Positions 1-39,181 of a stretch of DNA of 39,181 bases are shown one piece after another; position 1 is the stretch's first letter; the number at the start of each line of letters is the position of its first letter. A program made the position numbers and the translations under genes. The stretch comes from a virus. Location of the stretch: positions 1-39,181 of IMG/VR virus record IMGVR_UViG_3300028920_000150; one strand, given 5' to 3'. The notes under the pieces are model-generated. The model saw nothing but the letters and a program-made list of their open reading frames with translations, made no database searches and was not told the DNA's origin.

Positions 1-298
1 TTACTGCACCACTAACTCCCTTACCTAGACTTGAGGGATAAAAAGCTCCTGATGCAGCAGTACTATCTAACTTTGTATCTATTTTAGTATCTAAAGCTCC
101 GGATATAGTATTTATGTAAGTTCTTATCTGAGAACTTCCTGCATAATCATCATCCAAAGATGTTTTAGTAAAATGAATAGAAGTATTAGAACTATGGCCA
201 TAGCTATTGCTAGATATAAGTTCTGCAAAGTCTACGAATGCATTCCAATCAGCACTTTGGATAATTTGTCCTGCTGATTTGGTATCATTAAATGCCAT
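1..298 (-). CDS. virion (tail fibre or baseplate-like) protein, partial
   Basis: Open reading frame that starts at an ATG at 298 and runs off the left edge, so only the first 99 residues are seen. They begin MAFNDTKSAGQIIQSADWNA and are rich in Ser, Thr, Asn, Asp and Gly with no Cys, the usual look of phage fibre or baseplate proteins. A segment near residues 70-80 (GALDTKIDTKLDS) resembles repeats seen in tail fibres. It follows the tail-assembly chaperone but is set off by a 150-base gap with a terminator-like hairpin, so it may have its own transcript. It does not look like a tape measure (no long helical or membrane stretches so far). Family not recognised. Confidence 0.6.
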   Translation of the reverse strand, partial: MAFNDTKSAGQIIQSADWNAFVDFAELISSNSYGHSSNTSIHFTKTSLDDDYAGSSQIRTYINTISGALDTKIDTKLDSTAASGAFYPSSLGKGVSGAV

Positions 299-354
299 TA
301 TATAATCCTAATTAAAATTAATCTAATTTAATCTAACAAAAAATAACATAAAGT

Positions 355-412
355 CTAAAAAAGTAAGAAGTTTCAAGCGATATCGAAAAAAAGCTTATAG
401 TGCATTGAAACT
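355..412 (-). terminator. hairpin plus T-run, candidate terminator after the tail chaperone
   Basis: AGTTTCAA at 369-376 is the exact reverse complement of TTGAAACT at 405-412. Read on the minus strand the hairpin is followed by a T-rich stretch (complement of the A-run at 355-360). It sits in the gap between the chaperone genes and the next minus-strand gene. The loop is long (28 bases), so the call is tentative. Confidence 0.35.
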
Positions 413-451
413 CTCTTTATAAGACTCATAATATAAATACATATAACATAC

Positions 452-649
452 TTATCTGTGTCTTCTAGATTTCGCCTTTCTTTCCGCATCTTTGTAAGCA
501 TTGTATTCTTCTTCTGCTTTCCAGATTATATGTTGTTCAATAAATGCTACTCCATCTGGATCTTTCTGTCTTTTATTTCCTAGTTCTTTTGGTGTGCAAG
601 AAAGAAATTCACATACCCGTGCTTCTAACTGACCTACTCCAGATTTAAC
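452..649 (-). CDS. tail assembly chaperone, frameshifted C-terminal extension (T-like)
   Basis: An open frame of 65 codons with no ATG, GTG or TTG near its beginning, overlapping the end of the upstream chaperone gene and ending in TAA at 452. It would be made only by ribosomes that slip +1 at the end of that gene: frame 0 reads TCC TTT CGT TAA, and a shift from TTT to TTC continues as GTT AAA TCT. CGT is a rare-looking Arg codon here (AGA is the rule), which would favour a pause. The product contains GVGQLEARVCEFLSC and a very charged helical end (KAEEEYNAYKDAERKAKSRR), typical of the second part of G/GT-type tail assembly chaperones. Position, just after the tail tube genes, fits. A -2 slip would give the same frame. 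Confidence 0.6.
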   Translation of the reverse strand, partial: VKSGVGQLEARVCEFLSCTPKELGNKRQKDPDGVAFIEQHIIWKAEEEYNAYKDAERKAKSRRHR

Positions 650-1136
650 GAAAGGATTTCATATCTTCGGATTCTACACCGGTACCTTTCTGAGTTTCTC
701 TTATTACTTCAGTTATGAAATTTTGGAGTGTAGCAAATGATACACCATCTGTCCAAAAGTCTTTATCCAACTTTTTATCAACGCATATCTCTGCAGCTAA
801 TTCCGGTAGTCTATCATAGATATCTACCATTTTAGATAGAGAATCGGGATCCATTCGACCTTCATAGATTGCTGCCTCAGCAGAAAGTCTCATGATGGTC
901 ATCATTTGCTTTTGAGTGGGCCTTTTAGCTTTTATCATTCTTCGGGTTTCGGGAGAAGAATAAAACGTAACGCTCAAGAGATCTTCCTTGTAATCTCTTT
1001 CAAGTTTATCTCTTGTAGCTATCTGTTTTATTATTTCCTTTGTATCTCCCTTTTTCTTTTTATCGATTTTCTTTTTTAGATCATCGAAATCTTTTGGGGG
1101 AGATGTATCTTCTTTGTTCTCTTGATCATCAGACAT
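645..1136 (-). CDS. tail assembly chaperone (G-like)
   Basis: 163 residues, highly charged and helical, with a lysine-rich N-terminus (residues 20-40). It follows the tail tube genes, exactly where lambda-like phages keep the chaperone that loads the tape measure protein. The middle (residues 60-120) reads as a compact helical domain (TRRMIKAKRPTQKQMMTIMRLS). A second open frame overlaps its last codons without a start codon of its own, supporting the G/GT frameshift arrangement. Function is assigned from synteny and this frame overlap rather than from a recognised domain. Confidence 0.6.
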   Translation of the reverse strand: MSDDQENKEDTSPPKDFDDLKKKIDKKKKGDTKEIIKQIATRDKLERDYKEDLLSVTFYSSPETRRMIKAKRPTQKQMMTIMRLSAEAAIYEGRMDPDSLSKMVDIYDRLPELAAEICVDKKLDKDFWTDGVSFATLQNFITEVIRETQKGTGVESEDMKSFR

Positions 1137-1169
1137 ATTTATATTTTGCCTCCACGAAAAACATTAAAA

Positions 1170-1643
1170 TTACATCATACCTGGTTCATCAAGTATATAT
1201 TTGTAGTTTAATTTTCTTTGTACTGATATTGAATATGGATATAATACTGAAAAGTCTACTGTTCCTTCTGTAATATCATCTGCAGTTCCTATACTGAAAT
1301 CAAATCCAGTAACTTGACAGCTTCTTAGATAAAAGTGTAATGATTGTGCACCACAGCTCCCTGATACACTCATGGGAACTCCTTCTATCATAAGATTAAC
1401 TATTTTTCCTAAAGCTGTGCTATGCAGTTTACAAGCTGTTAATGAACCTTCTGCTGATAAAGAGCCTGCTAGGAAAAAGTTACCTTTTTCTCCTATCAAT
1501 TCTTGCTCTGCAGTTCCCTTACTTAATGTAAGTGAGAAATCTGAGATTGCAAGGGTTCCGTGTGATAATTTGTTTGCTGTACCGCCACTGCCAATGTAGA
1601 TAGTAGCATCTTCTCCTCTATAAATTGTTGGTGTTCCTGTCAT
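1170..1643 (-). CDS. tail tube (major tail) protein, second copy
   Basis: 157 residues, beta-rich. It shares long matching stretches with the gene just upstream: DFSLTL, an EQ-x-LIGE block followed by GNFF, GSLS-x-EGSLTA, FYLRSCQVTG, SIG-x-AD and ITE. These are clearly tandem paralogues. Two adjacent small beta-rich proteins between the tail terminator and the tail chaperone fit tail tube subunits. The C-terminus differs (a longer Lys/Tyr-rich end), so this copy may be a specialised tube, baseplate or decoration subunit. The start is preceded by GTGATC, matching the archaeal 16S rRNA 3' end, and that site overlaps the end of the upstream gene. Confidence 0.7.
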   Translation of the reverse strand: MTGTPTIYRGEDATIYIGSGGTANKLSHGTLAISDFSLTLSKGTAEQELIGEKGNFFLAGSLSAEGSLTACKLHSTALGKIVNLMIEGVPMSVSGSCGAQSLHFYLRSCQVTGFDFSIGTADDITEGTVDFSVLYPYSISVQRKLNYKYILDEPGMM

Positions 1644-1647
1644 AAGA

Positions 1648-2124
1648 TCACGAATCCATTATACAATGCCCTTTATAGGTTAAAGCTTGTGGCAAAAGGT
1701 GTGTAAAGTCTATACTTGCTTCAGTTATAGTATCAGCATCCCCAATTGAAATGTCATAACCAGTTACTTGGCATGATCTAAGATAGAAACTAAGATAGGT
1801 AGCATCGGTGTCTGTAGATACAGTTCCTGATACTGCTAAATATTTATAAGTACCTGGATCATTATCTATCATATTATCTAGAAGATCAGATAAACCGCTT
1901 GTTGCAAATTTTGCAGCAGTTAAAGAACCTTCTAATGAGAGAGAACCTTGATCAAAGAAATTTCCTCTTTCTCCTATAAGATTTTGCTCAACTGTACCTC
2001 TATCTAGAGTTAGTGAAAAATCACCAATACCCCAAGTGGAATGACTTTTATTTGTGAATGTTGGAGTACCAGCATGAGCTGCTATCCATACTTGTGCATT
2101 CTTACCTGTTACAGTTCCAGCCAT
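1648..2124 (-). CDS. tail tube (major tail) protein, first copy
   Basis: 158 residues, beta-rich, Ser/Thr/Gly-rich, starting MAGTVTGKNAQVWIA. It lies right after the tail terminator gene and is the first of two tandem paralogues. Shared motifs with the downstream copy cover residues about 30-75 and 110-145 (GDFSLTLDRGTVEQ, GERGNFF, GSLSLEGSLTA, SFYLRSCQVTGYD). The family builds the hexameric rings through which DNA leaves the virion. Assigned from size, composition and synteny; no named domain was recognised. Confidence 0.7.
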   Translation of the reverse strand: MAGTVTGKNAQVWIAAHAGTPTFTNKSHSTWGIGDFSLTLDRGTVEQNLIGERGNFFDQGSLSLEGSLTAAKFATSGLSDLLDNMIDNDPGTYKYLAVSGTVSTDTDATYLSFYLRSCQVTGYDISIGDADTITEASIDFTHLLPQALTYKGHCIMDS

Positions 2125-2178
2125 ATTATTTACCTATATTATTGCACATTAAACATACTAAATTTTCTAAATTAAACA

Positions 2179-2577
2179 TTAATCATCATGGAATTGAGTG
2201 TGAATATATGTTTGAGTTTTTCTATAAATTCCAAGTTCATCATCATGTGATTCTACATCAGATTCCTTTCTACAAGTTCCTGATATTAATACCTTAACCA
2301 CTTCATCTCCAATTTGTAGTGTTTCTAATCTACTATTTTTTGAGTATATATCTATTTGAATTGTAGCTTCTTCTCTTCTTATTTTTGATCCTGCAGTTGA
2401 TGTTCCATATCCTAGATAGCCATAATCATTTCCACTAACCTGATTTATAGTTATACAGGGAAAATTATCCTCTGTTTTTACCCATGCAACCTTTATATCA
2501 CTAGTCGGTACATAGGTTGTTACAGCAGAGGAACTTGTAAGGTATCCTCTTAACTTTCTAGTTATATCTAGGGACAT
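2179..2577 (-). CDS. tail terminator / tail completion protein
   Basis: 132 residues. N-terminus MSLDITRKLRGYLTSSSAV is an amphipathic helix, followed by FPCITINQVSGNDYG and a strand pattern (EEATIQIDIYSK) that is typical of tail terminator proteins (DUF3168 or gpU-like), which cap the tail tube at its head end. It touches the upstream HK97-gp10-like gene (one base shared) and precedes the tail tube genes, the usual order. Confidence 0.65.
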   Translation of the reverse strand: MSLDITRKLRGYLTSSSAVTTYVPTSDIKVAWVKTEDNFPCITINQVSGNDYGYLGYGTSTAGSKIRREEATIQIDIYSKNSRLETLQIGDEVVKVLISGTCRKESDVESHDDELGIYRKTQTYIHTQFHDD

Positions 2578-3074
2578 TAGAAACCTCTTAAGGATCTTTT
2601 AAGATTGTAACTTATTACATTATTTAATTGTTCCTTTATAGTGGGCGATTGTATTGCTCCTCTATAAAATGATTTTGGAGTCTGTAGGGTGAATGAAGAT
2701 TTCCAATTATCTCCAGCTCCTTGTTGTCTTCCAATAGGAAAACCTCTTCTTTTTTTATTTCTAGCTAACACTTTACCTATTCCACCAAATTCAACTATAT
2801 TTGCATGATCAGATGTGCAGTCAACTGTATAGTGATAAGACTTTTGTCTCTCTATTTTCCAATTTTCCTTATCAGCTATAGACTGGTCATCTACTGATAG
2901 ATAAGGATTCTGAGATGAATTAACTAAATTTTCTATTGCCTTATCTCTAAGATATTCACCTGCTTCTTGTAAACCTTTATTTGAGTTTAAAGTAAGTCTA
3001 TATTGTAACCTCTTAAGATTTCTGTAGACTTCCTTTCTTCCACTTACTCCCTTAACCTTCAAGAGATAATTCAT
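2577..3074 (-). CDS. HK97 gp10-like neck/tail completion protein
   Basis: 165 residues. The N-terminal half (VKGVSGRKEVYRNLKRLQYR, then LQEAGEYLRDKAIENLV) matches the helical start of HK97-gp10-type proteins, which sit at the head-tail joint. The middle contains the usual loop and NIVEFGGIGKVL strand. Adjacent, in order, to the head closure gene upstream and the tail terminator downstream, the standard neck cluster of siphoviruses. Confidence 0.75.
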   Translation of the reverse strand: MNYLLKVKGVSGRKEVYRNLKRLQYRLTLNSNKGLQEAGEYLRDKAIENLVNSSQNPYLSVDDQSIADKENWKIERQKSYHYTVDCTSDHANIVEFGGIGKVLARNKKRRGFPIGRQQGAGDNWKSSFTLQTPKSFYRGAIQSPTIKEQLNNVISYNLKRSLRGF

Positions 3075-3395
3075 TTAAGTCACCTCTCTTAATAAAGCCT
3101 TTTTATGATGGAATGAACTATCCATTTCCATCTCCTTTACTCTATAGGGAATACTATTATATACAACTTGACTATCTCTTGTTATGGAAGCTGAAGATAA
3201 ACAATAACAAGTGTACGTTACATCAGCAAACAGTCCTGGATTTTCTACTCTATCTGCTACTTTAATGGGAACCATTCTACACGGTGTTGGACTTGTGGAT
3301 GTTGTGTAGCTATATGTCCATTCACCTAAGAGATTCTGAGATGATGATCTCGTTCTTAGATAAATGTTGGTATTCATTAATTCTTCATATGTCAT
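3075..3395 (-). CDS. head closure protein
   Basis: 106 residues, beta-rich, with a pattern found in head-tail joining or closure proteins: an N-terminal strand with the sample YLRTRSSSQNLLGEWTYSY, then CRMVPIKVADRVENPGL, and a C-terminal NSIPYRVKEMEMDSS strand. It would sit between connector adaptor and tail tube. The gene overlaps the HNH endonuclease gene by four bases (ATGA) and the gene after it starts at once, consistent with translational coupling. Confidence 0.6.
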   Translation of the reverse strand: MTYEELMNTNIYLRTRSSSQNLLGEWTYSYTTSTSPTPCRMVPIKVADRVENPGLFADVTYTCYCLSSASITRDSQVVYNSIPYRVKEMEMDSSFHHKKALLREVT

Positions 3396-3622
3396 ATTTT
3401 TATCCTCTTAGTGTGGATATCATAATGACAAGAGCTACAAACCACTAATAGATTTTCCTCATTGTGACCTCCACCCATCCCTACTGGGATTTTATGATGG
3501 AGATGAAGATTACCTTTTGAGTATTTACCACATACTTGGCATCTATAACCATACTTCTTAAAGAGTTTCCATCTCAATTTATTCCAATAAATTGGATATT
3601 GAGGTCCTGGTCTATAAGGCAT
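3392..3622 (-). CDS. HNH endonuclease
   Basis: 76 residues. It carries a complete small HNH fold: YRCQVCGKY (first Cys pair), LHLHHKIPVGMGGGHNEENLL (the HH..N core) and VVCSSCHYDIH (second Cys pair plus last His). Such proteins nick or cut DNA using a beta-beta-alpha-metal active site; small HNH proteins next to head genes often assist terminase during packaging. Unusually it lies among the connector genes rather than beside terminase, and overlaps both neighbours (one base and four bases), so it is an integral operon member. Confidence 0.85.
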   Translation of the reverse strand: MPYRPGPQYPIYWNKLRWKLFKKYGYRCQVCGKYSKGNLHLHHKIPVGMGGGHNEENLLVVCSSCHYDIHTKRIKI

Positions 3623-4044
3623 TAGTCATTAGCTTTATACATTGACCACTTATTAAGAGTTGTTCTTTTGTTAAGCATCTGTAATGCCATCTTTTCCCAT
3701 GTTACCGAGATAACATAGGGTGAAGATTGTATATCAGTACCTCTTGATATAGGCTGAGCTAGTTCATATTCATAGTCACCCAACATTTCTCTATTAAGAG
3801 TATAATATTTCTTTGCTAATGAGGGTGCCAAGATTATTTTAGATGCTATTAGTAAAAGACATGGAAGTCTAGCATTTTCTGCTGATGTTGCAGTATTATT
3901 AAAGAATACCGCATTAACGTAATCCTCTACTGCCTCTATTTTGATTAATAACTCAGCTCTATTGAGATCGTCATAATCTAATGGAGGTGTAAAGAAATTC
4001 CTAACATCCATCTCCTTTACGTATCTAGGACTATAATCTGACAT
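3622..4044 (-). CDS. head-tail connector (adaptor) protein
   Basis: 140 residues, mostly helical. N-terminal YVKEMDVRNFFTPPLDYDDL followed by helices (LLIKIEAVEDYVNAVFF, LPCLLLIASKIILAPSLAKKY) matches the gp6/gp15-like adaptor family that attaches to the portal. It sits between capsid genes and the closure/gp10 pair, as expected. The assignment rests on helix pattern, size and position. Confidence 0.6.
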   Translation of the reverse strand: MSDYSPRYVKEMDVRNFFTPPLDYDDLNRAELLIKIEAVEDYVNAVFFNNTATSAENARLPCLLLIASKIILAPSLAKKYYTLNREMLGDYEYELAQPISRGTDIQSSPYVISVTWEKMALQMLNKRTTLNKWSMYKAND

Positions 4045-4046
4045 AG

Positions 4047-4328
4047 TTAGTCACTCATCTCCCCTAATTCTGGTCTAACTCTTCTAACATCAATAGTTTG
4101 TTTTTTCCTGATAGTTGCATCAACTGGAAACGGAAACTGTTTTATCTCATAGGTCTTTTCGTTAGTTCTACCACCACCTTCAGCACCTGATATTTCATAG
4201 TAAGCTAGTTCAGAGTCACTATATCTTTCAGCATCTCTGAGACCCTTCTTTCTATTATCTTCGTACTTTGTGGTTAGAAATAACTGACTATTTTTAGTAT
4301 AATTACCGGTTCCCTTTCCATGTAACAT
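4047..4328 (-). CDS. hypothetical head-region protein
   Basis: About 93 residues, charged, containing GAEGGGRTNEKTYEIKQFPFPVDATIRKKQTIDVRRVRPELG. I prefer the ATG at 4328 over a GTG three codons upstream because AGGTGA, a good ribosome site, lies six bases before it. No family recognised. Between the adaptor gene and a small capsid-side protein; probably a minor head or connector component. Confidence 0.55.
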   Translation of the reverse strand: MLHGKGTGNYTKNSQLFLTTKYEDNRKKGLRDAERYSDSELAYYEISGAEGGGRTNEKTYEIKQFPFPVDATIRKKQTIDVRRVRPELGEMSD

Positions 4329-4346
4329 ATCATTCACCTATTATGG

Positions 4347-4604
4347 TTACAAACCCTTACCTGGAATCATGTTTCCACTAAACACTGGTATGAAACCCAT
4401 TCCACCTGCTCCAGATGTACCTGATATCCAGGTTACTTTTAGCCAAGCCGTTGTACTTGCAGCTGGTAAGCTAGTATCACTTGTACTAGAATACCATGTA
4501 GCAGTATTAAAGGCATAACCATCAGCATGTGCATAGAGTCCTCTACCTTCTTCCTTTAACCAAAGTTTTTCTATTTCTAATACTGGAATTTTTGCTCCGG
4601 GCAT
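4347..4604 (-). CDS. hypothetical small virion protein
   Basis: About 85 residues from the ATG at 4604 (MPGAKIPVLEIEKLW), preceded by GGAAGG; a TTG four codons upstream is less likely. The body is rich in Ser, Thr, Gly and Trp (WYSSTSDTSLPAASTTAWLKVTW) and ends in a glycine-rich strand. It sits directly downstream of the major capsid gene, so a capsid decoration or minor head protein is plausible, but no family was recognised. Confidence 0.55.
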   Translation of the reverse strand: MPGAKIPVLEIEKLWLKEEGRGLYAHADGYAFNTATWYSSTSDTSLPAASTTAWLKVTWISGTSGAGGMGFIPVFSGNMIPGKGL

Positions 4605-4682
4605 ATTTCCTTCCAACTTATAAAATTAACATTAAACATAAATCAATAACTTCTTGGTCTTTTGCTTAGATAACTAAAAGAA

Positions 4683-5657
4683 CTACTTATGATAGATTAC
4701 ACAACCAGCTGATTCATTAAGTACATCTGTACCGAATCTCATCGTTAAAGATATACCAATTAGGTCATGAATTGGGTCGTCATATTGCTCAATAGTTAAG
4801 TCGCGTCTCATGCAGAGTACTGCTAAGTCTTTCTTAGAGAATACTATACCAGTTATATCTGAAGCCGCAGTTGTATCATCCCATGTTGGTGAGGATTGAT
4901 CAGTTGCTGTACAGGTATAAGGTTTTAATCCCATAATTGTAGTTCCGACATCACCTTGTCTAAGAGCTCCAGGTCCACCTGCATATGATACATATGCTAG
5001 ATTGGAGTCTTGTAACAAGTATGCTTCTGCAGTTGGATGTAATACGAGAGTATCTGGTAGATAATCTTGTTTTTTAACTTTTCCTACTGCTTGTGCTATA
5101 TCAGAAATAGCTATATGAGGTCCAGCTGGACTTAGAGTACTGGTTGAGATTGCACTTGAACCTGCGATTATTTGATAGAGAATTTGCCTGTTTACAGCAT
5201 TCTCCATTCTTGCACCAGCTTTCTTGAGTTCTAATTCGACTACATCGAATAAAGCATCCTCAATGAGTTCGTTGGTAATTAATGGACGTACACCATATTT
5301 GTCTATGGTAATATCCTGTTTGGAATACTCTTGTGTGTCTATCTCTATTTTAGCTCCTTCTGCTACTTTATTGGCATAGGTTCCAGCTTCTCCCTTCACA
5401 AATCTTACTGAGTAAGAGTTTGTGTTAATTATGGGAACAACTTCTCTCATACATTTTACTGGTTCAGTACCTTCAATTACAGTTTTGTAAACTTCTTCCT
5501 GTACTAAAGTTGAATCAGTAATTGCTGTTCTTTCATTTTGTAAGAGAGTATGGATATCTTTGCCAACAGCATTCTTGAAGGATTGCTTGTTGAGCATTCT
5601 TGATTGTTCTGCATTACCTGCAAAACCAAATTCCAAAAGCTTTGTAAGTTTACTCAT
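4683..5657 (-). CDS. major capsid protein, HK97 fold
   Basis: About 324 residues from the ATG at 5657; a GTG start three codons earlier is possible. The order of elements is that of HK97-fold capsid proteins: a helical N-terminus, an E-loop region (VRFVKGEAGTYANKVAEGAKI), the strand QDITIDKYGVRPLITNELIEDA, the spine helix (VVELELKKAGARMENAVNRQIL), the P/A-domain stretch DTLVLHPTAEAYLLQDSNL, and a C-terminal IGISLTMRFGTDVLNESAGCVIYHK. Next to the cement protein and protease/scaffold genes. It forms the icosahedral shell. No long N-terminal delta domain is seen, which fits scaffolding supplied by the acidic neighbour. Confidence 0.85.
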   Translation of the reverse strand: MSKLTKLLEFGFAGNAEQSRMLNKQSFKNAVGKDIHTLLQNERTAITDSTLVQEEVYKTVIEGTEPVKCMREVVPIINTNSYSVRFVKGEAGTYANKVAEGAKIEIDTQEYSKQDITIDKYGVRPLITNELIEDALFDVVELELKKAGARMENAVNRQILYQIIAGSSAISTSTLSPAGPHIAISDIAQAVGKVKKQDYLPDTLVLHPTAEAYLLQDSNLAYVSYAGGPGALRQGDVGTTIMGLKPYTCTATDQSSPTWDDTTAASDITGIVFSKKDLAVLCMRRDLTIEQYDDPIHDLIGISLTMRFGTDVLNESAGCVIYHK

Positions 5658-5722
5658 ACTTTTCACATTATTATTGACATAAGAGACATACTTTAATTAA
5701 AATAATACTTTCTACATTAAGA

Positions 5723-6136
5723 CTAGAATATCAATACTTTGACAGTTCCATTTGCTGTAGATTGATTTTCTAAGGCTAAGAATTTAACACCAGAAGCTTG
5801 TACCCAACCACCAGTAAATTCTTCTAATTTACCGCAGTCACCACAATATAGAATATCGCCTGTTCTGCAAGCTGTTCCAGAATAAATTGCTCTGCAAATG
5901 TTTCCTGGTCCATATACTGCTACTGGATTACCAGTTGTTTGATCATAAGCAGCAATACCTACACAACCCCCTACTGGTGCATCTTGTCCTGTACTTGGTG
6001 CAGCTACTGCCATCGTATGATTACAATAAACTGCCTGACCAGCGTAGACGGAACCTGACGCATCGAAATCGAATGCAAAGGTACCCTCTTGGACTATAAT
6101 GTCTTCACTTGGACTTGTTGAAGTTGTAAATGCCAT
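5723..6136 (-). CDS. capsid cement/decoration protein (DUF2190-like)
   Basis: 137 residues, low charge, Gly/Ala/Thr-rich beta protein. The arrangement VYAGQAVYCNHTMAVAAP, then GGCVGIAAYDQ, VYGPGNICRAIYSG, TGDILYCGDCGKL and a final VKVLIF strand is like the DUF2190-type trimeric cement proteins that bind the outside of HK97 capsids. Located immediately upstream of the capsid gene. Five cysteines, including a CGDC pair, are unusual for such proteins and could stabilise the shell. Confidence 0.65.
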   Translation of the reverse strand: MAFTTSTSPSEDIIVQEGTFAFDFDASGSVYAGQAVYCNHTMAVAAPSTGQDAPVGGCVGIAAYDQTTGNPVAVYGPGNICRAIYSGTACRTGDILYCGDCGKLEEFTGGWVQASGVKFLALENQSTANGTVKVLIF

Positions 6137-6184
6137 ATTTATCTTCCTTTATTTATTAACATTTTCTAGATTTACATCGAACAT

Positions 6185-7615
6185 TTATTCTTTGTAGTAT
6201 ACGATTCCTCTTTCGACCTTGATTGGATTATCTTGTTCCAGCTCTATATTTTCTGTATCAGCTTGTAGAGTCTTGGGTTTTCCTTTATCCTCAACCTTTT
6301 CTGGTTCTTCTTCTTTCTCTTCTTCTTTGTCTTCTTCGTCTTTGGATAATTTTTTGATTTTAAGATTTAGAGCCTCAATCTGATCATCTCTAGCCTTAAC
6401 TGCAAGTTTTAATTCATCGTCTTCAGCAACCTTAGAGAGTTTATCTGCTATTGAACTTAATTTTTCTAATATCTCATCAAAAGATTTGTTGGGGAATGGT
6501 TTTTCTTCCTCATCTGGTTTCTCTTCTTCCTCAGGTTCTTTATCTTCCTCAGGTTCTTGTTTTTTCTCAGTAGGAGCTTTCGTTTCTTTTTCATCGGTTG
6601 AAGATTCTTCTACTATTTCCTCTTCTTCCTCCATTTCTTCGTCTTCTTCCTCGTCCTCTTGTTTTTCAGCTAATATACCTTCAAGAGCATTTACTCGTCT
6701 ATTTATATCAGAAATGAGTTCTTCAATAGATTTTTTTTCTTCAACTGCTTCTGTTTCTGGTTCCTCTTCAGATTTCTCTTCGGATGTTTCTTCTTTTGCA
6801 GTTTCTTCACTCTTGTCTTCAGTATCTTCTGTCTTTGCATCTTCTGCCTTTTCTTTTTTTGTTTTATCCTCTTCGGACATTTTATCTATTTCTATTTGAC
6901 ATGTTTCACATACATCTCCAAACTGAGACTTTGAAACCACTACAAAACCTGATTCCTTATTTACTGGTTTTGTGCAAACACTGACCTCAAAAATATTAAT
7001 CTCATCTAAAATTGTAATACACTTTTCATCATTACATTTTTCATGAGAATGAACGACCTCACAACCTATTGAAAAGCCATTGATTTCACTGTCCAATATA
7101 CTTTCCCATATTTCGTCTGCGGTCTTAATATCCTTTCTTATCTCAGCAACAATAAATAAACCTTTATCGTCAACATGTGTAGTGAGATCCTTAAATTCTT
7201 TAATTATCTTTCCTATTTGTATACTCTGATGTACTAACATCAGATTTGAATAGTGGGGATCCTCCAATAGACTAGTTATTCCCTTCTCTAGGGTTTCTAC
7301 TGGAATAAATTGATCTTCAGAATCAACAATTGCTACATTAGCATATCCAGCTATAATTCTTCTACCATCGGAAGATTTTTCAATTATCCTATCTATATTA
7401 CCTCTTAAGGCAAATGGAATTATGGATACATTATCGGACTCACTCTTCTCAGTTTTTTGACTATTATTATAATTTATATTAACATACTTAGGAGTATCAT
7501 TATACTCACACTTTAATATTTTTGAGAATAAACTGTAAATATTCAGATTCAAAAAATCTTGAGTTAGTTTTGGTACTTTTTGCCCTTCTATAGTTATATC
7601 TATTTTTTTATTCAT
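6185..7615 (-). CDS. prohead protease (XkdF-like) fused to acidic scaffold region
   Basis: 476 residues in two parts. Residues about 65-225 form a prohead protease: AGYANVAIVDSEDQ, the candidate catalytic His at 129 (LVHQS), GFSIGCEVV with Ser at 182, and IFEVSVCTKPVN, matching XkdF-like and S78-like maturation proteases. Residues about 240-470 are extremely Glu/Lys/Asp-rich with coiled-coil stretches (RVNALEGILAEKQ, SFDEILEKLSSIADKLSK), as expected of a scaffold. Protease-scaffold fusions are known in phage heads. It touches the upstream gene by one base. A CETC pair at about residue 237 and CNDEKC near 195 are extra cysteines. A second protease-type protein is encoded beside the portal, so labour may be divided. 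Confidence 0.75.
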   Translation of the reverse strand: MNKKIDITIEGQKVPKLTQDFLNLNIYSLFSKILKCEYNDTPKYVNINYNNSQKTEKSESDNVSIIPFALRGNIDRIIEKSSDGRRIIAGYANVAIVDSEDQFIPVETLEKGITSLLEDPHYSNLMLVHQSIQIGKIIKEFKDLTTHVDDKGLFIVAEIRKDIKTADEIWESILDSEINGFSIGCEVVHSHEKCNDEKCITILDEINIFEVSVCTKPVNKESGFVVVSKSQFGDVCETCQIEIDKMSEEDKTKKEKAEDAKTEDTEDKSEETAKEETSEEKSEEEPETEAVEEKKSIEELISDINRRVNALEGILAEKQEDEEEDEEMEEEEEIVEESSTDEKETKAPTEKKQEPEEDKEPEEEEKPDEEEKPFPNKSFDEILEKLSSIADKLSKVAEDDELKLAVKARDDQIEALNLKIKKLSKDEEDKEEEKEEEPEKVEDKGKPKTLQADTENIELEQDNPIKVERGIVYYKE

Positions 7616-7860
7616 TAACTTATACCATTTATTAATATACTAACTGAAAGTGTAATTATTAAAGAGACAACCCCTGATAGAGTAGCTAATTTAATTTGAG
7701 TATTAGTTAATCTAGAATTTACCTTATCTATTTTTTTCTCCACTCTAGTAAATTGTTTCTTCATGTCTCTTATCTCTCCATTCATATCCTCAAGAGCTCT
7801 GAGAGCATATCCTCTCCACTCAGCTTGCTTTAAATCCCACTTATCAAATTCATTTACCAT
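7615..7860 (-). CDS. XhlA-like coiled-coil membrane protein
   Basis: About 81 residues. Residues 1-50 are a charged coiled coil (DMKKQFTRVEKKIDKVNSRL) followed by one C-terminal membrane segment (LATLSGVVSLIITLSVSILI). This layout is that of XhlA-type haemolysin/holin-associated proteins of Bacillus phages. The ATG at 7860 is preferred because GAGTGAT, a GTGAT-type ribosome site, lies just upstream; a GTG at 7869 is the alternative. It overlaps the end of the PAS gene. In an archaeal virus the target envelope differs, so the lytic role is uncertain. Confidence 0.55.
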   Translation of the reverse strand: MVNEFDKWDLKQAEWRGYALRALEDMNGEIRDMKKQFTRVEKKIDKVNSRLTNTQIKLATLSGVVSLIITLSVSILINGIS

Positions 7861-8278
7861 TCTTATCACTCAATATTGCAAGTACTCCTGAGACACCATC
7901 AAAGACTAACGGTATACAAATCATCTTATATAAGATTCCAGTTATATCACTCTTATAATCAATTGTATATACCTCTTTTGTTTCCATAGATTTCATTATT
8001 GGACATTTACTACAATCCATTTCAAGAGGTCTACAGAATCTTGTTTTCCTTACTGTCTTACCTAATTCATCCTCTATATCAAATCCTTGTATAGCATGTC
8101 TTTTTATTGTTTCTTTATTAATATATAATAATGTATGGTCAGCTCCAATAATTGCAGCTGGTGAATTTACGGAATCTAATATAAGAGTTATAAATTTCCA
8201 TACTTTACCGTGTTCATCATATTCAATTTCTTCTGCTAACTCCATTGTTAGTCTCTTCAGAGAATTAAGTTCAACCAT
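7850..8278 (-). CDS. PAS-domain protein with Cys cluster
   Basis: 142 residues. From about residue 36 it reads as a PAS fold: AAIIGADHTLLYINKETIKR, then GKTVRKTRFCRPLEMDCSKC followed by P, then KEVYTIDYKSDITGILYKMI and VFDGVSGVLAILSD. The C-x6-C-x2-C-P insert is characteristic of the PAS subfamily found in many signalling kinases. No kinase or output domain follows, so it is a stand-alone PAS. It overlaps both neighbours by a few bases, inside the head gene operon. A free PAS protein among virion genes is unexpected; it might be a sensor, a dimer adaptor or a repurposed structural fold. Confidence 0.7.
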   Translation of the reverse strand: MVELNSLKRLTMELAEEIEYDEHGKVWKFITLILDSVNSPAAIIGADHTLLYINKETIKRHAIQGFDIEDELGKTVRKTRFCRPLEMDCSKCPIMKSMETKEVYTIDYKSDITGILYKMICIPLVFDGVSGVLAILSDKNGK

Positions 8279-8519
8279 GTTTCTCTAATTCCTTTATTCT
8301 TTTTAAATATACCTTTTCTCTTAGAATATTAGCTAGATCTCTAGCCTGTTCTGCAAGTATTCTAGCCTGTTCAGCAGTATCTCTAGCCTTTTCTGCTAAT
8401 TCTCTGATTTTCTCTGCCTCCTGTCTAAGTAATTCAGCTTCTTCTCTTTTAATTTCAGCCTTCTCCAAATCATTTTCTAATTCCATGGTAGTATTCCTAA
8501 GTTTCTCTAATTTAGTCAT
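8271..8519 (-). CDS. coiled-coil protein
   Basis: 82 residues, almost all helix, with a repeating seven-residue pattern (LAEKARDTAEQA, ILAEQARDLANIL). Such continuous heptads mean a dimeric or trimeric coiled coil. It overlaps the following PAS gene by eight bases, implying coupled translation, so the two proteins may work as a pair (coil plus sensor fold). Family not recognised; it could also be a head fibre stalk or lysis accessory. Confidence 0.6.
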   Translation of the reverse strand: MTKLEKLRNTTMELENDLEKAEIKREEAELLRQEAEKIRELAEKARDTAEQARILAEQARDLANILREKVYLKRIKELEKHG

Positions 8520-8563
8520 ATGATTTTTAGTATTAATTACATATCAATAATTATTAAGGAAAT

Positions 8564-9496
8564 CTATTCATCCTTTAAATAACCCCTAAAATAACCTATA
8601 GCCTTAGCGGTTCCATTACTTCCTGCTCTAGCTCTCATCCTTATTCTGCATTTATCATGCACTATTATTGGAGTATTCATATTTGGAGCCATATTTATTG
8701 TTCCATTTGAGCCACTTGTATATGAACCAGCCCATATGTACTGTTCAGTATATCTAGTTGTACCATCAACTTCATAAGGAACCTCAGTTCTATATACAAA
8801 TTCCAAGGCTGCTCCATTATCCAATCTTGGATAACAAAATGCATCAGTAATCACTAAGTCTTTACCATTAGGTACATAATAGAACCCTCCGTAAGATTCA
8901 TTTGAATCTGCATCTATCTTAAGATATTTTGTTCCACCAGAAGCTACATATATATCTCCTGCAGCAGCTCCACTAACCCCAGCATAAACGACTTTAACAT
9001 TTTGAAGTCTATAAATATCATCAGCTATAAATCTAGGTTGTTGTCCACTCATATAAATATCTACTGTTTGAGTATCCCAATTTGAGTCTAAATATTCTAC
9101 TCTTACTACTCTAGCTCCACCCGAATAAGCTGCAGATAAAGAGCCAGATCCCCAAGTATTATATCTATCTCCTAAAGCTGTAGATGAAACCATTAATCCC
9201 ATTGTAGTTGAAAGATAATTATTATCCTGATCAAAATTTGAAATGTCCTCGTAAGTTTCTCCTATATCATCATTTATCCCACCTATTTCTATGCTGTCTC
9301 CATTTATAGCATAGTTTTGTTCTGTAGTCACAAATGGCAATGGATTTGAAGAGCTAATTATACCTCCATTAATAGCAGGTACTACCAATAAGCCAAAATT
9401 CCCTTGGCTACTTGGAATTGAGCCCGATACATAGGAGACATTTACATTACGAATATCTTCATCTGTATTTGTCTCATACCCACCTAATATTGTCAT
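8564..9496 (-). CDS. virion protein, head fibre/decoration-like
   Basis: 310 residues, poor in Lys, rich in Gly, Ser, Asn, Tyr and Val, beta-sheet throughout. C-terminal half has strands such as GGFYYVPNGKDLVITDAFCYP and RIRMRARAGSNGTAKAIGYFRGYL, similar to small-molecule or sugar-binding jelly-roll domains in phage surface proteins. Placed amid head genes, so a capsid vertex fibre or decoration protein is the best guess. A short AT-rich gap separates it from both neighbours, and a GGAAGGAAATAAA stretch provides its ribosome site. No named family recognised. Confidence 0.5.
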   Translation of the reverse strand: MTILGGYETNTDEDIRNVNVSYVSGSIPSSQGNFGLLVVPAINGGIISSSNPLPFVTTEQNYAINGDSIEIGGINDDIGETYEDISNFDQDNNYLSTTMGLMVSSTALGDRYNTWGSGSLSAAYSGGARVVRVEYLDSNWDTQTVDIYMSGQQPRFIADDIYRLQNVKVVYAGVSGAAAGDIYVASGGTKYLKIDADSNESYGGFYYVPNGKDLVITDAFCYPRLDNGAALEFVYRTEVPYEVDGTTRYTEQYIWAGSYTSGSNGTINMAPNMNTPIIVHDKCRIRMRARAGSNGTAKAIGYFRGYLKDE

Positions 9497-9540
9497 TTTA
9501 TTTCCTTCCTCTCTCTCTCTTTCTTATATACATTAAAACA

Positions 9541-9978
9541 TTATTTAATTTTTTTCTTTACTTCAATTAATTGAGACTTAATCTCGTTAATCTCACTTTT
9601 TACTTTAGAAGCAGTAGGACATATATATGCCTGAACTCCTTCCTCAAGTTGTTTCATCCCACCAGACCTTAGACACTTTTCTGGAGGAAATTGTCTTAAT
9701 CTTATTGTATTTTCCGTTTCTCTATCAGTATAGGTTTTAAAACCATGTCCCCTTGCCCAACGAATTGCTGATTGTCTATTGAATTTAGGTTTATCAAATA
9801 TTAAAGCCTGTACATCACTAGCCTTTTCAGCCTTAGCTCCTGGATGATGTTTTCTCCAGATGCTATGACAAATAGCAGCTGCCTGTTTAGGATCCTTTGT
9901 TGTACCCTCATGTATTACAAATGGTATACAACGACTTATAAAGTCAGAACGACTCTCTCCTTCTTTTGGTACTGGCAT
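9541..9978 (-). CDS. capsid-assembly associated protein
   Basis: 145 residues. The N-terminus (PKEGESRSDFISRCIPFVI, then KQAAAICHSIW) matches a short motif found at the beginning of many phage prohead-protease or capsid-assembly proteins. The second part (IFDKPKFNRQSAIRWARGHG, then FKTYTDRETENTIRLRQF) resembles another small domain common in the same proteins. The C-terminus is a short coiled coil (SEINEIKSQLIEVKKKIK). Together this suggests a protein that helps assemble or mature the head. Overlaps the HIT-like gene by 35 bases. Confidence 0.6.
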   Translation of the reverse strand: MPVPKEGESRSDFISRCIPFVIHEGTTKDPKQAAAICHSIWRKHHPGAKAEKASDVQALIFDKPKFNRQSAIRWARGHGFKTYTDRETENTIRLRQFPPEKCLRSGGMKQLEEGVQAYICPTASKVKSEINEIKSQLIEVKKKIK

Positions 9979-10297
9979 AATTTTTCTCTATATTAGTAAC
10001 ATGACAGTGATAGTGATCAAATATCTTTCTAGGTTTACACCTTAAAGATATACCTCCACCAAACATTTTTCTTGTCCGATATAAAACTCTTCCCCAGGCT
10101 TCTTTAGTAACAGTAGTTACGTGATCCTGATAAACCACCATTGGTATTTTACAGGTTAAACAGTCCACTATTATAAATTCTGAGTCCTTTATATCTTCTA
10201 TTTTCTCTGGCCAATATAATTTAGTCTTAGGATTATTGTCCAAAAAGATATCACAGAGAGGACAACCTCTTACTAATAATTTTTTGTCCTTACTCAT
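9944..10297 (-). CDS. HIT-like zinc protein
   Basis: 117 residues. It opens with GCPLCDIF, has a second pair DCLTCK, then VVYQDHVTTVTKEAWGRVL, and near its end FDHYHCHVTNIE. CPxC near the start together with a late H-x-H-x-H reads like the histidine-triad (HIT) fold, whose members hydrolyse or transfer nucleoside phosphates. It is shorter than many HIT proteins and the third position is Cys-flanked, so activity is uncertain. ATGA overlap with the upstream microprotein. HIT-like proteins are seen in some phages; role unknown. Confidence 0.5.
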   Translation of the reverse strand: MSKDKKLLVRGCPLCDIFLDNNPKTKLYWPEKIEDIKDSEFIIVDCLTCKIPMVVYQDHVTTVTKEAWGRVLYRTRKMFGGGISLRCKPRKIFDHYHCHVTNIEKNYASTKRRRESF

Positions 10298-10449
10298 AAA
10301 TATCTAATTGTCCTTCCATCCTTTGTTTCTAAAACTAAATAATCGCCTAGATCAATTGCTCCATTCCATTTGCAGTGTTCACACTTTTCTGGATAGTTTT
10401 TACACTTTGTATAGAATGAACATATAATTAGTTTCTTCTCTTTTGTCAT
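10294..10449 (-). CDS. Cys-rich microprotein
   Basis: 51 residues, MTKEKKLIICSFYTKCKNYP then EKCEHCKWNGAIDLG. Four cysteines (C-x5-C-x6-C-x2-C) suggest a small zinc site. Starts three bases after the stop of the prohead protease gene and overlaps the start of the HIT-like gene by ATGA, so it is translated as part of the head operon. Family not recognised. Confidence 0.6.
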   Translation of the reverse strand: MTKEKKLIICSFYTKCKNYPEKCEHCKWNGAIDLGDYLVLETKDGRTIRYL

Positions 10450-10451
10450 TT

Positions 10452-10946
10452 TCACCACTTATATGGCTCTGGGCCATCTTCAATAATTCTACTATTTTCA
10501 CAAGCAGGCATAGTTACAATAGCGGCTCCTATATAGGTAATATCATCGGCAAATCTCTTATTTGTTTCTGGGTCCCAATAATCTTGTGTAGTTATTTCTA
10601 CTGATAACCAATTAACCAAACCTGCATCTATTTGTTTAATGACATCCTTAGCCGATTGAGTTATTGGAAATATATAGAGATCTCCTCTAACGGTTCCATC
10701 CTTTTTCTTAAAGTAGGTATTCTTTATAAAACCTAGTCTCTTTAATACTTCATATGAATGGTCTAAATTAAGATAATTCTCTGCCCATTTATCTGCAGTC
10801 TTTGATATAGCTTCTTCAGTATATGTGACTGGAGATCTTGTTATGGCATCAGAGAATTCTCCTGGTGTTAGAAGAATTGTGTCTCTATAGATTCTAACAT
10901 CAGTTGCCTTTGTTAAAATCTTTTTATCATATTTAAAGGGAACCAT
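10452..10946 (-). CDS. prohead protease
   Basis: 164 residues from the ATG at 10,946 (MVPFKYDKK). Candidate catalytic residues are His63 in LDHSYEVLKRLGFIKN and Ser115 in VNWLSVEITTQDYWD, with a TYIGAAIVTMPAC strand after, the layout of S78/U35-type maturation proteases. The frame stays open further upstream to 11,105, but that part is only the other-frame reading of the acidic end of the portal gene (a Lys/Arg/Gln string), so the later start is chosen. It lies directly after the portal, the classic position. This is the second protease-like domain in the window. Confidence 0.7.
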   Translation of the reverse strand: MVPFKYDKKILTKATDVRIYRDTILLTPGEFSDAITRSPVTYTEEAISKTADKWAENYLNLDHSYEVLKRLGFIKNTYFKKKDGTVRGDLYIFPITQSAKDVIKQIDAGLVNWLSVEITTQDYWDPETNKRFADDITYIGAAIVTMPACENSRIIEDGPEPYKW

Positions 10947-10965
10947 TGGAAAGTGAAGACTTCTC

Positions 10966-12315
10966 TCATTCTTCTTCTGTTTCTTCATTTTCTCCCTCTT
11001 CTTCCTCAACATCTTCGGGTTCTTCTTGTTCTTCCTCTGGAGATGTCTCTTCTGGCTCTTCTTCCGGTTCTTTTTCCGGTGTTGGCTTTGGTTCTTCTTC
11101 TTCATCTGTTTCTAACATGGGTCCATACCCGAACATTGCTCTAACCTCATCAACCGTAAAGGGTTTCTTTTCTCCCTGTCTTGGATCATATCCTCTAAAT
11201 AGATTTCCTAACCATTTAGCCTTTACCGCTTCATCTGCATCCGTGACAGAATTAAATCTCATATTGACCATATTTTGAGGATTCTTTTCTAGGTTGAATC
11301 CATTTTCATCCAAAATTGGTCTAATTAATTCTTGTTCTAATTGAGTTGATATCCTTAACTGGAAGGACCTTATAACTCTCTCGAACATCATTTGTTTTAC
11401 GGTTGCTGTAGCTTCAGTGGAACCTCTTCCTAATCCCAAAGCTTCCTCAGGACATAACATGGATATAATTAATTCCGTCTGGAATATATCAGAATATTCC
11501 TCTACACCCGGTATACCCTTTTCGTCTATAGTACTAATATCTATTAATCCCGGTATAATGATTTCATTAATTTCCGTTATATCTTCTAGTTCACTCTTTA
11601 GATCAGTAAATGCTGAATCAGGAGGAAAATCCTCTTCACTACCAACCTTAACTAGGTACTTTGGTGTACCGTGTCTAATGATTGCATTAGCTAGAGCATC
11701 AGAAGTGTCTCTTTTTTTATCTAATGCATCCTGAGCTGGTTGTATTAGAGATAGTCCATATGGAGAAGTTGGTCTATCAAATAATTGTAAGTGAATTATA
11801 TCCTCTGGTTTGAGGATAGTTTTCTGTAATACTCCACCTATTTTCTGTTGATAACTTTCTGTCTGACCATACTCATCTGTATTTATTACAAAGGTTATCG
11901 GGTCAACAGTTTTTAGGCTTGTTACGTCTCCCTTACTATTTTTAACTATTTCTATAAAAGCATCGCCAAATACAAGTGCATATCTAACATTTGTCAAGAG
12001 TGCTAAATCTAAATTAATTCTACTTAGGTAGTCTCTAATTAGATTTTTAGCCTCTTCATTACTAGAGGTCAAAGTATATCCAACCATAACTGTATTGAAT
12101 ACAGTAGTATTTATGGCCGCAAATACAGTACCATCAGTCTCGTAATAATTCCAGAAAGCCTTTAATTGAGCATCACTTCTACCTGAAGAACCTCCACCCG
12201 ACTTTTGTTTACCAGTAGCTATTATGGTTTTTGGTTTACCATTTTCGTCTAAAAATATAGACCTCTTTGGTTTTGGTCTGGAAAGTAAATTACGAATAGA
12301 ACTTCTTAACCCCAT
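10966..12315 (-). CDS. portal protein
   Basis: 449 residues. N-terminal FWNYYETDGTVFAAINTTVF, then YALVFGDAFIEIVKNSKG, LKTVDPITFVINTDEYGQ, LKPEDIIHLQLFDRPTSPYG and SLIQPAQDALDKKRDTSDAL form the standard portal core; AFTDLKSELEDITEIN and later GLGRGSTEATATVKQMMFER fit the stem/wing helices. The last 55 residues are almost pure Glu/Pro/Asp. The portal is the dodecameric gate for DNA at one capsid vertex and the docking site for terminase. Downstream of Alba and terminase, upstream of the protease. Confidence 0.85.
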   Translation of the reverse strand: MGLRSSIRNLLSRPKPKRSIFLDENGKPKTIIATGKQKSGGGSSGRSDAQLKAFWNYYETDGTVFAAINTTVFNTVMVGYTLTSSNEEAKNLIRDYLSRINLDLALLTNVRYALVFGDAFIEIVKNSKGDVTSLKTVDPITFVINTDEYGQTESYQQKIGGVLQKTILKPEDIIHLQLFDRPTSPYGLSLIQPAQDALDKKRDTSDALANAIIRHGTPKYLVKVGSEEDFPPDSAFTDLKSELEDITEINEIIIPGLIDISTIDEKGIPGVEEYSDIFQTELIISMLCPEEALGLGRGSTEATATVKQMMFERVIRSFQLRISTQLEQELIRPILDENGFNLEKNPQNMVNMRFNSVTDADEAVKAKWLGNLFRGYDPRQGEKKPFTVDEVRAMFGYGPMLETDEEEEPKPTPEKEPEEEPEETSPEEEQEEPEDVEEEEGENEETEEE

Positions 12316-12328
12316 TATTTAACCTCAA

Positions 12329-12616
12329 TTATTCAGTCTTTTTAACTTTTCTTTCTAAGTTTCCTTTTTTGATTCCGGATAATGATATCTCAATTGTGGA
12401 TACATTTCTTTTCTCAAATGGTTCACTTCCAACTTTTATTTCATATTCTGGATTCTCTAGGTAATCTCTAACCAAGATTGCCAATATATCAATAGCCCTC
12501 TTAATATTATTTCCTCTTGCTACTATTTTTATATTTTTCTCCTTTCCTAGAGAAAAGAAGCAAGCTGAAATATACCTAGAAATATCCTTTCCACCTATAT
12601 AGATTTCTTCTGTCAT
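12329..12616 (-). CDS. Alba family DNA/RNA-binding protein
   Basis: 95 residues covering the whole Alba (Sac10b) fold: YIGGKDISRYISACFFSLG, NIKIVARGNNIKRAIDILAI, YEIKVGSEPFEKR and VSTIEISLSG. The signature KIVARG-x-NI-x-RAID and the early Lys of the nucleic-acid face are present. Alba is a dimeric chromatin protein of archaea (and some eukaryotes). Embedded between terminase and portal with short gaps, so it is made late with the packaging proteins; it may coat genome DNA, aid packaging, or alter host chromatin. It is one of the strongest pieces of evidence for an archaeal host. Confidence 0.85.
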   Translation of the reverse strand: MTEEIYIGGKDISRYISACFFSLGKEKNIKIVARGNNIKRAIDILAILVRDYLENPEYEIKVGSEPFEKRNVSTIEISLSGIKKGNLERKVKKTE

Positions 12617-12629
12617 TCATACCTCTTTA

Positions 12630-14060
12630 CTAAATTTTCTTTATTGTATATTTCTTTCTAACATTTGATGATCTTCCTGAATTTCTCTTGGACGATGCTA
12701 TCATATTTTTAACCTGTCCCCAATCTACCATTTTATCATCCTCTGTCTCTATCTGGGAGCTTTGTATAGCGAATGATAGACTATCGATTGTATCATCATA
12801 CATCCCTCTCGGAAACATTATTAATTCATCCACCCAACTAGTTAAATTTGGATTCATTAATATCCTTCCAGTCTCAAAAAATACCGATAATCTTTGTACT
12901 CTACTCATCTTGTCACTTACTATGGATGATTTGATGGGTACTATCGGTAGTGTAGTAGATTCCACTAATTGATCTACTATCATCTTCTGTTGTGCAGCCT
13001 GTTCTATTCCTATCTTTATTGGCTGCCATTTATTGAAATATGATTTTATTAATTCAAATTGGTGAAATAGTGATGCTTGGTTTGTCCTTAGTCCATCCAA
13101 GGCATATATAACTCCATCCTTTATAGCCACTATAGTTATAGAGAAATTATCAGATTCTTCTCCCTTTGATGCAAAATCTACTCCCATATAGACATCATAT
13201 TGAGGAGTGGGCATCCTGAAATTATTAGTAGAGTTATGTACCCATTCCATCTTAATGGGCGAATCTCCTGAAGAGATTATATTATTTTGATATTGTAATT
13301 CAAAACCTACACTTCCTATACTTCTCTTGATTTCTTGGAGTTTCTCATAATTGAATCTCTCGGGCCATAATACAGATTTTTTCTCATCATCTAGTATTGC
13401 CTTATATCTCTTATGTTTAAATCGAGATGATTCTTGTAGGTATCTGTGAATATCATCTTCATGCCATCTTGTTCCTATAGATAATATTTTACCGTCAGGT
13501 TCAAGCATGGGCATTAGAGTTAGATTGTACCAACGAACTAATTCCTGTCTTCTGTGTTCAGTTCTTGAATTTTGTTGGTCCGTTATATCATCTAACACTA
13601 TTAATTCGTAGTGTCCCCCTACCATTGAGGAGGTTATACCAAGAACAGATAATGTATCCTCTTTATGAGCTATTCCTGTTTTACCAGCTCTCATAACTCT
13701 AAGACTGGATCGAGACCAGTTCTTTGAGAAACCTCTCTGCTCTCCAAATATTTCTTTTAATTTATCATTATTTTCAAGATGATGCTGAATGAATGACATC
13801 ATTTCATTAGCTTTATCTTGATTAATTGTAACTATTAATATTCTAATATTGGGATCTGTTACGATCCTCCAAATCATATAAGCTCCGATTATTGTAGTTT
13901 TTCCGTGTCCTCTAGGAGCTTGTAGAGACACATAACTACTCTTCTCAAATGTTTCTATCCATTCCCTATGGAACCATTTTACATCTAATCCTAAGATTTC
14001 TTCAATGAATGGTATAGGGTTAATAGAATATTTGAGAACTTCTAGATCATCATTTCCCAT
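12630..14060 (-). CDS. terminase large subunit
   Basis: 476 residues. ATPase part: Walker A QAPRGHGKTT at 47-56, Walker B ELIVLDD at 152-158, motif III SIGTRWHEDD near 194-203. Nuclease part: YMGVDFASKGEESDNFSITI with Asp295, IGIEQAAQQKM near 350-360, and YDDTIDSLSFAI near 421-432, the three acidic clusters of the RNase H-like nuclease. Full length for the family. It pumps DNA through the portal and cuts concatemers. Some 14 bases upstream of Alba. Its ATG at 14,060 is preceded by an AAGGAAAG sequence. Confidence 0.92.
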   Translation of the reverse strand: MGNDDLEVLKYSINPIPFIEEILGLDVKWFHREWIETFEKSSYVSLQAPRGHGKTTIIGAYMIWRIVTDPNIRILIVTINQDKANEMMSFIQHHLENNDKLKEIFGEQRGFSKNWSRSSLRVMRAGKTGIAHKEDTLSVLGITSSMVGGHYELIVLDDITDQQNSRTEHRRQELVRWYNLTLMPMLEPDGKILSIGTRWHEDDIHRYLQESSRFKHKRYKAILDDEKKSVLWPERFNYEKLQEIKRSIGSVGFELQYQNNIISSGDSPIKMEWVHNSTNNFRMPTPQYDVYMGVDFASKGEESDNFSITIVAIKDGVIYALDGLRTNQASLFHQFELIKSYFNKWQPIKIGIEQAAQQKMIVDQLVESTTLPIVPIKSSIVSDKMSRVQRLSVFFETGRILMNPNLTSWVDELIMFPRGMYDDTIDSLSFAIQSSQIETEDDKMVDWGQVKNMIASSKRNSGRSSNVRKKYTIKKI

Positions 14061-14122
14061 AATTAAGGAAAGAAATAAAACATAAAAACATAAAGTGTTT
14101 TTTCCTAGTTAGCCTAGACTAT

Positions 14123-14311
14123 TTATTCGTCTTGCCAACCGACTATGAAACCGAACAAAGCACCTAAGAAAATTAAGATTTCTTCCCATGCTAAGTAAGA
14201 TGCAAATCCTACATCAGCAAATAGTGCTCCACCAATACCGCCAAAGACGATACCGATAAGCATTCCTAGGAAAGCTTTAGGTAGCTTTTTAAATAGGTCA
14301 AATTTTGCCAT
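14123..14311 (-). CDS. small two-helix membrane protein
   Basis: 62 residues: a basic N-terminus, then two hydrophobic segments (FLGMLIGIVFGGIGGALFA and EILIFLGALFGFIVGW) and a short acidic end. Size and topology are those of a class II holin-like protein, but no family match is claimed. It stands apart from terminase (62-base gap) and has its own candidate promoter and operator upstream, so it might be expressed separately. Confidence 0.55.
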   Translation of the reverse strand: MAKFDLFKKLPKAFLGMLIGIVFGGIGGALFADVGFASYLAWEEILIFLGALFGFIVGWQDE

Positions 14312-14373
14312 AGTATCTTTTATCTCTTAATAACATAAAATTACATACCATTTGGTTTCTTGCGTATTGTTTA

Positions 14374-14390
14374 CCGATTTATATAGGAAT
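14374..14390 (-). promoter_or_regulatory. archaeal TATA box for the small membrane gene
   Basis: On the minus strand CCTATATAAATCGG lies about 65 bases before the ATG at 14,311. TATATAA is a good archaeal TATA box; the implied start site is about 40 bases before the gene. The 195-base gap 14,312-14,506 holds this box, an operator-like palindrome and no gene. Confidence 0.4.
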
Positions 14391-14457
14391 CACCAGATTC
14401 TCCAGTATCAAAAGGAACCATTAGGCATGGCCTTATGTTACCAATTGATTAAACGAG

Positions 14458-14471
14458 TTAACGATCGTATT
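14458..14471. promoter_or_regulatory. operator-like palindrome, copy 1 (degenerate)
   Basis: TTAACGATCGTATT: the left half and centre match the perfect palindrome TTAACGATCGTTAA found at two other sites in the control region. It lies about 75 bases upstream of the TATA box of the 62-residue membrane gene. Likely binding site of a dimeric viral or host regulator. Confidence 0.5.
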
Positions 14472-14506
14472 TAACGGAGTCATTTGTGCCAACATAAGTC
14501 TAAATT

Positions 14507-14755
14507 CTAAACTGGTACTTCTTCTGTATCTTTGTAGTGCTTTATATAGTTATATAATGCTACTACTACTGCAGATATCAAAGAGAGTATAGCTGCATAT
14601 TGTGGGTATTCTAATACAAGTTCTGGAATACCTTCTTCTATCGACCAAAGTATACCTGCTAGAATGGCTACCAATAAGAACTGTTTAAAGAATTTTATTG
14701 CCGTTATTTTCCAATCATATGACGGTACAGTCATAGTTTTCGTTTTTGTTGCCAT
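14507..14755 (-). CDS. small two-helix membrane protein
   Basis: 82 residues. A polar N-terminus with a Thr/Lys stretch, then two hydrophobic segments (FFKQFLLVAILAGILW and YAAILSLISAVVVALYNYI) joined by an acidic turn, and a charged tail. Topology fits a holin or a small phage membrane protein. It starts one base after the stop of the small-terminase gene, so the two are translationally linked. Not recognised further. Confidence 0.55.
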   Translation of the reverse strand: MATKTKTMTVPSYDWKITAIKFFKQFLLVAILAGILWSIEEGIPELVLEYPQYAAILSLISAVVVALYNYIKHYKDTEEVPV

Positions 14756-14756
14756 A

Positions 14757-15338
14757 TTATTTTTCCTCCTCTATTAATTTCATAATTTTGTTTCTACTTC
14801 TTGATTTACATTCGGAGCATAAACCATCTAATATCTCCTTACTCCAATTTAAAAGCATTATTTTTGTATTTTGCTCTTTTTTCAAATTTATATTATATAT
14901 ATTGGAGGTTTGTCTCACACCATACTTTGCAAGAGCATTCCATTCTTTTTTAGATTGCTCTCTGTTATCTCTTGCCTCTTTTATTATTTTAGCCTTTTCT
15001 ATTATAGAAGCATCATCTTTACACTCTTGCCAGAGTTCTTCTACTCTATCATCCCACTTTTCATTTTTAGTCATTAGTTTCCTAATTGCTTCATTATATT
15101 CTTTTAAAAATGTATCCACGGGATCATTGCCATCTTCTAAATCTTCTTCTATGTTATCCTTGTCCCTTTTATCTCTATAACGCATTATAGCCATAGCTGA
15201 TAATCCTGATAAATCTATTATTTCTGGATGGTTAGATTTAACTTGTTCAGCTATATTGTCTAGGCTAATGCCTTGATCCAGCAAAGGATCAACTTCAGGC
15301 TCAAGGCCATATTTTACAATCTTACAAACGTTTGCCAT
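14757..15338 (-). CDS. probable terminase small subunit
   Basis: 193 residues. The N-terminal third (DQGISLDNIAEQVKSNHPEI, then IDLSGLSAMAIMRYRDKR) looks like a helix-turn-helix DNA-binding region; the middle is helical and charged, with a possible coiled coil (DRVEELWQECKDDASIIEKA). A CSECK pair lies near the end. Upstream of large terminase in the packaging operon, which is the usual place, although two small membrane genes intervene. Assigned by position, size and domain layout; not a sure family match. Confidence 0.5.
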   Translation of the reverse strand: MANVCKIVKYGLEPEVDPLLDQGISLDNIAEQVKSNHPEIIDLSGLSAMAIMRYRDKRDKDNIEEDLEDGNDPVDTFLKEYNEAIRKLMTKNEKWDDRVEELWQECKDDASIIEKAKIIKEARDNREQSKKEWNALAKYGVRQTSNIYNINLKKEQNTKIMLLNWSKEILDGLCSECKSRSRNKIMKLIEEEK

Positions 15339-15425
15339 AATTATATGGTTTAATCTAAAATAAACAAATTAGAGAGTAATTTGAATGCCCGCCATCAACC
15401 TCGGCTTAGCAATGCCGCTCCACGA

Positions 15426-15953
15426 TTAACAATTATCATTAAATAAACCTTCATCTATACCATATATTTGATTTATGATGTTATTGCATTTACTTCTATG
15501 ATTTACTCCTAAGTTATGTTGATGGAGCTTTCTTGGTAATGGAATAACAATCAAATCATTTATGTGATGCCAATCTACTTCGACATCATCTGGAAATGGA
15601 TTATCCATAAATGGAATCCATTTTAAATCTCTTTTCCTACGAGCTTTATTAGCTCGATACAGTTTTTTTCTTTTTTCTGTTTTATTAGCTTTTCTGTTAG
15701 CTCTTCTAATAGCTTTCTTTCCTTTATCAGATTGATGGTATTTTTTGATAGATTCTTTACCCTTTAAAGATTTAAAATATTTAGCCTGGTTTTTATTATG
15801 TTTTTGTTTATATTCATTTTGGGTATAAAATTTATGACAACTTTTACACCAAGAATCAAAACCACTTTTATTTCCTTTATTTTTATAAAAACAATCTAAT
15901 GGTAATTCTTTGCTACATCTGCTACAAATCTTATAACCTATTTTAGGGGACAT
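15426..15953 (-). CDS. HNH endonuclease with zinc-ribbon start
   Basis: 175 residues. N-terminal zinc ribbon: KICSRCSKELPLDCFYKNKG and then SWCKSCHKFY. The middle is a long, very basic helix region (KKAIRRANRKANKTEKRKKL). The C-terminus has VEVDWHHINDLIVIPLP and LHQHNLGVNHRSKCNNIINQ, an HNH-type core. This layout is common in free-standing phage homing or nicking endonucleases. The gap to the next gene (15,339-15,425) holds a small GC-rich hairpin (CGGC and GCCG at 15,402-15,417) and otherwise nothing. Its promoter is probably the AT-rich stretch at about 15,975-15,990. Confidence 0.75.
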   Translation of the reverse strand: MSPKIGYKICSRCSKELPLDCFYKNKGNKSGFDSWCKSCHKFYTQNEYKQKHNKNQAKYFKSLKGKESIKKYHQSDKGKKAIRRANRKANKTEKRKKLYRANKARRKRDLKWIPFMDNPFPDDVEVDWHHINDLIVIPLPRKLHQHNLGVNHRSKCNNIINQIYGIDEGLFNDNC

Positions 15954-16033
15954 AAAAATATTCCTCTATCTTCACTATATTATATGTTGGCCGCCATATC
16001 TCTAATATCCCTATTCCCTCCTGTAGGCCCATA

Positions 16034-16049
16034 GAAACCTTTATATACT
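16034..16049 (+). promoter_or_regulatory. archaeal BRE/TATA promoter, copy 1
   Basis: GAAACCTTTATATACT, identical over 16 bases to the promoter at 16,519. TTTATATA is the archaeal TATA box and the upstream A-rich/CC part the TFB recognition element. A start about 25 bases on falls near 16,068-16,071, where a short ATG frame begins. The stretch 15,954-16,566 contains this promoter, a tiny frame, a hairpin and an operator, but no ordinary gene. Confidence 0.6.
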
Positions 16050-16070
16050 AGTAGATATATATAAATGTGT

Positions 16071-16154
16071 ATGGATAACGATATATTACAAAAAAATTGC
16101 TATGCTATATATACTAAAATAACAAAAAAGTTATTTCCAGGTAATGCGGCTTAG
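16071..16154 (+). CDS. possible leaderless microprotein
   Basis: 27 codons starting MDNDILQKNCYAIYTKITKK. Its ATG falls about where transcription from the strong TATA box at 16,041 should start, as in archaeal leaderless mRNAs. Codon use is like that of neighbours. No recognised family and very short, so it may instead be the start of a non-coding RNA that continues to about 16,345. Confidence 0.25.
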   Translation: MDNDILQKNCYAIYTKITKKLFPGNAA

Positions 16155-16207
16155 ATTAAGGGAGACCCATAGGAGAATTGCGTTACACCGGAGGTGGATA
16201 ACTAAGC
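16141..16207 (+). other. possible structured RNA segment with pseudoknot-type pairing
   Basis: GTAATGC at 16,141-16,147 can pair with GCGTTAC (16,181-16,187; one G-U pair), and GCTTAG just after the first arm can pair with CTAAGC near 16,202-16,207; the two pairings cross. A GGTG/CACC hairpin lies inside the second half. It is noticeably more GC-rich than its surroundings and downstream of an archaeal promoter. Only suggestive. Confidence 0.25.
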
Positions 16208-16316
16208 ACCAATATAGCCATATCATTTCTTTTTAAGGTTCGTTTATGTGTCAGGGGAAACAATAATCAATTATGAATATTGAATATTACTCCTGTTGAG
16301 AATGTAGATTATAGAT

Positions 16317-16343
16317 GATAACTAATACTTCGTATTAGTTATC
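16317..16343. terminator. perfect 12-bp hairpin
   Basis: GATAACTAATAC and its exact reverse complement GTATTAGTTATC are separated by only TTC. In this non-coding stretch it could end the transcript from the 16,034 promoter, or be part of a structured RNA. No strong T-run follows, so the terminator role is uncertain. Confidence 0.45.
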
Positions 16344-16398
16344 ACTTTGTAGATACCGTGCTATACATTGTCTATCAAGCCTTGTGAGTTGGCACCGA

Positions 16399-16412
16399 TT
16401 AACGATCGTTAA
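16399..16412. promoter_or_regulatory. operator-like palindrome, copy 2 (perfect)
   Basis: TTAACGATCGTTAA, a perfect 14-base palindrome. It lies upstream of the plus-strand promoter at 16,519 and the HNH gene. Same sequence as at 17,887; related copies at 14,458 and 18,249. Likely site for a dimeric DNA-binding regulator. Confidence 0.6.
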
Positions 16413-16518
16413 TTGGACAGCCGATTATTATTATTCAAAAAGAAATATAATAATGAATAATATTATATAGTCTATATATAAATGTAGTTAAGCAACAGCC
16501 TTAAATCTTGATTAAATC

Positions 16519-16534
16519 GAAACCTTTATATACT
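16519..16534 (+). promoter_or_regulatory. archaeal BRE/TATA promoter, copy 2
   Basis: GAAACCTTTATATACT, identical to the copy at 16,034. Its expected start site (about 16,553) lies just ahead of the HNH gene at 16,567, with TTGAGG as a possible ribosome site. Probably drives the short plus-strand operon to 17,466. Confidence 0.65.
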
Positions 16535-16566
16535 CTATTTGCATATATAGTATTGAGGCAAAAAAG

Positions 16567-16995
16567 ATGAATAAAAAAGTAACCGAAATAATAGAGGCAA
16601 ATGATTTAAACGAGGAAATAATATCAGAACATTTAAATTTATTTCCTAAAATAATAGAGCAAAATAATAAGGCTGGTTTATCGGAAGGAAACAACCACCG
16701 ATTAAGAATTAGAACCAGATATAGCGGTATAAATTACAGCGTATTTATTGCTTTTCTAAAAAACCAAAACGCTTTTGAATTAAAACCTAACAAAAACGGA
16801 AAATTAAATATATTCGTAAAGCCTGAATATGAAGTCCACCACATAGACGGCAACAAACAAAACGATAACCCAAACAACATTATAACAATTCTAAAAGTCC
16901 ACCACCCAAAGGCTGACTGGTTAGCAAACAACAAACCAAATTCAGAGGAATACAAAAAATTCCTCCTTTCAATTTCTTTTAGGGGGGGTCTTTAA
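16567..16995 (+). CDS. HNH-type endonuclease
   Basis: 142 residues. The C-terminal half holds the core YEVHHIDGNKQNDNPNNIIT followed by ILKVHHPKADW, a typical HNH (HH-x-D-GN...N-x-x-N...HH) of the AP2/NUMOD-like homing type. No zinc ribbon. The N-terminal half (helices with LNEEIISEHLNLFPKIIEQ) is probably for DNA binding. First gene of a plus-strand operon of four; several codons end in C, unlike the rest of the early genes, a possible sign of transfer. Confidence 0.7.
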   Translation: MNKKVTEIIEANDLNEEIISEHLNLFPKIIEQNNKAGLSEGNNHRLRIRTRYSGINYSVFIAFLKNQNAFELKPNKNGKLNIFVKPEYEVHHIDGNKQNDNPNNIITILKVHHPKADWLANNKPNSEEYKKFLLSISFRGGL

Positions 16996-16996
16996 A

Positions 16997-17134
16997 ATGA
17001 TAAACTACCACGATAAAATAGAAAGATATTATTTAAACGCAGGTGACATAAAACACCTCGAAAATAACGAGGACATCGACATATTAACTAAAGACGGCAG
17101 ACACATAAAACTAATATACGAGGAGGAGGATTAA
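16997..17134 (+). CDS. hypothetical small acidic protein
   Basis: 45 residues, MINYHDKIERYYLNAGDIKH to LIYEEED. Starts two bases after the HNH stop; its stop touches the next start, and its own GAGGAGGAGGAT end doubles as the ribosome site of that gene. No family recognised. Confidence 0.5.
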   Translation: MINYHDKIERYYLNAGDIKHLENNEDIDILTKDGRHIKLIYEEED

Positions 17135-17326
17135 ATGCCTCTTCCAGATTATGCCGTAATAAGAGAACATCATATATATAAAATAGAAAATGATGATTTG
17201 ACTTATCAAAAATTCTTTATAAACAAGGATATAACAATACTTGAAGATAACACCGAGTTAATATACATAACAATAAACAGAGTGGAAAACTACGATTTAA
17301 TAAAGGAGGTGCTTAACGAATGCTAA
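17135..17326 (+). CDS. hypothetical small protein
   Basis: 63 residues, MPLPDYAVIREHHIYKIEND to LIKEVLNEC, a likely compact alpha/beta fold. Preceded directly by the strong purine-rich site AGGAGGAGG, and overlaps the next gene by seven bases (its AAGGAGG serves that start). Not recognised. Confidence 0.55.
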   Translation: MPLPDYAVIREHHIYKIENDDLTYQKFFINKDITILEDNTELIYITINRVENYDLIKEVLNEC

Positions 17327-17466
17327 ACAGAGAAGAGGAACAGGAAGTATTAACGATGCTTAAAGTAATAACAAATTGTGTGGATAAACAAATATACAAC
17401 GATAGGCTCGAATTAACAGGAGCTTTAAAAGATGTGATAAAGTATATCTGGAGAGAGGGAGATTAA
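17320..17466 (+). CDS. hypothetical helical small protein
   Basis: 48 residues, MLNREEEQEVLTMLKVITNC to YIWREGD, mainly one or two helices. The ribosome site AAAGGAGGTG lies nine bases upstream, inside the previous gene. Last gene of the short plus-strand operon; followed by the GC-rich repeat island. Confidence 0.55.
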   Translation: MLNREEEQEVLTMLKVITNCVDKQIYNDRLELTGALKDVIKYIWREGD

Positions 17467-17724
17467 TATGCCTCACCTCCCCCTCCTCCTCTTTTGCCTG
17501 AGGATCAATTTTAAGCTATCCTGAAGCCCATTAGTCCCACCGTGGGACTGGCATGCTAGAGTGTGTCTAGCAGGCCTGTGGGACTGTCCCACGCATGCTA
17601 CAAATTGACATAGTAGTCCCACGATCAATAATATTAATATCGGTAAACAAGAATAAAAATGTGAAAATAAAATGCCGGTAAACATGAATTAAATTATGAA
17701 AAATAAATAAAAAAAAGAAGATGA

Positions 17725-17832
17725 TTAAGGACAATCTATTCTACCCTCACCATCACAAAAATCACAAGGAAGGCCGTCTTCCTCGTCTATACCGGTGCCC
17801 TCACATTCGGGGCAAGTCATGTCAGATGTCAT
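17725..17832 (-). CDS. DnaJ-type zinc finger microprotein
   Basis: 35 residues: MTSDMTCPECEGTG, IDEEDGLPCDFCDGEG, RIDCP. Two C-x2-C-x-G-x-G motifs are those of the DnaJ cysteine-rich domain, a zinc-binding hairpin. The ATG lies about 25 bases after a strong BRE/TATA box, so the mRNA should be leaderless. Free-standing single DnaJ zinc fingers occur in phages; role unknown (protein binding likely). The palindromic operator copy 3 lies upstream of its promoter. Confidence 0.6.
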   Translation of the reverse strand: MTSDMTCPECEGTGIDEEDGLPCDFCDGEGRIDCP

Positions 17833-17853
17833 AGTATCTTATATGCACTATCC

Positions 17854-17872
17854 CTTTATATATCTTTCGATA
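17854..17872 (-). promoter_or_regulatory. BRE/TATA promoter, leaderless type
   Basis: On the minus strand ATCGAAAGATATATAAAGGG: BRE-like CGAAAG then TATATAAA. The predicted start, about 25 bases on, falls on the ATG at 17,832. Similar BRE+TATA sequences occur at 18,454 (minus), 19,405 (minus) and 20,486 (plus). Confidence 0.7.
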
Positions 17873-17886
17873 TTAAGAGGCCTCAG

Positions 17887-17900
17887 TTAACGATCGTTAA
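17887..17900. promoter_or_regulatory. operator-like palindrome, copy 3 (perfect)
   Basis: TTAACGATCGTTAA, identical to the copy at 16,399. Its centre is about 34 bases upstream of the TATA box of the DnaJ-type microprotein. A GTCCCACGATC sequence follows at 17,908. Confidence 0.6.
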
Positions 17901-17966
17901 TTTAGGAGTCCCACGATCAAGATTTATATAGAAAAATAAGATAAAAATAATTATATAAAAAAAATA

Positions 17967-18185
17967 TTATAAATTATTGATGGCCTCTAAAATCTTTTTG
18001 GCCACTGAACAAATAGGAGCCGGTGGAGCATCTATTGTGCCTCGTCCCTCAAGATATACGATGCCCGATGTTACGATAGCTTTCGGGAAGTCTATCTTAT
18101 GTAAGATAGCCTGCATTATATAGTTATCCTCTTCTGTTGTACTATCTGATGTAGCTAGCCTCTTTAATTCTTCTAGACCATTCAT
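17967..18185 (-). CDS. hypothetical protein with own promoter
   Basis: 72 residues, MNGLEELKRLATSDSTTEED to AKKILEAINNL. A helical N-terminus, a middle strand section (KAIVTSGIVYLEGRGTIDAP) and a C-terminal helix. TATA-like sequences (ATATATAAT) 20-45 bases upstream fit a leaderless or short-leader transcript, and an operator copy lies beyond. Family not recognised. Position in the control region hints at a regulator, but no DNA-binding motif is evident. Confidence 0.55.
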   Translation of the reverse strand: MNGLEELKRLATSDSTTEEDNYIMQAILHKIDFPKAIVTSGIVYLEGRGTIDAPPAPICSVAKKILEAINNL

Positions 18186-18248
18186 GTCATTACCTCTATT
18201 ATTATATATGCAATAGTGGGTATATATAGTTATCTATATTTTCAGATA

Positions 18249-18262
18249 TTCACGATCGTTAA
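18249..18262. promoter_or_regulatory. operator-like palindrome, copy 4 (one side degenerate)
   Basis: TTCACGATCGTTAA, one mismatch from the perfect palindrome (T-T-C for T-T-A). It lies about 30-45 bases upstream of TATA-like sequences of the 72-residue gene, a similar spacing to copy 3. A shared spacing supports a real regulatory site. Confidence 0.55.
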
Positions 18263-18329
18263 GTTGGGTGGCCCGTGGGACCCTCGTGTGGATCTCCAGC
18301 AGGGAAGTCCCACCCCTGATATATATTTT

Positions 18330-18432
18330 AGACGGCAGGGTAACCCCACCGCCAACACACCTCTTCTGAGGCCCCGCCACGGTTCGTCCCCGCTGGTCTT
18401 TCGCCACCCTCGTCAGGGGACGGGTTGTGTCC
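18330..18432 (-). ncRNA. candidate GC-rich small RNA
   Basis: Behind a BRE/TATA box (18,454-18,472) whose predicted start is about 18,432. The region is conspicuously GC-rich and folds well: a 7-bp GC stem CGTCCCC/GGGGACG (18,385-18,391 with 18,416-18,422) with an inner GGT/ACC hairpin, CCTC/GAGG with a four-base loop (18,360-18,371), and GGC-GGG...CCC-GCC (18,334-18,353). In AT-rich archaea, GC-rich islands are a classic sign of structured RNA. Overlapping open frames here on both strands look like chance. Not recognised as a known family. Confidence 0.45.
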
Positions 18433-18453
18433 AATATCCTATATAGAGTATGG

Positions 18454-18472
18454 CCTTATATACCTTTCGGTG
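18454..18472 (-). promoter_or_regulatory. BRE/TATA promoter of the candidate small RNA
   Basis: Minus strand CACCGAAAGGTATATAAGG: BRE CCGAAAG then TATATAA. Nearly the same sequence precedes other transcripts at 17,854 and 20,486. No ATG lies near the predicted start, which supports a non-coding product. Confidence 0.65.
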
Positions 18473-18786
18473 TGGGACTGATCACGTGGGACCCTAGTCC
18501 CACTCTATGTCATATCTTACCATGCTATACCTTATCATACTCCAGCAGGTTCTTTAGGCCAGCCGACCATGCTAGACATTCTCACGCACAGAGTGAGGCG
18601 TGGGACCCCCATGCTAGACATTGTCAGGCCTGCTATCTCTTGTCAGCCCCGTCCCACGGTAAAATCGCCAGATTTTTATATAAACATAAATATATAAATG
18701 ATTTTATAATTGATCTTTAATATAAGTAAATAAATATTAATAGATGAATAATAATAAATAAACAAAAAAAATAAGAAGATTTTTAT

Positions 18787-18861
18787 TTAATTGTTTGGAT
18801 TAAATCCAAGGCGTTTCCAAGTTTCAATTATTATTTCTTCTATTTTATTTTTCTCCTGCAT
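18787..18861 (-). CDS. possible microprotein
   Basis: 24 codons, MQEKNKIEEIIIETWKRLGF then NPNN. Begins two bases after the stop of the upstream 169-residue gene. Helix-forming composition but very short; shares codon style with the neighbours. Could be chance. Confidence 0.3.
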   Translation of the reverse strand: MQEKNKIEEIIIETWKRLGFNPNN

Positions 18862-18862
18862 T

Positions 18863-19372
18863 TTAAATCATTCCCTCTAATTTATCCATTTGTTTTAATA
18901 AAAACTCGTTTATTTTTTCCTGCTGATTTACATTTTTATTCTTTGGCTTTGATTTTAATTTCTCATCAATGATTTTTATTCTTGCATTTATATTTTGCTT
19001 TTTAGATTTTGGGTGTTTTTTTAATTGCATATCGTTTATAATATCTTTGTTGCTATAAGATAAATACCATTTTTTATAAGCATTTATATTATAATCGATA
19101 TAAAATTTTTCTATTGCTTTACCACTGATTGAGTAAGGATTTTCAGAATTATATAAAATCCCAAATCTTGATATATTTTCTTCAGGTTTCATATTTTCTA
19201 AAATCTCTTTGACGGCACTGTAAGGAACTTCAGGGGTTTTTATTTCTTTCTTGGGTGGGGTGGCTTTCTTGGTGGCTTTCTTTCTTGTGCCTTTCTTGGT
19301 GGTGGTTTTCTTGCTTTCTTCTATTGTTTTTAACGCTTGTTTTAAAAGCGTTTCCATTTCTTCTATGTTCAT
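18863..19372 (-). CDS. basic DNA-binding-like protein
   Basis: 169 residues. Residues 1-20 helical; 20-48 extremely Lys/Thr-rich (TTTKKGTRKKATKKATPPKK), like a histone or nucleoid tail; then VPYSAVKEILENMKPEENIS and a Tyr/Lys/Asn-rich part (YNINAYKKWYLSYSNKDIIN) and a basic C-terminus. Probably binds DNA, perhaps the nearby repeats or the operators, but no known fold was recognised. AGGAAGTG before the ATG is a good ribosome site. Promoter at 19,405. Confidence 0.6.
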   Translation of the reverse strand: MNIEEMETLLKQALKTIEESKKTTTKKGTRKKATKKATPPKKEIKTPEVPYSAVKEILENMKPEENISRFGILYNSENPYSISGKAIEKFYIDYNINAYKKWYLSYSNKDIINDMQLKKHPKSKKQNINARIKIIDEKLKSKPKNKNVNQQEKINEFLLKQMDKLEGMI

Positions 19373-19404
19373 TTTTTTTCACTTCCTATAATATACCCTA
19401 TGTA

Positions 19405-19430
19405 GTATTATATATATAATACTTTCGGTT
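19405..19430 (-). promoter_or_regulatory. BRE/TATA promoter for the basic protein
   Basis: Minus strand AACCGAAAG, then TATTATATATATAATAC. BRE-like CCGAAAG and a long TATA. The start site should fall about 15-20 bases before the ATG at 19,372. Confidence 0.6.
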
Positions 19431-19814
19431 TTATTTATTATCTCGGTATTTATATATAAGATCAATTATATAATTGTTTCCTGACTCCGTGGGACCGTGG
19501 GACCTTCGTGAGAAGGATTAGCAGGGGGCGTGGGACCCCCCTGTGAATGGTTAGCAGGCCTCATGATAAGATATAACAAGGTAGTCCCACGGTATTTTTA
19601 TCCTATCTTTAATATATAATTGATTGAATATTAAGAGGCGTGGGACTGGCATGCTACTTGCTAACACGCTCCACGCTAACACTCCGATTTTTATTCTTCT
19701 CCTTATATAATAATATTTATATATATTTTTTGATATTATGATATATATATAATAGTATATATATTTAAGTCAGTTTATAATAATAAGCGTGGGACTGCCG
19801 TGCTATACAATGTC

Positions 19815-20480
19815 AAGCAGGGCAACATTTTTATCCCCTGATTTTTATAAAAATATTAATATAATTTGATCATTTATATAAATCCGATTAATATAAAAAT
19901 GTAAATATATAAGGAGAAATATATAAATAAATTATATAAAAGTGGTTTTAATTTAATCATTAGTATATAAGTAATAATATAAAAGAATTATTATAACTGG
20001 GGTATATATATAAATAACTTAATTAAATTGATTAATATAATAATGAATTATATATAAGTATTAATATACAAACCTAAATATATTGCTGATTTTTATATAA
20101 ATAATTTTATAGTAATGATTAATATATAAAGGACTTTAATTAAATGATTATTATATTTGTGAATATTATAAAAGTGGGGGGATATAAATAATTTAACAGG
20201 AGAAGAATTTTTATTTTAGGATTTATATATAAGTGATTAGTATATTAATATTTATATATTATATATATTATAATGCGTGTTTCTATAAAAATATTAGAAT
20301 GATATTTGAATTATTATCTTTATATTTATATATTAATGCGTGTATGAATTTAAAATATTTATGGTAAAAGATGAATATAAATACCATAACGCAATAAAGT
20401 TTAATCCGTGATTTAATTAGGAGAGTATTATAATTGTAACGGAATATAATTGTGGGGTTGTCTTTTAAATATTAGTATTT
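19815..20480. other. very AT-rich non-coding tract, possible origin unwinding region
   Basis: About 660 bases without a credible gene. It is made almost entirely of A and T, with many TATATAA and TTAATATA units and a few GC-containing words such as CTGATTTTTATA (also at 19,850 and 20,085). Directly beside the repeat island and just before the start of the plus-strand genes. Layout suits an origin (repeats plus easily melted DNA), but no initiator gene is recognised. Confidence 0.35.
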
Positions 20481-20485
20481 AGAGC

Positions 20486-20504
20486 AACCGAAAGTTTTAT
20501 AAGG
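20486..20504 (+). promoter_or_regulatory. BRE/TATA promoter of the plus-strand early operon
   Basis: AACCGAAAGTTTTATAAGG: BRE CCGAAAG plus TTTATAA. The predicted start is near 20,523, about 30 bases before the first likely gene at 20,554 (AGGAGA just upstream). Probably the main start of the early genes up to about 21,735. Confidence 0.65.
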
Positions 20505-20553
20505 TAGAAATGCCTATAAGATACAGAAATGAAAACCGACAGGAGATATATAT

Positions 20554-20676
20554 ATGAAAGAGAATATAAATACCAAAGGCAATAAAAAGGCAGATGAAAT
20601 GCAACATCTATTAGATGTTAGTGAAAAAGAATATAAAAAACTCTACTATAATGGTAGAAATGGTTGGGTGAGTTAA
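20554..20676 (+). CDS. hypothetical small protein
   Basis: 40 residues, MKENINTKGNKKADEMQHLL to NGRNGWVS, charged and helical. Ribosome site AGGAGATA lies upstream. First gene after the early promoter. Not recognised. Confidence 0.5.
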   Translation: MKENINTKGNKKADEMQHLLDVSEKEYKKLYYNGRNGWVS

Positions 20677-20677
20677 T

Positions 20678-20815
20678 ATGAAAGATATAAATAATATTAA
20701 AAATATAGTATGCAGGGGTTGTGCAGGTAAATATAATGGTTGTGAACAAACACAATTAGATATAGTCAGGTGTCAGAATTTAATAAAAGAAAATATATAT
20801 ATAGGAGATGAATAA
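20678..20815 (+). CDS. Cys-rich microprotein
   Basis: 45 residues with four cysteines: IVCRGCAGKYNGCEQTQLDI then VRCQN. A likely single zinc site. Starts one base after the previous stop; its 3' end (ATAGGAGATGAATAAAAATG) carries the ribosome site of the next gene. Confidence 0.5.
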   Translation: MKDINNIKNIVCRGCAGKYNGCEQTQLDIVRCQNLIKENIYIGDE

Positions 20816-20817
20816 AA

Positions 20818-21735
20818 ATGAAAAAAGTATTAGAGAATATAAATAAAAGCAGGGAATTTGTCGATAGTGAATTAATTAATAATAAGGGAAAGAACATCTC
20901 TATTAATAATTATACAGTTGCCCAAAGATTAAATACCTATGAACAAACTAATAGATATGGGAAAGTTGTTCCTATATTAATGGGTAATACAAAGACAGGA
21001 TACCAAATTAGTAAATTACCACAACATAATTTTGGTAGTATAGGGGAATATAAAGTAGACACATTACCTAATTCCTTTATTACAGTAAAAGGGGTTGAGA
21101 AAACAGAAGTAATATCAGAAATGACTACCCATAATGGACAACAGATTATATCAAGAAGATTTATATGTAATCTAATATCAACTTGGGGATATATTACAGG
21201 ATTACAATATAAAAACGCATTAAAAATGTGGGCAAAGGATATTTCCCAAAGAATATATAATGGTAGATACAAAGAATATAAAATGGTATCAGGGGAACAA
21301 GCAGTATCTATTATAAAAGATATGTTGTTTTTAATAAGGAACAAATCTTTTGATAATATAATAGAGAATTTAGGCAGGGGTATTATATCAGAACAGTTAT
21401 ACTCTGTTATTAATTCTATACTTACAGATACCACATTAGATAAAAAGCAGATACAACAGAAAGTAATGGCGATTAAGAATAAATTATATTATTCTTATGA
21501 TAAAAATGGTTATGCTTGGGCATTTCCTAAATATAATGTGGAATATCTAATAGGATTAATCAAACAATTACAAAGTGGACAATATTATAATGAGATGTTT
21601 GTTCCTGTAATTAATAATCTAAAGAAATATCCTATTAAATGTAAAGATACACATTTAAAACCTATGACAGATGAACAACACATTAAAAATAGAGATGACT
21701 ATGATATAGGGCAATATATATGGGAAGATTATTAA
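20818..21735 (+). CDS. early protein, unknown (305 residues)
   Basis: 305 residues, the first large early gene. N-terminal half with strands (GKVVPILMGNTKTGYQISKL, NSFITVKGVEKTEVISEMTT), then a helical half (WGYITGLQYKNALKMWAKDI, EQLYSVINSILTDTTLDKK, VEYLIGLIKQLQSGQYYN). NYTVAQRLNTYEQTNRYGKV near residue 30-50 could form a DNA-binding or substrate-binding loop. No known domain recognised; the position beside the presumed origin makes a replication or regulation role possible but unproven. A T-run follows it. Confidence 0.6.
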   Translation: MKKVLENINKSREFVDSELINNKGKNISINNYTVAQRLNTYEQTNRYGKVVPILMGNTKTGYQISKLPQHNFGSIGEYKVDTLPNSFITVKGVEKTEVISEMTTHNGQQIISRRFICNLISTWGYITGLQYKNALKMWAKDISQRIYNGRYKEYKMVSGEQAVSIIKDMLFLIRNKSFDNIIENLGRGIISEQLYSVINSILTDTTLDKKQIQQKVMAIKNKLYYSYDKNGYAWAFPKYNVEYLIGLIKQLQSGQYYNEMFVPVINNLKKYPIKCKDTHLKPMTDEQHIKNRDDYDIGQYIWEDY

Positions 21736-21745
21736 TCTTCTCTAT

Positions 21746-21780
21746 CTTTTATTTTTTTTTTGTTGTATTTTTATTTAGGC
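21746..21780 (+). terminator. poly-T terminator after the 305-residue gene
   Basis: Ten Ts in a row (about 21,752-21,761) followed by further T-rich blocks. Archaeal transcription ends at such oligo-T tracts without needing a hairpin. From here to 22,840 there is no gene: 21,780-22,120 is plain AT-rich DNA with another T9 run at about 22,030 and a 7-bp inverted repeat (TATAGGG at 21,899 with CCCTATA at 21,960). Confidence 0.55.
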
Positions 21781-22120
21781 ATTAATATATTATCCTTATG
21801 TAAATTTGATTTAAGCATAGATATTTTTAATTGACTATTAACCATTAATAATAATAGTTTTTGCTTTAGAATTGATTTAAATGGTGTTTAAATGTATTTA
21901 TAGGGGGTATCTGTAAGTAGTTATAAATATCTGTATTAGTATTTGTTATAATATAAAATCCCTATATAATTACCTGATAGATTAGAGTTGTGATATATAT
22001 TACCTATCCGATTTTTGACTAAATTTTTAATTTTTTTTTACCCCCAAATTTTTAAATCTCTATATTTATATTATTCCTGTTGAGTGAAATTTTCTTCCGA
22101 AATCTTTAAGTAGTTTGGAC

Positions 22121-22155
22121 ACAACCTTTATAAAGTTTTGGGCAACCTTTATAAG
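22121..22155 (+). promoter_or_regulatory. tandem archaeal promoters
   Basis: ACAACCTTTATAAAG and GCAACCTTTATAAGTG, 20 bases apart, each a TATA box (TTTATAA) with an upstream CAACC element. The second one predicts a start at about 22,173. No protein gene begins within 600 bases; the structured region follows instead. Confidence 0.6.
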
Positions 22156-22172
22156 TGATGAAATTTTTTTGG

Positions 22173-22803
22173 GTTAGGGTTGAGAACAAACATTCTCACA
22201 AGTAAAGTTATTGAAAGTTATATATCTAATAGTGAGAATAGATATATAATAAGTAATTAACTAATAATATATTGTTGTGTTCGTATCAGCATTTAAGGAT
22301 TAATGCAATAATTAATATATTGTATCTAATGATAATCCCTATTATGATTATCAATTTATAATATCCCTTTTGTATTTTAAAAAGGTTATAAGACATTATG
22401 AGTTAATGTAAAAAAATTACCTTACCCAAATTAAATAAGGTATATAGACACCTTTGAGTTTTGGTAATTCTCATCAAACACTTATGGATATTACAAGTGT
22501 AATACAAGTAATATCTATCGGAACAAGTGATAACAAGTGATACGAATAGGATAGATATATCAGATAATAGCATTATGTTTTAATTAAACTAATGTTACTT
22601 TTAATATTATCTTTCTATCCTATTCTCTAAAATCTAACGCAATTTCCTGAATAAAGCAGGAACATTAAAAACAAGGATAGAGTGTGGCGTTTGTCCTGTG
22701 GTTATACTATATAAAATATAGTATCAGGTTTCCATTATATATTATAATGGGTTTGTCCGTTCAATTCGGATATAAGGTATATAATCCTTACACTCTATCT
22801 TAC
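22173..22803 (+). ncRNA. candidate large structured non-coding RNA
   Basis: About 630 bases with no credible gene, tiled by perfect inverted repeats: 22,181/22,193 (6 bp), 22,219/22,239 (10), 22,289/22,302 (5), 22,330/22,346 (8), 22,393/22,404 (6), 22,418/22,436 (7), 22,478/22,495 (6), 22,544/22,614 (12) enclosing 22,563/22,605 (7) and 22,571/22,590 (5), 22,644/22,657 (6), and 22,676/22,790 (10). The last encloses four hairpins: CCTG...CAGG with an 8-bp ATACTATA/TATAGTAT tip (22,695-22,728), CCATTATA/TATAATGG (22,732-22,750), a five-pair stem with the seven-base loop TTCAATT (22,755-22,771), and AAGG/CCTT (22,774-22,789). AACGC (22,636) could pair with GCGTT (22,687) as a pseudoknot. AACAAGTGAT is repeated at 22,522 and 22,532. 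It could also act as a long leader for 22,840. Family unknown. Confidence 0.55.
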
Positions 22804-22839
22804 TCTCCCCCCTAAATATAAATAAAGGAGATGAATAAA

Positions 22840-22926
22840 ATGGAAAATCTAAAGAAAGAATTAAATAAAATATGTGGTTGCACAGAAGAAGAAGCAGAAT
22901 TAATTATACAATTATTCATATTATAA
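22840..22926 (+). CDS. microprotein
   Basis: 28 residues, MENLKKELNKICGCTEEEAE then LIIQLFIL. CGC pair near the middle, hydrophobic end. Preceded by AAAGGAGATGAATAAA, a strong ribosome site, which also occurs before other small genes here. Follows the structured region. Real but unrecognised. Confidence 0.45.
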   Translation: MENLKKELNKICGCTEEEAELIIQLFIL

Positions 22927-22940
22927 TAGGAGATGATACT

Positions 22941-23042
22941 ATGGATTTATATACCATAGAAGGATTAATGAAGGAAACTGTAAGGGAATTAATCCAGATA
23001 AATAAAAATCTGGAAAATCTAAACAAAATCCTGAATAAATAA
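22941..23042 (+). CDS. helical microprotein
   Basis: 33 residues, MDLYTIEGLMKETVRELIQI then NKNLENLNKILNK. A single amphipathic helix with heptad spacing, so probably a coiled coil. TAGGAGATGATACT before the ATG is a good ribosome site. Unknown. Confidence 0.45.
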   Translation: MDLYTIEGLMKETVRELIQINKNLENLNKILNK

Positions 23043-23053
23043 GGAAGATATAT

Positions 23054-23155
23054 ATGATAGATGAAATAGAAAACATCAGATACATAGATGATAAAAAGAA
23101 AATCATTAGGGTATATTTTAAAGATAATTATGTATCTGATTTTAAAATGTTATAA
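23054..23155 (+). CDS. microprotein
   Basis: 33 residues, MIDEIENIRYIDDKKKIIRV then YFKDNYVSDFKML. Looks like a beta hairpin. AAGGAAGATA lies before the ATG. Not recognised. Confidence 0.45.
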   Translation: MIDEIENIRYIDDKKKIIRVYFKDNYVSDFKML

Positions 23156-23169
23156 AGAAGATGAATAAA

Positions 23170-23292
23170 ATGAACTGCTGTAAATGTGCTTTGGATTTAA
23201 CTAACATCTATGAAACATTTTATTTTGTAGATGGTAAACACTATTGTAAAAAATGCTATAAAAAATATATTAATAAAAGGGAGATGGTATAA
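23170..23292 (+). CDS. zinc-ribbon microprotein
   Basis: 40 residues: MNCCKCALDLTNIYETFYFV then DGKHYCKKCYKKYINKREMV. CCKC and CKKC form a LIM- or ribbon-like zinc site. The ATG at 23,170 is chosen because AGAAGATGAATAAA lies upstream; an in-frame ATG at 23,161 is the alternative. Its stop shares bases with the next start (TAATG). Confidence 0.55.
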   Translation: MNCCKCALDLTNIYETFYFVDGKHYCKKCYKKYINKREMV

Positions 23293-23534
23293 TGAATAAA
23301 CCGATAAGTAGTGAAGAAGAAAAAGAATGGGGAAAGAAATGCAGTAGATTATCAACAATGATATTAAAAGGAGAATTCATAAACAAAGATGATGTATTGC
23401 TTGAATTAATACAAGAGAAATTCACTAAAAAAGAATTAGCAGTATGCACTCATCAGTATATAATAGAGCAAACAATAAAAAGAGTAAAGATAAAACAAAA
23501 ACAAAAAGAGAATAATGATATTATATATGGTTAA
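23292..23534 (+). CDS. hypothetical helical protein
   Basis: 80 residues, MNKPISSEEEKEWGKKCSRL to QKQKENNDIIYG. Mainly helical with a basic C-terminus (KRVKIKQKQK). Coupled by TAATG to the zinc microprotein gene. Unknown function. Confidence 0.5.
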   Translation: MNKPISSEEEKEWGKKCSRLSTMILKGEFINKDDVLLELIQEKFTKKELAVCTHQYIIEQTIKRVKIKQKQKENNDIIYG

Positions 23535-23595
23535 AAACGCAATAGGTTTTTATAGGTTTCCTTAAAAAACCGAACTGAAAAGGAGGAAAATATCT

Positions 23596-23778
23596 ATGGC
23601 AGATATGACTAAAATCCGAACTTCCAAAAATGGTAATGACATCTTTGCAATACCATTAGGAACTGTTGAAGGAACAAAAACCAAATTCTCATCTGGTAAC
23701 AAAGGTTATCGTATGTTTGGTAGAGTTCTAATAGGCAGTAAGCAATATCAAGTTGTCGGTAATGTAATTGAACTTTAA
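23596..23778 (+). CDS. small beta protein, possibly abundant
   Basis: 60 residues: MADMTKIRTSKNGNDIFAIP, LGTVEGTKTKFSSGNKGYRM, FGRVLIGSKQYQVVGNVIEL. A short beta-rich basic protein with more GC-rich codons than its neighbours. It stands alone with a TATA-like GTTTTTATAGG about 45 bases upstream, the strong site AAGGAGG, and a 6-bp hairpin TTGCTT/AAGCAA (23,794-23,813) behind it; these suggest its own strong transcript. Could bind nucleic acid; family not recognised. The gap to 23,968 holds nothing else. Confidence 0.6.
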   Translation: MADMTKIRTSKNGNDIFAIPLGTVEGTKTKFSSGNKGYRMFGRVLIGSKQYQVVGNVIEL

Positions 23779-23968
23779 ACATTACCATTAATGTTGCTTA
23801 ATGTAACAAGCAAATGCTGTGAGTAGAAACCACATTAGGCATACGATTTAGATGCATTAGGGTATGGGTTGAAAATAGTGTTTGGTGTTTGCTTAAATTA
23901 TACTCTGTAAAGTGAATTTAAATGAAGGGGTATAATATATAAATGGATCAAAAGGAGATGAATAAATA

Positions 23969-24082
23969 ATGGCTACACTATGCTTAAATTGTGGGAAGAT
24001 AGATGATTTAGATAGATATAGATGTTTAAAGTGTGGTAGTGGAAACATTAAAAATCATCTAAAAATATACACAAAGGAATGA
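23969..24082 (+). CDS. zinc-ribbon microprotein
   Basis: 37 residues: MATLCLNCGKIDDLDRYRCL then KCGSGNIKNHLK. C-x2-C...C-x2-C zinc ribbon. Preceded by AAAGGAGATGAATAAATA, the same leader module as other genes here. Unknown partner. Confidence 0.5.
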   Translation: MATLCLNCGKIDDLDRYRCLKCGSGNIKNHLKIYTKE

Positions 24083-24087
24083 TTTAA

Positions 24088-24171
24088 ATGATGTTCACAG
24101 CAGTAGAGTGGGAAGATATAAAAAATTGGATAGATAATCAGAATAAAAAGATAGATAAGAAAACGCATTAA
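24088..24171 (+). CDS. microprotein
   Basis: 27 residues, MMFTAVEWEDIKNWIDNQNK then KIDKKTH. Helical. Shares TAATG with the radical SAM gene start, so it may mainly serve to couple translation. Confidence 0.4.
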   Translation: MMFTAVEWEDIKNWIDNQNKKIDKKTH

Positions 24172-25157
24172 TGTATAGTTACTTAAAGTTGTATGTTGCT
24201 ATACCTTATCGTATCTACAAGAAAAGAAAAGGTTTAGCAAAGTATGGAATATTATATAGAAGGTATGGAAAATTTAATAGAGTAACATATCTATCAACGA
24301 TTACAGATAATAATTGTCCAAACAAGTGTAAGTATTGTTTTGTTAATGGTTTATATAGTTATATATTGCATAAAAATCAGTTAGATTTAGCAATAGATAT
24401 TATAAACTATAATAAACCTGATGCAATATTCTTTGGAGAAAAGGCAGAAATAGGTTTGAATAAAAAATTACAAGAGCATTATGCTTATTGTAGAGAAAAA
24501 ATAGATGATGATGTTACTTTCATCATAACAACTAAATGCCTTGATAGGATTAAGAATATTGTAAGTCCAAAAGATAATACCTTAATACTTGCAAGTATGA
24601 CTAATCCAAGAGAAATGCCTGATGTAGAAGGTAAATTAGTTATATCTTATAGCCAAAGAGAAAAAGAAATAATGAATTTAATAAATGCTGGTTATAGAGT
24701 TGCTTTAAGATGTATTGTCTTTAATAAGCCAGATGTATATTATTTCAATAGAACATTAAATAGTATATCAGGTTTAGATAAACAACACTCAATTATATCT
24801 ATGTTGCGTTTAGATAAAAATCAATTAGATGATATGAGTAAGTATATTAATCTAATGGATTACAATACTATAAATGGATTAGGAAAAAGTGAATTAACTA
24901 TTCAGGGAAATGAATTAAGAGATATATTAGATTTAACAATTAATCAGGAATACATATATGACTTTAAAAGGAATTACTTAATGAAGGAAATACCAATTGA
25001 AAGAACAATTCACTATATAAATAAATTCAAGTGTCATTATGATAGTAGAAAAACTTGTTTACATATTGCTTCAGATAGCAATAGTTATAAGTGTAATGGT
25101 TACAGGTATAATAAGAGAAAGGATATAATAGAAACTTGTCCTAATATGGAGAATTAA
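24171..25157 (+). CDS. radical SAM protein
   Basis: 328 residues. The cluster-binding motif is C49-x3-C53-x2-C56 in ITDNNCPNKCKYCFVNG, followed by an SPL-like layout (IFFGEKAEIG, VTFIITTKCLDRIKNI, GYRVALRCIVFNKPDV). The C-terminus (KFKCHYDSRKTCLHIASDSN, KCNGYRYNKRKDIIETC) has five cysteines that could hold a second cluster. Such enzymes use S-adenosylmethionine to make a radical. It looks closest to the spore-photoproduct-lyase-like and archaeal radical SAM group, but the substrate is unknown. In an early viral operon, it might modify a nucleotide, DNA or a host protein. Confidence 0.75.
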   Translation: MYSYLKLYVAIPYRIYKKRKGLAKYGILYRRYGKFNRVTYLSTITDNNCPNKCKYCFVNGLYSYILHKNQLDLAIDIINYNKPDAIFFGEKAEIGLNKKLQEHYAYCREKIDDDVTFIITTKCLDRIKNIVSPKDNTLILASMTNPREMPDVEGKLVISYSQREKEIMNLINAGYRVALRCIVFNKPDVYYFNRTLNSISGLDKQHSIISMLRLDKNQLDDMSKYINLMDYNTINGLGKSELTIQGNELRDILDLTINQEYIYDFKRNYLMKEIPIERTIHYINKFKCHYDSRKTCLHIASDSNSYKCNGYRYNKRKDIIETCPNMEN

Positions 25158-25159
25158 AT

Positions 25160-25249
25160 ATGCAACAATGTAAACATAAGATAGAGTATTGGGAAGATGG
25201 TGTTTATATTTGTGTCAAGTGTGGAAAGGGATTTATCAAGACAGATTAA
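25160..25249 (+). CDS. zinc-finger microprotein
   Basis: 29 residues: MQQCKHKIEYWEDGVYICVK then CGKGFIKTD. One C-x-H plus a C-x2-C pair (CKH and CVKC), a tiny zinc finger. Directly after the radical SAM gene. Confidence 0.45.
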   Translation: MQQCKHKIEYWEDGVYICVKCGKGFIKTD

Positions 25250-25264
25250 AAGGAGATAGAAAAT

Positions 25265-25381
25265 ATGAATGATGAATACAACAAAGGATATAAGGAAGGA
25301 TATAATACAGCAGTTAGAGAATGTATGAATATCCTATCTAAAGATTTAGGAAAGTTTAGGGAATACTTTAAAGAGGTATAA
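25265..25381 (+). CDS. microprotein
   Basis: 38 residues, MNDEYNKGYKEGYNTAVREC then MNILSKDLGKFREYFKEV. Helical. AAAAGGAGATAGAAAATA before the ATG. Unknown. Confidence 0.45.
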   Translation: MNDEYNKGYKEGYNTAVRECMNILSKDLGKFREYFKEV

Positions 25382-25384
25382 AGA

Positions 25385-25621
25385 ATGGTATATTGTCCTA
25401 TACATCAGAAATATTTAAGAGGAAGGAAGGCAAAGGCAACACATATTAAAGAAACTAATTGCAGTTTCTTGCTTAACTATAAAAAACCAGAACAACCCAG
25501 AAAGAGAAATAATAGAAATACAAACAATAAAATAGAAGGATTAATGGGAAAGTATATCTGGAAAAGAGAGAGAGGAAAACGCAGTATCTTTAGAACAAAT
25601 AAAAAGAAGGGTAAAAAGTGA
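25385..25621 (+). CDS. basic small protein
   Basis: 78 residues starting MVYCPIHQKYLRGRKAKATH, then very Lys/Arg/Asn-rich (RKRNNRNTNNKIEGLMGKYI, WKRERGKRSIFRTNKKKG). Two cysteines and two His at the start (CPIHQ...H...C) suggest a one-finger zinc fold; the tail should bind nucleic acid. Confidence 0.5.
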   Translation: MVYCPIHQKYLRGRKAKATHIKETNCSFLLNYKKPEQPRKRNNRNTNNKIEGLMGKYIWKRERGKRSIFRTNKKKGKK

Positions 25622-25627
25622 TTAAAA

Positions 25628-25699
25628 ATGATAGTAGTAATTATAGGTAGTGCATTTCCAATACCAAATGCTTGGAGAATAGATAGTAAAGTAGAGTGA
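25628..25699 (+). CDS. possible microprotein
   Basis: 23 codons, MIVVIIGSAFPIPNAWRIDS then KVE. Begins six bases after the previous stop; its end GAGTGATTGAAATG carries the next ribosome site. Low confidence because of length. Confidence 0.35.
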   Translation: MIVVIIGSAFPIPNAWRIDSKVE

Positions 25700-25704
25700 T
25701 TGAA

Positions 25705-25848
25705 ATGATAGATGATAGTTTGAAATGTCCATTATGGGATAGATGTAATGAACTACTAATGAAGATGGATAAAAAGACATTAGTAGATATGATTAGAGAA
25801 CAAATGTCCTGTGATGAACTGGTAAAATTTGTTAGAGAAAACGAGTGA
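25705..25848 (+). CDS. microprotein with two Cys
   Basis: 47 residues, MIDDSLKCPLWDRCNELLMK to VRENE. Helical with C-x5-C. First of a run of small genes joined by GAGTGATTGAAATG: the stop of one gene lies inside the ribosome site of the next. Confidence 0.5.
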   Translation: MIDDSLKCPLWDRCNELLMKMDKKTLVDMIREQMSCDELVKFVRENE

Positions 25849-25853
25849 TTGAA

Positions 25854-26006
25854 ATGAAAGAAGATATAGTGAATGATGATGTAATCAAGATAAGATTACT
25901 GATACAAAGAAGTGGAAAATACTTTAACAAAGAGCAGATAGATAGTATATTGGGATATATGAATTTATATTGTGGTCTTTATAATAAAAAGAAGGGAAAG
26001 AATTAG
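25854..26006 (+). CDS. microprotein
   Basis: 50 residues, MKEDIVNDDVIKIRLLIQRS to NKKKGKN. Helical; basic tail. Its start follows a GTGATTGAAATG junction. Stop abuts the next ATG (TAGATG). Confidence 0.5.
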   Translation: MKEDIVNDDVIKIRLLIQRSGKYFNKEQIDSILGYMNLYCGLYNKKKGKN

Positions 26007-26252
26007 ATGTTATCCGAATATCCCCCTATAAATAGTTGCATTAAAAGAACAGCAATAGATTGTATAGGGATAGTAAAGATATTAGCATTACAACATACAG
26101 ATAAAGATTTTAATTTATATAAGGTTAGAGTTTTATTTGTAAACAGTAAACTAAAAGATGCTGTAAAAAAGGGAGAGATATTAACAGATTTCCTGATAGA
26201 ATTAAACAGCAATAATCCCGAAGATGTATTTGTTATGTGGAGAGGTAGATGA
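26007..26252 (+). CDS. hypothetical small protein
   Basis: 81 residues. MLSEYPPINSCIKRTAIDCI, GIVKILALQHTDKDFNLYKV, RVLFVNSKLKDAVKKGEIL. Strand-rich, could be an OB-type or SH3-type small barrel by pattern (IVKIL.., YKVRVLFV, VFVMWRGR). No family recognised; overlaps the next gene by ATGA. Confidence 0.5.
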   Translation: MLSEYPPINSCIKRTAIDCIGIVKILALQHTDKDFNLYKVRVLFVNSKLKDAVKKGEILTDFLIELNSNNPEDVFVMWRGR

Positions 26253-26389
26253 TAAAAAAATTATGCAATATAATATATTCAGAAAACTATAAGATTAAAA
26301 ATCTAAAAGAGGAAGATGAAATTTACAGAGCATATTTAAAAAGTCAATTACAATATCTGAATAAATTGCTGGGAGAACTATTAAAATGA
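26249..26389 (+). CDS. helical microprotein
   Basis: 46 residues, MIKKLCNIIYSENYKIKNLK to LGELLK, the second half a leucine-rich helix (YLKSQLQYLNKLLGELL). ATGA overlaps on both sides. Confidence 0.5.
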   Translation: MIKKLCNIIYSENYKIKNLKEEDEIYRAYLKSQLQYLNKLLGELLK

Positions 26390-26637
26390 ATTGTAGATAT
26401 GCTAAAGATAAATCCTTACAAAAACAATACAATAAAAAACAATGGAATAAATTTACCCATAAACCAACCTTTACTTATTGCTCTAAATATGAATGTGTTT
26501 GTTATGCAAGATTGGTAGATAACATCTGGAGATGTGAACACACAGAATTTATGCTTGACTTATATGATAGGTTATGGGAATATGGGGGAATAACATTCAC
26601 TAAACTAATGCAATTAAAAAGAGGTATGGAGAGATGA
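26386..26637 (+). CDS. Cys/His-rich small protein
   Basis: 83 residues. MNCRYAKDKSLQKQYNKKQW, FTYCSKYECVCYARLVDNIW, RCEHTEFMLDLYDRLWEYGG. Five or six Cys plus His (C..CSKYECVC..CEH) suggest one or two zinc sites. Overlaps the next gene by ATGA. Not recognised. Confidence 0.55.
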   Translation: MNCRYAKDKSLQKQYNKKQWNKFTHKPTFTYCSKYECVCYARLVDNIWRCEHTEFMLDLYDRLWEYGGITFTKLMQLKRGMER

Positions 26638-26738
26638 GTGCTGAAACAGGAATACTACTATATCTATGTATATCCTTTGGAACTATAATAGGTTCTATGG
26701 TAGCAAAATATTTGATAGATAAAAGGCAGGACTATTAA
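26634..26738 (+). CDS. small membrane microprotein
   Basis: 34 residues with one membrane segment (ILLYLCISFGTIIGSMVAKY), then LIDKRQDY. ATGA overlap upstream and TAATG downstream. Single-pass peptide; role unknown. Confidence 0.5.
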   Translation: MSAETGILLYLCISFGTIIGSMVAKYLIDKRQDY

Positions 26739-26854
26739 TGAAACTAATTACTTTTAGTGAGTATGATAATATTTATTCATATATTCTATATATAATAGAT
26801 GAAAATGGAAAACATAGGATATTAAATCCGAACTATCCATTTGAAGATGAGTGA
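26738..26854 (+). CDS. microprotein
   Basis: 38 residues, MKLITFSEYDNIYSYILYII then DENGKHRILNPNYPFEDE. Strand-rich. Ends in GAGTGATTGAAATG. Confidence 0.45.
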   Translation: MKLITFSEYDNIYSYILYIIDENGKHRILNPNYPFEDE

Positions 26855-26859
26855 TTGAA

Positions 26860-27018
26860 ATGAAAAGAAAAATCTTAAACTCTAATTTAATAAATATTAA
26901 TGAGGATATGTTCTTTTTACTTATAGATTGGTATCAAGATAATTTCATATATAGTATATTATACACTCCTATTGAAAAAGGAGATATAATATTATTAAAA
27001 TTAAAGACAAGTGAATGA
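26860..27018 (+). CDS. microprotein
   Basis: 52 residues, MKRKILNSNLININEDMFFL then LIDWYQDNFIYSILYT, strand-rich. Its end is GTGAATGATTGAAATG, a variant of the junction module. Confidence 0.45.
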   Translation: MKRKILNSNLININEDMFFLLIDWYQDNFIYSILYTPIEKGDIILLKLKTSE

Positions 27019-27023
27019 TTGAA

Positions 27024-27179
27024 ATGAACAATGTAGATTTACTAACAGAACATATAGAAGAATTAAAACAATTAGTAGAAAAGAATAAGGATAAACTTAA
27101 ATTGACAGAAGGTAACTTGTCTTTTATAGCAATAGAAATTAATAATATTATGGCTATTATAGAAGATTTGATAGAGTGA
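27024..27179 (+). CDS. helical microprotein
   Basis: 51 residues, MNNVDLLTEHIEELKQLVEK to IIEDLIE, a leucine-heptad coiled coil. Ends in GAGTGATTGAAATG. Confidence 0.45.
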   Translation: MNNVDLLTEHIEELKQLVEKNKDKLKLTEGNLSFIAIEINNIMAIIEDLIE

Positions 27180-27184
27180 TTGAA

Positions 27185-27313
27185 ATGAAAGAAGGAGATA
27201 AGTGTCCAAAGTGTAATATACCTATGATTAAATTCTGGTCTGGGGCAGGTGGCAAGACATTTATAGGTTGTCCAAAGATAGCCACTTGTGGGTATAAAGA
27301 GGAAATAGAATGA
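27185..27313 (+). CDS. topoisomerase-type zinc-ribbon microprotein
   Basis: 42 residues: MKEGDKCPKCNIPMIKFWSG then AGGKTFIGCPKIATCGYKEE. C-P-x-C-x3-M...F-x-G-C-P-x4-C matches the zinc ribbon found as repeats at the C-terminus of topoisomerase IA. A free single copy here may bind single-stranded DNA. ATGA overlap with the next gene. Confidence 0.6.
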   Translation: MKEGDKCPKCNIPMIKFWSGAGGKTFIGCPKIATCGYKEEIE

Positions 27314-27444
27314 TAATAACTTGTATATATTTATTAATATGCTGGTTATCTCAAGATATATCAGTTAATATTGATATATTTGTTCCCTTAATTATAGTAG
27401 AGGGAATAGTAGATGTAGCATATTATATATTTAGAAAAGATTAA
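27310..27444 (+). CDS. small membrane protein
   Basis: 44 residues with two hydrophobic segments (MIITCIYLLICWL and NIDIFVPLIIVEGIVDVAYY). Overlaps the preceding gene by four bases. Role unknown. Confidence 0.5.
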   Translation: MIITCIYLLICWLSQDISVNIDIFVPLIIVEGIVDVAYYIFRKD

Positions 27445-27455
27445 GGAGAAAGAAT

Positions 27456-27905
27456 ATGAAAAAAACAAAAAGAACTAAAATGAAAATAGGAGAATTGACA
27501 ATACAAACACCCACTCGGTTTATTACTAAATACATATGGGCATACTTTGAGAAAAACTATTGGACAGATAATAAATTAATGTGTGTCCTAAACATAAACT
27601 TTAAGAAAGATGAATTTGAAAGACTTGATATGTTTATGGATAGATTATATAGTTTAGATATAAAAGGGGTTGAAGTTACTGCTCATGATGTTAATTTAGG
27701 TTTATATAATAAAGGAACAAGGGAACCCTTCCACAAGAAATACTTTAAGGTATTCTTAAATGTAGACTTATCAAAAACAAATTTAAGTTATGTGCTTAAG
27801 GTATTAAATGAGAGTATATTGGTATCAGTAACCAGATATCTATTAGAAGTAGATGAAAATAGAATAGAACCTCTAAAAGAAAAGACAATGGTTGAACTAA
27901 TATGA
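27456..27905 (+). CDS. early protein with MVELI tail
   Basis: 149 residues, alternating strand and helix: MKIGELTIQTPTRFITKYIW, LNINFKKDEFERLDMFMDRL, FKVFLNVDLSKTNLSYVLKV. C-terminus EKTMVELI, the first of 14 proteins sharing this ending. A basic N-terminal KKTKRTKMK. Good ribosome site AAGGAGAAAG upstream; overlaps the next gene by ATGA. Fold not recognised. Confidence 0.6.
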   Translation: MKKTKRTKMKIGELTIQTPTRFITKYIWAYFEKNYWTDNKLMCVLNINFKKDEFERLDMFMDRLYSLDIKGVEVTAHDVNLGLYNKGTREPFHKKYFKVFLNVDLSKTNLSYVLKVLNESILVSVTRYLLEVDENRIEPLKEKTMVELI

Positions 27906-28678
27906 AAAATAAATATATGGAAATGTATTATGGAGATACTACGATCAAGGAACATAAAAAACTACATACAGAAATAGCAACTCTTGTAGAGGAGTTAAGG
28001 CAACAGATATATGATATAGGTGTATCATTTCAGGCAGTATCAAGAGGATTAATAAAGAGTAAAAGAATATTTTATATTGAGGGTAAAGAGTATCACGATG
28101 GATACTATAAAACAACATATGATTATGGTTTAGGTAACTTTGGTTTTGGTAGTAAACAAACCAGATGGGGAACAAATCTTGACTATGATTGGCTTTGTCT
28201 ATATAATACAAAAAGGGATATAATAAAGAAAAAGAAAATGCTTAAAGATGGAATTAAAAGATTATATCATAATAGATTTGATATGTTAATAGATACCTTA
28301 AAGATATTTCCAGATTTTGATAATAATGTTAAAACCTATACTGAAGATTTTAATTTAGATGATAAAGAATTTTGGGAAGATGAACCCTATAAAAGAGGAT
28401 ATGCTGAAAGTGAATTAGTAAAAAGATATGGCTCAAATGTATCTATTACTTTAATCCATAAAAGGAGAGATAACAACAATACATTAGATATAGAGCCAGA
28501 TGATGTAGAGGATATGTTTTTATTTAATCATCTTTACGATAAATTAAATATTGCTATGAAGGAACACATAGAGAAACTTACATACATAAAAAAACTATTA
28601 GATGATTTTATTAAGACAGAAGATTACAAGAAAGTGTTACAAGAAGCAATAAATATAAGATTGTTAGAAAAGATATAG
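27902..28678 (+). CDS. early protein, unknown (258 residues)
   Basis: 258 residues. N-terminal helix (KKLHTEIATLVEELRQQIYD), a middle beta region (RIFYIEGKEYHDGYYKTTYD, GLGNFGFGSKQTRWGTNLDY), and C-terminal coiled coil (EHIEKLTYIKKLLDDFIKTE). Overall plan is like the 301-residue protein at 34,562: coils around a Tyr/Trp-rich beta core. No domain recognised. Confidence 0.55.
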   Translation: MKNKYMEMYYGDTTIKEHKKLHTEIATLVEELRQQIYDIGVSFQAVSRGLIKSKRIFYIEGKEYHDGYYKTTYDYGLGNFGFGSKQTRWGTNLDYDWLCLYNTKRDIIKKKKMLKDGIKRLYHNRFDMLIDTLKIFPDFDNNVKTYTEDFNLDDKEFWEDEPYKRGYAESELVKRYGSNVSITLIHKRRDNNNTLDIEPDDVEDMFLFNHLYDKLNIAMKEHIEKLTYIKKLLDDFIKTEDYKKVLQEAINIRLLEKI

Positions 28679-28689
28679 GAGAAATCCAG

Positions 28690-28854
28690 ATGGGTAGAAA
28701 AAGAAATATAAGACACTATAAAAGTAAGGAACAAACTTACGATAGTTTTTTGGGAGTATGTAACCATATGGGATTAGGTAAACTATTCAAGATATGGGAT
28801 TTATTTTACTTCAAAGATTATCATACACTACATAGATATCATTTAATAAAGTAG
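28690..28854 (+). CDS. basic His-rich small protein
   Basis: 54 residues, MGRKRNIRHYKSKEQTYDSF to TLHRYHLIK. Basic N-terminus; HMGLGKLFKIWDLFYFKDYH near the middle. AGGAGAAATCC upstream. Unknown. Confidence 0.5.
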   Translation: MGRKRNIRHYKSKEQTYDSFLGVCNHMGLGKLFKIWDLFYFKDYHTLHRYHLIK

Positions 28855-28861
28855 GTTTTAT

Positions 28862-29011
28862 ATGCTGGAACTATTAACCAATATTCAGGGTATTATACAA
28901 AGTTTAAGTGAAAAAGATAAAGAGATATTTTTAAATATCCTGAACAAGATAGAGAACGAGTATATGATTACTAATAGATATCCTCCTCTTACTAATACAT
29001 ATGCAACATAG
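28862..29011 (+). CDS. microprotein
   Basis: 49 residues, MLELLTNIQGIIQSLSEKDK to TNTYAT. An amphipathic helix with a MITNRYPPLT tail. Unknown. Confidence 0.45.
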   Translation: MLELLTNIQGIIQSLSEKDKEIFLNILNKIENEYMITNRYPPLTNTYAT

Positions 29012-29020
29012 AGGTATTAT

Positions 29021-29236
29021 ATGTCTTTAGAAAAAGGAATTAGAGAATTAAAGATAAAGACCTTAAAAAAATTGCTTAAACATTTCAGAGGTAGAAAAAC
29101 TCTATTAGAAAAATATAGAGATATGGATATAGATAGAGAAATATTGGATTGTCTTAATGAGATTACTAAACTTAAAAAACAATTAGATGAATTAAAAACT
29201 CAAGAAGAAAATGAAATAGGAGGAGATAAAGAATGA
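29021..29236 (+). CDS. coiled-coil small protein
   Basis: 71 residues, helical throughout: MSLEKGIRELKIKTLKKLLK, LEKYRDMDIDREILDCLNEI, TKLKKQLDELKTQEENE. Probably a coiled coil adaptor. ATGA overlap with the next gene. Confidence 0.5.
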   Translation: MSLEKGIRELKIKTLKKLLKHFRGRKTLLEKYRDMDIDREILDCLNEITKLKKQLDELKTQEENEIGGDKE

Positions 29237-29346
29237 AAGCAAAAATAGATAAAAAATTATGTAAGTATTGTGATTTTTCTGATAAGGGAAATGCTAATAT
29301 TTGCATAAATAAAATGATGGATAGAAATTGTAGATTTGATAAGTGA
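29233..29346 (+). CDS. Cys-rich microprotein
   Basis: 37 residues, MKAKIDKKLCKYCDFSDKGN then ANICINKMMDRNCRFDK. Four Cys (C-x2-C...C...C). Stop TGA followed closely by a new ATG (GTGATTAGTATG). Confidence 0.5.
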   Translation: MKAKIDKKLCKYCDFSDKGNANICINKMMDRNCRFDK

Positions 29347-29351
29347 TTAGT

Positions 29352-29534
29352 ATGACAATACTATACTTTAATATAATAAGAGCAGATGAAACTTTTGGTG
29401 GTAAAGATAATTGGTTCGGTAGACCATCTGAATATATAAGGTATGAGGAAGATAAACTTTATCATATAATTGAATATACCATTAAGAAAAGCAAATTATT
29501 TTATTCAAAAGTCTTATTTAGTGAAGAAATATGA
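29352..29534 (+). CDS. hypothetical small protein
   Basis: 60 residues from the ATG at 29,352 (MTILYFNIIRADETFGGKDN); a GTG three codons earlier is possible. Beta-rich; ends YSKVLFSEEI. AGTGATTAG before the ATG is a GTGAT-type site. ATGA overlap with the next gene. Confidence 0.5.
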   Translation: MTILYFNIIRADETFGGKDNWFGRPSEYIRYEEDKLYHIIEYTIKKSKLFYSKVLFSEEI

Positions 29535-29821
29535 ACTTAATAAAAAAGATAAAAGAAGGAAAGATTGTTGGTTTACATTATGAAGTAGACGATTTAATGA
29601 CATATGGAATGGATTATGTTGTTATAGTTAGAAAAGTATATAAAGATGACCCCTTAAGATTTAAAGGAGAGATATTAGAATATAATGAAGAAATGTCAGG
29701 AAGTCTAAAGGGATATAAAAAACCAGAAGAAAAAATAGGAAAGGAATTAATGTTCTTTAATTTTGATAAGGTAAAATTTGTTATAGATAAAGATAAATAT
29801 ATAGTGGAGAAGATTTTATAA
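29531..29821 (+). CDS. small barrel-like protein
   Basis: 96 residues: MNLIKKIKEGKIVGLHYEVD, YGMDYVVIVRKVYKDDPLRF, KGEILEYNEEMSGSLKGYKK, FDKVKFVIDKDKYIVEKIL. Strand pattern and ending (DKYIVEKIL) resemble a looser member of the MVExL group. Directly coupled to the next gene. Confidence 0.5.
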   Translation: MNLIKKIKEGKIVGLHYEVDDLMTYGMDYVVIVRKVYKDDPLRFKGEILEYNEEMSGSLKGYKKPEEKIGKELMFFNFDKVKFVIDKDKYIVEKIL

Positions 29822-29979
29822 TGGTTAGAATTGGAGATAAAATAAAAGTTGGTAGAAGAAAAGGAACTATCATTAATATAGTAGAAAATATAGATGATAG
29901 ATACCTGATACTATATAAATCAAGAGGAAAAACATATGCCTTATTAGAAGGAGATATGGATTTTAAAGTGATAAAATGA
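29821..29979 (+). CDS. SH3-like small barrel protein
   Basis: 52 residues: MVRIGDKIKVGRRKGTIINI then DDRYLILYKSRGKTYALLEG. G-D-x-I-x-V...G-x-I-x-x-I...Y-x-L is a KOW/SH3-type barrel. It looks like a short relative of the 68-84-residue proteins at 34-36 kb, without the C-terminal tail. Confidence 0.5.
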   Translation: MVRIGDKIKVGRRKGTIINIVENIDDRYLILYKSRGKTYALLEGDMDFKVIK

Positions 29980-30641
29980 ATGAGGAATATAGATTAGAAA
30001 AAAATACAAGATATGGTAATGAAATAACAGATTTTATATTTACACCAAAAGATAAAAAATATAATGAATTACATTTAACTTATTGGGATTCTTATCATAG
30101 ACCTATAAAATATGAACCCATAAATAAGACAGATTGTTTATTGTATTTTAAAGGACATATGATACCAAAATTATTTCCATTGAAATACATAGAACCTTTA
30201 GAGGATTATATGATAAATCATATGAGAGGAAATGGATATACAGATATGAAACTAACAAAATTACCAGAAAGGAAAGAACAAAAAGATACTGTTACAGTTG
30301 GAAAATTACTACAAGAGATCGATGTAGACCACTTAAGAATAAGTTGTGGAAATTCAAGAACAATTCTTAATGCCTATAATAGAGAAGCATTAGCATATGC
30401 TCAAGCATTTTCAGGAATAATAGTGTTCTTTAAGAAAAGAGGAGGACATCTATGTTATCATATAAGTAGAGTGGGGATAGGAAATAGGTGGGGTTGGAAT
30501 AATGCAACTCAAATTAGAGATTTAATGCAGGGTGTAAATTTGCTTAAGGATATTAAAAAGAAAACCCTTGCAGTTAATATAAAAATACCAAAAGGATTTG
30601 AACAAAAAATGTTAGATGAAACTCTAATTAATAAACTATAA
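29976..30641 (+). CDS. early protein upstream of MoxR (221 residues)
   Basis: 221 residues. N-terminal half strands (ITDFIFTPKDKKYNELHLTY, WDSYHRPIKYEPINKTDCLL); second half alpha/beta (LLQEIDVDHLRISCGNSRTI, LAYAQAFSGIIVFFKKRGGH, GNRWGWNNATQIRDLMQGVN). No known domain recognised. It lies directly before the AAA ATPase, separated by 18 bases containing AGGAGAGTGATG, so it may be a partner or substrate of the MoxR module. Confidence 0.5.
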   Translation: MNEEYRLEKNTRYGNEITDFIFTPKDKKYNELHLTYWDSYHRPIKYEPINKTDCLLYFKGHMIPKLFPLKYIEPLEDYMINHMRGNGYTDMKLTKLPERKEQKDTVTVGKLLQEIDVDHLRISCGNSRTILNAYNREALAYAQAFSGIIVFFKKRGGHLCYHISRVGIGNRWGWNNATQIRDLMQGVNLLKDIKKKTLAVNIKIPKGFEQKMLDETLINKL

Positions 30642-30659
30642 GGAGAGTGATGTAAAAAG

Positions 30660-31817
30660 ATGGTAGTAAGAGAAGTAGGACACGAAAAGTTAGAGAGAAT
30701 CCTCAAGAAAGACTATGAGGAAGATATAGCACACTTTGTAAGTGGGGCTACAGGAATAGGCAAGTCAATGACAGTAGATAAAGTTTGTAAAAACTTATCA
30801 GATAAAATGGGTAGAGTGTATATAAAGTGGAATAGAATATCTAAAGAAGATAAAGTAAAGGTATCTGAAAATCCTGAAAAATATTTCTTTATGATGGATA
30901 TTCGTTTATCACAGTTAGACCCATCTGATTTAAGAGGTCTACCAGCATTGAATGGAAAGAGTGTAGTTGAGTGGAAAATTCCATTCTGGTTACACGTTGC
31001 CTCTCTAAAGGGAGCAAAGGGTATTATATTCTTTGATGAGATTAACCTTGCCCCTCCCAGTATACAGGCAGCAGCCTATCAGTTAATACACGATAGAGAG
31101 TTAGGAGAAACACCTATATCAAGTGGTGTATTGCCTATTGGAGCAGGTAATAGGTTAGAGGATAGAGCAAATGTATATGACTTACCAAGACCTCTACAAA
31201 ATAGATTTACCCATACAACCTTAAGACCTCCTGTTATTACACAAGATTGTAAAAGTAGGAATGGTATTACGGATTGGGGTGAGTGGGCTTTAAATAATGA
31301 TATTGATATGAATATTGTTACTTTTCTAATACAAAGACCTAACTTGCTTAACCCAAAAATAAATCAAGATAGTAATGAAAGAGCATTTCCAACACCAAGA
31401 AGTTGGGCAGTTTGTTCTAAACTTATTAAGGGAGAAAAGGATTTAGAGTGGATAGAAGAACTTGCTTCAACAGCAGTAGGTTCTGGAGCAGCAAGTGAGT
31501 TGGTATCTACAATTAAATTCCAAAGACAGATTAATTTAAATGATATTCTAAAACACCCCGAGAAAGCAGGAGATATAAAGGAACTTGATTTAAAATATTC
31601 TCTATTATCTTTAGTATCAGAGTGGTATGCAATAAATAATAAAAAAGAAAGTTTAGAAACTGTATTACAAATAGCAAATATAATACAACCTGAATTTGCT
31701 ATTCTATTATTGAGATTTGCAAAGATAAAACACCCCTCATCATTCAAGAAACACGTTACAACATTAAAGACTTGGAAACCCATTTCAAAGAAATATCAGA
31801 AGTATCTATTAACTTAA
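30660..31817 (+). CDS. MoxR-type AAA+ ATPase
   Basis: 385 residues. Walker A GATGIGKS at 29-36, Walker B IIFFDEIN at 122-129, LDPSDLRGLP (86-95) and a sensor-1 Asn in IGAGNRLED, then LPRPLQNRFTH (arginine finger area). These are MoxR/CbbQ-like signatures, close to the CobS-type group. Such ATPases act with VWA-domain partners to remodel proteins or insert metal ions. Two genes on comes a metallopeptidase/VWA partner, an established pairing that also occurs in phages. Confidence 0.85.
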   Translation: MVVREVGHEKLERILKKDYEEDIAHFVSGATGIGKSMTVDKVCKNLSDKMGRVYIKWNRISKEDKVKVSENPEKYFFMMDIRLSQLDPSDLRGLPALNGKSVVEWKIPFWLHVASLKGAKGIIFFDEINLAPPSIQAAAYQLIHDRELGETPISSGVLPIGAGNRLEDRANVYDLPRPLQNRFTHTTLRPPVITQDCKSRNGITDWGEWALNNDIDMNIVTFLIQRPNLLNPKINQDSNERAFPTPRSWAVCSKLIKGEKDLEWIEELASTAVGSGAASELVSTIKFQRQINLNDILKHPEKAGDIKELDLKYSLLSLVSEWYAINNKKESLETVLQIANIIQPEFAILLLRFAKIKHPSSFKKHVTTLKTWKPISKKYQKYLLT

Positions 31818-31826
31818 AATTAGATT

Positions 31827-32057
31827 ATGTATTGTAAAGTCAAGAGAAAATTTAACCTTTTTGCTTTTGGTGTCTATATAGATTTAAAAAATAGTGAATT
31901 AGGATTAACTATTTTGGATATGAATAGATACTATGAAGTTAAAAAATTGTTAGATTTAAGTTTAATAATCTTTTTAGATAGTGGTAGAGAAGCAATGGTA
32001 TCTAAACAGATAGTAGATATTTTCACTAAAGATGAAAGAATGGTTGAAGATTTATAG
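31827..32057 (+). CDS. small barrel-like protein with MVEDL tail
   Basis: 76 residues: MYCKVKRKFNLFAFGVYIDL, LGLTILDMNRYYEVKKLLDL, FTKDERMVEDL. Ends in the shared tail K-D-E-R-M-V-E-D-L. Lies inside the MoxR-VWA cluster, which may tie the tail family to that machinery. Confidence 0.5.
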   Translation: MYCKVKRKFNLFAFGVYIDLKNSELGLTILDMNRYYEVKKLLDLSLIIFLDSGREAMVSKQIVDIFTKDERMVEDL

Positions 32058-32068
32058 GAGAAAATATT

Positions 32069-32200
32069 ATGGAAGTAGAAGGAGAATGTGAAGAAGAAGT
32101 TGAGTGTCCTTACTGTAAAAAGAAATTTGTGTGGACATTTACTTATGTAGATGAAATAGATTTATCGGACTATGCTCCAGATAGAGATTGGTATGATTAA
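32069..32200 (+). CDS. acidic zinc microprotein
   Basis: 43 residues, MEVEGECEEEVECPYCKKKF then VWTFTYVDEIDLSDYAPDRD. CPYC pair plus another Cys; very acidic. Reads like half of a zinc ribbon. AGGAGAAAATATT upstream. Confidence 0.5.
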   Translation: MEVEGECEEEVECPYCKKKFVWTFTYVDEIDLSDYAPDRDWYD

Positions 32201-32211
32201 GGAGAAACTAT

Positions 32212-32553
32212 ATGAAAAAGAATGTTAGGGTATGTGATTTCTGTAATGATAGGGAAAATATAGCAACAAAAACTTGCACTTATTGTAATAAAGATTTATG
32301 CTTTAAACACATAAGGAGAGTAGCAATTTCTTTATATGGTTCAGGATATGGAGAAGATACTGAAAGTATAGCAACAACTTTAAAGTTAAGTGTTGGTTAT
32401 ACACACCCTAACTCAACAGTAGTTTATATATGTCCTGAATGTGAAAAGGTAATTAAAAATATATTATCAATATTATCTCAAGGAGATAAAGAGTATATAT
32501 TAAAAGAGTTGATAGAATTTATGAAAACAAAAGCAGAGGTAGAAGCAATATGA
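32212..32553 (+). CDS. B-box/ribbon-like zinc protein
   Basis: 113 residues. VCDFCNDRENIATKTCTYCN and DLCFKHIRR give C-x2-C...C-x2-C...C-x2-H, like a B-box; later VVYICPECEKVIKNILSI adds another C-x2-C pair. C-terminus helical, ending KAEVEAI. Located between the AAA and VWA genes and overlapping the latter by ATGA, so probably an adaptor of that module. Confidence 0.6.
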   Translation: MKKNVRVCDFCNDRENIATKTCTYCNKDLCFKHIRRVAISLYGSGYGEDTESIATTLKLSVGYTHPNSTVVYICPECEKVIKNILSILSQGDKEYILKELIEFMKTKAEVEAI

Positions 32554-33911
32554 GTAATGGTTTAAGTTTGGGTTTGACGGCAGAAGAAAAACTGATAAGA
32601 GCAAGAATACAACTACAAAAAGAGAAACCATTCTTTAGTTATTTAACTATGCACTTAAACTTTATAGAAACACCAGATATGCTTAAGAATTGTCCTGGTG
32701 GTATAGGTGTAGATAAGTATGGTAATCTCTACTTTGATCCCGAGTATATAAATACATTAGCAGATGAGGAAATAAAAGGTGTATTGGCTCACGAAGTAAT
32801 GCATTGTGCATTAGAACATTTAGAGAGATTATGTAATAGAGACCACTTTGTCTTTAATGTTGCTAATGATATAGTGGTAAATCATATGTTAATAAAAGAT
32901 GGTATGCAATTACCGAGAGATGGAATAAATCCATATGGAGATAGTATAGATTTCTTTGGTATAAAGATTAAGAAAATAGGAGATAAGACATCTGAAGAAG
33001 TATATGATAAACTTTGGAGAGGATTATCTAAACAATGGAATAAGAATAAAAAGAGAATTAAGGATTACTTATCAGAACAAGAGCAAAAAGGTAATGGTGG
33101 CTTTGACCAGCATATGTATGGAGAAAAGGAAAAAGATAAAAAGAATTGTCCTGTCTGTGGTGGTAGTGGTAAGGATAAAGATGGTAAAGATTGTCCAAGA
33201 TGTAGCAAGGAGAATAAAAAAGGTAGTAATGGAAAAATACCACAAAATGCAAAGGAAAAAGATTGGAAAAAGATATTAGTAGATGCCTGTTCACACGCAA
33301 GACAAAGAGGAAATTTACCAGCAGGAATGGAAAGAGTTGTAGGTAAATTATTAGAAACCTATATAGACTGGAAAGGCTTATTATATAGATATATTACATC
33401 CCAGATACCTGTTGATTATACTTGGGCAAGACCCAGTAAAAGAAGTCATTCATTAGGAATATATTTACCAGCAGTTGAGAAAGAGTTAATAGAAGTTATG
33501 GTAGCAGTAGATACATCTGGAAGTATAAGTCAAAAAGAATTAGCAGAATTTATATCAGAAATATCTTCAATAGTAAATTCCTTTAAGAATGTGGACTTAA
33601 CTGTTATTGATTGTGATTGTAGAGTTAATGGTGTTCACGAATTAAGAAATGCATCTGTAAGTGAAGTTATTACTAAAATAGGTAATAAGTTAAGAGGTGG
33701 TGGTGGAACATCTCATATCCCAGTATTTGATTGGATTAATAAGAATAAGCCTACAAGTAAATTTGTAATATGTTTTACGGATGGTTATACAGAATTTCCT
33801 GACAAAGAACAAGTTAAACAACCAGTATTGTGGGTAGTTGCAGGTAATTGGAGAGCAGATAAAGATAATTTCCCATATGGAAAAGTAATTGAATTGCCTA
33901 AAGATGATTAA
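32550..33911 (+). CDS. VWA-domain protein with metallopeptidase-like domain
   Basis: 453 residues. N-terminal DUF2201-like part with HEVMH at 81-85 (a zinc H-E-x-x-H motif, here in VLAHEVMHCALEH), then NDIVVNHMLIKDG. A central DnaJ-like zinc site C-P-V-C-G-G-S-G...C-P-R-C (200-218). C-terminal VWA domain with MIDAS DTSGS at 321-325 and GGGGTSHIPVFDW further on, then FVICFTDGYTEF. It is the standard partner of MoxR AAA proteins; ATPase and VWA subunits form a chelatase- or chaperone-like complex. The peptidase motif appears complete, so protein cleavage is possible. Confidence 0.85.
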   Translation: MSNGLSLGLTAEEKLIRARIQLQKEKPFFSYLTMHLNFIETPDMLKNCPGGIGVDKYGNLYFDPEYINTLADEEIKGVLAHEVMHCALEHLERLCNRDHFVFNVANDIVVNHMLIKDGMQLPRDGINPYGDSIDFFGIKIKKIGDKTSEEVYDKLWRGLSKQWNKNKKRIKDYLSEQEQKGNGGFDQHMYGEKEKDKKNCPVCGGSGKDKDGKDCPRCSKENKKGSNGKIPQNAKEKDWKKILVDACSHARQRGNLPAGMERVVGKLLETYIDWKGLLYRYITSQIPVDYTWARPSKRSHSLGIYLPAVEKELIEVMVAVDTSGSISQKELAEFISEISSIVNSFKNVDLTVIDCDCRVNGVHELRNASVSEVITKIGNKLRGGGGTSHIPVFDWINKNKPTSKFVICFTDGYTEFPDKEQVKQPVLWVVAGNWRADKDNFPYGKVIELPKDD

Positions 33912-33913
33912 TT

Positions 33914-34144
33914 ATGGAACCTGAATTAGAAAAAACCTATTATCATTATAGATATGGTCTATTTAAGGTTGTTGCTATTATAAAGTCTATTAGAAAAGAA
34001 CATTACAATTTGGTTATAAGAATATTATATAATTATAAGAACCGTAATATATTAAGAGTTCAACATTGGACACCATATTATAAAAATTGGGATATGTTTG
34101 TAAAAGAGATGACAATAGATGAATATATGGTAGAGGTCTTATGA
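33914..34144 (+). CDS. small barrel-like protein with MVEVL tail
   Basis: 76 residues: MEPELEKTYYHYRYGLFKVV, AIIKSIRKEHYNLVIRILYN, FVKEMTIDEYMVEVL. Short beta-strands and the shared tail I-D-E-Y-M-V-E-V-L. Starts two bases after the VWA stop. Stop and next start overlap (ATGA). Confidence 0.55.
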   Translation: MEPELEKTYYHYRYGLFKVVAIIKSIRKEHYNLVIRILYNYKNRNILRVQHWTPYYKNWDMFVKEMTIDEYMVEVL

Positions 34145-34362
34145 ATAAGAGAAAGGCAAATATAGGAGATTATGTTAGAGTGAAGATATATACCAAAGGA
34201 ATTGGTATAGTTTCAAGGATAGAAGTGAATTGTTTTAATTATAACTTAATATATCACATTAAAAAATTAAAGGAAGATAGTATGATAAGCCATGAATATA
34301 AATGTTATGCAAGTCAATTTGATGTTATAACTGAAGATGAAGCAATGGTTGAGTTAATATGA
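34141..34362 (+). CDS. SH3-like small barrel protein with MVELI tail
   Basis: 73 residues: MNKRKANIGDYVRVKIYTKG, IGIVSRIEVNCFNYNLIYHI, KKLKEDSMISHEYKCYASQF, DVITEDEAMVELI. G-D-Y-V-x-V...G-I-V-x-x-I...Y-x-L is a SH3/KOW-type barrel. Clear member of the tail family. Part of a chain of ATGA-coupled genes. Confidence 0.6.
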   Translation: MNKRKANIGDYVRVKIYTKGIGIVSRIEVNCFNYNLIYHIKKLKEDSMISHEYKCYASQFDVITEDEAMVELI

Positions 34363-34565
34363 CAGAAGTAGGAGATTATGTAATTCCAAAAGGTGGAGTT
34401 TTAAGAGGAGAACTATGTAAAGTAATAAGTAAATACTATGGGAATGGCTCTTATTTATTTAATTGTTATATAGTTATGTCTTTAATTAGTAAGGCAAGTT
34501 TTGAGTATTATAGAAAGGAATTTACACAGATAAATAAAGATAAGGTAATGGTTGAGGTATTATGA
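34359..34565 (+). CDS. SH3-like small barrel protein with MVEVL tail
   Basis: 68 residues: MTEVGDYVIPKGGVLRGELC, KVISKYYGNGSYLFNCYIVM, YRKEFTQINKDKVMVEVL. Similar layout to the previous gene (V-G-D-Y-V start, strands, tail K-D-K-V-M-V-E-V-L). ATGA couplings at both ends. Confidence 0.6.
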   Translation: MTEVGDYVIPKGGVLRGELCKVISKYYGNGSYLFNCYIVMSLISKASFEYYRKEFTQINKDKVMVEVL

Positions 34566-35467
34566 AGATAGAAGAAGATATGGAGAAACTTAATGAAAAT
34601 ATTTCTTCATTATGTAATAAGATAGAAGAACACAAGGAAAAGATAAAGATATTAGTAAATGATAAAAGAGAGAAGGCAGATGAATTCTTAAAGAATGGTA
34701 TTGATATTCCTGATAGTCTTATGGAAGTTTCAAAGAAAATAGAAAAGTATTTATCTGGAGATAATTCATATGAAAATTTAAGGAAGTCCTTAAGAAAGTT
34801 ATATGATACATCCTTTAATGGTATTGTAGGAGGAAGGATTAAAACAAATGTTACATTACCAGATAACCTAAAGCATTATAATCACGAAGATAATTTATGG
34901 ATTAATACAAAGGGGTTATCCTTTAAGTGGAAAGAAAGTAAAAGTTATTGGGAACCTGAATATTATAAGAGAACAAAATGTTTTACGGATTGGAAGGATA
35001 TAAAACAATTGATAGTTGATAATCCAAAGTTGACAAAGTTTATAAAGAGAAGTGATAAAAAGAAGATATATACAGCATTCTATAATTGTCTAAAGGATTG
35101 GAAAGAATTATATGGTATAAAAAAAGAATGGAATTATAAAATATATATTCCTAAATTTGAAGAAGGATACAGTAATGGAATAACAAGTGCTTCTTTTAAA
35201 GAGGCAACAAGAATAAAAGCAACCTTAAATTATAGAGGAATAAGATTAGATTTTGATGGTGGTGGATATTATAGTTCAAAGCAGATAGATTTAGGAAGTG
35301 AACTTGATTTAGAAGAACTATATATATTATCACAATTAAATGAAGAAGTTATAAAGGGAATAAATGGTATAGTTAATGAAGTTAAAGGAATTTATGATAA
35401 AGATTTAAAGTTATATGAAACCTTAAAGAATGATTTAGCACCCTATATATTCCAGAGAATGATTTAA
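34562..35467 (+). CDS. early protein, unknown (301 residues)
   Basis: 301 residues. N-terminal coiled coil (MEKLNENISSLCNKIEEHKE, KIKILVNDKREKADEFLKNG), central domain with FNGIVGGRIKTNVTLPDNLK, KGLSFKWKESKSYWEPEYYK and TLNYRGIRLDFDGGGYYSSK, C-terminal helices (LYILSQLNEEVIKGINGIVN). Resembles the plan of the 258-residue protein at 27,902. No domain recognised. It lies within the tail family array. Confidence 0.55.
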   Translation: MKIEEDMEKLNENISSLCNKIEEHKEKIKILVNDKREKADEFLKNGIDIPDSLMEVSKKIEKYLSGDNSYENLRKSLRKLYDTSFNGIVGGRIKTNVTLPDNLKHYNHEDNLWINTKGLSFKWKESKSYWEPEYYKRTKCFTDWKDIKQLIVDNPKLTKFIKRSDKKKIYTAFYNCLKDWKELYGIKKEWNYKIYIPKFEEGYSNGITSASFKEATRIKATLNYRGIRLDFDGGGYYSSKQIDLGSELDLEELYILSQLNEEVIKGINGIVNEVKGIYDKDLKLYETLKNDLAPYIFQRMI

Positions 35468-35468
35468 G

Positions 35469-35708
35469 ATGATACCTAAAGTTGGAGAATATTATAAGCA
35501 GTATGTAGATAAGCATCACTATAGAGTATTCAAAATACTTGAAGTAAAAAAAGAAGATAGTTGTGACATTTATAAATTTAAAGTCAGAGAAGTATTTAAG
35601 AATTTCTATGACCCTACAATAGGAAGATTGCAAGGATTGACTATGCATCTTCAAATGTGGAAATATGAAAAAGTTAATCCAGATGAGATTATGGTTGAGA
35701 ATTTATGA
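35469..35708 (+). CDS. SH3-like small barrel protein with MVENL tail
   Basis: 79 residues: MIPKVGEYYKQYVDKHHYRV, FKILEVKKEDSCDIYKFKVR, LTMHLQMWKYEKVNPDEIMV then ENL. G-E-Y-Y start and strands as in the sister genes; P-D-E-I tail. One base after the previous stop; overlaps the next by ATGA. Confidence 0.6.
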   Translation: MIPKVGEYYKQYVDKHHYRVFKILEVKKEDSCDIYKFKVREVFKNFYDPTIGRLQGLTMHLQMWKYEKVNPDEIMVENL

Positions 35709-35932
35709 ATATAGAAGATAATTTAGAATTAGCAGATAATAATAGACAAAAATGTTCTATATGTGGAAGAACAATACCAAAGAATGTTCATAGAGTATCA
35801 TTTTATTATAATACACAATGGGGTGGAAGCAATAAAAGAATATGTGGAATGTGTATATTAGAATTAGCAGAACATATAGATAAAGAATCCATAAAGGAAT
35901 GGAAAAATAAGATAATGGTTAAGAGAATATGA
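35705..35932 (+). CDS. zinc-ribbon protein with MVKRI tail
   Basis: 75 residues: NNRQKCSICGRTIPKNVHRV, SFYYNTQWGGSNKRICGMCI. CSIC and CGMC form a zinc site; the ending K-I-M-V-K-R-I is a variant of the family tail on a different body, showing that the tail is shared by unrelated domains. Confidence 0.55.
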   Translation: MNIEDNLELADNNRQKCSICGRTIPKNVHRVSFYYNTQWGGSNKRICGMCILELAEHIDKESIKEWKNKIMVKRI

Positions 35933-36183
35933 AACTAGAAATAGGAGAATATTATTTAGTTACTGAAACTTATCGTTTGACTAGTTCCGAAAAACAGATT
36001 ATAGTAATAGCAAAATTAGTTGCTATAAAAGATGATGAATATCATTTTAACTTTATAGCAAAGTATAGTAGTTATGAACATAATATAAATAAACAGTTTT
36101 ATATGCATGAACATGAAATAAATGGAGATAGGTTTAAGGTTAAACCTATAAATAAGGATAGAGTTATGGTGGCTACATTATGA
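35929..36183 (+). CDS. SH3-like small barrel protein with MVATL tail
   Basis: 84 residues: MKLEIGEYYLVTETYRLTSS, IIVIAKLVAIKDDEYHFNFI, FKVKPINKDRVMVATL. I-G-E-Y-Y start, several strands, tail K-D-R-V-M-V-A-T-L. Overlaps the next gene by ATGA. Confidence 0.6.
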   Translation: MKLEIGEYYLVTETYRLTSSEKQIIVIAKLVAIKDDEYHFNFIAKYSSYEHNINKQFYMHEHEINGDRFKVKPINKDRVMVATL

Positions 36184-36581
36184 AAAAGAAATTAGGAGAA
36201 ATAATATTGAGAGATCATGAAACAAAAAAAGTTTTAGATACACTTACAGTTTGGGGAACTCTATTTAAAGGAGAAAATTCAAAATATGTTACAGGTGGAG
36301 TATATGTATCATTTAAACCTGAAAATATAGATGCAGAATTTCCATTAATAAAAAAACTTATGGCTAAGAATACTGATTTGAGATTAAAGTATAATGCAGA
36401 ATTCTGGGGAGAATATTATAATCTAGGTACTTATGGTAATCCTAAGTATAAAGATTTTGAACAATCTATAAGATTTATAAAGTTAGTTAATGGATATTTC
36501 TTTGAGAATTATGATATAGAAGTTAAAATAAAACATAACTTTCAATATGTAGTGGATGCTAATATAGTGGAGAGTATATGA
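36180..36581 (+). CDS. early protein with IVESI tail
   Basis: 133 residues: MKKKLGEIILRDHETKKVLD, TGGVYVSFKPENIDAEFPLI, IRFIKLVNGYFFENYDIEVK. Alternating alpha/beta, with an ending V-V-D-A-N-I-V-E-S-I that replaces Met by Ile. It resembles the plan of the 149-residue protein at 27,456 (G-E-I/L-I/T start, strand, helix, strand). Not recognised. Confidence 0.55.
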   Translation: MKKKLGEIILRDHETKKVLDTLTVWGTLFKGENSKYVTGGVYVSFKPENIDAEFPLIKKLMAKNTDLRLKYNAEFWGEYYNLGTYGNPKYKDFEQSIRFIKLVNGYFFENYDIEVKIKHNFQYVVDANIVESI

Positions 36582-36808
36582 ACGTAACTAAAATGGCAGA
36601 AATTATTAAACTAGAGTATATGAGATTAATTAAAAAATCAGAACCATTTAATAAAATATTCTTTTGTAAGAGTTGTAAGAGAATAAGATTACATGGATAT
36701 AAAACTATTAATTATAAGATGTTTTATAGTAGAGAAGGTGGCAAGATAAAAGAAATAATTGAATGTGATAAATGTTATAAGAATAGAAAATTAATAGAGG
36801 CTTTATAA
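36578..36808 (+). CDS. zinc protein with LIEAL tail
   Basis: 76 residues: MNVTKMAEIIKLEYMRLIKK, IFFCKSCKRIRLHGYKTINY, EIIECDKCYKNRKLIEAL. CKSC and CDKC form a zinc ribbon; ending K-L-I-E-A-L is a loose version of the tail. Its stop shares a base with the next ATG (TAATG). Confidence 0.55.
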   Translation: MNVTKMAEIIKLEYMRLIKKSEPFNKIFFCKSCKRIRLHGYKTINYKMFYSREGGKIKEIIECDKCYKNRKLIEAL

Positions 36809-37092
36809 TGGATAGACAATTATGTGAGGAAATGGAAGATTTAATAATGGAATATCATTCGGATAAATATTATGTTTTAAATTATGGATATTATCTTCAT
36901 GTCTTTACTAATAGTGGTGATAATATGATTATGGTATTACATGGATATGGAACAGAATATGAGCCTTATGAATTAAAGTTAATAAAAGTAGATGAAGATT
37001 CAACAATAATTAAAAGTTTCTATAGTAAAAGAAAATTAAAGAATTACATTAAGAATAAATTAGCAGATGAATTAATGGTGTTAAAGTTATGA
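36808..37092 (+). CDS. early protein with MVLKL tail
   Basis: 94 residues: MDRQLCEEMEDLIMEYHSDK, YYVLNYGYYLHVFTNSGDNM, YELKLIKVDEDSTIIKSFYS, NYIKNKLADELMVLKL. A helix-strand-strand body and tail A-D-E-L-M-V-L-K-L. Fold not recognised. Confidence 0.55.
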   Translation: MDRQLCEEMEDLIMEYHSDKYYVLNYGYYLHVFTNSGDNMIMVLHGYGTEYEPYELKLIKVDEDSTIIKSFYSKRKLKNYIKNKLADELMVLKL

Positions 37093-37333
37093 CCTCAATG
37101 AAAGAAGATAAATATTATAGGTATTATGATAATCAAAAAATGAATACAATATTCTTAAAATAAATAAAATAGATTATAAACCAGATGGTTGTATGTATGG
37201 AACTTCTTTAAAATATAAACTATGGGTAGATGCTATAGTGGGTAATGTAGGTTTGATTTATACTAGTAGATATTACTGGGATAAGGAAGCAACTGAAATA
37301 ACAAAAGAAGAAGCATTAGTGGAGAGTATTTAG
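37089..37333 (+). pseudogene. tail-family gene broken or frameshifted at an A6 run
   Basis: Frame 0 starts at 37,089 (MTSMKEDKYYRYYDNQKMNT) and stops at 37,163. A different frame picks up at 37,139 and runs on to 37,333 (NEYNILKINKIDYKPDGCMY, VGNVGLIYTSRYYWDKEATE, ITKEEALVESI), ending with the family tail. Joining them needs a -1 shift at the AAAAAA at 37,135-37,140, exactly where the frames meet. The result would be an 81-residue protein of family style. It may be programmed slippage on the A-run, a true mutation, or an error in the homopolymer. The frame overlap without another start supports one former gene. Confidence 0.6.
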
Positions 37334-37753
37334 ATGGGAATGTATAGTTACCTTCAATATGAAGATTTACATTCAGAATATCCAGAAGAATTAGTTAAAT
37401 GGAGAGAGAGAAAATTAGAAGAAGGAGATGACTACTGGGATGCAATTGAAGTAGATGAAAATGGATATATAAGTTTTGAAGGCCTATCAGGATTTAAAAT
37501 AATAAGTTATTGGTATCCAGAGTTTATACAATTTCTAACTGAGATTGCTTTATTTATTAGAGGTCAAGTATGTTTTCTATATGAAACATCTGAAGAAATG
37601 GCTACAATACATTTTGAAGATGGAACATTTTATATTGATATGGGAGAAATGTGTTTCACTAAATTTACTGCAACTGAAGTAGAAAACATACATGGAATAG
37701 ATGTAAAAATACCAGAAGAATTAAAGGACTTAGTTATGGTTGGAAGTTTATGA
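37334..37753 (+). CDS. early protein with MVGSL tail
   Basis: 139 residues: MGMYSYLQYEDLHSEYPEEL, YISFEGLSGFKIISYWYPEF, EEMATIHFEDGTFYIDMGEM. N-terminal helical, middle mixed with aromatic residues, ends in K-D-L-V-M-V-G-S-L. Follows the frameshifted gene with adjacent TAGATG. Fold not recognised. Confidence 0.55.
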   Translation: MGMYSYLQYEDLHSEYPEELVKWRERKLEEGDDYWDAIEVDENGYISFEGLSGFKIISYWYPEFIQFLTEIALFIRGQVCFLYETSEEMATIHFEDGTFYIDMGEMCFTKFTATEVENIHGIDVKIPEELKDLVMVGSL

Positions 37754-37968
37754 TAGATTTAACTAAGTATAGAAAATTAAAATGCTCTGTAGCTAATTTA
37801 GAGGATAATCTTTTTGCAGAAAAAGGAACGGTTTGTGAAATATTAGGATTAGATGAAGATTTTATGATGATGGTATCTCCCATTAATGATAGAAATGCAA
37901 TAATACATTGCACAGAAGATATATTAGACCCTGTAACAGAAGATGATATAATGGTGGAAAATATATGA
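37750..37968 (+). CDS. small barrel-like protein with MVENI tail
   Basis: 72 residues: MIDLTKYRKLKCSVANLEDN, LFAEKGTVCEILGLDEDFMM, MVSPINDRNAIIHCTEDILD, PVTEDDIMVENI. Short strands with EKGTVCEIL like an SH3-type turn; tail E-D-D-I-M-V-E-N-I. ATGA overlaps at both ends. Confidence 0.6.
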   Translation: MIDLTKYRKLKCSVANLEDNLFAEKGTVCEILGLDEDFMMMVSPINDRNAIIHCTEDILDPVTEDDIMVENI

Positions 37969-38120
37969 AAACCTATAGAGTAGTAATACCTTATTATATG
38001 GAATTTATAGTAGAAGCTGAAGATCATTACCATGCTTTAGAAGTAGCACATTCAGAAGGTAATGGCAAAATAATATCATATGATGATGAAGGAGCAATAG
38101 TAGAGGAAGTAAATGAGTGA
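37965..38120 (+). CDS. DpnD/PcfM-like small protein
   Basis: 51 residues: MKTYRVVIPYYMEFIVEAED, HYHALEVAHSEGNGKIISYD, DEGAIVEEVNE. K-x-Y-x-V-x-I...I-V-E-A-E-D-x-x-x-A-L matches the short DpnD/PcfM-type fold (a strand, V-E-A-E-D turn, helix, strand). Overlaps the next gene by eight bases. Function unknown. Confidence 0.5.
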   Translation: MKTYRVVIPYYMEFIVEAEDHYHALEVAHSEGNGKIISYDDEGAIVEEVNE

Positions 38121-38268
38121 TAATACTATATTTGGATTATTAATCTCAATGAGTAGTATATTCATAATATTAGGAATACTAATTGCATTTCTTATATCAG
38201 ATATATTTGGTATTATAATATTTATTAGTGGTTTAGGATTATCATCATTAAGTATAGAATATATTTGA
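38113..38268 (+). CDS. small membrane protein
   Basis: 51 residues, two membrane segments: IFGLLISMSSIFIILGILIA and ISDIFGIIIFISGLGLSSLS. Almost wholly hydrophobic. Start lies within the end of the preceding gene. Unknown role. Confidence 0.5.
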   Translation: MSDNTIFGLLISMSSIFIILGILIAFLISDIFGIIIFISGLGLSSLSIEYI

Positions 38269-38277
38269 GGAATTATT

Positions 38278-38895
38278 ATGAAAGTATATTTTACAAGTGA
38301 TACTCATTTTAATCATGCCAATATAATCAAATATTGCAATAGACCATTCTATTATGAAGAAGATTTTGTAGGAGAAGGGGAACTAGCAAATAGACCATGG
38401 AAAAACCCAGTAATAAAATATCGTAGAGAAGAGTGGATGAATAAGACATTAATTAATAATTGGAATAGCATTGTAAGTCCAGACGATATAGTATATCACT
38501 TAGGAGACTTTGGATTTTTAAATAGTGAAGAGTATGCTGAATATCTTAATAAACTAAATGGTCATGTAGTATTGTTTAAAGGCAATCATGATGACCAGAA
38601 CAAGGTAAAGACTTATCTTGATAAAGCTATGATGTATTTTGGAGGGAAGGTTGTGTTTGCACAACATCATCCTCCAGAAGAAATCCCTATTTGTGACTTT
38701 GTTATTTGTGGGCATATACATAATAATTGGAAGTTTAAAATTAATAAGCAGAATCTTAATATTCCAATTATCAATGTTGGAGTAGATGTTAATCAATATG
38801 CTCCTATATCTACAAATAGCTTATTAAAACAATATAGAGAAATTAAGGGAAAATATTGTAGACTAAATAAATATGGAGAATTTAAGGAGATTTAA
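38278..38895 (+). CDS. calcineurin-like metallophosphoesterase
   Basis: 205 residues with the complete set of family motifs: D-x-H in VYFTSDTHFNHANI (residues about 3-16), VYHLGDFGFLN (GD), VVLFKGNHDDQNK (GNHD), FAQHHPP and VICGHIHNNWKF (GH-x-H). Five metal-binding motifs are present and correctly ordered, so it should hydrolyse phosphate esters, perhaps nucleotides or signalling molecules. Many phages carry such enzymes near host-takeover genes. Preceded by GAGGAATT. Confidence 0.9.
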   Translation: MKVYFTSDTHFNHANIIKYCNRPFYYEEDFVGEGELANRPWKNPVIKYRREEWMNKTLINNWNSIVSPDDIVYHLGDFGFLNSEEYAEYLNKLNGHVVLFKGNHDDQNKVKTYLDKAMMYFGGKVVFAQHHPPEEIPICDFVICGHIHNNWKFKINKQNLNIPIINVGVDVNQYAPISTNSLLKQYREIKGKYCRLNKYGEFKEI

Positions 38896-38896
38896 G

Positions 38897-39046
38897 ATGA
38901 GTTGTAAAGATTGTAATAGAGAACAAGAACTACATACAGATCAGTCTGGTTTTTATTATAGATGGAAAGATGCTAACATCTTGATTGTTGGATGTAGGAA
39001 ACATGTAAGTGAGATGATAGAATATTTAAATAAAAGATTTCACTAG
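38897..39046 (+). CDS. Cys-His microprotein
   Basis: 49 residues: MSCKDCNREQELHTDQSGFY, YRWKDANILIVGCRKHVSEM. C-x2-C and C-x2-H (CKDC and CRKH) could bind one zinc ion. Starts one base after the previous stop, with AAGGAGATTTAAG as a ribosome site. Confidence 0.55.
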   Translation: MSCKDCNREQELHTDQSGFYYRWKDANILIVGCRKHVSEMIEYLNKRFH

Positions 39047-39077
39047 ATGATGAAAGTTTCGGTAAATGGTGAAAGTT

Positions 39078-39181
39078 ATGAAAGGATGTATAAAGGAATT
39101 AGAAAGGTTAATAGAGCATTATTCTAGAGAGGATAATGAATATTGTATAGGAATTGTAGACGGTTTAGAAATGGCTTTAGA
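39078..39181 (+). CDS. partial helical protein
   Basis: Starts MKGCIKELERLIEHYSREDN and runs off the right edge, in the frame EYCIGIVDGLEMAL. The ATG at 39,078 has a GGTGA site at 39,068 and is preferred over an ATG at 39,066. A competing 26-codon frame (39,047-39,127) is possible but weaker. Unknown function. Confidence 0.45.
   Translation, partial: MKGCIKELERLIEHYSREDNEYCIGIVDGLEMAL

Follow-up and report, generated by a model that had tools for sequence, protein, structure and literature searches.

A lineage-specific C-terminal tail shared by many small non-structural proteins of uncultured tailed viruses

Encapsulin cargo peptides, ssrA-like C-degrons, and PDZ ligands are all short C-terminal tags that end in a hydrophobic or small residue and are carried by diverse proteins. 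Among AAA+ machines, the bacterial rubisco activase CbbQO, of the MoxR-VWA type, depends on the exact C-terminal residues of its substrate; a C-terminal peptide of 11 residues stimulates its ATPase, and the MIDAS of its VWA domain binds a substrate carboxylate (PMC4660213). Machines of the MoxR-VWA type are also encoded by viruses: in jumbo phages, the neighbour of MoxR is a VWA protein that carries an N-terminal metallopeptidase domain (PMC7824862), and in the p618-p892 pair of Acidianus two-tailed virus, a MoxR ATPase likewise lies beside a VWA protein. A function as a virion-assembly chaperone has been proposed for these pairs, and no viral substrates of the MoxR/metallopeptidase-VWA machine are known in the literature that we found. 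Finally, the internal proteins of phage T4 are a highly diverse anti-defence set in which only a targeting sequence is shared (PMC3012670).

The DNA analysed here, called the window (W), is a stretch of 39,181 nucleotides from a viral record in IMG/VR, and it was compared with the virus records G001, G009, G010, G017, G020, G028, G030, G035, and G036. A preliminary description of the window had claimed that 14 small genes close with a common ending, and every one of the 14 stops and endings is present (Table 1). Residues are counted back from the last, which is 0, as -2, -3, -4, and -7.

Table 1. Tail-bearing genes of the window and the two genes of the candidate reader
Feature	Positions	Strand	Gene or protein
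Tail KEKTMVELI	27879..27902	+	149-aa protein 27456-27905, stop 27905; not SH3-like
MoxR-type AAA+ ATPase	30660..31817	+	Candidate half of tag reader
Tail DERMVEDL	32031..32054	+	Gene 31827-32057; not SH3-like
DUF2201 protein, metallopeptidase (HEVMH) and VWA with MIDAS (DTSGS, T, D)	32550..33911	+	Candidate half of tag reader
Tail DEYMVEVL	34118..34141	+	SH3-like protein 33914-34144
Tail DEAMVELI	34336..34359	+	SH3-like protein 34141-34362; predicted terminal helix, residues 65-72
Tail DKVMVEVL	34539..34562	+	SH3-like protein 34359-34565
Tail DEIMVENL	35682..35705	+	SH3-like protein 35469-35708
Tail NKIMVKRI	35906..35929	+	Cysteine-rich (zinc-finger-like) protein 35705-35932
Tail DRVMVATL	36157..36180	+	SH3-like protein 35929-36183
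Tail DANIVESI	36555..36578	+	133-aa protein 36180-36581
Variant tail NRKLIEAL	36782..36805	+	Cysteine-rich (zinc-ribbon-like) protein 36578-36808
Tail DELMVLKL	37066..37089	+	94-aa protein 36808-37092
Variant tail EEALVESI	37307..37330	+	46-aa ORF 37193-37333
Tail KDLVMVGSL	37727..37750	+	139-aa protein 37334-37753; not SH3-like
Tail DDIMVENI	37942..37965	+	Gene 37750-37968; SH3-profile match

The consensus tail of the window is [DE]xxMVEx[LI]-COOH. The strict pattern M[VI]xx[LI]-stop closes 11 of the 90 called genes, against 0.06 expected, and the loose pattern [MLIF][VI]xx[LI]-stop closes 15, against 0.5. An unbiased count by position found M at -4 in 12 cases (2.1 expected, z 6.9), V at -3 in 16 (3.5 expected), and E at -2 in 20 (5.1 expected), with L at 0 and D at -7 also enriched; when the last seven residues of all genes were compared with seven-residue segments drawn at random from inside the same proteins, the window gave z = 19. 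The MVE-x-(L/I) core proposed earlier is indeed enriched, but V at -3 and the terminal L or I are more constant than E. Of 13 orthologue pairs, 12 have an identical V at -3, but only 6 agree at -2. Position -2 is E in most tails and A, G, K, L, S, N, I, Y, or F in others. Of the features of a PDZ-type ligand, the terminal L or I is present, and the -2 residue varies as just listed. Between orthologues, neither overall identity (0.55 for the tail, 0.53 for the body) nor silent change sets the tail apart from the body; what is informative in this comparison is the position-specific pattern alone. The VGSL ending at 37753, which resembles an encapsulin tag, was discounted as merely one of many variants.

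The carriers are less diverse than the word "unrelated" in the preliminary description implied, since 6 of the 11 strict carriers form one SH3-like family, but the remaining 5 have no match to a tail-less SH3 profile at E < 1 and still exceed the chance expectation (P = 1e-9). Across four sets, the SH3-like share of strict carriers is 6/11 (window), 13/20, 2/9, and 20/33, and carriers from outside the family remain much more frequent than chance would give (P = 1e-9 to 1e-11). The model of the protein at 34141-34362 is a five-stranded SH3-like barrel (pLDDT 88), for which Foldseek returned Tudor 6if4 as the best PDB match (E = 6e-3, TM 0.67/0.80), along with CAP-Gly and KOW/NusG folds; these matches are weak, none having E < 1e-3. 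SH3-like/Tudor membership holds for part of the carriers, not all. In two modelled carrier families the tail is predicted to be a short helix past the last beta strand, an ordered end of the domain, and part of its conservation may therefore reflect internal packing. Ten carriers have no confident family in Pfam or PHROGs, and single-sequence patterns from the 301-aa neighbour at 34562-35467 found no relatives in IMG/VR. The 46-aa ORF is homologous to the final 46 residues of the 81-aa proteins G001_122018 and G017_847. Paralogous expansion, it should be noted, inflates tail counts.

Had related viruses lacked conserved endings, the idea of a shared tail would have been refuted; this check was run and did not refute it. 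The viruses form a clade of uncultured, tailed, and probably archaeal viruses, whose members encode many small non-structural proteins of several body types with one genome-specific C-terminal tail. In one relative, whose capsid is 70% identical, many genes have switched to F-[LM]-E-x-[LI] (for F...[LI], 34 versus 1.7 expected); by record, MVEx[LI] is the tail of the window, G001, and G017, and F[LM]Ex[LI] that of G009 and G010. In more distant viruses, [VI]-A-x-x-L closes dozens of genes (G035) and LL[SA]x[EK][LI] closes several (G036). Homologous bodies can bear unlike tails, as in MVELL and FLEVL, MVEKL and FMEIL, or LMVLKL, MMMYEI, and YIVAMAL. Orthologues of the 94-aa protein, for example, end in MVLKL (G017), MMYEI (G001), and IVAMAL (G030), those of the 133-aa protein in IVEKI (G017) and IVDKI (G001), and the orthologue of the protein at 35705-35932 in LVDKL (G001_129735). 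A search of IMG/VR and GTDB genomes with a strict DNA pattern of the tail returned only the G001 contig plus isolated chance matches. The G009 PolB, which ends in LFSELI, was set aside as a carrier; its orthologues differ, and 1.7 chance matches are expected. G020 has neither tails nor MoxR-VWA, but it was rejected as a negative control since its contig misses the homologous region. Our literature search found no report of such tails, although most subscription papers lay outside it.

Tail genes cluster with a MoxR-VWA pair. The protein at 32550-33911 meets the criteria for this machine, namely, Pfam DUF2201_N and DUF2201, an HExxH motif, a MIDAS (DxSxS..T..D), and an adjacent MoxR ATPase. Tail genes are concentrated within 12 kb of MoxR-VWA in the window, G001, G009, G035, and G036 (Fisher P = 3e-4 to 5e-9), and both machine genes are present in these records and in the tail-bearing G010, G028, and G030. 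Of all the proteins that G035 and G001 have in common, MoxR and VWA show by far the highest similarity. G017 has tails but no MoxR-VWA, its contig beginning inside the tail region. Structural genes of the window have no tails, nor do genes near its capsid genes, and capsid-centred loci have almost none, because tails avoid the structural region. Some 70 further viral loci with VWA homologues showed no shared tails, and the machine is thus not dependent on the tail; a MoxR query built from a two-sequence alignment added one distant record, without tails.

The preliminary description left a docking tail, a sorting tag, and a degron as possibilities, and the choice among them remains an inference. 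We propose, with a probability of roughly 0.42, that the tail marks its carriers for recognition by one shared virus-encoded partner, the likeliest being MoxR plus the metallopeptidase-VWA protein, which are encoded amid the tail genes; this partner is inferred, from gene clustering and by analogy with CbbQO. Such a complex would recognise the precise C-terminus of tagged proteins, perhaps holding an acidic residue in the VWA MIDAS site, and would remodel, load, assemble, or cleave either those proteins or what is bound by their variable bodies. Co-evolution of tag and reader would leave every lineage with a tail of its own. Against the proposal stand the VWA loci without shared tails, the lack of MoxR-VWA on the G017 contig, the predicted order of the tail helix, and the inflation of counts by paralogues. 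Because E at -2 is not constant, it is also doubtful that the tail itself contacts the MIDAS. A more speculative and rather unlikely extension is that the small proteins are interchangeable adaptors whose variable bodies seize host proteins, with the lineage's C-terminal code bringing each complex to the viral MoxR-VWA-metallopeptidase, where the target would be remodelled or cleaved, with tag and reader evolving together.

The tail could instead be a by-product of reinitiation, with the bases ATGGTNGARNNN[TA]TATGA serving as the ribosome site of an overlapping next gene. Most window tails do lie 5' of an ATGA overlap, and tail codons are skewed toward GTG (24 of 53 V codons, 45%, versus 7% genome-wide), GAG (18 of 34 E codons, 53%, versus 24%), and, in G009, G-ending L codons. 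Tails are nevertheless enriched in genes that end in TAA or TAG without overlap, with 7 against 0.22 expected in the window, G001, and G017 combined (P = 4e-9) and 17 against 1.05 in G009 (P = 1e-15; the four P values overall are 4e-9, 1e-15, 1e-15, and 8e-16), and in G036 an overlap was never seen. The gene 3' of 31827-32057 is served by a separate AGGAGAA site, and the DERMVEDL tail is therefore not its ribosome site; the orthologue of 35469-35708, G001_124318, ends in IVESL and is followed by a separate GGAGG site. The final L or I is also coded by TTG, CTT, CTC, ATC, and ATT, G009 has TTTYTG and similar sequences in place of ATGGTN, and GGAG in other frames serves neighbouring overlaps. 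Nor can a fixed anti-Shine-Dalgarno sequence explain the tails, because related viruses carry other tails on many genes. A ribosome site is therefore ruled out by the non-overlapping tails as the sole cause, for which we retain only a very small probability, but it is accepted as a second layer: where genes overlap, a Shine-Dalgarno sequence for the next gene is overlaid on tail codons. That the tail is kept by selection on the protein, as first suggested, is well supported by its persistence without stop/start overlap, by hydrophobic replacement (M/L/I/F) at conserved positions, and by its lineage specificity.

Selection on the protein might also act through structure, if the carriers descend from one or a few small domains ending in a strand and a short helix, with the tail packed into the fold and least changed. 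The SH3-like share of the strict carriers, the modelled helix, and the G035 tail-gene array, which is mostly one family (its protein matches nothing in PDB or BFVD at E < 1e-3), fit this explanation, which is unlikely but deserves serious weight. However, the cysteine-rich and the 94-, 133-, 139-, and 149-aa bodies have the same tail residues, packing would not require identical residues in different folds, and the entire tail set changes between genomes at the same positions. A C-terminal degron or stability tag that a host protease reads, making early proteins short-lived, and that differs among lineages as hosts differ, would suit a tail that sits at the extreme C-terminus, has a hydrophobic last residue in every lineage, and is confined to non-structural genes, yet the predicted ordered helix argues against it, the clustering with viral MoxR-VWA is left unexplained, and the hosts are unknown; we consider it decidedly unlikely. 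About as improbable is a virion-targeting tag that would bring the carriers into the head for delivery to the next host. The virus encodes a prohead protease, the type of enzyme that cuts a T4-type targeting sequence, and an HK97-type capsid, but its structural genes and their capsid vicinity are tail-free, the T4 capsid targeting signal is N-terminal, and while 84%-identical capsids go with the same tail, nothing ties tail change to capsid change. The precedent remains the T4 set of diverse anti-defence proteins with only a targeting sequence in common (PMC3012670).

A common tail on dozens of dissimilar viral proteins, switched genome-wide between relatives, points to a trans-acting reader. 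The tag offers a handle on viral dark-matter genes, as one tag predicts one pathway for tens of proteins per genome, and if MoxR/metallopeptidase-VWA is the reader, it would constitute a substrate code for a machine common in large phages.

Compared with known systems, the viral tail differs in consensus from encapsulin, ssrA-like, and PDZ tags, its -2 position not being fixed, and no encapsulin or PDZ reader was identified here (a PDZ reader was not searched for). No shared tails have been described for the jumbo-phage and Acidianus two-tailed virus pairs. The T4 internal proteins are alike in being a diverse, fast-evolving set with one short targeting segment (PMC3012670), but the T4 tag targets the capsid, whereas the tag described here is C-terminal and its carriers are encoded far from structural genes. 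Like the proposed reader, the rubisco activase CbbQ-CbbO pairs a MoxR AAA+ protein with a VWA partner (PMC4660213), and exact C-terminal residues plus an acidic residue are required there, while recognition is inferred here. CbbQO acts on one substrate with a C-terminal HK/R motif and has no peptidase domain; the virus, in contrast, has many proteins with a hydrophobic tail and a metallopeptidase fused to VWA.

The best-supported part of this analysis is that many small genes of these viruses encode a protein-level, genome-specific C-terminal tag. The window genome (39,181 bp, 30.5% GC) carries an HK97-type capsid, an S78-type protease, portal, and terminase on its minus strand and many small genes on its plus strand. 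Gene calls come from a home-made codon-usage script, which may misplace starts but leaves stops unaffected. All 14 small-protein endings named in the preliminary description were found at their stops. Of the 90 genes called, 11 end in M[VI]xx[LI]-stop, where 0.06 would be expected, and 15 in [MLIF][VI]xx[LI] (0.5 expected). An unbiased composition test by position, counting the last residue as 0, revealed enrichment of M at -4, V at -3, E at -2, L at 0, D at -7, and K at -8, and the last seven residues stand apart from 7-mers drawn at random from the interior of the same proteins (z = 19).

The VWA gene led to G001 (IMGVR_UViG_3300030616_000506, a 144.5-kb contig; 67% identity), and a search with the VWA alignment to G035 (118.7 kb) and G036 (107.9 kb); a capsid search returned 38 loci, including G017 (115.8 kb, 96%) and G009 (155 kb, 70%). 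Because capsid matches among annotated phages are haloarchaeal tailed viruses, and G001 also encodes PolB, a Rad51-like protein, and an ERCC4-HHH nuclease, we infer that the host, which has not been identified, is probably an archaeon.

Features of the window and its relatives
Genome	Feature	Position	Remarks
Window	Adjacent small proteins	645-2124	~157-163 aa
G001	Related-gene block matching these	13.9-16.4 kb	
Window	Terminase large subunit	12630-14060	476 aa
G001	Terminase large subunit	L004 1416-3821	801 aa; ~330-residue insertion after residue 54 relative to window protein
Window	Gene junctions	25697, 25845, 26851, 27015, 27176	GAGTGATTGAAATG or GAATGATTGAAATG common to several neighbours
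Window	MoxR AAA+ ATPase	30660-31817	
Window	DUF2201 metallopeptidase-VWA protein	32550-33911	
Window	Predicted SH3/Tudor-like barrel	34141-34362	pLDDT 88; best match Tudor 6if4, E 6e-3; tail is terminal helix 65-72 (predicted structure)
Window	W36808	36808-37092	94 aa; ends LMVLKL
G009	PolB	46856	840 aa; ends LFSELI
G035	Tandem small-gene array	56-117 kb (L180-L183)	dozens of 60-100-aa genes; start MKYYI, end ELVAYLL

The tabulated junctions run from the TGA stop of one gene through TTGAA to an ATG; ORF finders give a spurious GTG/ATG start (MIEM) there, and the same string is present in G001. The G001 terminase insertion is possibly an intein, and the ~157-163-aa proteins form a structural-region family of varying copy number.

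Tail type differs by lineage. Strict window-type tails number 20 in G001 (0.15 expected) and 9 in G017 (0.11 expected). G009 instead has F at -4 (39 versus 6.6; z = 12.9), L or M at -3, E at -2, and L/I at 0, with F...[LI]-stop ending 34 genes (1.7 expected). Small G035 genes have A at -3 (65/188; z = 20), V/I at -4, and L at 0 (97/188), while G036 endings include VLLSKEL and VLLAGEI. G028 (P = 3e-5) and G030 (P = 3e-4) hold a few V-A-type endings; these P values rest on a pattern picked after inspection. Homologous bodies bear different tails, as evidenced by W36808 and its counterparts in G001 (MMMYEI) and G030 (YIVAMAL), by G001_124781 (MVELL) versus G009_18469 (FLEVL; E 5e-4), and by G001_129251 (MVEKL) versus G009_21797 (FMEIL; E 6e-3). 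Such coordinated change on many genes suggests, by inference, a trans-acting reader. The G009 PolB ending, unlike those of its G001, G017, and G028 orthologues, also fits that genome's tail; this may be chance.

The preliminary description had preferred selection on the protein, with a reinitiation signal at ATGA overlaps as the alternative. Splitting tails by stop type isolated genes without that overlap, and tails remain enriched there: 7/316 in the window, G001, and G017 together (0.22 expected; P = 4e-9), 17/165 in G009 (1.05 expected; P = 1e-15), 8/115 in G035, and 8/110 in G036 (0.05 expected for each). Their final L/I codons also include TTG, CTT, CTC, ATC, and ATT. Selection therefore acts on protein sequence, and reinitiation is refuted as the sole cause. 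It survives as a second, real layer: GTG supplies 24/53 tail V codons (7% genome-wide), GAG 18/34 E codons (24% genome-wide), and G009 favours G-ending L codons before GAG; thus, the next gene's Shine-Dalgarno site is embedded in tail codons. Across 13 homologous pairs, some with a gene in common, 12 retain V at -3 but only 2 the residue at -1, and the overall identity of the tail equals that of the body.

The carriers were also said to be unrelated, which holds only in part. An SH3 profile built from bodies without tails picks up 6/11 strict carriers in the window, 13/20 in G001, 2/9 in G017, and 20/33 in G009. The others still far exceed chance (5, P = 1e-9; 7, 1e-11; 7, 3e-11; and 13, 8e-11, respectively), and a G035 array protein is predicted to adopt another fold (pLDDT 93, without a confident match in the PDB), ending, like the window's SH3-like protein, in a strand then a helix. 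The tail is thus common to more than one family, with many copies owed to family expansion. The G035 array itself is one hypervariable family, its predicted fold lacking a confident PDB or BFVD match.

Tail genes lie within 12 kb of the MoxR and VWA genes in 15/15 cases in the window, 25/32 in G001, 25/34 in G009, 30/67 in G035, and 8/10 in G036; none occurs among the window's structural genes. Both genes are present in the window, G001, G009, G010, G028, G030, G035, and G036, although G035 and G036 lend no independent support because they were found via VWA. G017 shows neither, but its contig begins inside the tail region. At ~70 further viral loci carrying VWA homologues no shared tail was seen, and the association is therefore one-sided. 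HEVMH and MIDAS residues are kept in the VWA protein of all five aligned members.

Location, conservation, and precedent make MoxR-VWA the strongest candidate reader; without interaction data, its partnership with the tail is a tentative inference (probability about 0.4). Tagged proteins may be substrates, assembled parts, or adaptors. Rivals remain in which the tagged proteins are packaged into the head, like T4 internal proteins (PMC3012670), the tail is a host-read degron, or it reflects plain structural conservation.

For MoxR-VWA as reader, CbbQO offers a precedent for C-terminal recognition by such a complex: it depends on the exact rubisco C-terminus, an 11-residue C-terminal peptide elicits a response from its ATPase, and its VWA MIDAS binds a substrate carboxylate (PMC4660213). 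The same MoxR/metallopeptidase-VWA pair as in the window occurs in jumbo phages, where a survey proposed a virion-assembly role, citing the chaperone of Acidianus two-tailed virus (PMC7824862).
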